Part shown: positions 1 through 64,000 of the stretch, piece after piece
Layout: the number at the start of each line of letters is the position of its first letter
Position numbering within the stretch: the stretch's first letter is position 1
Assembly (NCBI GenBank): GCA_006384855.1
Contig: VCJN01003587.1
Location: 1 to 64,000, forward strand
From: Tetraselmis striata
Lineage: Eukaryota; Chlorophyta; Chlorodendrophyceae; Chlorodendrales; Chlorodendraceae
DNA length: 64,000 nucleotides
Direction of reading: 5' to 3'
The notes under the pieces: model-generated
Database searches by the model: none
What the model saw: the letters and a program-made list of their open reading frames with translations, nothing else
Told to the model about the DNA's origin: nothing
Made by a program: the position numbers and the translations under genes

Positions 1-979
1 GGATGCGTCTTGATTTTGGCTGACCACTATACATTGGCTCCGCCGATCTTGCTTACCACTCATCGTCGGTTGCACTCCAAGGGCTACTTATTTACTATGG
101 TTGTCTCCGGTGTCTGTCCACCCCATCTTGGCGGGCGGGGATCGGCTCGGAAAGTTGAGCGATTTCTATTGCCATGGATGTAACTTTACGTAGCATGCGA
201 GCACAGTTGGAGACCGGGCATTGAAAATGCCGGTTTTCCGTGCCGTAGCCCGCCGTATATATATATATACAGCGGAGGTTGTATGTACGATTGCTCATTA
301 TTCTCTCGCCGTGCTTACCTCCCCTGCATGATTTCCCACCGCCTGCCCTCCCTTTAGAACTTCATCTGAATTTTTGCGTACTACGGTACCACGTGTTTCT
401 GAGATTTGTTTTGTGCAATGCTATGCGAATACTGTGGTACTAGTTATGGGATTTAATGCGTTCATTGCTGTGAATAACTGCGCTAATAAGTACGGTGCAT
501 TTTGGTTGAAGTGACATTGATGGACGACCGTCGCTGACCTCGAGATGAGATGCATGATTACATATATAGGCGCAGCGATTACCATGCTTTTTCATTTCAT
601 GTATTGAACACCCCAGTGCCTACGACCTTTACCGGTTGCACACTGAAGCTAGACTTGTGTTGTTTCAATGTCTGCCGCCCATTTGCGGGCGGGCACAGCT
701 CGGAAAAATCATTGTACTCGGTTGAACCAATTCTGCCCCATATGTGGCAAGTGTAGTCAACATTACCCTAGGGCATTTGAAACTCTATTTACGTTTGGCG
801 ACCCGTCCCACGGCTCGCCGAGTACGGCGACCCTACCCGAACGAGAGAATTTGCCAATGAGGTTGAAAGTGCACGATATGTAATAGTACCCGTCAGTAGT
901 GCATATCATTGTCATTGCTCGTACAGCGTACGTACTATTATCATCTTACTGTAGTATGTACTCGCGCGTGTATGTGTTA
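1..979. other. Intergenic flank left of the retrotransposon
   Basis: No convincing exon or RNA gene is visible. There is a short TA repeat near 255-270. The last five bases before the retrotransposon (975-979, TGTTA) resemble the five bases after it (8329-8333, TGTTT), as expected of a target-site duplication with one change. Confidence 0.6.
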
Positions 980-1463
980 TGTTGGACCCAGAGTACCCCG
1001 GTACCCTGAATCCGCTTTTTCTCTCTGTGAAATCCGCATTTTTTCTGGCTGCCGTACATGTGCCTAAATTGGACCGTATGGCAGCAGTACGGCACCAAAG
1101 CATGGCACCTAGGCATCTATGCCAGTTGGCCTTCTTAGACGGAGAGGTGTCCGTCCCAATCGACACCTAGCCGGCTGGTATAAATTGCCAGCCTCGGCTC
1201 CTTGTAATTCAGTCAACTGCTTTTCCAGAAATATTCCGACTCACCCTTTCTCTCTCGTGACAGTGCCACTCAGCCATCACCACGGCGACAGCGACTACCA
1301 TTCGTCCATCGCCCACGGCTCATAGCAGCCCTTTGCCTTCCCAGTTTGCATCTCGCTTGCTGGCACTCGACGTGATTCGACGCCTACACGCCGACTCTCG
1401 CCGACTCTCTTTCCATCAGTGACAGTGCCACTCAGCCATCACTTCGACAATCTCCCTCCGACA
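980..1463 (+). repeat. 5' LTR of the copia element
   Basis: This 484-base repeat starts TGTTGG and ends CCGACA, a short imperfect inverted repeat typical of LTR ends. A TATA box (TATAAAT, 1179-1185) is the probable Pol II promoter. A TGTAA (1203-1207), the chlorophyte poly(A) motif, lies about 20 bases further on. The copy at 7846-8328 differs by roughly seven changes. Confidence 0.95.
1179..1185 (+). promoter_or_regulatory. TATA box in the 5' LTR
   Basis: TATAAAT is conserved in both LTRs (also 8044-8050), about 475 bases upstream of the gag start at 1654. Its promoter role is inferred from position. Confidence 0.6.
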
Positions 1464-1653
1464 GGTTTTTGGGCCCTCTCCTTTGGTTCGACGTCTTGCC
1501 CCGTGCTCGACGCCTGCCAGAGGCTTCAACCTGCGTGTATCTCGACCCTCGACAACTTTCGACGATCGACGGCGCCGTGCGACGAGTTTTTCTTCCCACC
1601 CGCCCACCCCTGCAATTATACATCCTCAAGCACAAGTGCGCCATCCCTTCGCA

Positions 1654-3461
1654 ATGTCTACCAGCATCAACACCGGCATGATGAACACCCCCCTGGCCAA
1701 TCTGGCTCGGCAGAGTGCGATCAAGACCGACCCTGGCCACGCCCCACCACCTCCTGACGTCCGTGATGATACCAGTTTTGACGACGCCTTCAGCATGGAC
1801 GGGGCGTCAGACAATGACTCCAAGGACATCCCGCATATCAAGCCAGCTGCAGTGAAGCCGACACTCGACCTCAACAACGTCCCCATCTGGGACAGCACCA
1901 TCTCTACACGGGACAACGCTCAAGCCATCAAGATCGCTCTCGGCAGCGCTGGCTACTTGGACACCACCAAGGGCAAAGGCACCCGTCAGGAGCAAATGAT
2001 CCTTCTGGCCGCCATACGCCACGCAACAGCTCATTATCCCATGTCAACAGCATCAGCATGGATTCTAGGAAGTGTGGATATACAGCATGGAAGGCTCTTC
2101 TTACTGAGCTCCAGGGCTCAGCCATGGAGGAGCGTAAGCGCTTGGAGGAAGAGATCACAACGGGCCAGTTCCCGAATGAGCCGGTTCAGGTGTATGTTCG
2201 GCGCTACCAGAACCTCTGGAATCTGCTGAACAAGGCACATGGCCAGTGGGCCTTCGAGTACGTGGCTGCCAACTACCTCATCCCAGCAGGCCTTCACCCA
2301 GACTACGATCATATCGTCGACACCACCACCTCGGCGGCCACTGTCAACGAGAAGCTGGCAACCATCATCAGCGCCGGACAAAACACGGAGGCGCGCAAGC
2401 GTCAGCGTCAGCAGCGCGTCCGCGCGTGCCCGCCCAACCTCAATTCCTACAGCCCCAGGGACCCGCAGCACACCACCGGGCCCAACGTTGTCTGCAGGCG
2501 GTGTGACCGTCCGGGCCATACCCAGCAGCAGTGTGTGGCCAGGCGCCATGCCAACGGCCTGCGTATCCTGGATGACACCACGCCGACCAGCACCATGACC
2601 AAACCTCGCTATGACCGCCATCAGCGCGCGCCTGCGGAGCGTCGCGTCAACACCAACTATGGCCACCACCCGCGCGACAACTACCGCCATCAGGCACCGC
2701 CAGGCCAGCATTTCTACAACGACAACCGCAACAATCATGACAGGCCCCAGCGGCAGCAGCGTTGGACAAACCAGGGCGGCAACGACGTCATCAACAGCGT
2801 CATCAACGACGTCATCAACAGCGTCATCAACAGCCGGTCGGCTTCGTCTCCCCGGCCGGACGTCAGCACCCGGGTCATCAACAGGCCAGCGACACCTTCA
2901 CCCAGCGGCCGACGGGACACCAGGAGGCCTACCCGCTCGTGGGAGTGTCCCCATCAGCACAACACCACAGCAGCCTGCCCATCATGCTCACCTGCACCAC
3001 TGCCGCCCCAGGAGGGGCGGACACCGGAGCACAGGAGGGGGAGGGGGAGGACAGCGCGGAGGATGACTTACATGACCCTTGGCACGTCCCCTACTCCGAC
3101 TCTTATGCCGACTTCGAGTCCCCGTTCTCACACTCATGGCATGTTCACCGCTCCCGCCCTCACCCCGACGCCTTCCCGATCTTCGATACCCCCGACATCC
3201 CCCCCCCCCCCCCCCCCCGTTGGAACGTTTACTCCCATCCCTACTCCCTCGATCCCCCTCCACCTATTCGACATCAATTGGCAACGTCCCCACCCCGTCC
3301 CCACCCCAGCCCAACCCCTATTCCTCACTACACCCACATTCCCCGCCTCAGCGGCGTTGGCATCCCACATTCTTCATGCGGAGCAAGGCGCCCTGCGTGG
3401 CGACCCGCCACCAACACTACCGCTCCTCACCGCTGCGCCGATGCTCCCGCTGCCAACCTCT
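1654..3461 (+). pseudogene. gag region of the copia element (frameshifted)
   Basis: The likely start is ATG 1654 (MSTSINTG...). The reading begins in one frame, and the gag core resumes in another frame near 2045-2060, where the TAWKALL stretch typical of copia gag begins. Because this switch lies upstream of the zinc knuckle, it looks like a mutation and not a programmed gag-pol shift. A CX2CX4HX4C zinc knuckle (CRRCDRPGHTQQQC) lies at 2493-2534 and would bind the RNA genome in the particle. A Pro/Arg/Ser-rich linker follows. In it a second frame (2762-3511) is also open and has a more protein-like acidic composition, so the true frame is uncertain between about 2900 and the long C run at 3199-3218. 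The function, packaging the element's RNA, is inferred from the family. Confidence 0.8.
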
Positions 3462-4410
3462 CTGGTCATCGACCATCTCTTTTCGCCCTGCCATGGCCCA
3501 TCGGCATCTGAAGTAGAGGCTCTGGTAGAATACGGCTTCATCATCCACAAGATCACCGGCGCCGACCCGTCGCCCGAGGCTCGTACTATGTGGACGCATC
3601 GCCTACATGTCATCAGCGACAAGTACCCGGACCGTCTGCCCCCTTCAGCATTTCAGGACTGTCATGCCAGGACCCCCATGGACGTCAACAACATCACCAT
3701 CGCGGAGCTGGAGACCCTGCGTCCGGTCACCCTCATCGTGTCAGGCCCACCGTGTCAACCATGGTCGCGCGCTGGCTCACGCCTTGGCTGGCAGGACCAT
3801 CGCTCTCGGGCCTTTGCTTCCGTCATCAGTTTCATCCGTTTCTACCTGACTACACAGCCCACACCGGTGCGCTACATTGTGGAGATTGTTCCGGGCGCGC
3901 TGGACTTCCCTGAGATACTCTCCTCACTTGGCACCGGCAACATCATGCCTGCGACCGCCTGCGGTTCGGCGGCTCACCGCGACACCCTCCTGTGGACCAA
4001 TATCGCTTCGCAAACCGACGTCCAGGACTACATCAACAACATAAACGCCATCGAGCTCACCGACCCCGGCCCCTTCGCGTGGGACCTCTGTATCTCCGAA
4101 TTCCCCCACTTTACTCCGGTGGTGACAACTGACTACTTTCCGAAGTTCGTCGCCCGCCCCGGCTCATACGCTTTTCGCATGCAAACCAACGGTCAGCCGG
4201 GCACTGGCATGGTCTACGAACATGATGGCCCCTGGTTCTGGGCAGACAACGGCAGATGGTGCGAACCCCCTGCAGCTCTACGCGCTCGCGCCATGGGCTT
4301 CACCTTGGATGATCTGCCCACATCTCACCTTTCCGAGGCGACACTGCGCAAACTTCTCGGCGGGCCCATCGACCTCAACGTCATGCGCAACTACATCAAG
4401 GCTGTCTCGG
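3462..4410 (+). CDS. C5 cytosine DNA methyltransferase domain embedded in the retrotransposon
   Basis: About 316 residues inside the 2058-4658 open frame read as a C5 DNA methyltransferase, which adds a methyl group to cytosine using S-adenosylmethionine. The clearest mark is motif IV, GPPCQPWSRAG (3744-3776), with the catalytic Cys codon at 3753-3755. Upstream are a degenerate motif I region (DHLFSPCHG, near 3471) and a PMDV motif III-like stretch. Downstream are VEIVPG in the place of motif VI (ENV), AAHRDTLLWTN (about 3970-4003) as motif VIII, and LRKLLGGPIDLNVMRNY (4341-4394) as motif X. The HR...LLWTN and LLG...VMR patterns resemble the DNMT3/DRM type more than DNMT1, which is my inference. 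The G-rich motif I is poor, so cofactor binding may be impaired. No stop or frameshift lies inside the domain. It sits between gag and protease, so it would be made as part of the polyprotein. Confidence 0.88.
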
Positions 4411-4429
4411 GCGCCGCCCCTTCCCCAGC

Positions 4430-7400
4430 CGTCATCACTGTCTGCCACACGTCATACGGCACCTTCATCACCAGCGATGGAGAGGCATGGGTGCTCATCG
4501 ACTCGGGAGCATCCTCTCACGTCAACGCCCACCGCACCGACTACATCTACTACATGGACATTCCTGCGGCGGAGCAATTTATGGTGGCTGGGCCGTTTCG
4601 GGCAACCGGCAGTCGGCATCGGCACCACGCTGGGGCCAACACTAGACATCACAGGTAGGCCACATACCATTGTGGCACGAGACTGTTACCATACTCCTGA
4701 CATCACCTCCAGTGTCGGTCTCACCAACATCAACCGCCTCCTCAGCACCCATCAACTCAGCAAGCATGGCTACTCTTTCTACTTCAGCCGCCTCCTCAAC
4801 AGCATGATCACCCCAGATGGCGCAGTCATCCACCTTCAGCCCTACCCCGGCACGACAGGCATGTACGGCATCAAGCTCCTTCCCATCCGCGATCCGTCTC
4901 ATGGGGTCATGGCACTGCCCTCTCTACAGGCCCCCTACTCTCTGTGGCATCTTCGACTTTGTCATCGCTGCGCGCGCCACATGGAGCTCACCCAACAACA
5001 TGTCATCGGCATCCCGAAACTCGGATCGGCACCGGAGGCCATATGCCCAGCGTGCATTCAGGCCAAATCCCACCAGCAGTCAGTCAACCGTCAGCCCTTT
5101 CCACGCGCGGAGGCACCGTACATGCTCGTGGTCATCGACGACTGGAAGGGACCTTGTCCGTCGGTCACTGGCGCGCAGCATGTCTTCGGCGCGGTGGATT
5201 CCTACACTGGAGTAAAGGTAGCAATCACCATGGGCACCAAGGACGAGGCCGTCCGCGCCGTCCATCAACTTCATGCGGCGGTTCTCGGCATGGGTCACAC
5301 CGTTCAACGCATACGTGCCGATCGCAGCGCGGTTTATACCGGCTCTCCGTTTCGTCAAGCATGTTCCGACCTCAACATCGCGCTGGAGTTTACCGCGTCC
5401 CACTCTCATCATCATGCAGGCCTGGCGGAGCGCTCTTTCCGCACTATCGGTGAGTGTGCCCAAGCCATGCTCCTCCACGCCGGCCTCGACCGCACCTTCA
5501 GGGACTGGGCGTATCTTCACGCTGTCTATCTCTGCAACCGCCAGTGGAGCTTGTCCGTCAACGCCATACCTTCCACGCTGATGACCGGTCGCAAGCCCGA
5601 CCTCGCCAACCTGCATGTTTTCGGCTGTGTGGCCTGGGTCAACATACCTGTGACTATGCGGGCAGCCAAGGGAAAAATGACACCTAAATCTTGGCCAGGC
5701 ATCTACCTTGGCCACCATGAGGACTCCGCCGGCTACCGCATATACAACCCGGCTACCAGGCGCGAAACGGTTACACGCGATGTCATCTTTGACGAGGTGA
5801 CACGACCCTTCTCCAGCACACCGGCACTCTCTATGCAAGTCTTCCAGCTCCCCGACGATGACCACCTGATGGATGAGCCGCAACTCTTGGACCAGCAGGA
5901 GGGGCCCCACGCGCCACCTCCCATGCCCCCACCCATGCCACCATCAGCGGCGCTTGCCTCCGCGCAGGAGGGCCCCCCACCTCCGCAGCCAGAAGGGACG
6001 TATCTTCCGCGTCATCAGGAGGGGGACGCCACAGCACTACCAACTCCTCACTCCAGTGGATCAGCGCACATATCTTCTCCTTATGTCGACCTCAGCGACT
6101 ACCACCCCAAGCTGGTAGCATCCGCCATCGTGGAGGTTGTGTGCCCCTACCCGGCGCAGATGGCCGCCCTCGCCCTGCTAGTACCCACTGTCCGCGTGTC
6201 CAAGGCGCCGCGCAACTACAAGGAGGCCATCTCCAGCAATCACCCCGATGACTGGAAACAGTCCATGGACCGAGAGATCGTCTCTATCACCAAGATGGAG
6301 ACCTTTGTTTGGATCAGCATTCCTGAGCTTCGCCGTGACAACCCGTCAGCAATCATCATACAGACGGCGTGGGCCTTCGCGGAGAAACAAGACAAGGATG
6401 GCAACCTCATCAAGCGCAAGGCCAGAGTGGTTGTTCGCGGCGATCAACTTACTGCCGGCGAGAACTATGATGACACAAAGACCTATGCCCCAGTCGTCAG
6501 TTTCATCGCCTTGCGCACCACTATTGCTCTCACAATTCAACTTGACTGGGAGCTGTACCAGTTCGACATCACCTGTGCTTTCCTCAACGCTAACCTCGAT
6601 GAAGATGTCTACGTCTACCCCCCCCCGGCTACGGCCGCAAGGATCAGGCTTGGAAACTCGTTAAGGCACTCTATGGCCTGCCGCAGGCACCCAAGGCATG
6701 GTTTCTGCGCTTTTCTTCTTTTCTCCGTGACTTCGGCTTCGTCAGCTCCGAGTGCGATCCAGGCGTATGGACGCTGCTCGCGGTCGATGGATCGCTGCTG
6801 GCCATCCTATACGTCTACGTCGATGACATCATGCTGGCTACCTCCCCGTCGTCCGACATCCGGGAGCGTTTTCAGACTTCTCTCTTCTCTACGTTTGATG
6901 CGACTACTGAAGGCCTATGCACCTGGCTTCTTGGCATGGCCATTGACCGCAAGCCGGGGGGCGTGCTCCACCTCCATTAGGAGAAATACATCAACGACAT
7001 CCTGACTACCTTCAGCATGGCGGCGTGCGCGCCTCGCCGCCTACCATGCACACCGGATACCAATTTTCATGACCCTACAGGCACGCCCCTCGACACCAAA
7101 CTCTTTCCCTATCCCAATCTTGTTGGTAGCCTTATCTGGCTGGCTGTGGCATCACGCCCGGACATTGCGTTCGTGGTTGGCCGCCTGTGCGCCTACATGG
7201 CGTCCCCCACCGAGCGTCACTGGCAGATAGCCGTATCGGTGTTGCGCTACCTCAAGGGCACCCCCAAACATGGCCTCATTTTCCGGAAGCAACCGGACAA
7301 CGAGGCACCTGACTTCCTCTTTTTTGTGGACGCTGACTGGGCAGCCTTCGTGCCCAAACGCCGCTCCACTACCGGCTATCTTGCCCTGGTGCACGGCACC

Positions 7401-7838
7401 CGAGTCGCCTACCGCGCGCAAGTTCAGAAGAGCGTGGCCCTGTCTACTGCCGAGGCGGAGTTCGTGGCGCTCTGCATGGCCTACAAATGTCTGGCGTTTA
7501 TTCGCGTTCTTCTGCGCCAGCTCCACCACGCCACCACTGACCCGGTACGGGTATGCGAGGACAATCAAGCGTGCATCGTTCAGGTGAAGCATGGTATGAT
7601 TACAGGCGCGCAACGCCACATTGACCTCAAGTTTCAGTATGCAGCCCAACTCTGCCAAGACGGCGTCATCGACATGCACTACACGCCTACCGCAGACCAG
7701 CTCGCCGATTTCTTCACTAAGGCGCTGCCGTTGACTACCTTTCTTCATTTCCGCGCTTTCCTGATGGGGTCATCCGAGGAGCCATGTGTTGCGCCTCTGC
7801 CGCCATCAGTCCTGCGCCCGCGGGATTCCACAGGATGA
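4430..7838 (+). pseudogene. pol region: protease, integrase, reverse transcriptase, RNase H (broken)
   Basis: The aspartic protease has DSGASSH at 4500-4520; its C-terminal half continues in another frame from about 4620. A GAG-pre-integrase zinc-binding segment (WHLRLCH, then CPAC) starts near 4942. Integrase shows the D, D, E triad: VVIDDW near 5128, RADRS near 5308 and LAERS near 5422. Reverse transcriptase starts near 6220. The frame shifts at the nine-C run 6618-6626, then ALYGLPQAP and the catalytic YVDD (about 6810-6830) follow. A TAG at 6978-6980 stands where the family has Gln (HQEKY). RNase H (7321-7730) keeps VDADW, STAEAEF, CEDNQAC and the final DQLADFFTKAL. The reading ends at 7838, just before the polypurine tract. 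The parts would act together in cDNA synthesis and insertion, but this copy has three breaks. Confidence 0.93.
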
Positions 7839-7845
7839 GGAGGGG
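7832..7845 (+). other. Polypurine tract
   Basis: Fourteen purines and one T (AGGATGAGGAGGGG) end exactly at the first base of the 3' LTR, the position where plus-strand DNA synthesis is primed in LTR retrotransposons. Confidence 0.85.
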
Positions 7846-8328
7846 TGTTGGACCCAGAGTGCCCCGGTACCCTGAATCCGCTTTTTCTCTCTGTGAAATC
7901 CGCATTTTTCTGGCTGCCGTACATGTGCCTAAATTGGACCGTATGGCAGCAGTACGGCACCAAAGCATGGCACCTAGGCATCTTTGCCAGTTGGCCTTCT
8001 TAGACGGAGAGGTGTCCGTCCTAATTGACACCTTGCCGGCTGGTATAAATTGCCAGCCTCGGCTCCTTGTAATTCAGTCAACTGCTTTTCCAGAAATATT
8101 CCGACTCACCCTTTCTCTCTCGTGACAGTGCCACTCAGCCATCACCACGGCGACAGCGACTACCATTCGTCCATCGCCCACGGCTCATAGCAGCCCTTTG
8201 CCTTCCCAGTTTGCATCTCGCTTGCTGGCACTCGACGTGATTCGACGCATACACGCCGACTCTCGCCGACTCTCTTTCCATCAGTGACAGTGCCACTCAG
8301 CCATCACTTCGACAATCTCCCTCCGACA
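7846..8328 (+). repeat. 3' LTR of the copia element
   Basis: This 483-base repeat starts TGTTGG, ends CCGACA and has TATAAAT at 8044-8050. It differs from the 5' LTR at scattered single bases (for example AGTGCCCC for AGTACCCC) and by one T in a T run. Confidence 0.95.
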
Positions 8329-8937
8329 TGTTTCAGGTTATACTACGAGCAGTAGTACTATAGGCGTCAAAATAAATGAACGGGTTTTTGACAGCCCAGC
8401 TTCAAGTCGGTGCCCCACGCGGTACAGCGAGCCGTTCGGTACCGCGTACAGGTCGCTATGTAACAAAACAAAATGTCACTCTCGGGCTGCAGCGTAAGCG
8501 TTCAAGCGGCGCTCTCCGTAAGTGCGCACGCCCGAGCGCAGGTTCGATTCTCGCAGTGGGCAGATTTCCTCGTATTTAGGCGGGCTTGCGCGAACCACGG
8601 CGCGCAGACTTAGCGGGCGCAGGTGCGGGTGCGACTAAGTACCGCTCGCAGTTTACAGCCCCACTGTGATCTTATGTACTGCGCGCTGATATTTATTGCG
8701 AGTTTGCGCATTTCATTGCTGACCGGCAGTTTCCGTTTTCCGGCGCCCACTAGCGGGCGGGCATCGCTGTTTTTTGAAGCGCATACGCCAAGTAGCGCGG
8801 CCATGGGTCGCAACGCAAGATACTGTAGCCGCAACATAACCTCGCATGTTGTCAGAGTAGAATGTAGAAATACCCTAGATAACCTAGATGTACACCGCGT
8901 ACATGCGATGTAACGCATTTACATCTGGCAATATGTA

Positions 8938-9010
8938 TGTAAGGATATGTACCACACAAATCCCCATGTGGGTACCCAGTGCCTGGTGCGTTTTGCGCAG
9001 TATCCTTACA
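8938..9010 (+). repeat. 73-base repeat with inverted ends, copy 1
   Basis: It starts TGTAAGGATA and ends TATCCTTACA, so it has its own 10-base perfect inverted ends. It is identical to 9174-9246. Confidence 0.9.
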
Positions 9011-9173
9011 GTTGGTGCTTCTACGCACGCGGATCCGGGTTCGATCCCGCGGAGAAACATATGATATGATATGGTATCCCGCAATGTTGGACGACCCGGC
9101 CAACGCGGATCGCCACCGAATCCAAGCCGAAACATTGCTGGAGGAGGTCCTCCATCCTATGATAGGGGTGGAG

Positions 9174-9246
9174 TGTAAGGATATGTACCACACAAATCCC
9201 CATGTGGGTACCCAGTGCCTGGTGCGTTTTGCGCAGTATCCTTACA
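9174..9246 (+). repeat. 73-base repeat with inverted ends, copy 2
   Basis: It is a perfect copy of 8938-9010. The 163 bases between the copies contain a second Pol III B-box-like sequence, GGGTTCGATCCC (about 9037-9048). Confidence 0.9.
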
Positions 9247-9462
9247 ATGTAGGATTTTACCAATGCTAGATGTAAATGCGTATATATATGTCCACCATAC
9301 ACCATCGCATTTATCGTGCAACTACTAGCGCCGGCTAGCTCGAGAGAAGATGAGGATATAATCCTTATGCCCACAAAGCAACAATCGGTTTGCCGACATG
9401 TGATGGCGTGCAGATTGCGCGCGGATTAATACCTATCTGTTCATTACTTTTGACGCCTGTAG

Positions 9463-10401
9463 TAGACTACCCGACTTGAGAGGGGGCCCGTTATATTTTC
9501 GTAGTCAGGGGCATGTCGCGCGCTGCGGTGTGATTCGCGGCTGCATGCTGCTGCCGCTGCCTTCGATAGTGCGGTCGCCAATGGCCCACGTTACTGCGTT
9601 GCGCGCTGCTGGATACATGGCGAACACTTGCGTGCTGGCTCTTGGCCACAGAGGAGCCACACTGCTCTAGTCTGACGAAGGCCAACGAATCTGATAGTGT
9701 TTATGTTCTTCTAGCCGTCACCGGAAGGCACCGGCAAAGGAAGGGGGGGGGGGGGGGGGGGGGCAGCCAATATCCTCGCGGCGAGTGTCGAGCAACATCA
9801 AGCCGACTGCGTGCATCGCCGACGCACCAGGGAAGCTCGCTGACTAAGCTCGCTGGAAGTCCTGCGGCAGCTGGTGGGCTGTTCAACTGCCCCTGTCAGG
9901 GAGGCGCAAGAAGGTGGACGCTTTCACGCTCACCCCTCCTCGCTCCGCACCTCCTCAGCCTGATTGCGAGTTCTGTTTGGCAACTGGCTGGAGGGTAACT
10001 AGGGGCATGATCATATGCATTAAACTGTCGATATACCGGAATTTTGGAACAGATTATTGAACTGTGGTAAGCGTTGTGGTTGTTTACCCTCCCCCCCCCC
10101 CCTCCCCCCCCGCACTTCTCTCTTATTTCCGCCCAATACGAGTAGCATCATCACTTGTATCGCACAAGATTTCGAATGACGCATACAAACAGCATAAATA
10201 ACGGACGTGCTGCTGCTTTGCTGGTGTGTGAAGGGTAAGGATGGACGGGCGAGACGGCCGCCTGCCACCTCTGTCAGTCCCGGTGGCAGGCGATGGGCAG
10301 AGCACACATGACACCCCCATGAGCGGAAGGAGCACCAGGCGCAGGTGATGCACGGCCCAACGACCAGTTTGCCAGTTTTGCCTATTTCTATTGCCTGACA
10401 G
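9463..10401. other. Interval before the coiled-coil/EF-hand gene
   Basis: It contains a G run of about 20 (from about 9747) and C runs near 10087-10110. No exon could be supported. The 5' exon(s), start codon and promoter of the gene at 10402 must lie here or in the preceding repeats. Confidence 0.5.
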
Positions 10402-13400
10402 AGGCGACGCCCGTCAAGGTGCTGCCGCTGACGGCGCTGCATCGTCCCATCAGCAGAGGGAGCGGCGTGCAGGAGGATGGCCTCCACGGCGAGATGGAGG
10501 GCACCAGTGGCGGATTGCCCCATCGAGGGACGTTGCGGGGCAGCTCCCGTGCAAGACTACCTGCAGAGCACCCTGAGTTTGAGTCGGGAGTGCACACACC
10601 GCAGGTGCTGTACAGGAACCGCTTCCGCTACAACGGCTCCAAAGGTGCCCCGCTCTTCTTTTCCCCATTCCCTCCTGTTCCCCTCACTGACCCCTCCGCC
10701 CGCTGGCGGCCCAGGCGCCCAGCACTTTAGTGTATGAGGCCAGCATTCCAGTGGCTTGATGAGAATGTGGGGAGCGCATGCCATGCAGGTGGCGACCTGG
10801 ACAGCGAGGTGAAGCTGGGCCCGGGCGTGAAGGGGAACAGAGGGAAGCGCCGCTCCTGGTAGGCGCCCCATGCCCTCCTGCGCAGCAACCCAGTACAGGC
10901 AACGCATGCGGCGAGTTGCCTGCTTGCGGAAAGCGCTGCTGAGGCACGCCTGGTGGCTGGGGCAGGCAATGCCTGGAGATGCGGCTGCCGCGGTGCTGTA
11001 GCCAGCACGAGCACGCGGTGCTGGAGCACACACTCAAGCTGATCCTCGGCGGCGACTCGCGTTTGATCTCCACGGAACTGTCGCGCCCAATGCTAGAGAT
11101 CACCCTGGCGGATTGTCCCACCTCCCGGCTGCACTCCCAGCTGGTGGCTTCCTGGTTCGGAAGTCAGATCGCCTTCCTCGCCAACACGGGTGAGCACCGC
11201 CACGGTACCCTACCGGCCTACTTCCTCCCAGCGCTGCGCCCAGCCTGCGGCGCCCCTGTGACAGGCCACTGTCATGTCATCGCGCAGGCGCGGGCCTCAA
11301 CCCGGCCGCTCACCTGCACGCCACCGGGCACAACCCGCTGCTCTCCCAGTCTCTGCCCGAGCTGTCCACACAGTGCGGCTATAGCCCCCTGCCCCCCTGT
11401 CTGCAGGCCTTAGTCTATTGCCTGAGATCCCATGCCCACCTCTGTTGCACCCCTCCCCCTTAAAGTCCAACTGAGCAGCCCTCTGTACGGCTACAGGATT
11501 GTCCAGCTGGGGGATGAGCTCGTGACTCGGCTGATGGATTTGTGGGAGATTGAGAGGCAGCCGCCGCAGCCATTCATGTGGCTGGAGATGAGCTTGGTGC
11601 GCGTGGAGGGCGTCAAGATCCCCAATGACCGCCGCTTCCTGCAGGCAATGCTGCAGGTGGGCGGAGCAGTGCACTCAGCGAAGTGACGCGGCTGCTTTAG
11701 GCAGGGCCGGGCTGCGCGCTTTGCATGTGCCAAATAGGAGGTGTGGGCTGAGCTGCAGCCCGTGTGCCGCTGGGCCGAGCAGGTCGCAGGCGTGGCTGCG
11801 GCAGCGGTGACGCACCAGGTGGGCCTGCAGTGCCACGAGCGCGGGCGCCTGCTCACCAGCGTGTGGAACCTGCTGCTGGGCCTCATTGAGTTTGAGGGCG
11901 ATCAGCTGCGCCAGCGCAACGACAAGCTCATGATGGAGAACATGAAGCAAAAGGTGCGCTCCGCGCCTGGCGCGCCTGACCATGTGGAGAGGGTCGGCTC
12001 GCTGCGAACCCCGATGCCGAGTCGTTCCCCTGAAGGGTGGTTTGGCGGTACGGTATTTACCCTAGGGCCCGATGTCGCTCGGTAACGTCCTCTGGCGGCA
12101 TGTACTCCCTGCTTCAGCAGCAGCATGATCCCGCATGACATCAGCCCGCTGACGTGTGGAGGGCGCTGCTGTGCGCTGGTCGATGCCTGCACCCGATACT
12201 GTCTCTGCCTACGCTGCCCTTGCTGGCAGGTATCCCTCGCATGGGCCGCCCGTGTCACCTTTCCCGAGGTGCCAAGCGCATGCTCAGATGGGTAGATTAG
12301 TGCGGGCATCGTCAGTGGGACCGCGTCTATAGTTCCATTGCTCGAAAGCCTAAAGAATGCTGTAGGGGATGAGTGGGCGCCAATGACAGGGGCTGGATGC
12401 TTGATAGCGAGAGTGGAATCCGAGTCATGGCCGTTGCCCGGCTGGCTGCTTCTACCTCTGTCTCTGCTCGGAATGACATCGACCGCGCTGGGTGCCGGGC
12501 ACCGCGCTCCCTCAGGAGCTGCTGCACCACCAGTCAGGCGAAGAGTTTGAATACATGAAGGCTAAGGTGAAGGAGCTGGAGGCGTTCCAGTGGGAGGCGC
12601 TCACCAACCTGAAGATCCTGCGCGACGACAACGCGCAGCTGAAGAAGGACATCAAGAAAACCAAGGAGGAGGCGGAGCAGACGGTGCTGACGGAGCTCCA
12701 AAAGATGGACGCGACTGTGTCTGACCTCAAGGTTTGGTGCCAGCCAGTAGCGTCAACGCGGCCCAACATTTCCTGCACCGGGCGCAAGGCCGCCCTGCCA
12801 TGCGATGTGCGCGCTGACGCATCCTTCTCGCGCTCCTCAGTGGCAGCTGGGGACGGCGACAGAGACGCTGGCGCAGACGGAGGCGCAGCTGGACATGTCC
12901 TTCACCGCCCTGCACGCGGCCACGGAGCAGGCCAATCAGCTGCGCAAGCACGTGCTCCGCGTCGAAGAGGACCTTGCGCATGGAAAGTATGGCGAGCTCA
13001 AGCCACCAGAGGCGAGTGATGCCCATTGTTGCGGGAGGGGGATCTCTCTGTTCGGGCAGGATTTATCTGGCCAATCGTGCAATGTAGCTCATATCCGCCA
13101 AACGAGTAAGTGGCCAATGTTGTCCGTCCGAAAGGGCCACTGATCTTGGCGATGGCTGAGCTCTGCGGCGTTGGGTGAGGCACAATGGGGCCACAGGCCC
13201 TCACGGATTCCGCTCCGCTGCCTTTATTGTGCCACCAGGGCGAGGGCGCTGCAAGGAGCGGCGAGCTGCAGCGGGACCTGCGCGCAATGGGCAAGCAGCT
13301 GGACGCGATTACGGAGTTGGAGGTCACGATTGAGGACCACATGCGCGCCAACCTCAACGAGGGGGACGACCAGGCATCCAGCAAGAAACTGCTCTCCAAG

Positions 13401-16400
13401 CTGATGAAGTCCAAGGCGGAGGCAAAGGAGGGGAAGAACGGGCTTGTCAAGCAGCTGGTGCAGCTCAAGAGCCGAAGGCGGTCCAATGGAGACCCGCTGG
13501 CGGCGGCCGCCGCGGCGGCGGCGGCCGCGGGCGACCGGGTGCTGAACAGCAAGGAGAAGATCGAGGAGGCGCTGGCGGAGGCTCAGGCGGCGCCGCAGCT
13601 GCTGGCGGTGCGCATGGGCGACGTCGCGGAGATGAAGCGCGACGAGATGTGGACGGAGATTCAGCGGCTACGGGAGCGCGAGGCCACGATGGTGGAGCTG
13701 ATTGTCAGCATGGAGAAGATGAAGCTGGAGATGCAGCAGAGCCGGGAGCAGGCGGAGAGCACCCACATGGGCAAGGGCCGCCTCAGCAGTAATATGCACC
13801 GGCAGGCCAGCATTGCCAGACCGCCCTGGGCCACAGCGGGCTTTAAAACTCACAAGAACTTTCTGCAGACGCTGACCGACGCACTGGTGAGAAACGCCCG
13901 CGGCCGGGAGGCCGGCGACACATCGAACGACATTGCTGGGGTGGCCAGCAAGGCGCTAGCGGCGCAGCAGAGCGCCAAGATGCGCAAGTCGCAGCGCAAG
14001 ATCTCGCAGACGAAGCTGGTCAGACCGGGCGCCGAGGACGCCGCTGCCGCTCGAAAGCTCGACTCGGCACGCGTGGAGGCGCTCCGCATGCGGGTGGAGT
14101 ACAAGGAGCTGGCGGCGCAGCTGCGGGACGCAGTGCTGTCGACAGCGAAGGCGGAGACGGCTGCGGAGGGTCCGGAGGAGCGGACCACCAGCGGCCGAAG
14201 GGGTGTGAACTTCAAGGCGCCCGATGGCATCAGCGCAGCGTCGGAGGCTATCAAACCGGTGGTTGAGTTGCCCGACTACCAGGACTTTTTCTTCGGCCTG
14301 TTCAAGGTGAGTTCGATGAGGGGGCGCACGCACGCACGCACGCTTGTTGCCCTGCCATTAGTATGGGCTAAGCAGCGGCCACGTCGAGTTCCACATGGCT
14401 ATCTCGCCGGCTTGCCGACAGAGCTCCTGCGTGTGATCAGTGCTTTTACCTCCTGGTTGCTACTATACAGCGAAATAAACCATCCACTTACACGCTCCGC
14501 TCATTTACTTGTGATAGCAAAAGCGACAGTCTACTAAGTGAGTAGCTGTTTTCCTTTATGCGTTGGAGCAAACTCGTTCATTGCTGTGAAGAGCAATACA
14601 GCATTTGTTTCATTACATCTGCTGCTGCGCGGCGGCACGTGCTGCTTTGTCTGACGTGCGAAAATGTCGGCAAACCGTGGCAGCCGCCACGCCGCCGCAT
14701 CTCACGATGTCAGTACTGAGTACCGACGGCAATATACGGTGCATCATGCTGTCGCGACGACACCGCGCGCGTCCATCGACACACCACTCCCGCATAATGC
14801 AACCTGCCATCAAGTTGTGTCTACTAACTCGATGTTCACAAACGCAATATTGCACTAAAACGCACATCCAAGTTGTCGCCCGACAGGAGCTCTTTTATCG
14901 TTTGAAGGATAATAGGTAGTATTAGTACCTGGTGGCTTCATGAAACACTTCTGAAATCTCACTAAGTACTCGCCCTCGTTAAATTATGTTCGTTTATTCC
15001 TGCAGGTACTCGACCTTGCTGGAGATGCATCACCCGGGCCAGACATCATCAGCGCGAGCCGGCCCATCTCTGGCAAGCAAGTTGAGACCAATGTAGCCGA
15101 CGGGGTGAACTCCCCGGCGCCCCAGCAAGCACATGCTGCCCACGACTCGGACGCCAGCCAGACGGGAATGGCGGCCGACTTGGCAGATGGAATGGCCGCC
15201 GGTAACAGCAGCCGACGGCTGTCGATAATCTCTGACGACGGCGACGACGGCAGTTTCCGTCGTCGCAGGAAGTCTGAGGGCGGCAGCAAGCTGGCGGCGA
15301 AGGCGAAGAAGCTCGGGAAGAAGGCCGCCACGCAAAAGGCGGCGATGGATCGCCTCGTCCACGCTGCAGCCTCGCCCAGGGGGAACCTCTCTCCCATGGG
15401 GCAGCGCCTGACCAGCGACTCGGGCTTGCCCATCGCTCAGGTGAAGCACAAGTCGGCCCTGAGGCGCATCGCCAAAGTGGTTGGCAACGCGAACCGCATG
15501 AGCAGACGAGTGGGCGGCGGCGAGTCTCCTATCACCAGCGACGGCGGCCATCGGGCGAGCCTGACGTTCAAGGACCAGACCATCCGCGAGGCGATGTACC
15601 GCAATGCAGGCGCCGCTGCCAAGACGCCGGATTGGGCCATGAAGGTGGTGGACGCTGTGTATAAAAAATCGATGGTCATGGTGAGTGGCGGGTGGAAGCT
15701 GCGGATCTGTTCTTGTTATTGCTGGCCCCTCGCTCATGGCCCTTCTCACCCGCCATTCCATTGCTCCCCCTACAGGGTGCCAAAGGCGACGCGGAGGTGA
15801 TCGAGGCCAGCAGCATCCCGGAGCTGACCATGGCGCACTTCACCAGCCAGTACGGCGACAAGAAGATTGTGCAGGAGTACTTGGCGGCCATGATCGCCAC
15901 GCTGAGACAGTACGCCAAGTCCAGCACGCAGCTCGCCATCTTTCAAAGCTTCCTCACAGAGGTGCGAGTCTGCTCATGTTGCTCATGCGGCAATGCGCCA
16001 CCTCAGTATACATACATATATAAAAAAATATATATATATTAGAAACATATGTATATATGTATTATATATATATATATATATGTTAGAAACATATATATAT
16101 ATATGTGTTATATATATGTATAGATATACATGTATGTATATATATACTCATATGTTCATATATATATATATATATGTATGTATATGTAGATATATTGATA
16201 TATGCCTCAGCAACCATGCATCCCCCTCCCTGCCGCGGCATCTTTTCTGACTGCAGCGCTGCCCTCAGTTTTAGGACTCCTCAACTTGGCCGCTCTGCTG
16301 CCACTGCTCCCCCCTCCCCCCCCCCCCCCCCCGCAGGAGTGGAACAAAATGGTGCTGTTCGTCTTCCTCAGCGCGCTGAACAAGTGCATCACGCCCGCGG

Positions 16401-19400
16401 CTGTCAATGTGCCATGCATCGAGTACCCCGCCGATGCCAAAGGCCACAATCGGGGCCAGCGCTACCTGTGCCTCCGGAAGGTGGGTCATACCACTACTAC
16501 TCCCGCCCCCCCCCCCCCCCCCCCCCCACCCCTCGACCGTCGCATGCCCTTGTTCGGTTCACTCCCAGTCACAGTTTGCAAAGTGAGATCACCGGGCATA
16601 TTCGCCGATGCGCTCTATTAAGCGCACATGCCACTGCCGGCCTCCTCCAACGTGCGTTCGGTCCCCGCGCCGAGGCTCCCATGTTAGCCGTGTTGAGAGG
16701 CGCCCGCTGCCTCCACACAAAGCGCAGTCTTGACCCTGACCGCCGCCGGACAGGCGATGGTTGTGGGCCACTCGCTGCTTGGCGCTCGCAACGAGGCCTG
16801 CACGAGCAAGTTCACGGAGCTCGTGGAGCGCATGGCAGTGCCGGTGACCGAGGAGGACAAGGCCAGCTTCTGGACGCCGGTGCCCGGCGAGACCATTGAG
16901 ACGGTGGAGGCCAAGGCCGGCCCGCTGCGCAAGGTGCCGCTGCACGAGTTCCTGCACCTGCTATGCCAGGAGGCGCACCGGCTGGAGCAGTGGATGCATG
17001 ATGGGCTGCGCGGGCTCTTCAAGGAGTACGACGCGACGTTCGACGGCCACCTCTCCAGGCATGACGCCCACTGCCTCTTGGATGCGCAGCCCGTGCTGCC
17101 ATAATGCTGCCCCCCCCCCCCCCCCCTCTCCCCGTCATTCCTGAGGCCTTTTTTCTGTGCGGCAACCCACAGGAAGCAGATGAGGAACATGCTGGAGGGC
17201 TGCTGGAACAACATGCCGCCCCAGCCCAATGCCGAGGACGGTGCCGTCGAAAAGGCGCTCGGGCAGCTTTGGGATGCCTCCCATCGCCACGAAAACCTGC
17301 AGGTACACGCGCTCACCCTCAAGGCTGCGGCACCCCGTGGCATGCAGGGCTGCTGCGTGCCAAGGGCATGGCCTTTCCGCGTGCCCAATGCCCAACCACA
17401 GTGCGCACTTGGACATCATCTCATAGAAGCTGCACTCTCACATGACGGAGTGGTGTGAGGAGTCCATCCGGCAGGGCATGCTGTGGCATCTACTGTGCCT
17501 ATAGTTGACGTGTCCCCCCCCCCCCCCTGCGCTGCAGGAAGATGCTCGTGATGAGAGCTGCGGATTGAATGTCAGCTTCCCGGCGTTTGAGCTCGGCGCC
17601 ATGTGAGCCGCACCCACGCTCTGCGCGCTGCCATCGTCCCCGCATACACTCTGCGGCCCTGCGCTCGCCATCACGCCAGCTGCCTGGGCGGTGTGCATGA
17701 GCGCAGCACTGACTGCCCCTCCCCCCGGATTTCTCAGGCGGTGCAGCATCATCCGGCAGTACATGCGTTACAAGAGCCCGGCAAGACAGGATGAGCTGGC
17801 GCATGACGTCAAGGAGGAGCATCAGAAGCGGCTGTACATGATGGTGCAGCGCAACTGGGACGTGAGTGCCAGGCCACCCCAGACGCAGCAACGCCAGCAG
17901 CCACCCCTCCCCTCGCCCCCTACCCTTTCTCCCTTTTGCAAGACATGTGCGCACATCTGGCAGCTTCCTGCTGTTAAGCGTCGTCCGCAGCGGCTGACGC
18001 CAGCGCCGCATGCCTTTTTGCAGCATTTCGCGCACTGCTGGAATCATGTCCGGTCGCTGGACGGCGGGGCCGGTGTGCACCTAGTGGGGCAGGCCACCCG
18101 CATGGAGGGCGAGGTGGAGGGCAACCGAAAGTCGCGGCAGTACCTGCAGATTCTGAAGGGGCTGTTTGAGCACCGCCTGGAGCACATCGCCAAGCTGTGC
18201 AAGGCTGGCGGGGACGGCCAGGACGAAGCCAAGCTGGAGGACCTCATGTTTGAGGCGCAGCAGGGCATCAAGGTGGCGTACGGCTACCAAGCGCTGCTGG
18301 AGGACGACAACGAGTACTTTGAGCACATGTTGGCGTCCACCGCCACACTCGCTCAGCGGTACGGTCCCCCATAACAGCCGCAAGCTGCCTGCCCGCATTG
18401 CCTCAGGCCTGTCCAAACCGACAGTACGCGCCATCATGATGAATGGCGGTGAGCGACTCATTTTCCTCTGGCACCGGTTACTGTACCGTTTGATGGGGTT
18501 CCCGGGTCCCACATAAATGAATTGCTCCGCGCCACACAAGTAAGGAGATGCATGTGGTTTCCGTGGTGTATTCTGATATACGTCAAGACAGTATAGTTTT
18601 CCTGTCTTGTTGTGCCCGGGGGGGAGAGGGGGAGGGGAGGCAAAAACGATATTCCGCCGCGTACCCAAAGTATACCGTGAACCCAAAGCGCGGTGATGGG
18701 TTCTGTGCTAACGATACCGCAGCGTGCGTACCGGGCAGGTAGGCGAACATGTCAAATCCACGTCCGTGATACATTTGTGTAGGATTCGTGTATGTTACAG
18801 AAATACAAAATCGATATGCTGACTTGTAGAATTCTAGGCATTGACATGTTCAGTTCATATACAACATCGTCCACCCTTTCAATCTTCCAGGTTAAGCCTT
18901 CCCGTTTTAGGTGGGCCACTTGGTATTGATTTCGGGTCCTTGGGTCTGGCAGCATGGAAAGAACGCTTAAACTCCGATTTCGTACGCTGTGACCTGCCTC
19001 TTGCCTTGACACTTTGTTACTTTTGGTACCCAGGTCCCGAGCCTCGCGCCTATGGTTGACGCGGTCAAGGATGTTCTTGAGCTACAAGGTGACGGTGCAG
19101 CAGCACGCCGCGCGGTTGATGCAAATGGAGATGGGCTCGAGGCTGTTGAGCAAGCTGCGGAGGAGGCAGCGCTCTGCACAGAAGAGGGGTCCTTCAGTGA
19201 CGTATGCTGAGGAGGAGAGAGACCGCAGCCAAAGCCGCGATGCGGTGTATTTCAGCTCGAAGGTCCTGCAGAAAACGCACTCAAAGGGCACTGAGGGGCT
19301 CGTGGCTGCAACGCAGAGGCAGATGCGGGGCAGGGATGGGGTCGGCAGTGCGGGTGAGGGGGGCGAGACAATGCCCATGGAGGAGCTGCTAGCCTCGGCA

Positions 19401-19415
19401 TCCCCGCGCAGATGA
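10402..19415 (+). CDS. Large coiled-coil protein with an EF-hand, about 19 exons (5' end not found)
   Basis: I do not recognise the family. Exons by splice site and phase are 10402-10644, 10744-10808, 11006-11189, 11288-~11400, ~11475-11656, 11738-11953, 12516-12731, 12841-13011, 13239-14306, 15006-15680, 15776-15961, 16337-16480, 16754-17058, 17173-17302, 17427-~17480, 17538-17602, 17738-17861, 18024-18358 and 19034-19415, ending in TGA. That gives about 1,600 residues. The fourth exon's donor, the fifth's acceptor and the fifteenth's donor are unresolved. Exons 6-9 are Lys/Glu-rich, heptad-like coiled coil with an Ala tract. Exon 10 is Ser/Arg-rich and probably disordered. Joining exons 13 and 14 creates an EF-hand loop, DATFDGHLSRKQ, after LFKEY. 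Two introns appear to be GC-AG (donors 13012 and 17059). A TGTAA lies at 19556-19560. No signal peptide or membrane span is visible. A cytoskeletal or ciliary role is plausible but only inferred. Confidence 0.7.
16010..16206. repeat. AT-dinucleotide-rich microsatellite in an intron
   Basis: About 200 bases of degenerate TA/ATGT repeats with several TTAGAAACATA units lie in the intron between exons ending at 15961 and starting at 16337. The composition is sharply unlike the GC-rich exons. Confidence 0.9.
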
Positions 19416-20374
19416 TGCCGCAGCACAAGCCGAGAGTATCGGAAGTATTTTCTCACCCACCGGATGCTACGCGCAGTCCCAGCTCCCGCACGGCGCGGTC
19501 GCCGCTTCCGTTGGCTCTCAAGTGCAGCTGGGCACAGTGTATTCAGCGCCGTAATTGTAAGACAGCATGTATACGCATTGTCAGAGACTCCAACAGTCCG
19601 ATGTTGTTTCGGTCCATTTAAAGCCCGCATTCAAGTTTGTTCACCAACCATATCTCTTTGCCGTGCAGCCCATGCTGCAGCTGGAAAATAGCGGGCGCCT
19701 GATGTTTTTATGGTGACGACTATTCTTGCTGTTGATACAGCTTATCATTGCACAGTCATCAAGACACGCTACTGTGACGTCACACCAGCAAACTGCGTGA
19801 TAGTACCGGTTTTTATTCCTCCTTTCAAAAAGCGAAAGACATGTCAACCTAATTTGACACGACAAGTCGTTACCAAAAACAATGCAGGTCCGACTACCTA
19901 TATTGAAGAGAGTTTTTTGAAACTCATTGTTGGGCGATACACATCAGTGGCCGAACTAGTCCATATAGGCCTCCAGCGAACGCTGCCCACCACGCCTGCC
20001 CTGTAGCTCCGCTTGGGTAGAATGGGGTTATTGGTAGGGCTTAATGCAGGAGTATGAATCTGTCGTATGTCTTGAACACCACCGCCAAGTTTGCGCGTAT
20101 GTATTGCGCCCATTATTGCAGGTTCCAACCTTGGCAAAGACAGTGTTGTCGCTCCTTGTGCCTTTACAAGCGCCAGGACTAAAGCAGGAGGAGAAAATCG
20201 TTGGCCGCCACCGGGTGGGGCGTTGCAAGGACGTGGCACAAGTCACCAAATCGCCGAGTCTAAGTGTTTGATTTTCAGTTTTTGAACTGCTCATAGGGCG
20301 TAAAAGACAGTTTAGATGGCCCAACGGGTTGAAGCACGGAGTGCCATGCTGACCATGCATAATTTGAAAATTAA

Positions 20375-20470
20375 AATGTGTTATAACTTTATTCCTGGGA
20401 GAACAAGACCAGCTGTCTTACGGCCGGGCTGCATGAACCCGCATAGGGTCGGCTCATCTGAAGGCCATTC
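20375..20470 (-). repeat. Dispersed repeat family A, copy 1
   Basis: Read on the minus strand it shares the core CTATGCGGGTTC...CGGGCCGTAAGAC with copies near 23796-23890, 34770-34885 and 35290-35400. The family is followed by an A/T-rich AAATTTCAAAT-like tail in three of four copies. Confidence 0.65.
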
Positions 20471-21792
20471 ATGCGTGTAATAGTGCGGACATGTACAGGG
20501 TTTGCGACGAGGGCAAATTGAAATTGAGGTACAACGTGCTGACTTGTTGCTCTGCCCTCCACCGCCAAAGCCGCGAGTTGTTCTTAGGGCCCGCCATTGC
20601 ATGCACATGGCGGTTTACTATATACGCGGGATGTCGGCCAAAGTCTCCTTCATGTCCATCTCCTTCCCCTCCCGTCCGACGAGGTAATTTGGGCAATATT
20701 CCATCTTTACCGCTAGAACTCCTATTCGAGTGCTCTATCACGGAGGGTGAAGCCCTTGGACAAAATAGAGAAAATACCACTGAGAGTTGGCCGTCTACGC
20801 GAGGATGCACCTTCAGAGCGAGGTCATTCCCGACCATCTTGTGACAATTACGAAGTATATATTAGGATACAGTACTCGTACCTGTACGATGCGTACCTGA
20901 GGTTGCGACGAGTACCTTTATATGTACAACATGACGCCGCCGTGTGGCAATCGTTGTGCTTTTGAGAATGTCGCTTTGATTGCTACACTGGTTTCGGAGC
21001 ATGACTTTCGATCCAGGGACCTAGAAGTCACCGTTTCGATCCCGCCCATTGAAGCCGGGAATTTATGTCTCGGGAGGGGCGGGGGGGGTATAGAGAATTG
21101 TAGCGTGACAACTATATATATGCTGCGGTCCTAGTACTCGCACGAGTACGATTCGAACTCGAGATTATATGACGACTATCTGTATATGTAGATATCATGC
21201 CGCCTTGTGGCAAACGTTTGTGCCTTTGAGAGTGTCGCCACGATTGTTACAATCTAGTGGCCCAATTGGGAGCGTAAAGTGTATAATGTTATTTCGGCAC
21301 CATGCCCCTACTTCCACACATGCCAACATGCTCAACATTAGCCTCCGCCCCTCGCCGGGCCCCTACTGCGCTTTGCATTTAACTTGAAACACGTCGAGCA
21401 CTTTCTATTTGGCCGTATATAAGGGGCGATACTTTCCATTGTTCCCGCAGTAGTCGCTACCTAATCTTTACTCATCTATTTCTCCCTATGCGAACTCGCG
21501 CAGAAAGGCGCTATTGTCCTTCATTGCGCGCTACTACCTTCCAATCACTTGTTACTTTTTGGCGTGTGTGCGCAAAAGGAAGCAGCATTTTTCAGCACCT
21601 CACCGTAAGTTGCGCGTCGCAGCCTAGCTAATGCTCCGGCAACGCCGCGCGGAGGCTGTTCTCATGCGAGTCCCGCTACTTGCTCATGTTGCTTCCTCGG
21701 TTTTGAACGCACCGAATCGTTGCCGCCCTCCCCCCAGTACGACTCCCAGGCCCTCATGGCCGAGGTCGTCAGCAACTCCATGTTGCTTGCCC

Positions 21793-22066
21793 GGGGAGCA
21801 CATAGAAGCCAAAAACCTTGAGGATGCCTAGGACTTTGTAATGAACTGGGCGCGGAAGACGGAGATGCCGCGAAGTCGGAGACAACAGATATGAGGGGCG
21901 GCCCAAGGCTGCGACGGAAGGAGGCGGGGATGGAAACAGAAGAGGAAGGCCGGTAGCCGGAGCTGTAATACACATTTGTGTCCCTACTATGGTTAGAGAT
22001 GGCAGTCCCTAATAAGAGCACCTAATAAGTCTGGGCGGTGGAGAGCAGCAGACTAGCATGTTGTAA
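21793..22066 (+). repeat. Dispersed repeat family B, copy 1
   Basis: Blocks such as ATGAACTGGGCG, GCCGCGAAGT and the closing GCAGACTAGCATGTTGTAA match, in the same order and orientation, 41898-42176 inside an intron of the giant gene. There is no reading frame, so it looks like a non-autonomous element. Confidence 0.65.
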
Positions 22067-22069
22067 TCA

Positions 22070-22165
22070 ATTTCAATTTCAATTTCAACTTCAATTTCAA
22101 TTTCAATTTCAATGTCAATGTCAATGTCAATGTCAATTTCAATTTCAATTTCAATTTCAATTTCG
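22070..22165 (+). repeat. Hexanucleotide repeat (TTTCAA)n with TGTCAA variants
   Basis: About sixteen tandem units of six bases begin where repeat B ends. A block of TGTCAA units lies in the middle, which suggests local copying of a variant. Confidence 0.95.
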
Positions 22166-22499
22166 CCCGGGGGCGGCTTCGTGGCGTGTCATGCCGAGTA
22201 AGTAACACGTCAACTCGTACTATAAATCACCACCCTAGATCCTTCAAGGGTAACACAAGCAGTGCCAGGCGGCGCGGGAACGACGACTTACGATTCGTGC
22301 TGCCCCCCCCCCCCCCCCGTTGCGGAGCACCGCCCCCGCGTGCAAGCCTTCTTCGACACTTCACCGACACCGTCCAGTCCGCCCCCGCCCCCGGCGGGTC
22401 CCTGTTTCCTTGGCCGAGACTATTTTTTGGGCTGTCACCCTTGCCGAGCACTCCCCCTCGTGGGCTGCCGTTGCAATGTCGGACTGGCTTTCTATGGCC

Positions 22500-22705
22500 G
22501 CTCGTCTCGTCGGTGCCGCCCTCTCTTGCTGGCACCTCATGGAGCTCGCACAGCCTTCGCAAGGGTGCGGCCTCTGCCGCCAACGCCATCGGTGTCCCGC
22601 TGGCCCACAACCGCCAAATGGGCGGGAAAACTTCATGCTTCTCCCCCGCTTTTTACGGTGCTAAGAGAGTACTACCTTAATCCCGTCTTGGAAACCCTGT
22701 GGACA
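22500..22705 (+). pseudogene. Decayed tyrosine recombinase C-terminal fragment
   Basis: The catalytic HxxR box is visible as SSHSLRKGAASAANAIGVPL with His and Arg at 22549-22560, followed by RQMGG. In another frame the closing tyrosine region VLREYYLNPVLETL appears (EYY codons 22667-22675). The order and spacing of about 38 residues fit the catalytic end of tyrosine recombinases encoded by DIRS-type retrotransposons or Cryptons. A frame change separates the two motifs, so it is dead. I found no reverse transcriptase close by that would decide which class it belongs to. Confidence 0.65.
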
Positions 22706-23795
22706 AGGGGCGGCGGAGTGAGGTTTGTTCGGAATACCCGCCGCCACCATGGCCTACTCCTCACCTCCACCCCCTTTTGCCGTCGGCATCGCGCCACCGC
22801 ACCCTCACTCTACACCTTCGCCTAGCGGTCACACCCCAAGACGTGCTGAGCCCGGAGAACCCGGTGTGCCAGACCGCAGACCAGGTGTGTCTGACGCGCG
22901 GGCTGCCCACCTCTGGCCGGCGCCGCCACACCCCCGCACGATAGGGCGCCCTCACTACTCACTACTCGCGCCCAGAGACCGAGACCGAGACCGCGATTAT
23001 CGACCGTTCAGCCGTTGTCCCCGCCCCACAGGGTGGGGGCGGTGGCCCGGTAGACACCCCCCCGAGCTCCAGTTAGAAGGCCGCGGCAGCCCATAGACCG
23101 GCCGCGGTCACACAACGCTACTGGCAAAACTACCGGCGGTCGTGCACAGCCATGAGCCTGGCCAACATGTCGAGACTAGGGCCATGCTTAACCACCGGGT
23201 CGGAGCGGGGCGGGGCGCTTCCAGAGGGGCACGCCTAAAGCGACGGGGCGGCGGCTAGCACAGCGGTGCAATAGCTGGCTGTCATATTCGAGGGGTGCCG
23301 CTCGCGGCGGCAGCCCAAATCATCGGCGAGTCGACTCAAGACGCGCACTACACCAGCACCCGTCTCTCCTCGGCGGAGGCCAACATCGCGCGATGAGTTA
23401 GCCCATACACGCAGCGACCCCGACCGCCCCCGAGCCCGGCACTTGCGGCACTGCCGGCGGGACACCTCCGCTGCCTCAGCCGGAGCGTTGTAGCTCTGCT
23501 GGTGCGGAAGGGACGGCATGGGAATGGGTTCCCGTGGGGGCATATTAGATGCACCCCGCCGGAATAGCATGCGGCAGCTATCATTAGGAGGGAGACTGGA
23601 GGATTTGTATGGGCCCCTTAAAAGCACAAGGAATGCCCGCCGCCAGAGAGGAATAGGGTAAAAGTAGGGTTGGGGAGGGGGATTGCAAAACTCAAAAAGG
23701 AAAATGAAAAGGAGGCGGAATATATACGCCCGTTAGATTGGGAACTTGTCCTTTATTCAGAGGACCACACGCTATGTGCAATGCCAACCGACATC

Positions 23796-23890
23796 ATCCT
23801 ATGCGGGTTCGTGTGGTCGGGCCGCAAGACATATGGCATGTCTAGCATCAAAGACTACGCGGGAACATAATTGTGAGAAATTTCAAATTT
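23796..23890 (+). repeat. Dispersed repeat family A, copy 2
   Basis: Core CTATGCGGGTTCGTGTGGTC then GGGCCGCAAGAC, followed by ATCAAAGACTACGCGGGAAC and a tail with repeated AAATTTC. It matches the copies near 20.4, 34.8 and 35.3 kb. Confidence 0.65.
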
Positions 23891-24529
23891 CAAATGGGCG
23901 GGTGGGCATCGACCCTAACGTAAGGTCCCCCCTTTCCATGGCACGTGGTTCTTCTTCGGCCAGTCGGCCACATCGCGCCCCACCGCCACTTCCAAGTTCA
24001 ACAAGACTCCACAGCAGTGCCCCCCCCCCCCCCCCCCCCCCCCACGCCGGCGCATCCTACATGACCTGGCGCTCCCTGCGCTCCGTCATTTTGTCGCTCT
24101 CTTGGTTCGCTCTTCCCTGGCAAAACCAGACTCAACTTAAATTGTTCTAAACTAGTTTATGGGGTTTCCTCCTTTCCTAACCGCTTTCTAGCTGCATGTG
24201 CTACTGGAGCGGTAAGGGTTACTAGTTCACCCGTCGCTGTGCCCCTTCGTGTGCAACACGAGCAGATAGAAAGTAGCCGTAACAGCTGAGCCTTCCATCT
24301 TCCAGTTTCGCTGCGTTCCACACATCACCCTCCCTGACTCCGTTTTCCGTACACGCTTTCCATCACTTAACCTCTCTGCCAATTTCGGCTCTGTGTAAAA
24401 TTTCTTGTAAAGTTTTTGGCAAAACAAACTCAACTTTGAAACCTGTTCCGTACCAGTAGTGCCGGGTCCGTACTTGGCCGAGGCAGCTTCAACGCAACTT
24501 CTTCCGCCCGCCGGTATGACCACTTAACG

Positions 24530-25816
24530 ATGCTCATGGGTCGGACAGCTACGCCGCGGAGATGCGCGAGGCGTGGGCGCCGGGGGCCGCCTCCAAGCGG
24601 CTACTCCTGGCCATCTCGGCGACGCAGATGCGCGCGTGATGGAGCGGGAAGTGGATGCTGCGTCGGGCTCGCAAAAGGAGCTGGCGGCATTTCTAGACCA
24701 GACCAACAACTCTCGGCTTCGAAATGAGGTGTGCGCTCTCCCTATCACATGTAGGGAACGGATCTTGTTCAACCAGCTCGACGCGGCGTCAGGCAGGCAT
24801 GTGGACATACAGTGGCCATCCCCACCGCGCGGACGGTCATGACTCCACATGAGCTGCGGGAGGTCGCTGGCGGGTACTTCTTTCTGCCTAGCCCGTGCTT
24901 GGCCCCGGTGGTTGCTTGGGAGCCAGATCATTCTGCCCTCGACGGAGCACAACCCCGTCATTGTTGACCTATACGGCCACGCGCTCATGAATATCCCGGC
25001 GCCTGGAGACGCTCACTGGCATGCACAGCACGATCTATCGCAGATGCTTTCCGCGATCACTGTGTTCACGACCTAGGTATCGCTGTACGGCGGGAGTTGG
25101 ATGACTTGTTCCAGCGGGCAGTGCCTCTAGGCAACACCGTACCTAGGGATGAACTCAAGGACCTAGTGCCGGACGCAGAGCTCTCCCTTCCGGCGTTCAA
25201 CGTCGTGACCGGGAGCTATGATCCCCGGAGCTTGAAGTCCACGCTGCTTGAGTTCAAGACTATGCAGTACGGGGTCAAGTACACTGCAGTGCCCCGGGCC
25301 ACAGCTGTGGATCGGTTTGAGCGCTCCCTGTTGGGCGACATACAACGGGGGTTGGCGGCGCGGGATGCTGCGTGGCACAACACGGAGCGCGGACAGAAGG
25401 GTCCTCTTCGAGACATCCTGGACATGTCGGAATACACGGGCATGGTCTTCGGCATAGTGGGTGAGGTGAGCAAGGGGGTGCGCCGCACAGTGCGCGGTAT
25501 CGCATGCTTGGCTGCGGATCGGGGTGCCCTCTCATCGCGGGGCACTCGGTGCACCACCCGGGCTCACCAGGAGGCCTTGCTCGCAAGAGATTTCCTCGGG
25601 GTCTTGAGCTTGGTGGCCGCTCGAGAGCGTGCTCGCTGCCTCATCAGACGGCGCAGATTCGTCTGCCATCCCGTTGCTGAAGCTGCACAGCATGTCCGAG
25701 GATCACCCACACACATACGTGCACGCGTGGGCCCGGACTCTGAACCGTGTGCGCATCACTCATCCATCCCGCCTCATGCGGGATGCGGGCCGCTTTTAGG
25801 CGGCTTGATGTGTTGA
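24530..25816 (+). pseudogene. Decayed unidentified ORF, probably from a mobile element
   Basis: Protein-like stretches follow each other in changing frames. They are SDSYAAEMREAWAPG (from about 24545), VDAASGSQKELAAFL (about 24650), MTPHELREVAGGYFFLPSP (24840-24970), a long frame from about 24990 with MQYGVKYTAVPRATAVDRFE and DMSEYTGMVFGIVGEVSKG, and a last frame EDHPHTYVHAWARTL (about 25697) ending in a stop near 25798. At least three frame changes are needed. I cannot name the family. The decay and the setting among repeats suggest a mobile-element gene, but a broken host gene is possible. Confidence 0.4.
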
Positions 25817-26184
25817 TTTTCTAGTAAGGATTTTACTACTTTTAGCAGTAGGTGGATTTGTTACTGCCCTTTTTTGTAGTTCACACCAGTAGTGCAGCGA
25901 CTACATCTCTTCCGCCTGGCGGCTCCGCATTACGCCACGTACCCGGGTAGCGATCCGGTCGGTGGTAAAGGGATAAAACGATCAACATTGGGCAAAGTAC
26001 TGTTAGCTGATCTCCGCTCAGGCGCCTCGGCGGCCGGCGGCGCGGGTGGCTGGTCCGCCGCATTTTCTATGTTCTGTTCATCCACTGCCGCATTGGCCTC
26101 CACCCTCTGGCGAGTACAGCAGCGCTACCCTACTTCGCCAGTCCCGGTCCCGCCCCTCTCGACCTGAATACATTCAGCGACAGC

Positions 26185-27204
26185 ATGGCATCGTTCAGCC
26201 TCACTTCCGCCGCCCGTCCCACCTGCGGCCCGGTGCGCGCCGCCGCGGGCCCGCTGCGCCTGCGCGCCGCCGCGCCGGCGCCCTCCCCCTGCGCCCGCCT
26301 GGCCGTCGCCCCCGCCAGCCGCGGCGCGGCGCTCGTGGCGCGCGCCGCTGAGGGCGAGGACGCGCCCGCGCCCGCGGGCCCCGTGGCTTACAAGCCCACC
26401 AAGTACGCGGACGTGAAGGACCTGTCGCTTGAGGAGATTGACGCGGAGGTGGAGAAGTGCAAGATGGAGCTGTTCTACCTGCGCACTCGCATGGTCACCC
26501 GCCAGGTGACACCCCGTTTAGCCCCCCCCCCCCCCCCCCTAGCTCCGCCTATATCTGAGCGTGGTGCTACCAGATACTAAGCCACAGCCAGCCGAGGACC
26601 GCAGTTTTCACGCTGCCGGTTTGCCATGCCCTGTGGGCACATACCCTGCTTGGAAGTGCTGCTGTTGGCGGTAATAGTGTAATACCCTAACCTCTGGCTC
26701 ACACCTCCTGCTCCCTCCTTCCTGTCTCCCTGCAGGAGGTGAAGACCAGCAACATCCGGGTGCTCCGGAAGAAGGTGCGCGCTCCTTTCGCATGGACCTG
26801 CCTGGCGGCAGGCTGCATGGAACGAAATCACGGCGAGATATGATCCAGCGGGAGGGGGGTTGGGCAGGGAGGGAGCGGCGGGTTGGGACATGAGGAATGG
26901 ATAGCTCCTGGGAGAAAGCTGTCGGGTTGCTCACCCCCCAGCGCCTGCCATCCACCAGGTGGCGCAGCTTTTGACGGCCAAGAGGCAGAACTTTGCGGAC
27001 ATGAACAAGCGCGAGTTCCGGTCGATGGAGAGGTGCCCTCACTCCTGATGCATACACCCATCACCCCCTCCCGCTCATTCCTGTGGATGGCGCTACCCCC
27101 TCTGGCCCGGACCTGACTGGCATCTTCTCCCCATTGCCGCCCATCTCGTGCGCGCTGTGGCCTGCAGGATGGCGCTGCTCAAGGCTGGGGAGCTGGTCCA
27201 GTAG
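26185..27204 (+). CDS. RPL29: Plastid ribosomal protein uL29 (L29), nuclear-encoded
   Basis: Four exons (26185-26505, 26736-26774, 26959-27032, 27168-27204) keep phase throughout and give 156 residues ending in TAG. Residues 1 to about 55 are rich in Ala, Arg, Ser and Pro with almost no acidic residues, typical of an algal chloroplast transit peptide. The mature part begins near KYADVKDLSLEEIDAEVEKCKMELF, followed by LRTRMVTRQEVKTSN and IRVLRKKVAQLLTAKRQ. This is the two-helix uL29 fold, which binds 23S rRNA near the exit tunnel of the 50S subunit. The C-terminal extension (MNKREFRSMERMALLKAGELVQ) is longer than in bacteria. The start is the first ATG, and a TGTAA follows the stop at 27239-27243. 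A nuclear location for this gene fits the green lineage, since red-lineage plastids keep rpl29. Confidence 0.93.
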
Positions 27205-27307
27205 GTTGCTACGCTAAGCAGCTGCGACCGCGAGGCAATGTAACCACACCATACCCACATTCAGCCCCTCCGCCGCGGAAAGGCTCGCTGCAGCGTGCGC
27301 ATGTGGC

Positions 27308-27362
27308 ATGGTATGGTATGGTATGGTATGGTATGGTATGGTATGGTATGGCATGGTATGGT
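27308..27362 (+). repeat. Pentanucleotide repeat (GGTAT)n
   Basis: About eleven units of GGTAT, one changed to GGCAT near the right end. Confidence 0.95.
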
Positions 27363-27528
27363 CATGCTGTGGGGGGCGGATTAGTAGTCACTCGGATCAT
27401 GCCAGGTATGTGATTTGCACAGTCTGAATGAAGTCCCGCCCCCCCCCCCCCCCCCCCCCCCCGCCCTCGTTAGCTTGGGTGCTTGCACACGAGTGGTCGG
27501 GGAGCACACTCGCCTCTACCCAAGTATC

Positions 27529-27597
<69 letters not shown>
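27529..27597 (+). repeat. Dinucleotide repeat (GT)n
   Basis: About 33 uninterrupted GT units, followed after six bases by a G run of about 22. Confidence 0.95.
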
Positions 27598-27598
<1 letters not shown>

Positions 27599-30500
27599 TG
27601 CGCGGGGGGGGGGGGGGGGGGGGGGATAGAGGTTATAGGCAGAGGCAGAGGCAGAGGCATTGTAAACCCGTGCCCATGCCCCATGTGCCAGTGCCAAGTG
27701 TCCCTACTATGCCAAAGGTCTCCTCCCTCTCCCTGTACCTTCCCGTGCATATGCAACCGCTGGCTGACCAAGCTGAGATGATGTTTAAGTGGCAGTGCTG
27801 CTCTGGATATCGAGTACCAGGCGAGGACTCGGCATGGCTGCCTAGTCGCCTGGCTCAGCTCTCCCAGCTCGAATTGGGTATACCATGTCTGTACTGTGCG
27901 GCTTGCGCCACACTGAGGTCTGTGACAGATGGGATGTTTGGCCATTTGGACATAGGGGAAGCCGATACCAATAAATGCCTGCCACTAGTGACGACTGTCA
28001 CACCAATTTTCTACACGTCATGTCTGATGACGGCTCTTCACTGAGACAACGCTGAAGCAGGGAGCTACAGCAGGGGGGTCATGCACCACTCGATTGGAAG
28101 CTCACGCCACCATTGTATATGAGCACTGCGATGCCGGTTGCATGCACCACACTCACCAAAGTTTGCTTTACAATGCACCGCGCACCGCACCATGAAAGGA
28201 GCATGTGCGACAATACTTGTGTATGGGCTGGTCTGAGCAGTACGCCAGTGCTGGCAACATTGGCGGGCGCAGCTGGTCATTTCAATTGCAATACGAATAT
28301 GCTCAGGCATGCAAGACAACAAACTCTCATTGTTGTACTGATGCAGAAGTATCAAATAGCACAGCAGCTTTGCAAGCATCCGAGACAGCGCGTGGCTCAT
28401 TCAGTAGCGATTGAGCTTGCTTATGATATGTATGTTCATTATTTGGCATTCAAATCATAGTCGCATGAGTACCAGTACCCATGCATATTTGTAATCAGCA
28501 TCCTAACACCCGGACCGAGTAAACCCTGCCATTGGTGCGGAAACACCAAGATCAACAGCAGAGCGGACTAATATAATGAAAGGACGAATACTGTTGAATT
28601 TCATGAATGAGACATGACTATGTACTTGCATATATCACACATTAGGCATACTGCGGGTATGTCGCTCCGTCTAAGTATACGGCCATACACCATCGATTCC
28701 ACCGCCCATAACTAATAACAATAATGATACCCGGAGATACTACCAGTAGCTTTTATTGGATATGTATTTGCCTTGAGTGCATATGCTTATTGGGGGAGCT
28801 ACAGGTGCAGACGAACAGCTACATGTGCAGCTATTGCAATTCCAGTTGTTGTTGGAGACTTTATAGTGGCGCGGTTATGGGGTGGTGTTACAGCATACGA
28901 TGAATGCTCTGTACTGCGCTGTAACTGTACCTGTATCTGTATCTCCTGCTGGAGATACATACTGGATGATGCTAATATATGAGTAAAGAAGAAGGGAAAG
29001 AACGAGCACTCGCATGATATATTCAGACTAGCACGTAGGCGGCAAAAAAATCCAAATAGCGGTGCCTGGCCGTGTTTTGCCACCCTTCTAGCGTTCTTCT
29101 ATTTTTCTGCTATTATTTCATTCTCTTAGTATCATTGCTGAAGTTTCATCGTTACAACCTGTTTAGAGATGACGTAATCTTTCATGTCTAATACACTTGA
29201 CGACTACAGGGCGGCGGTTGTAATCCTTACCCGTGTGTATACGCGCCTTTTGTGCGTCAAGATATACCTAATAAGGATTACCTTACGCGTAGAATGATGC
29301 GAAATTGTTGCCAGTATGATCGTCATATTAACGTCATGTTATCGTCGTGCATATCGATGTGCGTTAATGCATCGCCATCTAATTTCAGACAATGCAGGTA
29401 GACATTTCTTTAACGAATGGGCAATGTAAACTCAAACAATGTACATAGTACTTTCCAAAATCAATTCGCAATACGACTGAGATGTATATGTCAGTTTTCT
29501 TTCAACATAATCCAAACTATTAACAGCGCATTTTCTATTTTTAACATTTCCATTGTAATCTATTTCTTATTGCCCAGCTTCCATCCTATAATAGACTGGT
29601 AAGTATTTTAGTTTAAGCGCCTACAACCATGAGCGTCGGCACGCGCTTGTGACATCACTCGACACGTGCTACACAGACATGCATGCTGTTAGATAGGGCA
29701 TAGAAATACCCTAGATATCCCTAGTTATACATCGCATAAATCTCATGTAACGTGAGATTGTTTCATGTTTGAGAAAAATATTAAATAAGAAGAATATCAA
29801 ATTAAAATATTTAATAAGAATTAAATTGAAATATTTAGTAAGAACTTCAATCTCAAGCACCGCTTGAAAATGCGTTTTCCATCACCCTGCGCCGCCGCAG
29901 TCATTGCAGCTCTGCATGCAAGAGGGGTATGAGTGGCACATTGCATGGTCGAGTAGAAGGGTGAAGCTGCGTATGATAGTGAATATAAACTGCTTACTTT
30001 TACGCTATGGCGAGCAGCCTCCGCGAATATTTTTACCTGGGTTCCGGGGTGCCTTTATTTTGTGACCTGTAGTATTATCGTGAAGACAACTGAGATGACC
30101 GCGACAGACGAGAATCAGTAAAGAAATAAACCCGCAAGAAATCGGATGTAATCACGGAATATTGAGATCAACCGACTACAGATATGCAGCAGCGGGGCTC
30201 GGCGAGCCGACGAAGGGGGCGCAGTACCAGGTCATCCGTCGTCCGCGATTGGCGGTCTGCGGCCAGCAGATCTCTGAGCCAACACTGTGACGCCTACGCT
30301 GTGACGCCCATCTCCGTCGCCTCTAATAGGGCCACCAACCGCCCAGGAAGCGTGTTCAGCGGGAGCGTCCACTCAGGTGCGGCTGCGGTGCCGGCGGTGT
30401 GTCCCTGATCCCTGGCCAGCCGAGCGCCAAAGTCAGCGGAGCGGTCATGACCCGTCCCGCTGCTGTGTGAGAGGTTGCTCGCGGGCGCGAGAGCAGACCG

Positions 30501-30665
30501 GACGACGGGGCGCGCCGGGGCGGGGGCGGGGGGCGCTGACCAGGCTGCCGGCGACCCCGTCGCCTGCCCCGGATCCGTGTGGCAATACCCCATGGCGCTG
30601 ACCACCCATCGACCGTTTTGCAGGACGGGGCAGTGCAGCCGCGGGGAGGGGCAGGGGCAGGCGCG

Positions 30666-33600
30666 ATGCCGGTGGCGGGCGCCAGCGTGCGCGACCGCAC
30701 GGCGGAGTTCAGCCAGCTGGTGGAGCGGCTGAAGAAGCAGCCGGTGCGCGCGCGAGAGCCCTCCCTCCCCCCGCCCTTTCTCCCTTGCGACCTCCCCCCC
30801 TCTCTTCCGCTTAGCCATGTTCCACTCTCAGTCCGGGTCGCTCTCAGGGCGCAAGCCGACAGCTGATCCGCGCGAGGGCTGTGCTGTGCAGGGCGTAACC
30901 ACCTCGGCGGATGGCGCGGGTGCCGGCAGCGGTGAGCACAGACTCCCCCCCCTCGTCGTGCTTGGTGCGACGGACCCTGCCTGAACCTGCTCGCAGGTCA
31001 GGCGTCACGGAGATAGTGCCGTGTAGCACATACGTCAAAGTGTATTTTTAGTGCACGCACAGGGGTGCGGCGGCACATCAGACGCATATTGCGGATATGC
31101 ATACCGCGAAGGCGCGCTATCATGGCGCACTCTGACGCAGAGGATTCGGGGCCAGGCCCCGCGCTGCAGGGGCGCAGCAACGGCGGCACCGGGGCGGCCC
31201 AGCAGCAGAGCGAGTTTGCGCGCAAGGCGTCGGAGATTGGGCGCGCCATCCACGCGACCTCGGGCAAGCTGCAGCGGCTGGCGCAGCTGGCCAAGCGCAC
31301 CTCCATGTTCGATGACCCCGCGGAGGAGATCGACCAGCTGACCAGCCGCATCAAGGGCGACATCCAGGGCCTCAACTCGGGCATCGCGGGGCTGCAGGCG
31401 CTGGCGGCCGCCTCGCGCGACGGCAACAAGCAGAGCAGCTACCACTCCACCACCGTCGTGGACAACTTACGCGCGAGGCTGAAGGACGCCGCCAAGGAGT
31501 TTAAGGACGTGCTCACCATGCGCACCGACAGCCTCAAGGTGCACGCCGGACGCCGCGAGATGTACTCCGCCGGCAGCGGCCCGGCTGGCGGCGCCCCCAG
31601 CGGCGGCGCCCCCCGTGGTGAGACCCTCCCCCCCCTCTTTCCATCTCACTGGCACCCAGCCGACTGCCCCCCCACAGGGCTGACAAGGGCCACCTCGCCC
31701 CGCCTCCCATCTCCCCTGCCCTGTACTCGCAGCGCCCATGGGCCTGCCCGCGCCGGTGCTGACGCAACGCGGCGCCCCCAAGAGCGCGCACGAGCTGTTT
31801 GGCGGCGGCAAGGTGATGATCTCGGCCAGCCCGCTTGCCACCCCCTCACCTGCCTCACCCGCCTGCCCGCCTGCTCGAAGGTCCTGGCGCAGGGCTGACG
31901 CGGCTGCGTGGTTGCTGTGCCCGGGTGGGGGTGGGGCTGGGCTGGGCTTGCGGCGGGCGGCAGGGGTCGCTGCAAGGCGCTGGGGGCGAGAGCGCGCCGC
32001 TGCTGTCCAAGTACGCCGCCCCGGCCGCCGCCCGCCCCGGCCTCCCGCGCCCCGCCGCGCCGCCGCTCTCGCAGCCGCCCGCTGAGATGCGGCGGCGGCG
32101 GGGGCCCGGGGCGGGCGGCGGCGCACCGGGCGCGCCTTTTGGAGCCGCCCCGGCCAGGTACAATCCTGGTTGCGGGGCCGGCACGGGCGCGCCCACCCTC
32201 TCCCATGCTTCTCCCCTCTCCTTGCGCCGCGTCTCTCTCGGTGGCGCACCTGGCTGCTGATATACCCGCCCCGCCTGAGCGCCCGCGACGAATAACGTGT
32301 TTCGCGCTGCCCTTGTCGAGGATTCACTGGGGCACGCGTGCTTACGGGTATGCGGCACAATTGTCTTACAGGGGACACGGTACTGGGATACACATACGCA
32401 TACGGACACCCATCCGCGTCGTGATGTGCTGCCAGGGGGGGCACGCCGTCGGACCCGGTGTCACTGCAGGGTAGCCCCGTCCTCACGGTCATCGGCCGCG
32501 TCATTCTCGTCCGGCGTGTCGGTAGGTCTGTTAGGTTCGCGGCCCCGTTGATTTTGAGATGCTGCTGCGGCAGTGAGGAGTGAGGGAAGGGTGAGGCGAG
32601 GTCCAGCGCGCCCAGCCGCCGAACAAGGGGTCTTGCAAGTGGTGGCGTAGGGGGGGGGGGGGTCGCCCAGTCCCCAGGTGGTCCCCGGATGATGTATTGC
32701 GATAACAACGCGCAGTCATGGGGCACGAGGGCGGTTTGTTGTTTACTCCCCCACACTCACCAAGCAGCTCCGCCGTCCGCATGCTGTTACGCAACCGATT
32801 GACACCTCGCACAGCATCGATCATGTGGCACCATGCCGTGCTAGCCTCGGCGCACCGTCGGGCGTATGTATACACGCTGTGGGACTTGCACCGCCCCCGT
32901 GGCCTCGTCGCGCGCTCTAGGTCCTGGGAGAAGGGGCCCAGTGGCACACAACACGCCAACGGCGTCCATGCGGCGTACGGCGGCAGTGGCATTGGCAGTC
33001 GCTACCGCTCTTGTTTCTTGTAGCCCTGGGTTCTGCGTGAATGGGAGGCGTCATTGATTCCGATTCTTCAGGACCCTCGAGCGGAACTGCCCCCCCCCCC
33101 CCCCTAAGAAGTAATTAGCAAGCGTCGCCAACTACACATCTCAACGACCATTGCAGACATCCCAGTGCAATCCTTGTACATCTGTATTTAACCCTACATA
33201 TGCACCCCACCTGAAACACGGGACTTAAAAGAAAACCGTTCCTGCCGTGCCAATATTCCGGCGACTCCATGCTTCTTCCTGTCTCAGCAGGTTGTGTCCT
33301 GTCTATCGGTGTCGCAGCGCCCGGGCGTCGGATTAGCTGCGCGCGGGACGGCGATCCGTCCGCGCTGCGACGACGGGATGCGGCCGCCCCCATTGCGTAA
33401 CAGTTTTGCATACCGCGGCGGATGGCCACGCACCGCGCTGACTCCCGCCTCCCCCTGTGCCGCGGTTGTGTGCGCTGCCGTCCTCCGCAGCGGGTCGCAG
33501 CAGATGCAGCAGCAGCTGGCGGCGCCGCAGGACAACTACCTCTCCACGCGCGCCGAGGCGCTGCGCAACGTGGAGTCGACGATCGTGGAGCTGGGCGGCA

Positions 33601-33812
33601 TCTTCCAGCAGCTGGCGCACATGGTGCAGGAGCAGGGCGAGATGGCGGTGCGCATCGACGAGAACGTGGAGGACACGCTGCAGAACGTGGACGGCGCGCA
33701 GGCGCACCTGCTCAAGTACCTCAACAGCATCTCCTCCAACCGCTGGCTCATCATGAAGATCTTCGCGGTGCTCATGATCTTCATGGTCTTCTTTGTCGTC
33801 TTTATCGTCTAA
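30666..33812 (+). CDS. SYP3: Qa-SNARE, syntaxin-5/SYP3 family (ER-Golgi traffic)
   Basis: Five exons (30666-30743, 31170-31617, 31733-31812, 31964-32157, 33491-33812) join in phase to 373 residues; syntaxin-5 proteins are usually 330-355. The N-terminus has VRDRTAEF, the conserved start of syntaxin 5 that binds Sly1. It is followed by QQSEFARKASEIGRAI and LAQLAKRTSMFDDPAEEI, characteristic of plant SYP31/32. Residues about 205-265 are a Pro/Ala/Gly-rich linker. The last exon carries the SNARE helix (YLSTRAEALRNVESTIVELG, then GIFQQLAHMVQEQ with the central Gln of the zero layer) and a C-terminal membrane anchor WLIMKIFAVLMIFMVFFVVF. This is a tail-anchored cis-Golgi/ER protein for membrane fusion. 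An ATG at 31122 is in frame, but a phase-correct acceptor at 31169 joins exon 1 directly, so I read it as intronic. TGTAA lies at 33848-33852. Confidence 0.93.
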
Positions 33813-34769
33813 GTGGGGGGCGCCCCGGGGGCCACGGGGGGCTCGCCTGTAACCATCCACGCTACGTACGCCCCGCCGTGTTGCGCGACGCCGTGTTTAC
33901 GCTCCCGTCGGTGGCAATGCGGAGGCGCCATTTCCGCCCTCGTGGCCTAATGCGCCCCGGAGATGCAGCAGCGCGGGGCCGCCATCGTCCTATCCCAGTA
34001 GTCCCCGAACCGTGAGTGCGGCATGAGGCTCAGCTACCCAGCGGATCGGAGCCCCTCCGCCACGGATGCCCACGATGCCCTGCGCGTTATGGTTACGTTC
34101 CGGTCGCCTTCACTGGCAATGTGGAGGCGCCATTTTCGCCCTCATGCGCCTCTTTCAGTCTCCCAATCGGACACCGCGGCGTCTCACGTAGTCAAATGTA
34201 GCCCTCCACTTGAGTGCCCCCCCCCCCCCCCCCTTCCTACCCGTCCGGCTCCACTGCCCCTCACCGCCCTCTGAGGCATGCGGTGCGGTATGCCTACAGT
34301 GTTCCGTGGCCATGCTTTGCCCTGGCTTCTGTACATTGCTGTTTTTGACCCCCTTGCGAAGAAGTCCATATTTGTTTGGGCGGGAATCTATCAGCATACA
34401 CCAGCACGAATTCACCTTCGCGACTCTACGGTGCAAAACAGTTGTTGATTAATATTACTGCTGCTGCTGGTGGTGGTGGTGCGGGAGGGGTAGGCGGGGA
34501 GGCGGCGTCCACTGGGGGCGCCCTAGCTGCAACCGGCCTGGCAGCGGGTGGCAGCTGCATTACTAGCGGGGGGACTGGCCAGGGCTGTATGAGGTTCATA
34601 GGCCACGAGGAATCCCTGGCCAGGGAGGATTAGGGCAAGGTTTAGGGTTTGGGACGGGCGGGGGGCTTACACCAAATTCAAAAAGGGACATACTCAGGTG
34701 GCAGGTCCTTTGCCCGAAAGCTGAGGGACCTGGCCTTCACAGGGCTGCCCGCTGCGCGCTTAAATCAGT

Positions 34770-34885
34770 GGACCTTGTGCGGGTTCGCGCAGCCGGGCCG
34801 TAAGACCGCTGCCCTGTTTAGCGCCAAAGACTAAGCGCAGGAACAGCAAAGAAGTTGAAGCAGGAAATTTCAGATTTCAAATACT
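34770..34885 (+). repeat. Dispersed repeat family A, copy 3
   Basis: Core GTGCGGGTTC...CCGGGCCGTAAGACCGCTG, then GCCAAAGACTAAGCG and the tail AAATTTCAGATTTCAAAT. It matches the copies at 20.4, 23.8 and 35.3 kb. Confidence 0.65.
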
Positions 34886-35289
34886 GCTGTAACCCGCGCC
34901 CCCAATCTATTGCTACTCACCCGTACATATCTGAGGGCCCACGGGTTGGGCTGCTGCCGGTGGCATGATGGCGTTTACAGCCGTTTCATTGTTATTAGGT
35001 TGCCTGGGTTTGCTTGCATGTGGGGTGTCTGGTGGATCGGGGCGGCGCTGCTCGCATACTCCTTCTGCTCCACAGCCCCCCCCCCACCTCCCTTGCCAAC
35101 AAGATTGATTCCATGCCTGGTGTTCCACCCTATCTCCGGATCAGCCCAGGACTGCCGGGCCACAGGGAGGGGTCGCGAGGTACACACGATCATCTGTCCC
35201 GAGAGCCTTATTAAGTTACTTTAGTTGGGGTCATCCCGGCAACACAAAGAAGCGCGATCCCAGCATTATGCGAATCATCGATTACAGGA

Positions 35290-35400
35290 GTGGGGGCTGA
35301 AATCGAAACTGTTACGCCTTTGTTCCTGCCAGTCTTCCAGCTGCACAGGCCAGCTGTCTCGCGGCCGGGCAGCATGAAGAGTGGGGATGAGTGTGTCCTG
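35290..35400 (-). repeat. Dispersed repeat family A, copy 4
   Basis: On the minus strand it has TGCCCGGCCGCGAGACAGCTGG, like the minus-strand copy at 20.4 kb (CCCGGCCGTAAGACAGCTGG). It lies only about 0.4 kb from copy 3, in opposite orientation. Confidence 0.6.
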
Positions 35401-36039
35401 GCGGCGCAGAAAGTTTTTGTATTTCGAAAGCTCTGTAACATGTTGTTCATTTACATGCAATCACACCGTGCCGCGGGGGGTGCACGCGCAGTGGGTTCCG
35501 TGCAGTGCCGGGGCCCACCCCGTTGCTCAGGCGGCAGCGGCAGGGGAATGCTACCCTTTGAGCAGCGATGGCGCATGAGCGACTTGGTGCTGCCATCATG
35601 CACGGCACATATTTATCATGGGCCGCGCACGTCTTGCTCCCAGCCACCCTGCCGCATTTGTGAACAGCACTGTTCCTACACACTGCTGGATTGGAGTGCT
35701 GTGTGGATGCAAGCCCGCCTCGGGGCTCAGGGCGTAAACCGCACACCGAAACGCACGCTGGATCATGGCGGGGTGGGCCTGTCAGAGGCTGTCAACTGGG
35801 CTACACGAATTTACAATTAGTTAGGGTCTTAGGGTAGCTCCCGTTCGATATCGTAGTCGGCAGCTCCCTGCCACAGCCTCACAGCAGCGGAGCTCCTCCA
35901 TCCGGGCTCCGCCGCGGGCGTCGCGAGGTACGTTGGCTCACGGCATCTAACTCGACCCCCCCCCCCCCCCCCCCCCCGCCGCATCTGAAAACCCCAAAGC
36001 CCTAAAACCCTAAACACCGCCGCCTCGGCTTCGTGTCGT

Positions 36040-39000
36040 TTATTCGGGCCAGACGTCGCTGAGCTCCTCCTCCACGAACTCGGCCGGCCGCTCGTAGGTG
36101 CTGACCCCAGAGGCGGCGTGGTGGTAGAAAGTGACCTCGTAGTCGGGGTTGTCGGGGTGCGGCGCGGCGTGCCGAGTCCAGCCGCCGTTGCTGGGCGCCG
36201 CGGCGGACGCGCCGGCGGGCTTGGCCTTGAAGAAGCCCGCGGTGCCGGCCTGCAGCGGCCGACCGGAGCACATAAACGCCCACGCTTTGTCGGTGCCCTC
36301 CTCCACCAGCTCCACCGACTCCAGCGTCGCCTTGCCCGACCGCGCCAGCGCCACGCGCACCTCCGACACCTCGCCCAGCGGCCCGGCGGCGCTCGTGAAC
36401 CTGCGGGAGGCGCGGCGCAGTTAACCCACCATGTTCGCACTTGAGACATCGTTGTTGCGGGTGCGGTCGGGACTCGCCACGACCCCCCCCTCCCCCCGCC
36501 CCGATGTCGTATCCCTTCATGCATAGCCTTAATGGCAGGGTGGCTTGTGTACATTGAAATGACTAGGGCGCCGCCCGCCTGATCCGCACCTTTTTATGTA
36601 TGACAACGGTGTTTTCACAGGACAACCCGTGTCGGAGCAGTATGTATGCACAATCAATATTAAACGCATACATGATTCATTGGAAGATTTCATAATAAGA
36701 TTATGATTCACATAATATTCATAATAAGATTATGCCGACATAATTATCGAGTCGTCCACGACGAGGACTCGCTCGAAGGCACATACAGCCGAGAGCGGCA
36801 TGAACCGAAGGCGAGCTCAGTCGTCAACCGTATGGCCGTATGCCCACGAGCGGTATTTCTTTTCTAGCGAATTCCACTCCTGGAGCTGTTGTCGGCAACC
36901 TTCACCAGTGTGAACAACCGGATAGAGGCCCAGTCCCACTCACCGGTGCGTCGCCTCGTTGCCCGTCTCGAATGGCCCCGGAAAGGTGCCGGCATCACAC
37001 TCGGCGACGTCGCTGCCGTAGAAGGTGAACGACAGCGCCAAGCGTGTCCCGGGATGGCCGGCTGTCACCTTTAGCAAGTAGGTCGTTTCGGAGTCGGGGC
37101 CAGCCGCCGCTACGCCGCCGTCGGGCTGCGTGAGGGAAGGGGGCCGGCAATAGCGGTACTCAGATCATCAGGCGCTCGAGTACAAGATAAAGGCAAAACG
37201 TGCACAGTTCGACAGTCGCAAGACGACGCCGTGAGTCCCCATCTATCCTCGTACCTGCAGTGACACGCCGTCTGGCGTCACTTCGCCAGGTGCTTCGAAA
37301 ACCCACTGCTTCCGAGTGGCCAGGTTCCGGACCACCACTCGCTGAGCCCGCCAGGTCTTGCGGCCGCCAGCGCCGTCGGTCCACAGAAAGAGACCGAGCA
37401 GGTTGCCCATGTCGTGCGCGCTGGGGGCGGCGCACTCGTCGGTGGCGCCTGGCTGCAGGCGGCCATTCCTATCGTCTCCCTCGAGCGGCGGGTAGGGCAG
37501 GCTGCCCTGCTCGAATTTTAGCTTCCCGTACAGAGAGCTGTCTGTGCCCGCGTCCGCCCCCTCGGCCGTGACCAGCGTCAGCTTGTAGCCCGGGAAAGCG
37601 GAGGCTGCGACCGCGGCAGCAGCCGCAGCCACTGGCCCGTTCTTGCGCTCGCTCGCTCGACCGGCGGTAGCGGCCGCCCCGTGCAGCGGCTCCTCCGATA
37701 GCAGCCTCAGCCCCTGATCCGTCGGTCCATCGCGCTGCCAGATTTTCTCCAGCCCCGCCTTCTTGTTGAACCAGGCCTGTGGCGAGATTATGTGGCGGGC
37801 CTCTCGTGTGAGTCAATCCGCTGGGCGAGCCGGATTACACACTCACATACATTCCGACTGTTCTGTCATGTCTCAGCGATCCCAGGATTATGTTCTTCTC
37901 GGGTTGCAGGGGCGTGGCTCAGCAAAGGCGGCCGGGGGGGGGGGGGGGGGGGAGGTCCCACCTTGCACTCGAACTTGTACACCCTACCCGCGTTGACATC
38001 TGTGATGTCGAGCGTGTCGAGGTGCCAGTCGTCCGACATGAGGCCGCCCGCCTTGCGAAGCGCCACTTTGCGCAGCTGCTCGCCGAGGCGCATCTCCTTC
38101 GGCAGCTCCAAGAAAAACTCGTCCTTCATGCCTTGCTCGAAGTTGTTTGCGCGGTCGTCCAGTTTGAGCGCATTCTCGCCAGCCACCTTGCCGTCAGGCC
38201 CCCATAGCTCCAGGTGGACGATGTCGTCAGTTCCCGCAAAGCGGAGGTCGGAGGTGCGCGTGACCACCTTGTAGCTCTGCGGCAGCAGGCTGCCGTCGGC
38301 CGCCACCGCGCTCTCCCCCGCCTCGGGAATGGTCACCGCCGAGGTGCCGGCGATGTAGTCGTTGAAGGGAAACACGTACGTGTTGCCGCTGGGAACGTGC
38401 AGCGCCTCCACCTGCCGCAGCTTCCACTTGCTGCCCAGCCCGCGCTGGTCTGTGCGGACAGCCACGGACTTGAGGGCGCCCAGGGGGCGCCCAGAGCGGA
38501 TGGTGCAGTCGTGCCGCCCGCCCGCCCGCATCTTTTCTTGCTTGGGGTTGAGCAGCGTCTCGCCGACGGAGCCGCTCTCGCCATGCAGCGCCATCCTAGT
38601 GACGCCCGGGCCAGAGAAACCGCAAACGGGTCAGTGTTGCGAGCAACCGCGCCCCCCCTCCCCCCACAGTTTGTACATATTACACAGCCACATGAACAGC
38701 CATGGCGAATGGGGGGGGGGCACTGGTCGCAGGCCGCACCAGACGCTGCTGCTCGTGGCGGCGCCCCACTCGTCTGCCGTGTACACCGCGATCTGATACT
38801 CCTCCGAGGAGTCCTCGGCGGGAGCATCGGCATCCCCGTCCCCGTCGCGGTCCGGCAGCAGCACTTGCTCCAAGCCGTGCTCCTTGTCCACCCATCCGTG
38901 GTGCGGGAACACCAGCCGCTCGGACGTCAGTGTGTTGACCACCTCCACATGGGAGAGGTGCCAGGCGGAGTTCATCCCGCGGCCGTTGCTGATGACCTGC

Positions 39001-42000
39001 ATGGGCAGCCCGAGTGGAGCGAGGATTCAGCCCGGGGATTATTAAGAATTATTGAGACATCCGGCGCCCACTCCCGTCTAAACTTGGCGAGTAGCAAGGG
39101 AAGGGGATCGCGTCGCCTGGAGGGGGGAGGGGGGGGGGGGGGGGGGGGGGGGGTTCATACCTTCAGGCTTTCCATCAGCCCGACGTTTGGCGCGGAGAAC
39201 AGAAACGTGTCCACCTGCGGTTGCATCATCCGAAGGCAGTTTCAGGCTCAACCGAGCGTCCCGACAAATCAACGGCGCACACCAGGCGACAGCTATCGTG
39301 CAGCGAAGCAGCGGCTGCGGAAACGCGCCGGTAAGCGTGCAGACGTCGGTGCGAGATTTTGCGGTCTTCGCGCGTCGATGGGTCGGCCCAGCCGAGGCAA
39401 GCACGCACCTGCCCCCTCTCGAAGTCGTTCTTGCTGCTGTCCAGGCTCTGCGTGCCGGTGTCTCCAAGCTCGCCGTATACCACGCAGCTGACGTCGCTGT
39501 CCGTGCCGGCTCCTCGGCAGTCGGTGGTATGCACCGTCACGCGGTACTGGACCAGCTCACCGTCCTCGCCGCCCAAGCCCTGCGCGGACGGCTCCAGCGT
39601 GGCGCGACACCCTTCCATCCCCGACACCTTGGACTTTTCCAACCAACGGTCGCACGGGAAGTAGTAGGTGCGGTCTTGCCCCGGATGGAAAATCTCCACC
39701 TGCAGGCAAGCAGAACCTCGTTCAAGCACAGAGAAACAGAGAGAGAGGGCCTTCTCAATGTAACAAGGAATACCAGAATGTCGATTCAGTGATTTGTGAT
39801 GCTTGCTATTGTTTATTTCGCGAGAGTACATCTACGGTAGTGCATATATATACGGTAGCACAACACGACACATGAACATGACAAACTCGACCACCCACAA
39901 GCCGGCTGCCCGGCGCTCTATGCATCGCCTCCCCATAACCTGTTTGTGAGGCACCGAAGTCGGGGACGCAACCGCCTCGACCCTCCGAAGCCGCCCAGGC
40001 AACCCTACCTGCTGCAGATGCCACGCGGAGCCCGCCCAGGAGTTGTCATGGCCGATGACAATGCGCCGAATGTCCCCCACGTCCATGTCCTCCACGTCGA
40101 ACTCGTCCTCCTGCCCTCGCTCGAAGTTGTTTTTCTGAGAAAACAGCGCCGAATTGACGGTCAGTGGCGCCAATGAGCCTAATTCCCGTGCTGAGGAACA
40201 CTCGTCGTGACAGGCGATGGAAACACACTGGGGGGCTTGGCGCACCCTGTCATCGAGCTGGCGGGGGCCAAACTCCCCTTTATCGCCGATCACTGTGATC
40301 TCAATCTGCGTTTTTGAACACGCAGTTTATCGACAGCAATTTCATCGCCGAGACATCCCGGCCAGTCCATATGGACAAAACGGTGCCCCGCTGCGTGTTC
40401 CGCGTGAAATATCTTTGGCAGGGTGGGCAGTCGCACCCGTGCGTCGGTGCCTGCGCCTTTGATGTCGCTTGTGAAGGTACGGATGGTGTAGTTGCATTGC
40501 GTGCCACCCGCTTCCTCACTTGGGAGCAACTCGTGCTCCACTGCACGGAAGTGGGGAGGGCAGTATAAACAGAGCCGGTTGGGTGTATACATGGGGGGAG
40601 GGGGGGGGGGGGGGGGGGCAAAGCAAACAGGCGTCACAGGTGACAAAACAGCCCTGCGCACCAGCCACAATGGTGCGGGGAGTGAAGGGGAGGGGGGGGG
40701 GGGGGGGGGGGGGCAGCTCACAGCCATGCTCCTTGTCGATCCAGCCACGGAACGGAAACACCTTGATGTCGCCGCTGCCAATATCGGCGACCTCGATGCG
40801 GTCCAGATGCCACGCCGCACCGAGCCCTTTCCCATTGCTGATGACCCTCACCTTCCGGAGCTCCCCGACTTGCACTTGCTTGAGGAAGAAGGCATCCGCC
40901 TGCAGACATCGGGTGAGGGTGTCATTCATGCGCGTGCTGAATGAAAACGGCGCACGATCCCGGGGCAGGGGTCAAAGGGCCGCACCCGGCCGCGCTCAAA
41001 GTCATTGTGGGACGAGTCCAGCTTGAGGGGCTCGGTCTGGCCAGCGTCGCCAACCAAGACGATGCTGATGTCACTGTCCGTGCCGCCGCCCTTCACATCG
41101 CTCGTGTGGACTGTCACCCGCAGGTTGCCGCCGCCCCCCTGTCCCGGATGGAGCGTCCGCTTGCAGCCATCCAGCCCCGCCTCTTTGCTCTTTTGCAGCC
41201 ACTCGCCGCAGGGGAACATGTACGTCTTGCGCTGGAAGGGCTGCACAACCTCCACCTGCGTGACAGGCAGGGCGCGATTCCGCTGAGGCTGGCGGACTTG
41301 CGGATGTGACACCCGCCTGCAGCAAGTCCCCATGCTGACACGAGCTTCCCGTACGATAAGCTGCCCTCTATACCATATCCTCGCCGCCCGTCCCCGCTCC
41401 CAAGGAGTTCCTTCTCCGCACCTGCTGTAGATGCCACGCCGCACCCATGCCCTTGTTGTCATGGCCGACCAGAATGTGCGTGATGTCCCCCACATCCACA
41501 CCCGGCACGTCAAAGGTGTCCTTCTCGCCGCGCTCAAAGCTGGGGAGGGATTGGGTATTCGGCATGGCCGCGCAAATTCAGCGCCCATCCGGCAAGGGGA
41601 GTGCGACCGCACAAAGGGGTGGACAGGCAGCACGGAGTCTGTGGCGGTGAGAGTCAGCGCGGCGCACTTTTTGGCACTGTTCTCCAGCTTGGTCTGCCCA
41701 ATGAAGCCCTGATCCCCATGGATCTCAATAAACACATTGGCGTCCGTGCCGGCGCCGCGCACGTCGGTGGTGTACACCGAAACCCGGTAGTCCTGCAGGC
41801 GCACCGGGCGGCGGGCAAAGGGGCAGGCATTCTGTCAGAACACGCCGCCGCCCTAGCTAGATGCCTACCCAAGCAACGGGTCAAGTTGCACTCAGCGGAC
41901 CAAACGCCCAGAGGACGCTTGGGGCTCTATGATAAACTGGGCGTGGGGCCGGAGAAGCCGCGAAGTAGCCGGATAGTATAGTTGGCAGGGCAGTTGGGGG

Positions 42001-45000
42001 GCAGCCACGGGATCGAGATGGAGGAGGGACTGGACACCACAGGAGGCAGTCCAGTATCTGGAGCTGGAATGGGAAACACTTCATGTTTCCCATTGTAGCT
42101 GTTAGAGGAAGCAGGTCCTCAGAGCAGCTCAGTCTGGGCGGCGGAAAGCAGCACACTAGCATGTTGTAACAAATTTAAGCGCGCAGGCTGAGAAGGACGA
42201 GCTGATTGAACCAGGTGATGGTGATATGTAGGTGGCATATGCCCAGCACCTAGTGGCATCGGACGGAATGCGCTAGTGGTTTGACGGTCATGTTGGGAGC
42301 ACTGGGGGCAAAGGGGGCGCCTGCAACGTGTCGCTCCTAGGGTTGCACACCTTTGTGTCCGCCACTGGGCCCTTGTCCGCCACGCCATCGCCATCGCGAT
42401 CGGGGTACAGCAGGTGCGTGAGCCCATGCTCGTTGTCGAACCAGTTTCCGAAGGGGAATGTCAGCGACTCGTTTGTCTTGCTGTTGTGTACCTCGACGTG
42501 GTCGAGATGCCAGGCTGTGCCCATGTGCTTGCCATCGCTCGTCAGCCGTAGACTCTGCATCTCTCCTACGTCGGGAGCCGTAATGAAGAACGTGTCGACC
42601 TGCGCATAGCCAGGAGATGAGGGAGTGAGTGGTATCAACACCTTGCTAAGATGTGTTGTCGGTTTTAACCTTTAGGGTTTAGGGCCTTGCCGCGCGGTGC
42701 CCCTCCCCCCCCGACCCACCTTGCCGCGCTCAAAGTTGTTTGAAGCCGAGTCCAGGCAGCGATCACCGGTGTCTCCCTTGCTGCCATACAGCACCATGTG
42801 GATGTTGCTGTCCGTGCCGGCGCCGCGGCAGTCGGAGGTGTGCACGGTGATTCGGTACTGAGCGGGGCCGGCGCCGCCGCCGTCGTGCCCCTGACGGAGC
42901 GTGCGGCAGCAGCCTGCCAGCCCCGCCTCCTTTGTCTTGCGTAACCAGTCGTTGCACGGGAAGACGAACGACTCCTGCCGCCCTGAATGCAGCACTTCCA
43001 CGCTGGCCAGGTGCCAGTCGGCCCCGAGCCCTGCACATGATGACAGCCCACACCGACTCAGCTGCTGGTGGAATACCCATCACACGCGCCGCGCAGGAAA
43101 GCCATGCTGAGAGCGCGCGAGGGAGGGGCCGACAAACAGCTCGGAGCGACAGGCATGCCTGAATTGTCATGCTTGATGACGACGTGATCCATTTCGCCGA
43201 CGTCGGAACCAGTAATCTTGAACACGTCCCGACGGTCGCGCTCAAAACTGCCCAGCAGCAAGCAGAGCAGACATCCGGATTAAATCCGAAATTCATTCCG
43301 CATCAATACCGGATTATATCCGCATTTTTCTAAGGCGGAGCGACGGGGCGTACTTGTTTTGGTGATTGTCGAGCTTCGTCTCGCCGACCGCGCCCTTGTC
43401 GCCATGCAGCTCGATGGTGACGTTGGAGTCCGTCCCAGCGCCGCGTATGTCAGATGTGTGCACCGTGACAGTATACTCCACGAGCCCATTCAGCGTGCCC
43501 TTGTCGCCGACCCCATCGCCGTCCCGGTCCGGGTACAGGAGGTGACTGAGCCCATGCTTCTTGTCGATCCAGTCGTTGAATGGAAACACGAGCTTCTCGC
43601 CCGATTTCGAGTCCGTCACCTGGCAAAGCACGAGATTGCGGTTCAAACACTTTGTGCGCCCAGCGAGTGGATTCAATCATAGGTGAGACACTTTCGCTGT
43701 CCGCAACAGCTTCCCGGTCCTCGAGTACACACCGTGATGTGGGCCAAGTGCCAGGCGGAACCCAGCCCACTATCGTCCGAGTTGATGCGCAGCGACTGCA
43801 TTGGGCCCAGGTCTGGGCTGGGCAGGAAGAAGGTGCCGGTGGAGCCGCGCTCAAAGTCGTTGGCGGAGCTGTCCAGCTTCCGGGGGCCAGTGTCGCCTCG
43901 CTCCCCGTAAAGGACGCAGCTGACGTTGCTGTCGGTGCCCGCCCCGCGGCAGTCCGAGGTAGTCACCTCAACCTGCATGTACAGGGTGATGTCAGTGGCG
44001 GCATTATACCCACCCGCCGGCTAGTCTGAATATTGCGCTACCGCCTGTGCACAGGCGACATGGAAATCAGGAATGGTTACGGAGCTCTCGTACGAGAGAG
44101 CACACAGTCGTGCAGCCACTCATGCGCGTGTACATCAAGCACTCGCCTTGAACGTCGTGCCCTCAGCGGCGACGTCGCCAGGGAACAGCTGCCTGCGGCA
44201 GCCTGCCAGCCCATCCTTGCCCTTCTCCAGCCATTGATTGCAAGGGAAAATGTAGGTCTTGCCATTGATGTCAATCTCCACCTGCGCCGCACGGACACCG
44301 CCACATGATGCTGCGTCAGAATTGCCGCTACTCGGGATATAAAGTTGACATCATCAAGCTGAAGGAGTCACCATTTGCAGATGCCATCCGGGACCGAGCC
44401 CAGAGTTGTCATGTCCGATGAATATGTGCTGTATCTCGCCGACGTCCGCTGCCTCGAACCGAAACTCGTTCTGCTCGCCGCGCTCGAAGTCTGGTGCGTC
44501 ACAGCCGCCGCACAAGCACAAGCCGCAGTCACTCGGCCTTCATGCGCGCGCAGCCTCACATTCATTCACGCGGTGATGCATCGAGGTCTGCCGGCCTGAG
44601 AGTGTCATCGTCATTGGCACTGGGGTCCGCACCGTTGGCTGAGGTGTCGAGCTTGCGCGGCGGCAGCGTCCCCGTCTCACCAACAATCTCCAGGGATACG
44701 TTGGCGTCTGTCCCCGCGCCTCGGATGTCCGACGTGTAGACCGTCACCGTGTAACGAGAAAGCTGCGTCCCGCCCGTGCCGGGTACCAGTGTCTGAACGG
44801 CAAAGAAGGCGCATGGGCAGCAGTGAGCAGCGGAAAGCTGATAAAGCCGCGGTCTCTCGGTAGCACAATCAGCCGTGGCTGTGTGAGCAGGGCAAGAGCA
44901 GATGCTGCCTCGCGCGGGGCGTGAGAGACCTGCTGTAGCGACATTGGATCCTTGGGCGTCAGCCACTTTCCACAGGGGAAGGATGTGCACTCGCCGGTTG

Positions 45001-48000
45001 CCATGTTCCACACCTGCGCAGAGCCACCCTGGCGTTTCAGACATGCCGTGGGTGGGAGACATTGACAACAGCGCGCGCGCCAGTGGCAGCCAACCTCTAC
45101 GTAGTCCAGATGCCAGGCACCGCCAAAGCCCTTTCCGTCCGAGGTGACCTGCACCGTCTCCAAGGTGCCTAGGTTCTGGCAGGTGACGTAGAAGGTGTCC
45201 TCCTGAAGGAGCCCACCAGCAATGCACAGCCATGAGGCAACTGAAAGGCCCTCCCCCGCCCTCGGGGTGCCCGGCTCGGTGACAGGGCCGCAGTACGCAT
45301 GACACAAACAGCAGGCAGCACTTGCCATGTTGCGCTCAAAGTTGTTGGCCGAGTTGTCGAGCTTGTGCGGCCCCGTGCTGGTCTTGGTGCCCTCACGCTC
45401 ACCGTTCATGACTATCGACACGTTGGAGTCGGTGCCGGCGCCGCGGAGGTCGCTCGTCTTCACCACAACCTTGTACTGCACCTGCGCATGCCGCGGACCC
45501 AAAGGAGCTCACAGCTACTACGACAGCAGAAATGCGCAGACCGCAGGAGTATCAATACACGGCACCTGAAGTGTCCCTAATTGGCCACGGAGGGAATGCG
45601 CGCTGCACTTGCCTTCGCGCCAGCTGCGCCCGCCGTCAGTGTCACCCGCTTGTGGCTCTTCTTCAGCCAGTCGCCGTACGGGAAGTATTTCCGAGTCTGG
45701 CTGTTCATGTGCGTCAGCTCGCAGGCCTCCAGGCACCAGTCCACCCCGAGCACGCTGCCCATCATGCCGCCCGCACTTTGCTTGGAAGCGAAGCCGATGT
45801 CAATCTTGCTCACCTCCCCGAGTTCCTTGGCGCCCAAGTTCAGCACAAACTCGTCTGTCTGCACACCGAATGGAGGCACAGGCGCGAAATTGAACGTAGT
45901 CAGGGCCAGAGTTTCCTCAATCATGCCGACAAAGGAGCAGCTCGCCCATGCGTGCGTGCCCTTGACGGGTCCCCTCCCCCCCCCCCCCCCCACCCGGGCC
46001 CAAAAGGCAGGCACTAAGGGGCACTATATTCAGCATAGTCCCATCTGCCCCAAACACCTGACCGGCCTCCATAACCGTAGCTATAATACACGTCCTCCTG
46101 GCGGGAAGATGTGAACGAACGCAATGGACCCCTGGTGGCCGGAGGGCCGTGCCGTGTGACAATTTCGCAGAAACATTGCCACGGATGGCAGCTTGCGGCA
46201 TGTGGGAAGGCGATTCCTCTGTAAGGGGGGGAGGGGGGGGGGGGGGGGGGGTCTGTTCGAATGTTCAGGTGTTCCGGGTGAGGGGTTCACCTGGTTGCGC
46301 TCAAAGTTGTTGGCGCTGGTGTCCAGTGGCATCTCCCCGGATGCCCCAGACTCCCCGTGCAGAATAACTGTCTCCGTGCCAGGGGGTGGGCGCACAAGGG
46401 CCAAGGAGCCCCAAGAGTGTCAGCAGCACCCTACTGCAGCAGCGGGGCCGCACTCCGAGGGTTGCAGGGGCTACTCAAGCGGCTGGCATGCGTGCATGTA
46501 CTGCGTACGCCTAGCGAATGGGAATGTTTAAGACCTGAGATGTCAGCGTCCGTCCCCGCGCCTCGGCAGTCCGCCGTGACGACCTTGAGCTGGTATGCCT
46601 GGAGCCATTGTGTCAACAGCCGGATGTCAGCTCATCCATGCCGCCAGTAGGTTCACTTCCTGCGCCCCTCATGCCGCCACCAGTCTATCTGCAGCATGGC
46701 CTTGGCGGGCAGCCGGCACCTGCTTTGCGGCTGGGCCGCTGGATGGCTCCAGCGTGATGGTTGTCGTGCCCTTCTTGGCATCGAGCCACCTGCGGCCCGG
46801 CCGGTCAGCAGCTGCGGCATGCCGCGGTGACAGGATGCGAAGACAGGAGCTGCCGGGTTGGCGCGAACTGGGCCGGGCCGCTTACTGGTCGGCGATGAAG
46901 AAGGCGCTTGCGTTGGTGTTTTGGTTGCGAACCTCCACATGCTGCAGGTGCCACGCCGGTCCGAGCCCGCGGTTATTGTGCCCTATCTGCAGCTTGGAGA
47001 AGTCGCCCACGTCGGGTCCTTCCACGACGAACTCATCCCGCTGGGCGCGCTCGAAATTGTTGGCGCCTGGATGGGCATACATGCATTGGGGATGCGTCGG
47101 TGATGCTATAGATAAGTTTGGTTTACTTTGGTTTAGTTAGGATAAGATAAGATTAGATACGATTATATTTTATTATATAAGATTAGATAAGAATAGACAA
47201 GATAAGATAAGATAAGATAAGATTAGATAAGATTAGATTACATTACATTACATTAGATCAGATTATATAAGATAAGATAAGATAAGATTATGGATAGTGC
47301 TACGGGTGCTATGGACCCATAAAGACTGATACATCCGGCAGGTGTGGCATCCGCAGGGAGGGGAGGGCGCACTGTTCTCCAGGGCCAGCTGGCCCGACTG
47401 CCCCTTGCTTCCAAAGAGCACACATGAAACGCTCGCGTCCGTCCCGGCTCCGCGGCAGTCTTGTCACGGGCAGTATCAGCGCATGTCAGCAGCGCAGCAC
47501 CTACGGCTAGCAGGGCCACACAGGCAAGCGCGCCGCCCCCACAAGGTCCGCGCTTCAAGTTGGGGAGCGACAGCGGCTGCAGACCTGATGTGTGAACAAT
47601 CACTTTGTACCGGCAGGTCTGATCCCCAGAGTCGCCAGGGAAGAGAGTCGCCGACGTCTGGTACGGTGCCTCATCCTGCAACGCCAATACACCCACGGCG
47701 TTCAGGTGTGCATGTCCCTGTCGTTTGCCGAGGTTGCGCGCTCAATGCACCATCGATTGAAGCCCCCGCTGGCGCGCACCTTGGCCAGCCACCTCCGGGC
47801 CGGGAAATGCAGCGTCCGGCCCGTGTTGACCTCGAATATATCCACGTGCGAAAGGTGCCAGCCCGCGCCAGGGCTGCTGTTGTCGTGCGCGATCACGATG
47901 TGCTTGATCTCGCCCAGATTGGGGCTCCTTGTGCTGAAGACATCGACCTTCCCCCTCTCAAAGTTGTTCCTTCGAGGAGAAAAGCGGACATTGCATGAAG

Positions 48001-51000
48001 GTAAGCGGCTACCTGACGGTGGCCTGATGGCACATGCCGCTGATAATTCATCCACCAAGAGGCAGGCAGGCATGCATGCATGCCCGTCAAGCGTGAGCCA
48101 GCCCTTGTGCCATCTCAGGGAGCGCCAGCGCGGCCCGCACTCACTTGCTGTTATTCAGCGGCAGAAGACCTGAGGTAACCTGTGCTCCGTTGAGATCGCC
48201 CACCATTTCGATCGTCACGTTGGCATCCGTGCCGGCAAACTTGACGTCACTGGTGTACACCTGCACTCGCAGTAGCACATCGTAAGCCACCGTGAGACAG
48301 ACACATGCCCACATCCGAAGGCACCCTGATTATGTTACGTTGGCATGGTGAAGCCGATTCATCGAGTGGAAAGTGAGCACACACAGGACGGCGCGGTGGG
48401 GGCCGCCGCCGACCGTGACTTTGTACTCGACCTCCTTTGCGTTGGGGTCGCGCACAGCGACCGGCAGGATGCGCTCCAATGCGCCGTCGTCTTCCCCTGC
48501 TCGAGCGAGAGAGTGCTGCGCCGTGAGGACAGTGTTCCATTTCTGGCCGTTGATGGGGCGAACCAACATCAGCACCGCTCTGTGCCAGTAAGCAAGGGGG
48601 AGCGCGCCTTTGTCGAACCAGCGGCTGCACGGAAAATAGTAATCCTCGCCGGTGGCTTCATCCACAACCTCAACATGATGCAGATGCCACCCTGACGCCA
48701 AAGCATGACACGAGATTAGCCCACAACTAGTGGCCTTCACTTATCAATATTGACCTTACTTTGGCGCTGTAAATGCTGAAACGCTGCGAGGGGCGCAGTT
48801 TAGGAAAGGACGCAGTGGTGAAGCCGTTTCGAAGCATTTTGGGCGCTACATTGGCAAATTAGGGATGGCCGTTTAGAAATAACGAAGGAAGAGAAACAGC
48901 GCTTCCTGTCGTGGGGAGGTAATGCAGGGCGGCGGCGCACCCGGGCCAAAGCCCTTGTTGTTGTGGCCAATCACAATCTGCGTGAGCTCCCCCAGCTTGG
49001 GGTGCTTCTTGAGGAGGAAGGTGTCGATGCAGCCCCTCTCGAAGTTGTTCTGCCGCGTTGACACCATGGAATGGGAGTGTGGAGGTCAACAACAACATGC
49101 GGCGCCCAGGGTCTGCGGCTGCGGACTGGCATGGCTCCGGTGCTGAATACATATTTTCACACACGCTCGCGTGCTAGTGAGCAACGTACAGCGGGCTCAC
49201 CTTTGAGGTGTCCAGCACGTGACGGGCGCTCTTTTTGGCGCTCCTGTCCAGCTTGCCATGCATCTCGATGTACACAGTCGCGTCCGTGCCGGCGCCCTTC
49301 AGGTCACTTGTATACACCATCACCCTGCAGCGCAGTCGGCAGCGGGCCTGCCATCAGCCGCCGCCACCTTGTGCGTGGGGGCAAACAGCCCTCCGCGCAC
49401 AGGACATACTCACACATCCAGGCAGCCAGCTGATGTCAAGGCAGTCTCACTTATACGTGGTCGCGGTGCTGCCGCCTGCAAAGGGCTTCAGCCGTCTTCT
49501 GATCTGCCCGTCGTCCTCATCCACAGCTAGCCACCTGCACGACACCAGGCACTCCCTCAGCCGCACGATGTCAAGATTCTCCTCCGCCGCACTCGTCCAC
49601 ACCGGCTGTTCCTCATTCGCCCGCAGGACTCACTTGTCACATGGAAAGGTGGTTGTCTTGTTTGCCAGCTCATCCAGCACCTGCACTTGCTCCAGGTGCC
49701 AGCCAGGCCCGAAACCCTAGCGGCGCAGGATGGGGCAACGGGGGCATCAGTTTACAAGAGGTGCGAGCGAGGCAGATCGTACTCCCTGGCTTGTCTCAAC
49801 AGGCTGGCCGTGAAGCGCCCCTGGTTTTGGAGCATCGGGTCAATGCCGCCTTCCCCCACCTTGTTGTCGTGCTCGATTTCAACCTCAACGAGCTCCCCCA
49901 CGTCCAGCAGGTCCAGCACAAAAGTGTCCTGGCGCGATGATCACAGGATCAGTGACTGATAGCGTGGCTCGATGGAAACGGCGCGTTGGAGGTAGCGGCG
50001 CTTTGCGCGGCTGCTGCCCCTACGAGTACCGCTTACCTGCCTCCCGCGCTCGAAATTGTTCTTCGAGTCGTCCAGGTGCTTGCGGTCGCTGTGGCCCAGC
50101 GCCCCAAAGAGAGTGCAGTACACATTGGCGTCCGTCCTGGCACCCCTGCATCGCCAGGACGGCATGCATCGCATTGTTAGCAAAAACGGAACAGCTGCGC
50201 ACGTACTTCTGCGATCCCAGCCGGCCAGCATTGCTGATGCTCGCCCGCACCGGCCGCACGGCCACAGGTCTGGTCGGCGGCCAGCTGTTGCCCGAGCTTG
50301 AGAATCGAACAGCAGGCGAGGGTGCATTGCCTGAGGTCAGAGGTGTGCGTTGTGACGCGGTAGCGCTTCATCTCCCTTGCCGCCGCGGCGTTGCCTGACG
50401 GCGTGAGGGTGACGTAGGTGCTGCCGTCATCCTCATCAGTCGCCAGCCACCTGTTGGAATGGCCACCAAGGACGCACCGCCCAGCGCGTCAGGCACTGCA
50501 TGGGGCACCAGGCTAGCGCCGACAATGGTCATCCGTCAATGGCGTTTCGGCGGCGCATGAAAGAGCTCAAGCAGCAACATCCCTGCGTCACCTGTTGGCT
50601 GGAAACAGTACTGTCGCGCTGCTGGATGATATTTCCACTTCCTGCAGTGTTCATCGACGCCATCGCGCGCAACTAAGCAACGCAATGCTGTGAACAATCT
50701 ACGAGAATCACGCGCACTGCCAGCAGTTCATGAAGCAAATATATACATGCAGGACCAGACACTGGCCCGCTGGGGCGCGTGGCCTGCCTTGAGATGCCAA
50801 TTGGGAGATAGTCCGGAATTGTCGTGACCGACTCGAATCTTCTCCAGGTCGCCCACTTCTGCCACCAGCTCAAACATATCGGAGCGCCCGCGATCGAAGT
50901 TCTTGGCGCTGCTCTCCAAACGCCGCGCCCCGCTGTCTCCAGACGAGCCAAACAGGGTCAAATACACGTTGGCAGAGGTGCCAGCACCTCGCAGGTCGCT

Positions 51001-54000
51001 GGTTGACACTTTCACCTGCGCAGGAGAGCTCCGAGAGGTGAGCAACTTCCACCACGACAGCCCCGGGACGCAGACAACTCCAACTGATCATGCTTGCATG
51101 GGCACCACGGGAGGGGCAGCAACCTTGTAGGACACCGGCAGGGTGGCGATGCCGCCCTTGGTGAGGAGCCGCACACACTTGCCGTCACCCTCGTCAGCAG
51201 CAAGCCACTTGCCGCACAGGAAGCTCGTCACGGAGTCCGGCCCATCACGCAGGCCCACCTCCACCCTCTCCAGGTGCCATCCAGCTGCACTTCCTGGACA
51301 GCAGTCGCAGTATACATATTGTCAGCCCAGGCACAGAGACTATTCATAGCGCTTAGAAACACAAACGCTATGCGGAAAATTGGCGTTATTGAATCATAGC
51401 GCTGCACCTGTGTTGTCATGCCCAATGCGCACGCGCTCCACATCCTTCACATCCCGGCCCTTCACTTCAAACTGGTCTCGCCGCCCACGCTCAAAGTTGG
51501 ACGGGTGGTTGTCCAGCCGCAGCTCAGCGGTGTGCTCGCCAGTGGAACCGTACAACGTGCAGAACACGTTTGCCGACGTCTGTGCGCCCCTGTTGCAGCA
51601 CATTAGGGCATGATGTATCTCCATCAGCAGCGGAGATACATTTAATGGCACTGCTGCATTTGCACCTCCATAAAAAAACCTGGGGGGGGGGGGGGGGGGG
51701 GGGGGATTCCAACAGCTGTCCCCTTTGTCATATTCCGTTTGCGGGTGCCGAACCGACTATAAGAACCACAGAATAAAGAACACGCTATGTCCTTCTTGGT
51801 CCAATTTCAGACGAGCACATCACGATATCAATGCCAATTAAGATCTGTCTTTCGCACCCGAGTTCTGAGAGCCAAAAAATTGGGTCGGTACAGTCGGGTC
51901 GGCACCCGTACCTCTTGTCGCTGGTCACGGTGGTGATGCGGTAGACAACGTTAGTGTCCGGGATGGCGTTCCGAGCGGAGTCAGGCTCCGACACGATGTC
52001 CTTGGCAGGCGCGGTCACAGCTGCGGCTGTCACCATTGCATCCGCGTCCTGATAGAGATGACACGGTGGTTATAAGCAACCAAGGCCGCGGCAAGGCCGG
52101 CGTGCGGGAAAGCGCAGGAGGCACCAGACAGCCCTTACAATGATAAGCTTCCGCTGTGGAGCATAGTAGACCTCCACCTCGTTCGGCGCTGTCAACAGCG
52201 TGGCCTCCGGCTCCGCTTCTCTCACCACCTGCCATTGAAAGACTGACTGGTCCCGCCCTCCCACGGAAATCACCCACCTGTATACACAACGTCCCCACAT
52301 ATCATCCGAGCTCCGCGCTGAGCTGATGCATGTTGACTGGCAAGCATAAAATAAGCTGTGAAGTCTTGCACATGTAGTTCGTGCACCTCTGGATGGCAAC
52401 AGGGGGAGATTCACCTGTTGTTCACCGTAAAGCGCACGCAGGTGACATGACTCGAGTGGCCGCCATACTCGCGCTCTGGAGCATCCTCCACCACACACGG
52501 GTACGCAAAGACGTGGACCTTGCCATCATCACGCCCTGTGACCACATAGGGCATCTCGCCCACGAGTGGATCCCCATCGAAGGCGTGCGGGTAGGTACGG
52601 GAAACGGCATTGATGTCCGTGCCGTCATCGTCGTCCCGCCAAATTCCCATCACAGGAAAACCCAGGGAACCTACGAGCCACACCGTCATTGTTAGAAACA
52701 AGCAAAGCGCTGATGCGTTTCCGAAAATCAGCAGTCAGCACTGGCGCAATGGCCAGGCTGGTGCTGGGTTAGCCAACCCTGTGAAGCCAACACCGGGTTG
52801 TTAATGCAGCGCGGCATCGTGAAGTAGCGGGCGTACACGTCCAGGTGTCCCATAGTGTGTCGTTCTGCGCCCGCTTGAGCTTGCGGCCAGAGTGGGGCTC
52901 GAAGAAAAGCAAATCGTAGGCGCCGCAGTTGGACATGAGCACGCGGCTGTCGGCGGACCAGTCAATGTGCGTGATGTATGACGAGTGCCCCTCGCACTTG
53001 CTCAGCATGCGGTACCTGATTCAGCACATAGAGGGCGTCAGCCTGCGGTGGGGGTACGCGCCCGCTGTGGCAGGCAACGCTGGGCTCAGAGGATAAACCA
53101 GCAGCATCGTGAAGTACAATGCGCGCAGGCAGCGGCATGGTCACTTCATGCAGGGACGCAGCCGGGCGAGCAGGCGCACCCATTGCGCACATCCAGAATG
53201 TAGATGAAGTTGTCATTTGAGCCTACCGCCAGGTACTCTCCGCTTGGGGAGTACTTTAGCTCTGAAACACGCTCCCCCGCGCACCTGCCACATGCGGTGA
53301 GCCACCAGGGCAATTGACATCAGGGCAAGTTCATCCCTGTGCAGCGATGCCTGGCGCAAGCTTTGGTGTTCCCCATTCAAAAAAGACGCAAAACAATACA
53401 ACGCGGTCATCTAGAAATACGGCGACGAAGCGGCCAGGGTGCTGTGGCTGGGCCCGTGCGTCACTCACTGCCGAGGTTGTCCAAAGTCGTGTAGTGCGTC
53501 CTCCTCATCCAGTTCCAGCACCTTCACGGTGCCGCAGCGGGTGCCGACGGCTAGGTGGGAGCCATCCGGGGAGAAAGCCAGCGCTCTGCAGACAAAGGCA
53601 CCCACGCTGGCACGCGCCTGTGAGCACGACGAGCGGCGTCAGGCACTCGGGTGAGCTTTACACGAAGTGATCAAGAGAAGGGCCCGGCTTTAAGCCTGCA
53701 TGATTGCCTGGAAGGAGGCAGACGCGGGCGGGAGGCACTGTGAGGCAGGCACGGACGATAAGCTGGTGCGTCTTCGCATTCCAGTAGTACACATACGGCG
53801 CCTCCGACGCCGTGACGAATTTGTGCGGGCGCACGGGGTGACACGCGATTGCCATGTGGTCATAGCCGCTGTCCACACGTGCGTGCTGGCCATGGAGCAG
53901 CACCTCCGTGGTGGAGCTCTCGCCACTACATGCCCAGATGTCGCATCTGGGAGACAGAATAAGTGATGTAAATATCTCAATGCCGCATCAAGTGAAAGCA

Positions 54001-57000
54001 CAGCATCTCCACTCGCTACAGAGAACCGATTGACACGACGCGTCCAGCGTAATGCAGAGCTGTAAGCGCAGAGGGAAGGCAAGGGCGGGCTAGATTCACC
54101 TGGCTGTCCCAAAGACGATGGCTGTGCTGTTCGGCAGTGTATCCAGGGAGCGGACTGCAGGCGGCTCTTGACCCGGCTCAACCACCTGCGCACGGTGTCA
54201 GAGCTCAACCACGCCATGGACGCCGCCTGCCAAGTCCACAGCGGGGAAGAGTCGGGAAAGCGCACCCTGATGGTGCCCATCTCGCGGCCAAGGCTGCCGC
54301 CAGTGATGTCCCATCGCCTGATGATGCCGTCTGCACCAGCAGACACTAGCTCCGTGTCGTTGAAGCGGGTGCAAAGACCGCGGACGCCGTTGAAGGAGGG
54401 CGTGCCGTCATGCACGCTGTCCACCTTGCGCCCCTGCCCGTGGGCATCGATTTTCTGAGGAGCCGGGGGGGGATGTGCGTTAGTCATGCCAATGGTCGGG
54501 CTGATCGGTGGAGTCCATGCAACTGGTGGGCGCTCACCTGGAGGCAGACACCCTGAATGTCCCAGATGAGCAGCTCGCCGCCGGGAGTACCGGTCACCAA
54601 ATGCTGTCCGTTTGGCAGCCACACTGCGCTGAGCACGTCATCCACCACCGCGCGCTTCTCTCCGCGCTTGCTTAGACCCCCAAAGCGCCCCAGCATCGGC
54701 TTGTAATCTTCAGCGTGGAATCGCTTGTTGTTGATTTCCTCAGCGCGCTTCTCGCGCTCATCCTGAAATGGCGTTCGCGGACACTTACGGGTAAGTGAGT
54801 GCACAAGTGCTGAGGGCCACCGATCTAGGCTGGGCGACTGAGGACGCTGGACGTGCATCTAGTTGGCCGGCCAAATCAGGAGCGGCCTCGGCGGGCTGTC
54901 CCACCCGTTTCTGCCAGGACCAAAACTTTATGTGACGGCGCCCGTAGGTGACAAAGGACAGGTACACTTTCTTGCTGCGAGCCTTCCCGTCCTTGCCGGC
55001 CAGCTGCACTCGCCTGACTTCGTACGGATTCCAGCAGATGCCGTACACCTGCAGTCAGGGGGTCAGCATGCGGTGATGCATCGCGCCAGCCTGCCTGCCG
55101 CAGCACCACGACATGCATGCTCTGCAGGATGGGAAGATTCAGCAATGGTTCAGCACAGCACCTGCGGAGGCTGCCCGTTGAATGCAGGTTTTGCAGGCGT
55201 GATCTGTACTGCTCGAGGCTTGGAGACGTCCCAGATCGTCAGGGTGTGCCTGTTGTCTGCACACACGATGGCCAGGAGTGTTCCGCAAGGGGAGAATGCC
55301 ATCGCCGCTGCGCAGCACACCGCCACAGCAAACGGACACGCATCAATACAGTTGACCCACCAACCGGTTGCGCCAAGCCTGCTACCCAAAGTAAATAGAG
55401 CAAACGCCAACATGCAGCAGTGATCCGGCTTGTCCCAATGTGGTAGCCGCAGTCTCGCAGGCCACACATGACTGCACAGTGAGGCGGTGCGGCTTACCAA
55501 TGAAGCGGCTGGAGACGCCGTCTTCAGGTGGGAAGGATATCTTGCTGATCAGCGCTGTGGTGGAGGTGTCCCAGATGCACACATAGGGCGTGCGATCTGA
55601 ACCCTTGGCCTGTTCACTCACCTGCACGTCAAGCACGACCGCCAACCGGCAGCGCACCGTGCCCTTAGCGCTGCTGTCAGGCACAGCCCGGGGCACACCA
55701 ACCCTCCCAGCAGCGCTGCCTACCTGCCCAGATGCCACACGCTGGCGGTCTGGCGAGATTGCCATGCACTTGATGTCGTCAGTGTGCCCCTGTGAATCAG
55801 ATGGCAGATACACCGCATGTTGTCTCAACAGCGTGGAAAGGTGGTGTTCTGCCAGTAGGGGGGTGCCCTGCAGGAGGCACTCATGCAGGCAGAGTACGGC
55901 CACCCTTCCTCCGTACCCAGAAAAATGCCTGAGTGTGGCTCTCCGTATCGTACACAATACCGATTGCGGCTGTGTAATACACAATCCGGCCCTGTGCTGT
56001 GAAGAACACGTTGGGTGCGGTGTTGTTCATGCCGGCATATCCGTAAACAAACTCCAGGTTGAGGCCTGCCGTTGGCGGTTCCCCTGATCTGATTGCGTCA
56101 GAGCCGTCCCAGTTTGATGGAGGGAACACCACCTGCGACAGTGCGTCAGTGAGCGGGGCTGGAAGAAACGCAGGGAAGCGCCATGCCAGACTCGATGCAA
56201 AAGCTCGAGAAGGGTCTGGATGCGGCGCGCTGGGTGAAGATGCACAGCACAGGACCCACCCGCTTGCAGTGGCGCTCCTTGATGCCCCCACGGAAGCTGG
56301 CATCATGACCCCGCTTGTACGCGCCCTGCCGTGCCGTGATGATATAAGCCTCCCCGCAAACTTCCTTCTCAGAATCACAAGTAGGGGAGGTATGGAGATG
56401 AGCGAGCTGTACGTACTGGGACGGGATTGTTACCTTCTGTGTGCCGGCCATGCCCAGCACGCGCACCGAGCTCTGCAGCAGCCGCTCACAGAACACCTGC
56501 AACAAGGTATCGGGAGAGCAGTGCTCAGAGTCATGCCGCATGCCCTTACGAGCTCACGCACTAGTTCCGCGGGCGCAGCAGGACTCCCGCAAGAGGGAGA
56601 AGCGGGCGCCAGGATGGGGGCGCAGACCTCGTACGGGAGCAACCCCTCCGTGTCGCAGCCATACTTGACGAAAAAGGCGCGCGCCTGCTCCTCCTGCACC
56701 GTCACGCTGAAGTGCGCCCACACGCGCCGGAACATGTGTTCGGTGCAGAGGCCGGGTGGCACGTACTGCCCCTTGGCCTGCGCCCGTTGCTCTCTCCTGC
56801 GAAACTCCTGCCGGCACACCCCAGCGTCCATAAGCAGCGCCGCCCGCCTCCCCATGCAGATCGCCATCGCCGACGAAATCACTGGCTATTGAATGGGCCG
56901 CGCGGTAGGGATACCTTTAGCAGAATTGCACGCTCATCTGCGTTGAAGCTCGCCAGCGCTCCCAGGGTCGCCCGCATGAGATCCTCCAGCTCTGCATGCA

Positions 57001-57592
57001 CCGGCCAGCAATGCACCGCCAAGCTCAGGCTCAGCCACAGCGTGCAAGGCGCTCTCAGCGCGGCCAGAGCAGACAAGACGCGCTATTGGCCGGCAGCAGC
57101 GGAGTTTAATTGCACCTTGCACCTCCTGGAACACAGCCGCTGCTGGCGTGCCCATGTTGTGCCCTGGAATGGCCCTTGTTGTGGTGCCGCGGCGCGTGGT
57201 ATGTCCGTTGGCCGCCGCCCTGTGCAAGTCGTGGAATAGCGTGCCTCAGGCACCGGCTGACTGTCGCATGACATCCCAAGATGACATCCCAAGCTCGCGG
57301 CGGCACAAGTCAGTCTGTACTAGGCAGCAGGGCGCGGGTTTGCCTTTTCTGCTTGGGCAGTGTCGCAGCGGGGACGCCCCACTTGGAGTCGCTCCAGTAC
57401 TGGTAGGCATTGTCCCTGCCTGGGGAGTTGTGCTGCCCTGAACACCGTGCACATAAGGTCGTTAGGGATGGCTGGCATCGCCCACCCTGCTGTCATCTGT
57501 GGCGCCGCTGCCTGCAGCCGCACCCACCTGAGGTTCCCGCTGCCCCAAACCCCCGCGTCCAGGAGTCCCGCTTCACAGATTGCCTGCACCAA
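36040..57592 (-). CDS. Giant EML-type WD40 protein fused to about 20 PLAT/LH2 domains
   Basis: About 65 or more short exons in one direction read as a protein of roughly 3,600 residues (my estimate). The stop is TAA at 36040-36042 (minus), after ...ELSDVWPE. The N-terminal third is an EML-like microtubule-binding protein and the rest a LOXHD1-like array of PLAT domains. The key link is at 52.2-51.5 kb. The exon 52140-52226 ends in KLIIV-type propeller sequence. The exon 51912-52045 starts DADAMV and ends TVTSDK plus AG. The next begins G-GGC, restoring RGAQTSANV of the first PLAT domain. All three join in phase. The last exons are 36040-36400, 36944-37125, 37255-37776 and 37962-38595. The start codon and first exon were not found, so 57592 is only the outermost supported coding. 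Probable place of action is a cilium or cortical cytoskeleton, inferred from both families. Two separate genes remain possible if the transcript is split. Confidence 0.8.
41898..42176 (+). repeat. Dispersed repeat family B, copy 2, in an intron
   Basis: It lies in the intron between the exon ending near 42350 and that starting near 41804. It shares with 21793-22066 the blocks ATGA..ACTGGGCG, GCCGCGAAGT, CAGTCTGGGCGG and the end GCACACTAGCATGTTGTAA. It is inserted opposite to the direction of transcription. Confidence 0.65.
47130..47292 (+). repeat. GATAA/GATTA microsatellite in an intron
   Basis: Over 150 bases of degenerate AAGATAAGAT and AGATTAGAT units lie within an intron of the giant gene, between the exons near 47350-47455 and 46885-47070. 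Confidence 0.9.
52045..57592 (-). other. EML-like half: EF-hand-like region, HELP motif and WD40 propellers
   Basis: In reading order: AICEAGLLDAGVWGSGNLR (57585-57530), DNAYQYWSDSKWGVP (about 57430-57385), LEDLMRATLGALASF (about 57000), an EF-hand-like stretch ARAFFVKYGCDTEGLLPYE (about 56690-56630), ITARQGAYKRGHDASFRGG (about 56340), and the HELP motif NLEFVYGYAGM...IVYYTAAIGIVYD (about 56075-55940). WD40-type blades follow, for example GHTDDIKCMAISPD (55790), YVCIWDTS (55600), LTIWDVSKPRA (55230), RHIKFWSWQ (54930), ELLIWDIQG (54560), GIIRRWDITGG (54320), HLAVGTRCGTVKVLELD (53550), NFIYILDVRNG (53200), LWDTW (52850) and HSSHVTCVRF (52430), the last two typical of the EML C-terminal propeller. 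EML proteins bind tubulin through HELP and the propeller pair, so microtubule binding is the likely role. Confidence 0.85.
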
Positions 57593-57765
57593 GAGGCGGT
57601 GTCAGGCAAAGGAGCGCCCGAGAGGAGCGACTAGCAGCGGTGGCCAGGTCCCTGACCTGACCTGACCGATGGCGAGCAGCAGGGCGTTTCAGGGACTGGC
57701 TACGCGGCCTGGAAACAGCAAGCCCATCCTCCCCATGACGCATGCGCGCCTGACCCTGCCATGGG

Positions 57766-57799
<34 letters not shown>

Positions 57800-58372
57800 T
57801 TCCTTAGCAAAGAGCCAGCACCGAAGCAGGCGGCAGTGGAGATGTGCTTCTGTCGAGCAACAGAGGCATGCGATCTTTTATCCCCGCACAGCACCACGCT
57901 CTCCTACTCCCTGCGACCCGTTGGCACGACGCCATTACAGGACGAAAGCTGAGCGCTGTAGGGCCGCGTGAGTCCGCCATTGCGGCAGCGGTTGCACCTC
58001 GGCGGGCTGACGCCGCCCCGTGCGGGCGGCCCTGGAGATTTCTCCGGTGAGGATTGCGTCATGGCGCGGCTCCACGTGGAAGCAGTCTGGCCGCCGCGCA
58101 GCTGCCAGCTGTAAAGAACCCCCGCGTCTGCGGTGGGTGCAACGGCAACCGGGTATTGTACTCGTAGGCGGGTAGCTGCTTGGGTCAACCCAAATAGATA
58201 GCTCGAAACGGCGACGTGTTTGACTTGCCTCACTCCTACCAAACGTGCCCGGACGTCGGCCGCACTGCCCTCTACACCGCCTCTGCCCCAGAGTTGGCGC
58301 CCCGTGTCACGTCGCTAGGAGCCACGGGCGGTGATACCGCAGAGCTATTGTGATGCAATGATGTCGTGTCGT

Positions 58373-58404
58373 CGACCATATAGTCGCTAGTAGCGACTAT
58401 GGTC
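58373..58404. repeat. Short near-perfect inverted repeat
   Basis: CGACCATATAGTCGCT is followed after two bases by AGCGACTATGGTCG, a stem of 14 pairs with a two-base bulge. Its function is unknown; it may be a hairpin at an element end. Confidence 0.7.
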
Positions 58405-58562
58405 GCTTCAGATGTTTCGCCTTGTCGCGCGATGTTTGTTTCGCGCATTCGCCATAAATCCGCGCGAGTCGCGCGCCGAAAATCGGTTTTTTTCGCCCCG
58501 CCCGGGACAGGCCAGCAGGGGGCGTACCTGTACTATGAATAGGGCAGTTATTTATAAGGCAA

Positions 58563-58983
58563 GGATCGGCTGGGATGAGAGTTACCCCCCCCATGGTTGT
58601 GTAATTACCCAAGTAGTTACTGGTTCAAGTTAGTAAGTTACTTCATAGTAGTAAATGGCCATGGCTCCGCCGCTGGCGTGTTTGGCGCTCGGGGCGCGCG
58701 GCGCATTGCTGTTTACCTGGCCGGCAGCGCGCGGCATGCCCCCGCCACATGGCGGTGATGAAGCAATCAATGCGCTGAAACGTGCTGATGAGGCGTTGCC
58801 GATAGCAACCACACCTGACAGCAAGGCGCTGATGATAGAGTGATACGGTCATGATGTATAGCGGGCGGCATGGCTTGCTGGGAAAGGGGGGGGGCATGTA
58901 ATTACTGGAGTAATTACTGGTTTACCTCAACCCGTAGTATATTGACATGTAAGGGGTGACTCTCATCCTAGGCGATCGGGTCT
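58563..58983. mobile_element. MITE with inverted ends
   Basis: The left end has GATCGGCTGGGATGAGAGTT followed by ACCCCC; the right end, inverted, has GATCGCCTAGGATGAGAGTC followed by ACCCC. These are inverted repeats of about 26 bases with four mismatches around a 0.4 kb interior that has no ORF of note. Paired GTAATTAC words sit just inside both ends. Confidence 0.7.
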
Positions 58984-59929
58984 ATGCGGAAAGCCCTGGC
59001 GGTAGGCGACGCGCTTATAGAGCCATCAGGCGAATTGCCGAAGCATTGGAAAGTGGTTACCTGGGTACCAGGCGGTTTTGACGTAAGGATTATTGTTTAC
59101 TACCAGTAGTTGATGTTTCCTCTGGACCTGTCTGCTTAGCAGGCGCGGTACGGCACCAGTACTACGGGTTTACTGGTATGTCCACGTTGGCTGCGTGCGT
59201 GCCCGTACCGTCCGAGCAGCTTCACCGACCCAGCAGCCCCCCGGCAAATTCATCGTCCGGCGGAAATTGCCGTACGCCCGTAAGGCACCACCCCGCGCGC
59301 GGTGCCCGATGCAGCCATTCCGTGTAGCGGTGATCCCGCATGCTGATGTTTCGTCGTGTGCTTAAAGGCACAAGGGGGCTTGTTTGTCCCCATCTTCCTT
59401 TGTCGCAGCGAAGCCACCATGAGGTCGCGCTGCAACAGAGCTCGTGTCTTCGCGACAGCATGCAACGTCTTTGGTGTACAAGCCCCTCAAAAGTGATGCC
59501 CGGCGCCCATCTCGAGGACATGTCTCGCTGGCCGGGAAGCGGTCAACGATCGTCCAAAGGGCACCATGCGCCGGCTCCTCGAGCCGACAACCAGTGTCCC
59601 ACACGGACAACCGTTCGATTGATTCGGGGGGGGGGGGGGGGGGGGGGGGGGGGCGCTCTTTACTACGCCTCGCGACACAAGAGCCCCCCATGCCGCCGCC
59701 GTGCTTCGGCTCGATAGTGAAGAAGACAGCCATATCCGGCCAGGAACGACCCATGCGCCGGTGGGAAATGGATGCGGCTTCAATGCGCTACTCCGCGTCA
59801 CATCAACCGGGCTGGCCCTCGCAACTCCATGCACGCAGCAAGTCGGCGCCAACCGGCCACGCACCTCTACATGCCGCCTCCGGGCCACCCACACAGTCGG
59901 CTGCCGCCATCGGGCCGCCAATACTAGTA

Positions 59930-61950
59930 CGTGCGTGCAACTGGTTGGCACCATCAAGCCGCAGCTACACCGTGTGATGCTCAGTTGGCTTCCACAGCAT
60001 GGGCTTCGCATTGGTCGGCGCCTTCGGGCTGCCACTGCATCATGGGCTCCGGTCGCTTCCTCGGCCCAGGCACGCAATTGGTCGGCGCCATCGGGCTGCC
60101 ACTACTGCACCATGTCCCCCAGCCGCCTCCGCGGCCTGGGCACGCAGCTGAGCGGCGCCAACAAGCGGTAAATGCAACTATCGCACGTACCCGTCGCGCG
60201 TCTCGCACCCGCTCACCGCCCCTCGCATGTCGCCGGGCATCCACAGGTCCGCCAGCACCACGTCCTTCTCGTTCTCTATGGTAATCAGCATCAGCCGCCC
60301 TCCGACCATGAGAACGGCCCCCGTCCGCCTGAGGGACACCAGCACGAACGTGTCCACCATGTGTCCCGGTCGCTTCCGCAGCCCGGGTACGCAGTTGGTT
60401 GGCGCCATCGGGCCGCCACTGCACCATGTATGTGCCCCCGGTCGCTTCCGCGGCCCGGGCACGCAGCTAGTCGGCGTCAACGGGCCGCCGTTGCGCCATG
60501 TGCCACGGTTACTTCACAGCCCGGGCACGCATCAGTTGATGGTCATATCAGCGTCATCACGCCGCCACTGCACCATGAGCCATGGTCGCTTCCGCGGCCC
60601 GGGCACGCAGCCGGTCGCATCCATCGGGCCGCCTCTATCTACACTCCGTGCCATGGTCGCTTCCGCGGCCCGGGCACGCAATTGGTCGGCGCCATCGGGC
60701 CGGCCCTGCACCATGTGCCCCGGCCGCTTTCACAACATGGGCACACAACTGGTCGGCGTCAACCGGCCGCCGCTGCACCCTGTGCCCCGGCCACTTTTAG
60801 ATCACGGGCGCACGCTGCTGGTCTGCGCCATCGGGCCGCCACTGCACCATGTGCCCCGGCCACTTTCACAGCCCGGGCAGTCAAATGGTCGGCGCCAACG
60901 GGCCGCCACTGCATCATGTGCCCCAGTCGCTTCCGTGGCCGGGGCATGCAGTTCGTCGGCGCCATTAGGCCGCCCCCGCGCCCTGTGCCCTGGCCGCTTT
61001 CACAGACCGGTCACGCAATTGGTCGGCGTCAGCGCCGCCACTGCACCCTGCGCCCCGGTCGCCTAAGCAGCCCGGACACGCAATTGGTGGGCACGAACGC
61101 AATGCCACTGCACCCTGATCCTCGGTTGCTTTCGCGGCTAGGGCACACGGCTGCTGGTCGGCGCCATCGGGCCGCCACAACACCCCGTGCCCCGGTCGCT
61201 TCCGCGGCATGGGCACACATCTGGTCGGCGCCAACGCGCCGCCGTTGAGCTATGTTCCCCGGCTGCTTTTGCGGCCCGGGCACGCAGCTTGTCGGCGACA
61301 TCGGGCCGCCACCGCACCATGAGCCCCGGTCGCTTCCGCGGCATGGGCACGCCGCTTGTCGGCGCGAACGGGCCGTCATTGCACCATGTGCCCCGGTCAC
61401 TTCCGCAGCCCGGGCACGCAGCTGGTCGGTTCCAACGGGCCGCCCCTGCACCATGTGCCCCGGCCGCTTCCGCGCTCTTGGTAAGGAGCAGTTGGTCGGC
61501 GCCAACGAGCCGCCGCTGCACCCCATGCCCCAGCCACTTTCACAGCCCGGGCACGCAACTGGTCGGCGCCATCGGGCCGTCACTGCGCCCTGTGCCCCGG
61601 TAGTCACATCCGCAGCTCGGGCACGCAGCTAGTCGGCGCCAACGGGCCGCCACTGCACCATGTGCCCCGGTTGCTTTCGCGGCCCGGGCACGCCGTTGGT
61701 CGGCATCAACAACGGCCGGCATTGAACCAAGTGCCATGATCGCCTCCGCGGCCCGGGCAAGAAGCTGGTTGGTGCCAACGGGCCGTCACTGCACCCCGTG
61801 CCCCGGTTGCTACCGCAGCCCGGCCACGCAGTGGTCGGCGCCATCAGGTCGCCACCGCGCCATGTGCCCCAGTCACTTCCGCGGGTCGGGCACGCAGCTT
61901 GTCGGCGCAATCGGGTTGTCGATGCACGCCCGGCACGTCTCACTACGAGG
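59930..61950. repeat. Minisatellite, units of about 68 bases
   Basis: About 25-30 diverged tandem units carry the cores GGTCGGCGCCATCGGGCCGCC, CACTGCACCATGTGCCCCGG and GGCCCGGGCACGCA. The repeat order is interrupted at about 60170-60365 by unique sequence that contains an exon-like piece on the minus strand. The right end abuts the TIR-element end at 61950. Confidence 0.9.
60217..60328 (-). CDS. Orphan exon-like segment inside the minisatellite
   Basis: On the minus strand the sequence has an acceptor (CCCTCAG before 60328), 112 bases of clean high-GC3 coding (RTGAVLMVGGRLMLIT, then IENEKDVVLADLWMPGDMRGA), and a strong donor GTGAGC directly after 60217. The unique block is flanked on both sides by minisatellite units, so the repeat would lie in the introns. 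Its end phase (0) is compatible with the first supported exon of the giant gene at 57585, so it might be an upstream exon of that gene, but no intermediate exon links them. It could equally be an exon of an unrelated gene. I do not recognise the protein family. Confidence 0.4.
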
Positions 61951-62145
61951 AAATCTGCCCGCTGCGAGAATCGAACCTCCGCACGGGCGTGCGCGTTTAC
62001 GGAGAGCGCCGCTTAAATGCTCAGGCCGCAGCCCGAAAGTAATAACAATGGCGCTTTGTATCGAACGGCTCGCTGTATGTACCGTGTTGGGCACCTATGT
62101 CAAGTTGAGCTGTCAAAACCAGTTCATTACTTTTGACGCCTGTAG
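61950..62145 (-). mobile_element. End of a TIR element related to 8358-9462
   Basis: Read on the minus strand from 62145 it starts CTACAGGCGTCAAAAGTAAT, the same 24-base end as 9439-9462. It then continues with TTTTGACAGC, GGTGCCC, ACAGCGAGCCGTTCG, AAGCGGCGCTCTCCGTAA and a B box GGTTCGATTC, as at 8358-8575. TA follows the end at 62146. The opposite terminal repeat was not found; the minisatellite starts where homology stops. Confidence 0.75.
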
Positions 62146-63332
62146 TATGAGTAAGACCCCCATACAAATCGGGTAAATATTTCCACGTGACATAATTGTG
62201 ACATAAGCTGTTTTTAATCAGGGGTAACCCCTGCTTCTACGTATCCATAACAATCCTATTATGGAAAATTGAACGTTTTGGTTACAGGGAGAGCGTCCAG
62301 AGAATGCGCGCAAAGTACTGGGGGAGGAAAAAGCCTACATTTAAGCAGAACCCTAATTATTATTGAACATTCGAGCAATATTTTAGTTACGGGAATAATG
62401 TACCTGGAATTTGGTCGTTACGCTGCGCGGGTGGGTGCCGCACAGCGACGGGTGGAATAACGAATACCCACCGAAACACTAACGGTGACAATTCCGGTAA
62501 GGATTACTAACGAAAAGCGATGGCTCTGGCGGTGCCGACGTGCCGACTCAGGAGTGACACTTCCTGCTTGGGAGGCACCCGCCTCAGGTGACGGCGCCAG
62601 CACATGGCCGGATTTTTGAGTTGGGGCTTTTGTTGACAGAACAAGTACTTCGTGACATATCGTTATATATTCATATATTATTCGCTAATATTTGGTCGTA
62701 AACCTGCAACACCTTAAATAAGCTCTCGAAATTCTAAAAAAGACGATAGCATAAGTGCTGAGTTTTTCAGAAGTCTTCCGAAACGTGCCCGGAACAGGGT
62801 TGCGTCAGGCCCCCCCCCCCCCCCCCCCCCCGCTGAACATTATTTTCTACATCGGGACTATATGTATTGAATACCGGTAGCGACTACCTGGTATCTGTAA
62901 TCCTTATGACCTTGTGTGCCTCCGGCTGCGCGCGCGAATTTCGTTGGTGCTGAGGATATGCTGACAACGTCGGCGTCGCCGCATCATCCTCTCTGCACGT
63001 CATCCTCTCTGCCCTGAGAGGAATACCGGGTACCAGCACTTGCTAAGGCGGTGAGCGACCATCAAGTGCTTGTTGCTCGGGCTCAACAGTCACGCGGGAT
63101 ACCCGCAGCTTTCCGAAGCACTTCTATAGCACGGAATCTTTCGGCCTTCCTTTCTTCTGGGCTGGAAAGGGCTGATACATAATAACACCACGGTGCCTTT
63201 AGACATCGCCGCTCTGCGTGGCTTAGTGTTGAGAGCCGCCGGAAATACCAGCTTCGCACATCCTCGGCAGGAACACCTCGTGACCATCCTTCGTCAATTT
63301 GCACCCGACCTGTCTGGACGAAGGAACTCGCC

Positions 63333-64000
63333 ATGGTGGGACCTGTCGTCCAGTACGTCATTTCGACGGCAGCTTTCACCACCCTGAACCTGGGGCTGGA
63401 ATTGCCGCCAGTTCGGCGCGCCATCGGCAACTGGTTTCGGCGGGTACGGCGGCGGCATACAGATGAGGAGTCCAGCGAGGCAGCAACTGACAAGTTCATT
63501 GACAAGACCATAAACAAAATGGTTAACGAAGCCCACAATCTCATCAACGTAATCTCCACTCCCACCTACGTGCACCTGCCTGTCATATTGTGCTCCATTC
63601 CCCGCCAAAGGTGGGGAACTCTCAAATTTTGCCAAGGGGCTGATGCTGATGCCTGTTGCTGCGGTATGCAGATACCGCTGGCGCTGCACGTCATCATGCG
63701 CCCAGAGATGAAGCAAGACCGCCTGTTTGCAACCTGTCGCTCCTCTCGTGCTCTGAGCCTGGTTGCTGCCGGCTTCTTCACTCAGGACATCCTCAGTGTT
63801 TGCCGCAACTTCCATCCAGAGATGTTCCTGCATGCAGGCATCTGCTGCCCCATCTATCTCTATTCATTCTTTGCCAAAGAGTCGCAGTACTATTCCTCCG
63901 CCTTCATGCTCTGGGAGGCAAGCACGCCGTTTGTTCATGCGCGCGAGATGATGTACAGAATGGGTATGGGCAAGACAAAGGCCTACGCCATCAATGGACT
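63333..64000 (+). CDS. TLC-domain (TRAM/LAG1/CLN8-like) membrane protein, 5' part
   Basis: The frame is open from ATG 63333 (context GCCATGG) to the window edge, 222 codons without stop. Hydrophobic stretches begin at VVQYVISTAAFTTLNLGLE. The segment AHNLINVISTPTYVHLPVIL and the later SLVAAGFFTQDILSVCRNF and WEASTPFVHAREMMYRMG fit the TLC family, whose members have several membrane spans and a conserved acidic-STPF-x-R motif near the end (here EASTPFVHAR). The closest known type is probably TMEM56/TLCD4, involved in membrane lipid balance, and not the ceramide synthases, because the double-His LAG1 motif is not seen; this placement is inference. No intron occurs in 667 bases, and third codon positions are less GC-rich than in the other genes here. 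The frame is also open upstream of the ATG to about 63216, so an earlier start or upstream exon is possible. Confidence 0.8.
   Translation, partial: MVGPVVQYVISTAAFTTLNLGLELPPVRRAIGNWFRRVRRRHTDEESSEAATDKFIDKTINKMVNEAHNLINVISTPTYVHLPVILCSIPRQRWGTLKFCQGADADACCCGMQIPLALHVIMRPEMKQDRLFATCRSSRALSLVAAGFFTQDILSVCRNFHPEMFLHAGICCPIYLYSFFAKESQYYSSAFMLWEASTPFVHAREMMYRMGMGKTKAYAING

What the first reader, a model, noticed from the sequence alone, without database searches (positions are those of the whole stretch)
3462..4410. A copia retrotransposon that carries its own DNA cytosine methyltransferase
The domain with GPPCQPWSRAG and matching motifs VIII and X lies between the gag zinc knuckle and the DSGASSH protease, in the same reading frame as both. 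A mobile element that brings a C5 methyltransferase could methylate its own copies or the host genome, to avoid silencing or to mark insertion sites. I recall reports of retrotransposons in algae and dinoflagellates that captured DNMT genes, but I cannot say whether this lineage is among them. The position, inside gag-pol upstream of protease, means it would be cut out of a polyprotein and could be packaged in the particle.
Basis: partly seen in the sequence, partly recalled or inferred. Interest (0 to 1): 0.92.

Follow-up and report, generated by a model that had tools for sequence, protein, structure and literature searches.

The report
Copia retrotransposons carrying a DNA methyltransferase
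A family of jumping genes in a green alga carries, inside its own polyprotein, a DNA-methylating enzyme that selection has kept intact, so these genomic parasites may write epigenetic marks themselves.

Summary
Window 3450-4430 encodes a C5 cytosine methyltransferase (MTase) domain (PF00145, 2e-8) in one open frame with the gag zinc knuckle and DSGASSH protease of a Ty1/Copia element (LTRs 980-1463, 7846-8328). It is no one-off: 124 matches in the same 224-Mb genome, 29 near full-length at 82% identity or more. Host inferred from gene labels: Tetraselmis striata, a green alga. The window copy is broken; its motif VI reads EIV where the other 37 of 38 aligned rows read ENV. Changes shared between copies are mostly synonymous (pN/pS 0.10 MTase, 0.14 protease-integrase side, 0.25 gag side), so the enzyme is maintained. 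At least three more Copia families carry such an MTase, in the same slot in the two read, as do one family of undetermined class and one LINE-like ORF. The six MTases form one clade (100/100), nearest to those of algal Gypsy elements (111.6 bits against 56.7 for DNMT3A). Retrotransposon DNMTs are known since 2018 from DIRS, LINE and Gypsy elements. Verdict: new variant of a known kind. Activity, target and benefit are untested.

The parts
980..1463 (+). 5' LTR (TG...CA)
   Evidence: 98.4% identical to the 3' LTR over 489 aligned bases
1654..2229 (+). start of gag; frame ends at a stop at 2229 in this copy
   Evidence: ORF 1423-2229 with ATG at 1654; other copies continue in one frame
2493..2534 (+). 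gag CCHC zinc knuckle
   Evidence: sequence; Pfam below cut-off in this copy
3450..4430 (+). DNMT3-like C5 cytosine methyltransferase domain
   Evidence: PF00145 2e-8; 124 matches in the genome
3753..3755 (+). catalytic Cys codon of motif IV (PPCQ)
   Evidence: Cys in 36 of 38 aligned rows
3882..3890 (+). motif VI, EIV in this copy
   Evidence: ENV in the other 37 of 38 aligned rows
3972..4001 (+). AHRDTLLWTN, aligned with AHRARYFWGN of DNMT3A
4500..4520 (+). protease motif DSGASSH
   Evidence: same frame as the MTase
5113..5406 (+). integrase core (rve)
   Evidence: Pfam 7e-7, slightly under cut-off
6355..6977 (+). Copia reverse transcriptase (RVT_2), split over two frames
   Evidence: Pfam 6.4e-14 up to 6603; ORF 6603-6980
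6981..7835 (+). end of RT and RNase H region, after a stop codon
   Evidence: ORF 6981-7838; family RT query matches 6615-7640
7846..8328 (+). 3' LTR
   Evidence: 5-bp flanks TGTTA and TGTTT agree in 4 of 5 bases

Best explanation
This is a degenerate member of a recently mobile Ty1/Copia family whose single gag-pol frame includes a DNMT3-like C5 methyltransferase between gag and protease. Shown: the domain is widespread in the family, keeps its catalytic motifs, and is under purifying selection similar to that on the protease-integrase side. Related MTases sit in at least three more Copia families, one family of undetermined class and one LINE-like ORF of the same genome. Inferred: it is made as part of the polyprotein, cut out by the element's protease or kept beside gag in the particle, and methylates the element's new cDNA there, so that the copy integrates already marked and either passes as native DNA or is shielded from sensors or deaminases. 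Rough odds: a real, selected C5 MTase of a Copia element 0.95; active on DNA 0.75; own cDNA the main target 0.45.
For: Domain and frame. 124 matches, 29 of them near full-length at 82% identity or more. Cys in 36 of 38 and ENV in 37 of 38 aligned rows (L040 not counted; two loci appear twice). Shared-change pN/pS 0.10 in the MTase against 0.56 for private changes, Fisher p 0.0008, 20 copies. Recent mobility: LTR pairs 99.8-100% identical and perfect 5-bp duplications in the two main-family copies read in full. Same slot in two other Copia families. DNMT3A is the best solved-structure match of profiles of the Copia and Gypsy MTases. Precedent: related Symbiodinium DIRS enzymes methylate CG de novo in yeast (PMC5890265 section 10).
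Against: With 17 copies the MTase contrast weakens (0.15 against 0.44, p 0.12), and older copies pairwise give a median dN/dS of 0.57. No excess of C-to-T at CpG: 34 of 638 CpG sites against 145 of 1800 other C sites, if anything fewer (p 0.027), and CpG observed/expected is 0.89, like the rest of the window (0.90). An offshoot with a dead MTase remnant still moves, and a Copia family with 1561-aa frames that seems to lack the domain is abundant, so the MTase is not needed for mobility as such. KnitGypsy-Dnmt3 gave no activity in yeast (inconclusive). Queried alone, the domain hits HaeIII MTase (21.1 bits) a little above DNMT3B (15.3). No expression, structure or activity data.
Confidence: 0.6

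Rival explanations
1. The MTase acts on RNA in the particle (element RNA or primer tRNA) rather than on DNA.
For: It lies next to gag, which binds RNA; DNMT2 structures also match the profile (34.1 bits); de Mendoza et al. raise RNA methylation for SymbioLINE. Lack of CpG decay fits.
Against: Profiles match DNMT3A far better than DNMT2 (66.9 against 34.1 bits); with the Gypsy-only profile no DNMT2 passes 0.001.
Confidence: 0.15
2. The MTase works in trans to silence or restrain sibling copies or competing elements (self-limitation or competition), lowering harm to the host.
For: Many families with an MTase coexist in one genome; the idea is raised in PMC5890265.
Against: Young near-identical copies of several families show continuing spread; no methylation data.
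Confidence: 0.2
3. The domain is kept for a non-catalytic role (nucleic-acid binding or particle structure).
For: The dead-MTase offshoot keeps two thirds of the domain in open frames and is mobile.
Against: Cys and ENV are nearly invariant in the main family, and the dead remnant shows no constraint (shared pN/pS 0.85; 5 synonymous, 13 nonsynonymous).
Confidence: 0.08
4. A one-off insertion of an MTase gene into a dead element, or an assembly artefact.
For: The window copy alone is broken.
Against: Many copies on separate contigs, perfect target duplications in six copies, and the same slot in other Copia families.
Confidence: 0.01

Closest known systems
KnitGypsy-Dnmt3 of Klebsormidium nitens (PMC5890265)
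   Same: LTR retrotransposon with a DNMT3-type domain in its polyprotein, multi-copy, catalytic residues conserved, purifying selection (Ka/Ks below 0.2)
   Different: Gypsy, not Copia; domain reported in the Pol ORF; charophyte, not chlorophyte. Its sequence was not compared here
SymbioDIRS-Dnmt3 and SymbioLINE-Dnmt of Symbiodinium (PMC5890265)
   Same: retroelement-borne DNMTs, hundreds of copies, selected; the DIRS enzymes are active on CG in yeast
   Different: DIRS and LINE in dinoflagellates; the paper states that Copia there lacks DNMT. Sequences not compared here
Gypsy polyproteins with MTase, many with a PHD finger, of Chlamydomonas eustigma, Haematococcus lacustris and metagenomes
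   Same: nearest MTase relatives found; 111.6 bits for the window family's domain with a Gypsy-only profile
   Different: Gypsy RT and integrase; 23-27% identity in the alignment; FECQDLS-type motif IV; MTase after the RT in the one with both domains mapped (P0063)
Animal DNMT3A/3B catalytic domain
   Same: best solved-structure match of the profiles; motif order not rearranged
   Different: remote; no ADD or PWWP seen in the Copia frames scanned

Membership tests
C5 cytosine methyltransferase (PF00145) | Pfam match above curated cut-off | tested here: met
   34.5 bits against 22
C5 cytosine methyltransferase (PF00145) | catalytic PC motif and ENV (motif names recalled) | tested here: met
   family: Cys in 36 of 38 rows, ENV in 37 of 38; window copy EIV
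C5 cytosine methyltransferase (PF00145) | methyl transfer to C5 of cytosine | not testable with these tools
   needs an assay
DNMT3 | best match to DNMT3 among known classes | tested here: inconclusive
   met with profiles of Copia plus Gypsy or Gypsy alone; not met with the single domain, where HaeIII MTase ranks first
DNMT3 | groups with host DNMT3 genes in a tree | not tested
   no host DNMT3 sequences were retrieved
DRM (plant rearranged DNMT3) | circularly permuted motif order | tested here: not met
   motifs in the order I, IV, VI, VIII, X in the alignment
Ty1/Copia LTR retrotransposon | LTRs, 5-bp duplication, integrase before RVT_2 reverse transcriptase | tested here: met
   the window copy's own flanks agree in 4 of 5 bases
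Known retrotransposon-DNMT families of de Mendoza et al. 2018 | element class Gypsy, DIRS or LINE | tested here: not met
   Copia domains
Known retrotransposon-DNMT families of de Mendoza et al. 2018 | DNMT inside an element ORF, multi-copy, under purifying selection | tested here: met

The most novel reading that the evidence does not exclude
One DNMT3-like MTase lineage lives mainly in mobile elements of green algae and has moved as a module between element classes (Gypsy, Copia, LINE-like), settling between gag and protease in Copia, without each class taking it afresh from a host gene. In Tetraselmis it equips at least six retroelement families, so much of that genome's C5-MTase coding sequence is element-borne.
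Probability: 0.4. Interest if true: 0.85.

Novelty: new variant of a known kind. Interest (0 to 1): 0.73.

Why it matters
Cytosine methylation is a classic host weapon against retrotransposons. Here retrotransposons hold such an enzyme and selection keeps it intact. The genome appears to hold its own controls: Copia families with a conserved MTase, an offshoot with a dead MTase remnant that still moves, and an abundant Copia family that seems to have none. Comparing methylation of young copies of the three would test directly what an element-borne DNMT is for, which the 2018 paper left open. The shared MTase clade across element classes also asks whether such enzymes pass between parasites rather than from the host each time.

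Tried and rejected
Chance or one-off insertion: rejected. Dead enzyme, suggested by EIV: true of this copy, rejected for the family. Recent bacterial or viral origin: bacterial loci matched over at most about 150 residues (11 loci), viral contigs over at most about 116 (4 loci); the three bacterial and two viral ORFs put in a tree fell together, apart from the retroelement MTases. Copia MTase nested inside Gypsy MTases: drawn so in the trees, but Gypsy monophyly is not rejected (AU p 0.18) and branches are long; left open. CpG decay as a trace of methylation: not found.

Not done: a tree with host DNMT1/3/5/CMT, because no such sequences were retrieved. The three protein searches are spent: all 30 hits are Tetstr1 models, and the domain columns of the 120 listed of 169 show retroelement domains. 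The structure job was unfinished at the last poll, so there is no fold comparison. The search of the host genome with the Gypsy MTase piece alone did not complete; with the whole Gypsy protein only its later, integrase-side part matched. Host DNMT genes were not resolved. Element class of family E was not determined.

Replaced results: mis-oriented minus-strand loci and is replaced. One search is replaced, which drops L008 (414 private differences). L003 was dropped as the same locus as L036. L040, a diverged copy (LTRs 91.7% identical, flanks not matching), was counted in neither group. L039's duplication could not be read.

Full report
WHAT IS THERE. The window (G000:C2885:1-64000) holds a Ty1/Copia element with LTRs 980-1463 and 7846-8328, 98.4% identical. 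The frame 1818-4658 holds the CCHC knuckle, the MTase domain 3450-4430 and the protease motif DSGASSH. Pfam gives DNA_methylase at 2e-8, and in the next frame a retroviral SH3-like domain and RVT_2 above cut-off, with rve and gag_pre-integrase just under theirs. The copy is degenerate: frame changes interrupt gag, the protease region and RT, and there is one stop. Its motif VI reads EIV.

HOST. Four gene models 96-99% identical to the family's domain are named jgi/Tetstr1 TSEL_ (P0002, P0003, P0005, P0006); all 30 hits carry the same label. I read this as Tetraselmis striata, a chlorophyte; the species name is my reading of the label.

FAMILY. P0001 has 124 matches in the genome, a lower bound by the tool's own note; 29 cover at least 320 of 327 residues at 82% identity or more, several in open frames over 2000 aa. 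Of the first 50 rows of the RT search (113 matches), 33 have an MTase match within 6 kb upstream on the same strand and 17 do not; the 17 were not read and may be fragments, interrupted copies or cases missed by the search. The two main-family copies read in full have LTR pairs 99.8 and 100% identical and perfect 5-bp duplications, so the family has moved recently.

SELECTION. The catalytic Cys is present in 36 of 38 aligned rows and ENV in 37 of 38, the exception being the window copy (two loci appear twice; L040 not counted). Against one open copy, dN/dS is 0.08-0.33 for L001-L021 where dS is above zero, 0.24-0.46 for L022-L030 and 0.40-0.65 for the still more diverged L038, L039 and L041-L044. 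Median pairwise values are 0.22 among young copies and 0.57 among older ones, which include decay after insertion. I therefore split changes into shared (two or more copies, made mostly while replicating) and private (mostly decay). In 20 copies shared pN/pS is 0.10 in the MTase (17 synonymous, 5 nonsynonymous), 0.14 on the protease-integrase side (29, 13) and 0.25 on the gag side (30, 24); private values are 0.56, 0.78 and 0.58. The MTase contrast has p 0.0008. With three more diverged copies left out (17 copies) shared values are 0.15, 0.11 and 0.41, and the MTase contrast has p 0.12. The MTase is constrained about as much as the protease-integrase part.

A DEAD-MTASE OFFSHOOT. A second set of matches covers mostly residues 3-211 at about 59-75% identity. 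Five such copies read in full have frames of 1203-1236 aa. Compared with the main family, the one mapped (L037) keeps gag, the knuckle and about two thirds of the MTase, then fragments of the later polyprotein and the LTR; the stretch with the protease and integrase core is missing. All 11 copies examined lack the Glu of ENV and 10 of 11 lack the Cys. P0022 has a similar fusion with PPCQ kept and ENV changed, a plausible intermediate. LTR pairs of the five are 98.6-100% identical and the four tested have perfect duplications, so they move, presumably with help from the main family. Their MTase remnant shows no constraint (shared pN/pS 0.85 from 5 synonymous and 13 nonsynonymous changes; private 0.56). 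This is a natural control for the selection result.

MORE FAMILIES. The PF00145 search of the genome gave 123 matches, many in long frames outside the window family. L076 and L077 are other Copia families with CCHC, MTase, protease motif, integrase and RVT_2 in one frame and the MTase in the same slot; L078 is a shortened relative of L076. Family F has seven 2147-aa frames with both an MTase match and a Copia RT match of 64-65% identity to the L076 RT; the order inside them was not read, but the MTase lies upstream of the RT by position. Family E has MTase matches in frames of up to 2164 aa, class not determined. A 3505-aa frame on C2687 has an MTase, followed by RNase H (1.4e-11) and preceded by a PCIF1-type domain (2e-15); I call it LINE-like from the look of the sequence, as no RT was detected in the parts read. 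MTase identity between families is 29-51%; RT identity of the window family to L076 and L077 is 37-38%. A Copia family with many 1561-aa frames (RT 42-43% identical to the window family's, 51% to L076's) did not appear among the MTase matches listed; I take it to lack the domain, but its gag-protease region was not read and those lists are capped. It is closer in RT to L076 than the window family is. So either the MTase was gained once and lost there, or gained more than once; open.

ORIGIN. Outside the host, the full-length query found two proteins: Gypsy-type polyproteins. Searching with one of them gave 169 proteins, 120 listed, with Gypsy-type domains and many with PHD fingers; named ones come from Chlamydomonas eustigma and Haematococcus lacustris. 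One listed protein is labelled a bacterial MAG (P0095), which I suspect is a mislabelled contig. A profile of 11 Gypsy MTases scores the window family's domain at 111.6 bits, DNMT3A at 56.7, DRM at up to 38.6 and HhaI at 23. The six host families form one clade, 100/100, drawn inside the Gypsy group. In the earlier test with three Copia rows Gypsy monophyly is not rejected (AU p 0.18). No host DNMT3 is in these trees, so host capture and transfer between elements are not separated.

MECHANISM. Best reading: an MTase made within gag-pol, packaged, acting on cDNA before integration. Shown: domain, frame, conservation, recent mobility. Inferred: cleavage, packaging, target, benefit. Against: no CpG decay and mobility of elements without a working MTase.

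LITERATURE. PMC5890265 (abstract, sections 6, 7, 9, 10, 11 and passages read) founded this kind: DIRS and LINE in Symbiodinium and Gypsy in Klebsormidium; it says that Copia in Symbiodinium lacks a DNMT. PMC12344493 (section 5 and passages) has a sentence naming 'LTR Copia and DIRS' elements 'as previously reported' there; since the cited paper says Gypsy I suspect a slip, but could not check the supplement, and it is a possible prior mention of Copia. Full-text searches whose listings showed me no report of a DNMT in a Copia element or in Tetraselmis retrotransposons. Passages seen: PMC9998398, PMC12477816, PMC11453091, PMC6338049; a word search of PMC6317226 found no methyltransferase (138). 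The library holds only open-licence papers, so absence is not proof.

Noticed in passing
L086, L079, L085 (G000:C2687:17400-24200): A 3505-aa frame holds a PCIF1-type domain (PF12237, 2e-15), a C5 MTase and RNase H (1.4e-11): a LINE-like element with two methyltransferase-type domains. A paper search listing showed none pairing PCIF1 with retrotransposons.
   Followed up: partly
L031-L034, L037, L045-L050: Mobile offshoot of the Copia family with an open 1203-1236-aa frame (five read), truncated MTase remnant and no protease or integrase core; recent insertions.
   Followed up: yes
G000:C406, C2281, C2398, C438 and others: Abundant near-identical Copia family with 1561-aa frames that seems to lack the MTase: a natural control.
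   Followed up: partly
L066-L071: Six stand-alone 325-aa frames matching PF00145 over 1-320 at 143.9-151.3 bits; not linked here to a retroelement, possibly viral.
   Followed up: no
L072 (G000:C2385): 327-aa Dcm-like frame with motifs GGPPCQTYSRA and VPQNRRRMF, unlike the retroelement MTases.
   Followed up: no
20 main-family copies, about 4 kb each: Private changes at CHG sites are more frequent than at CHH or CG (C-to-T 63 of 544, 82 of 1256, 34 of 638), but transversions are raised there too (55, 66, 31), so it may be an alignment or repeat effect.
   Followed up: no
window 40929-41834, minus strand: Open frame with a PLAT/LH2 domain (4.7e-14).
   Followed up: no
window 8938-9007 and 9176-9245: A stretch of about 70 bases (AAGGATATGTACCACACAAATCCCC...GCAGTATCCTTACA) occurs twice, about 240 bases apart (read).
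   Followed up: no
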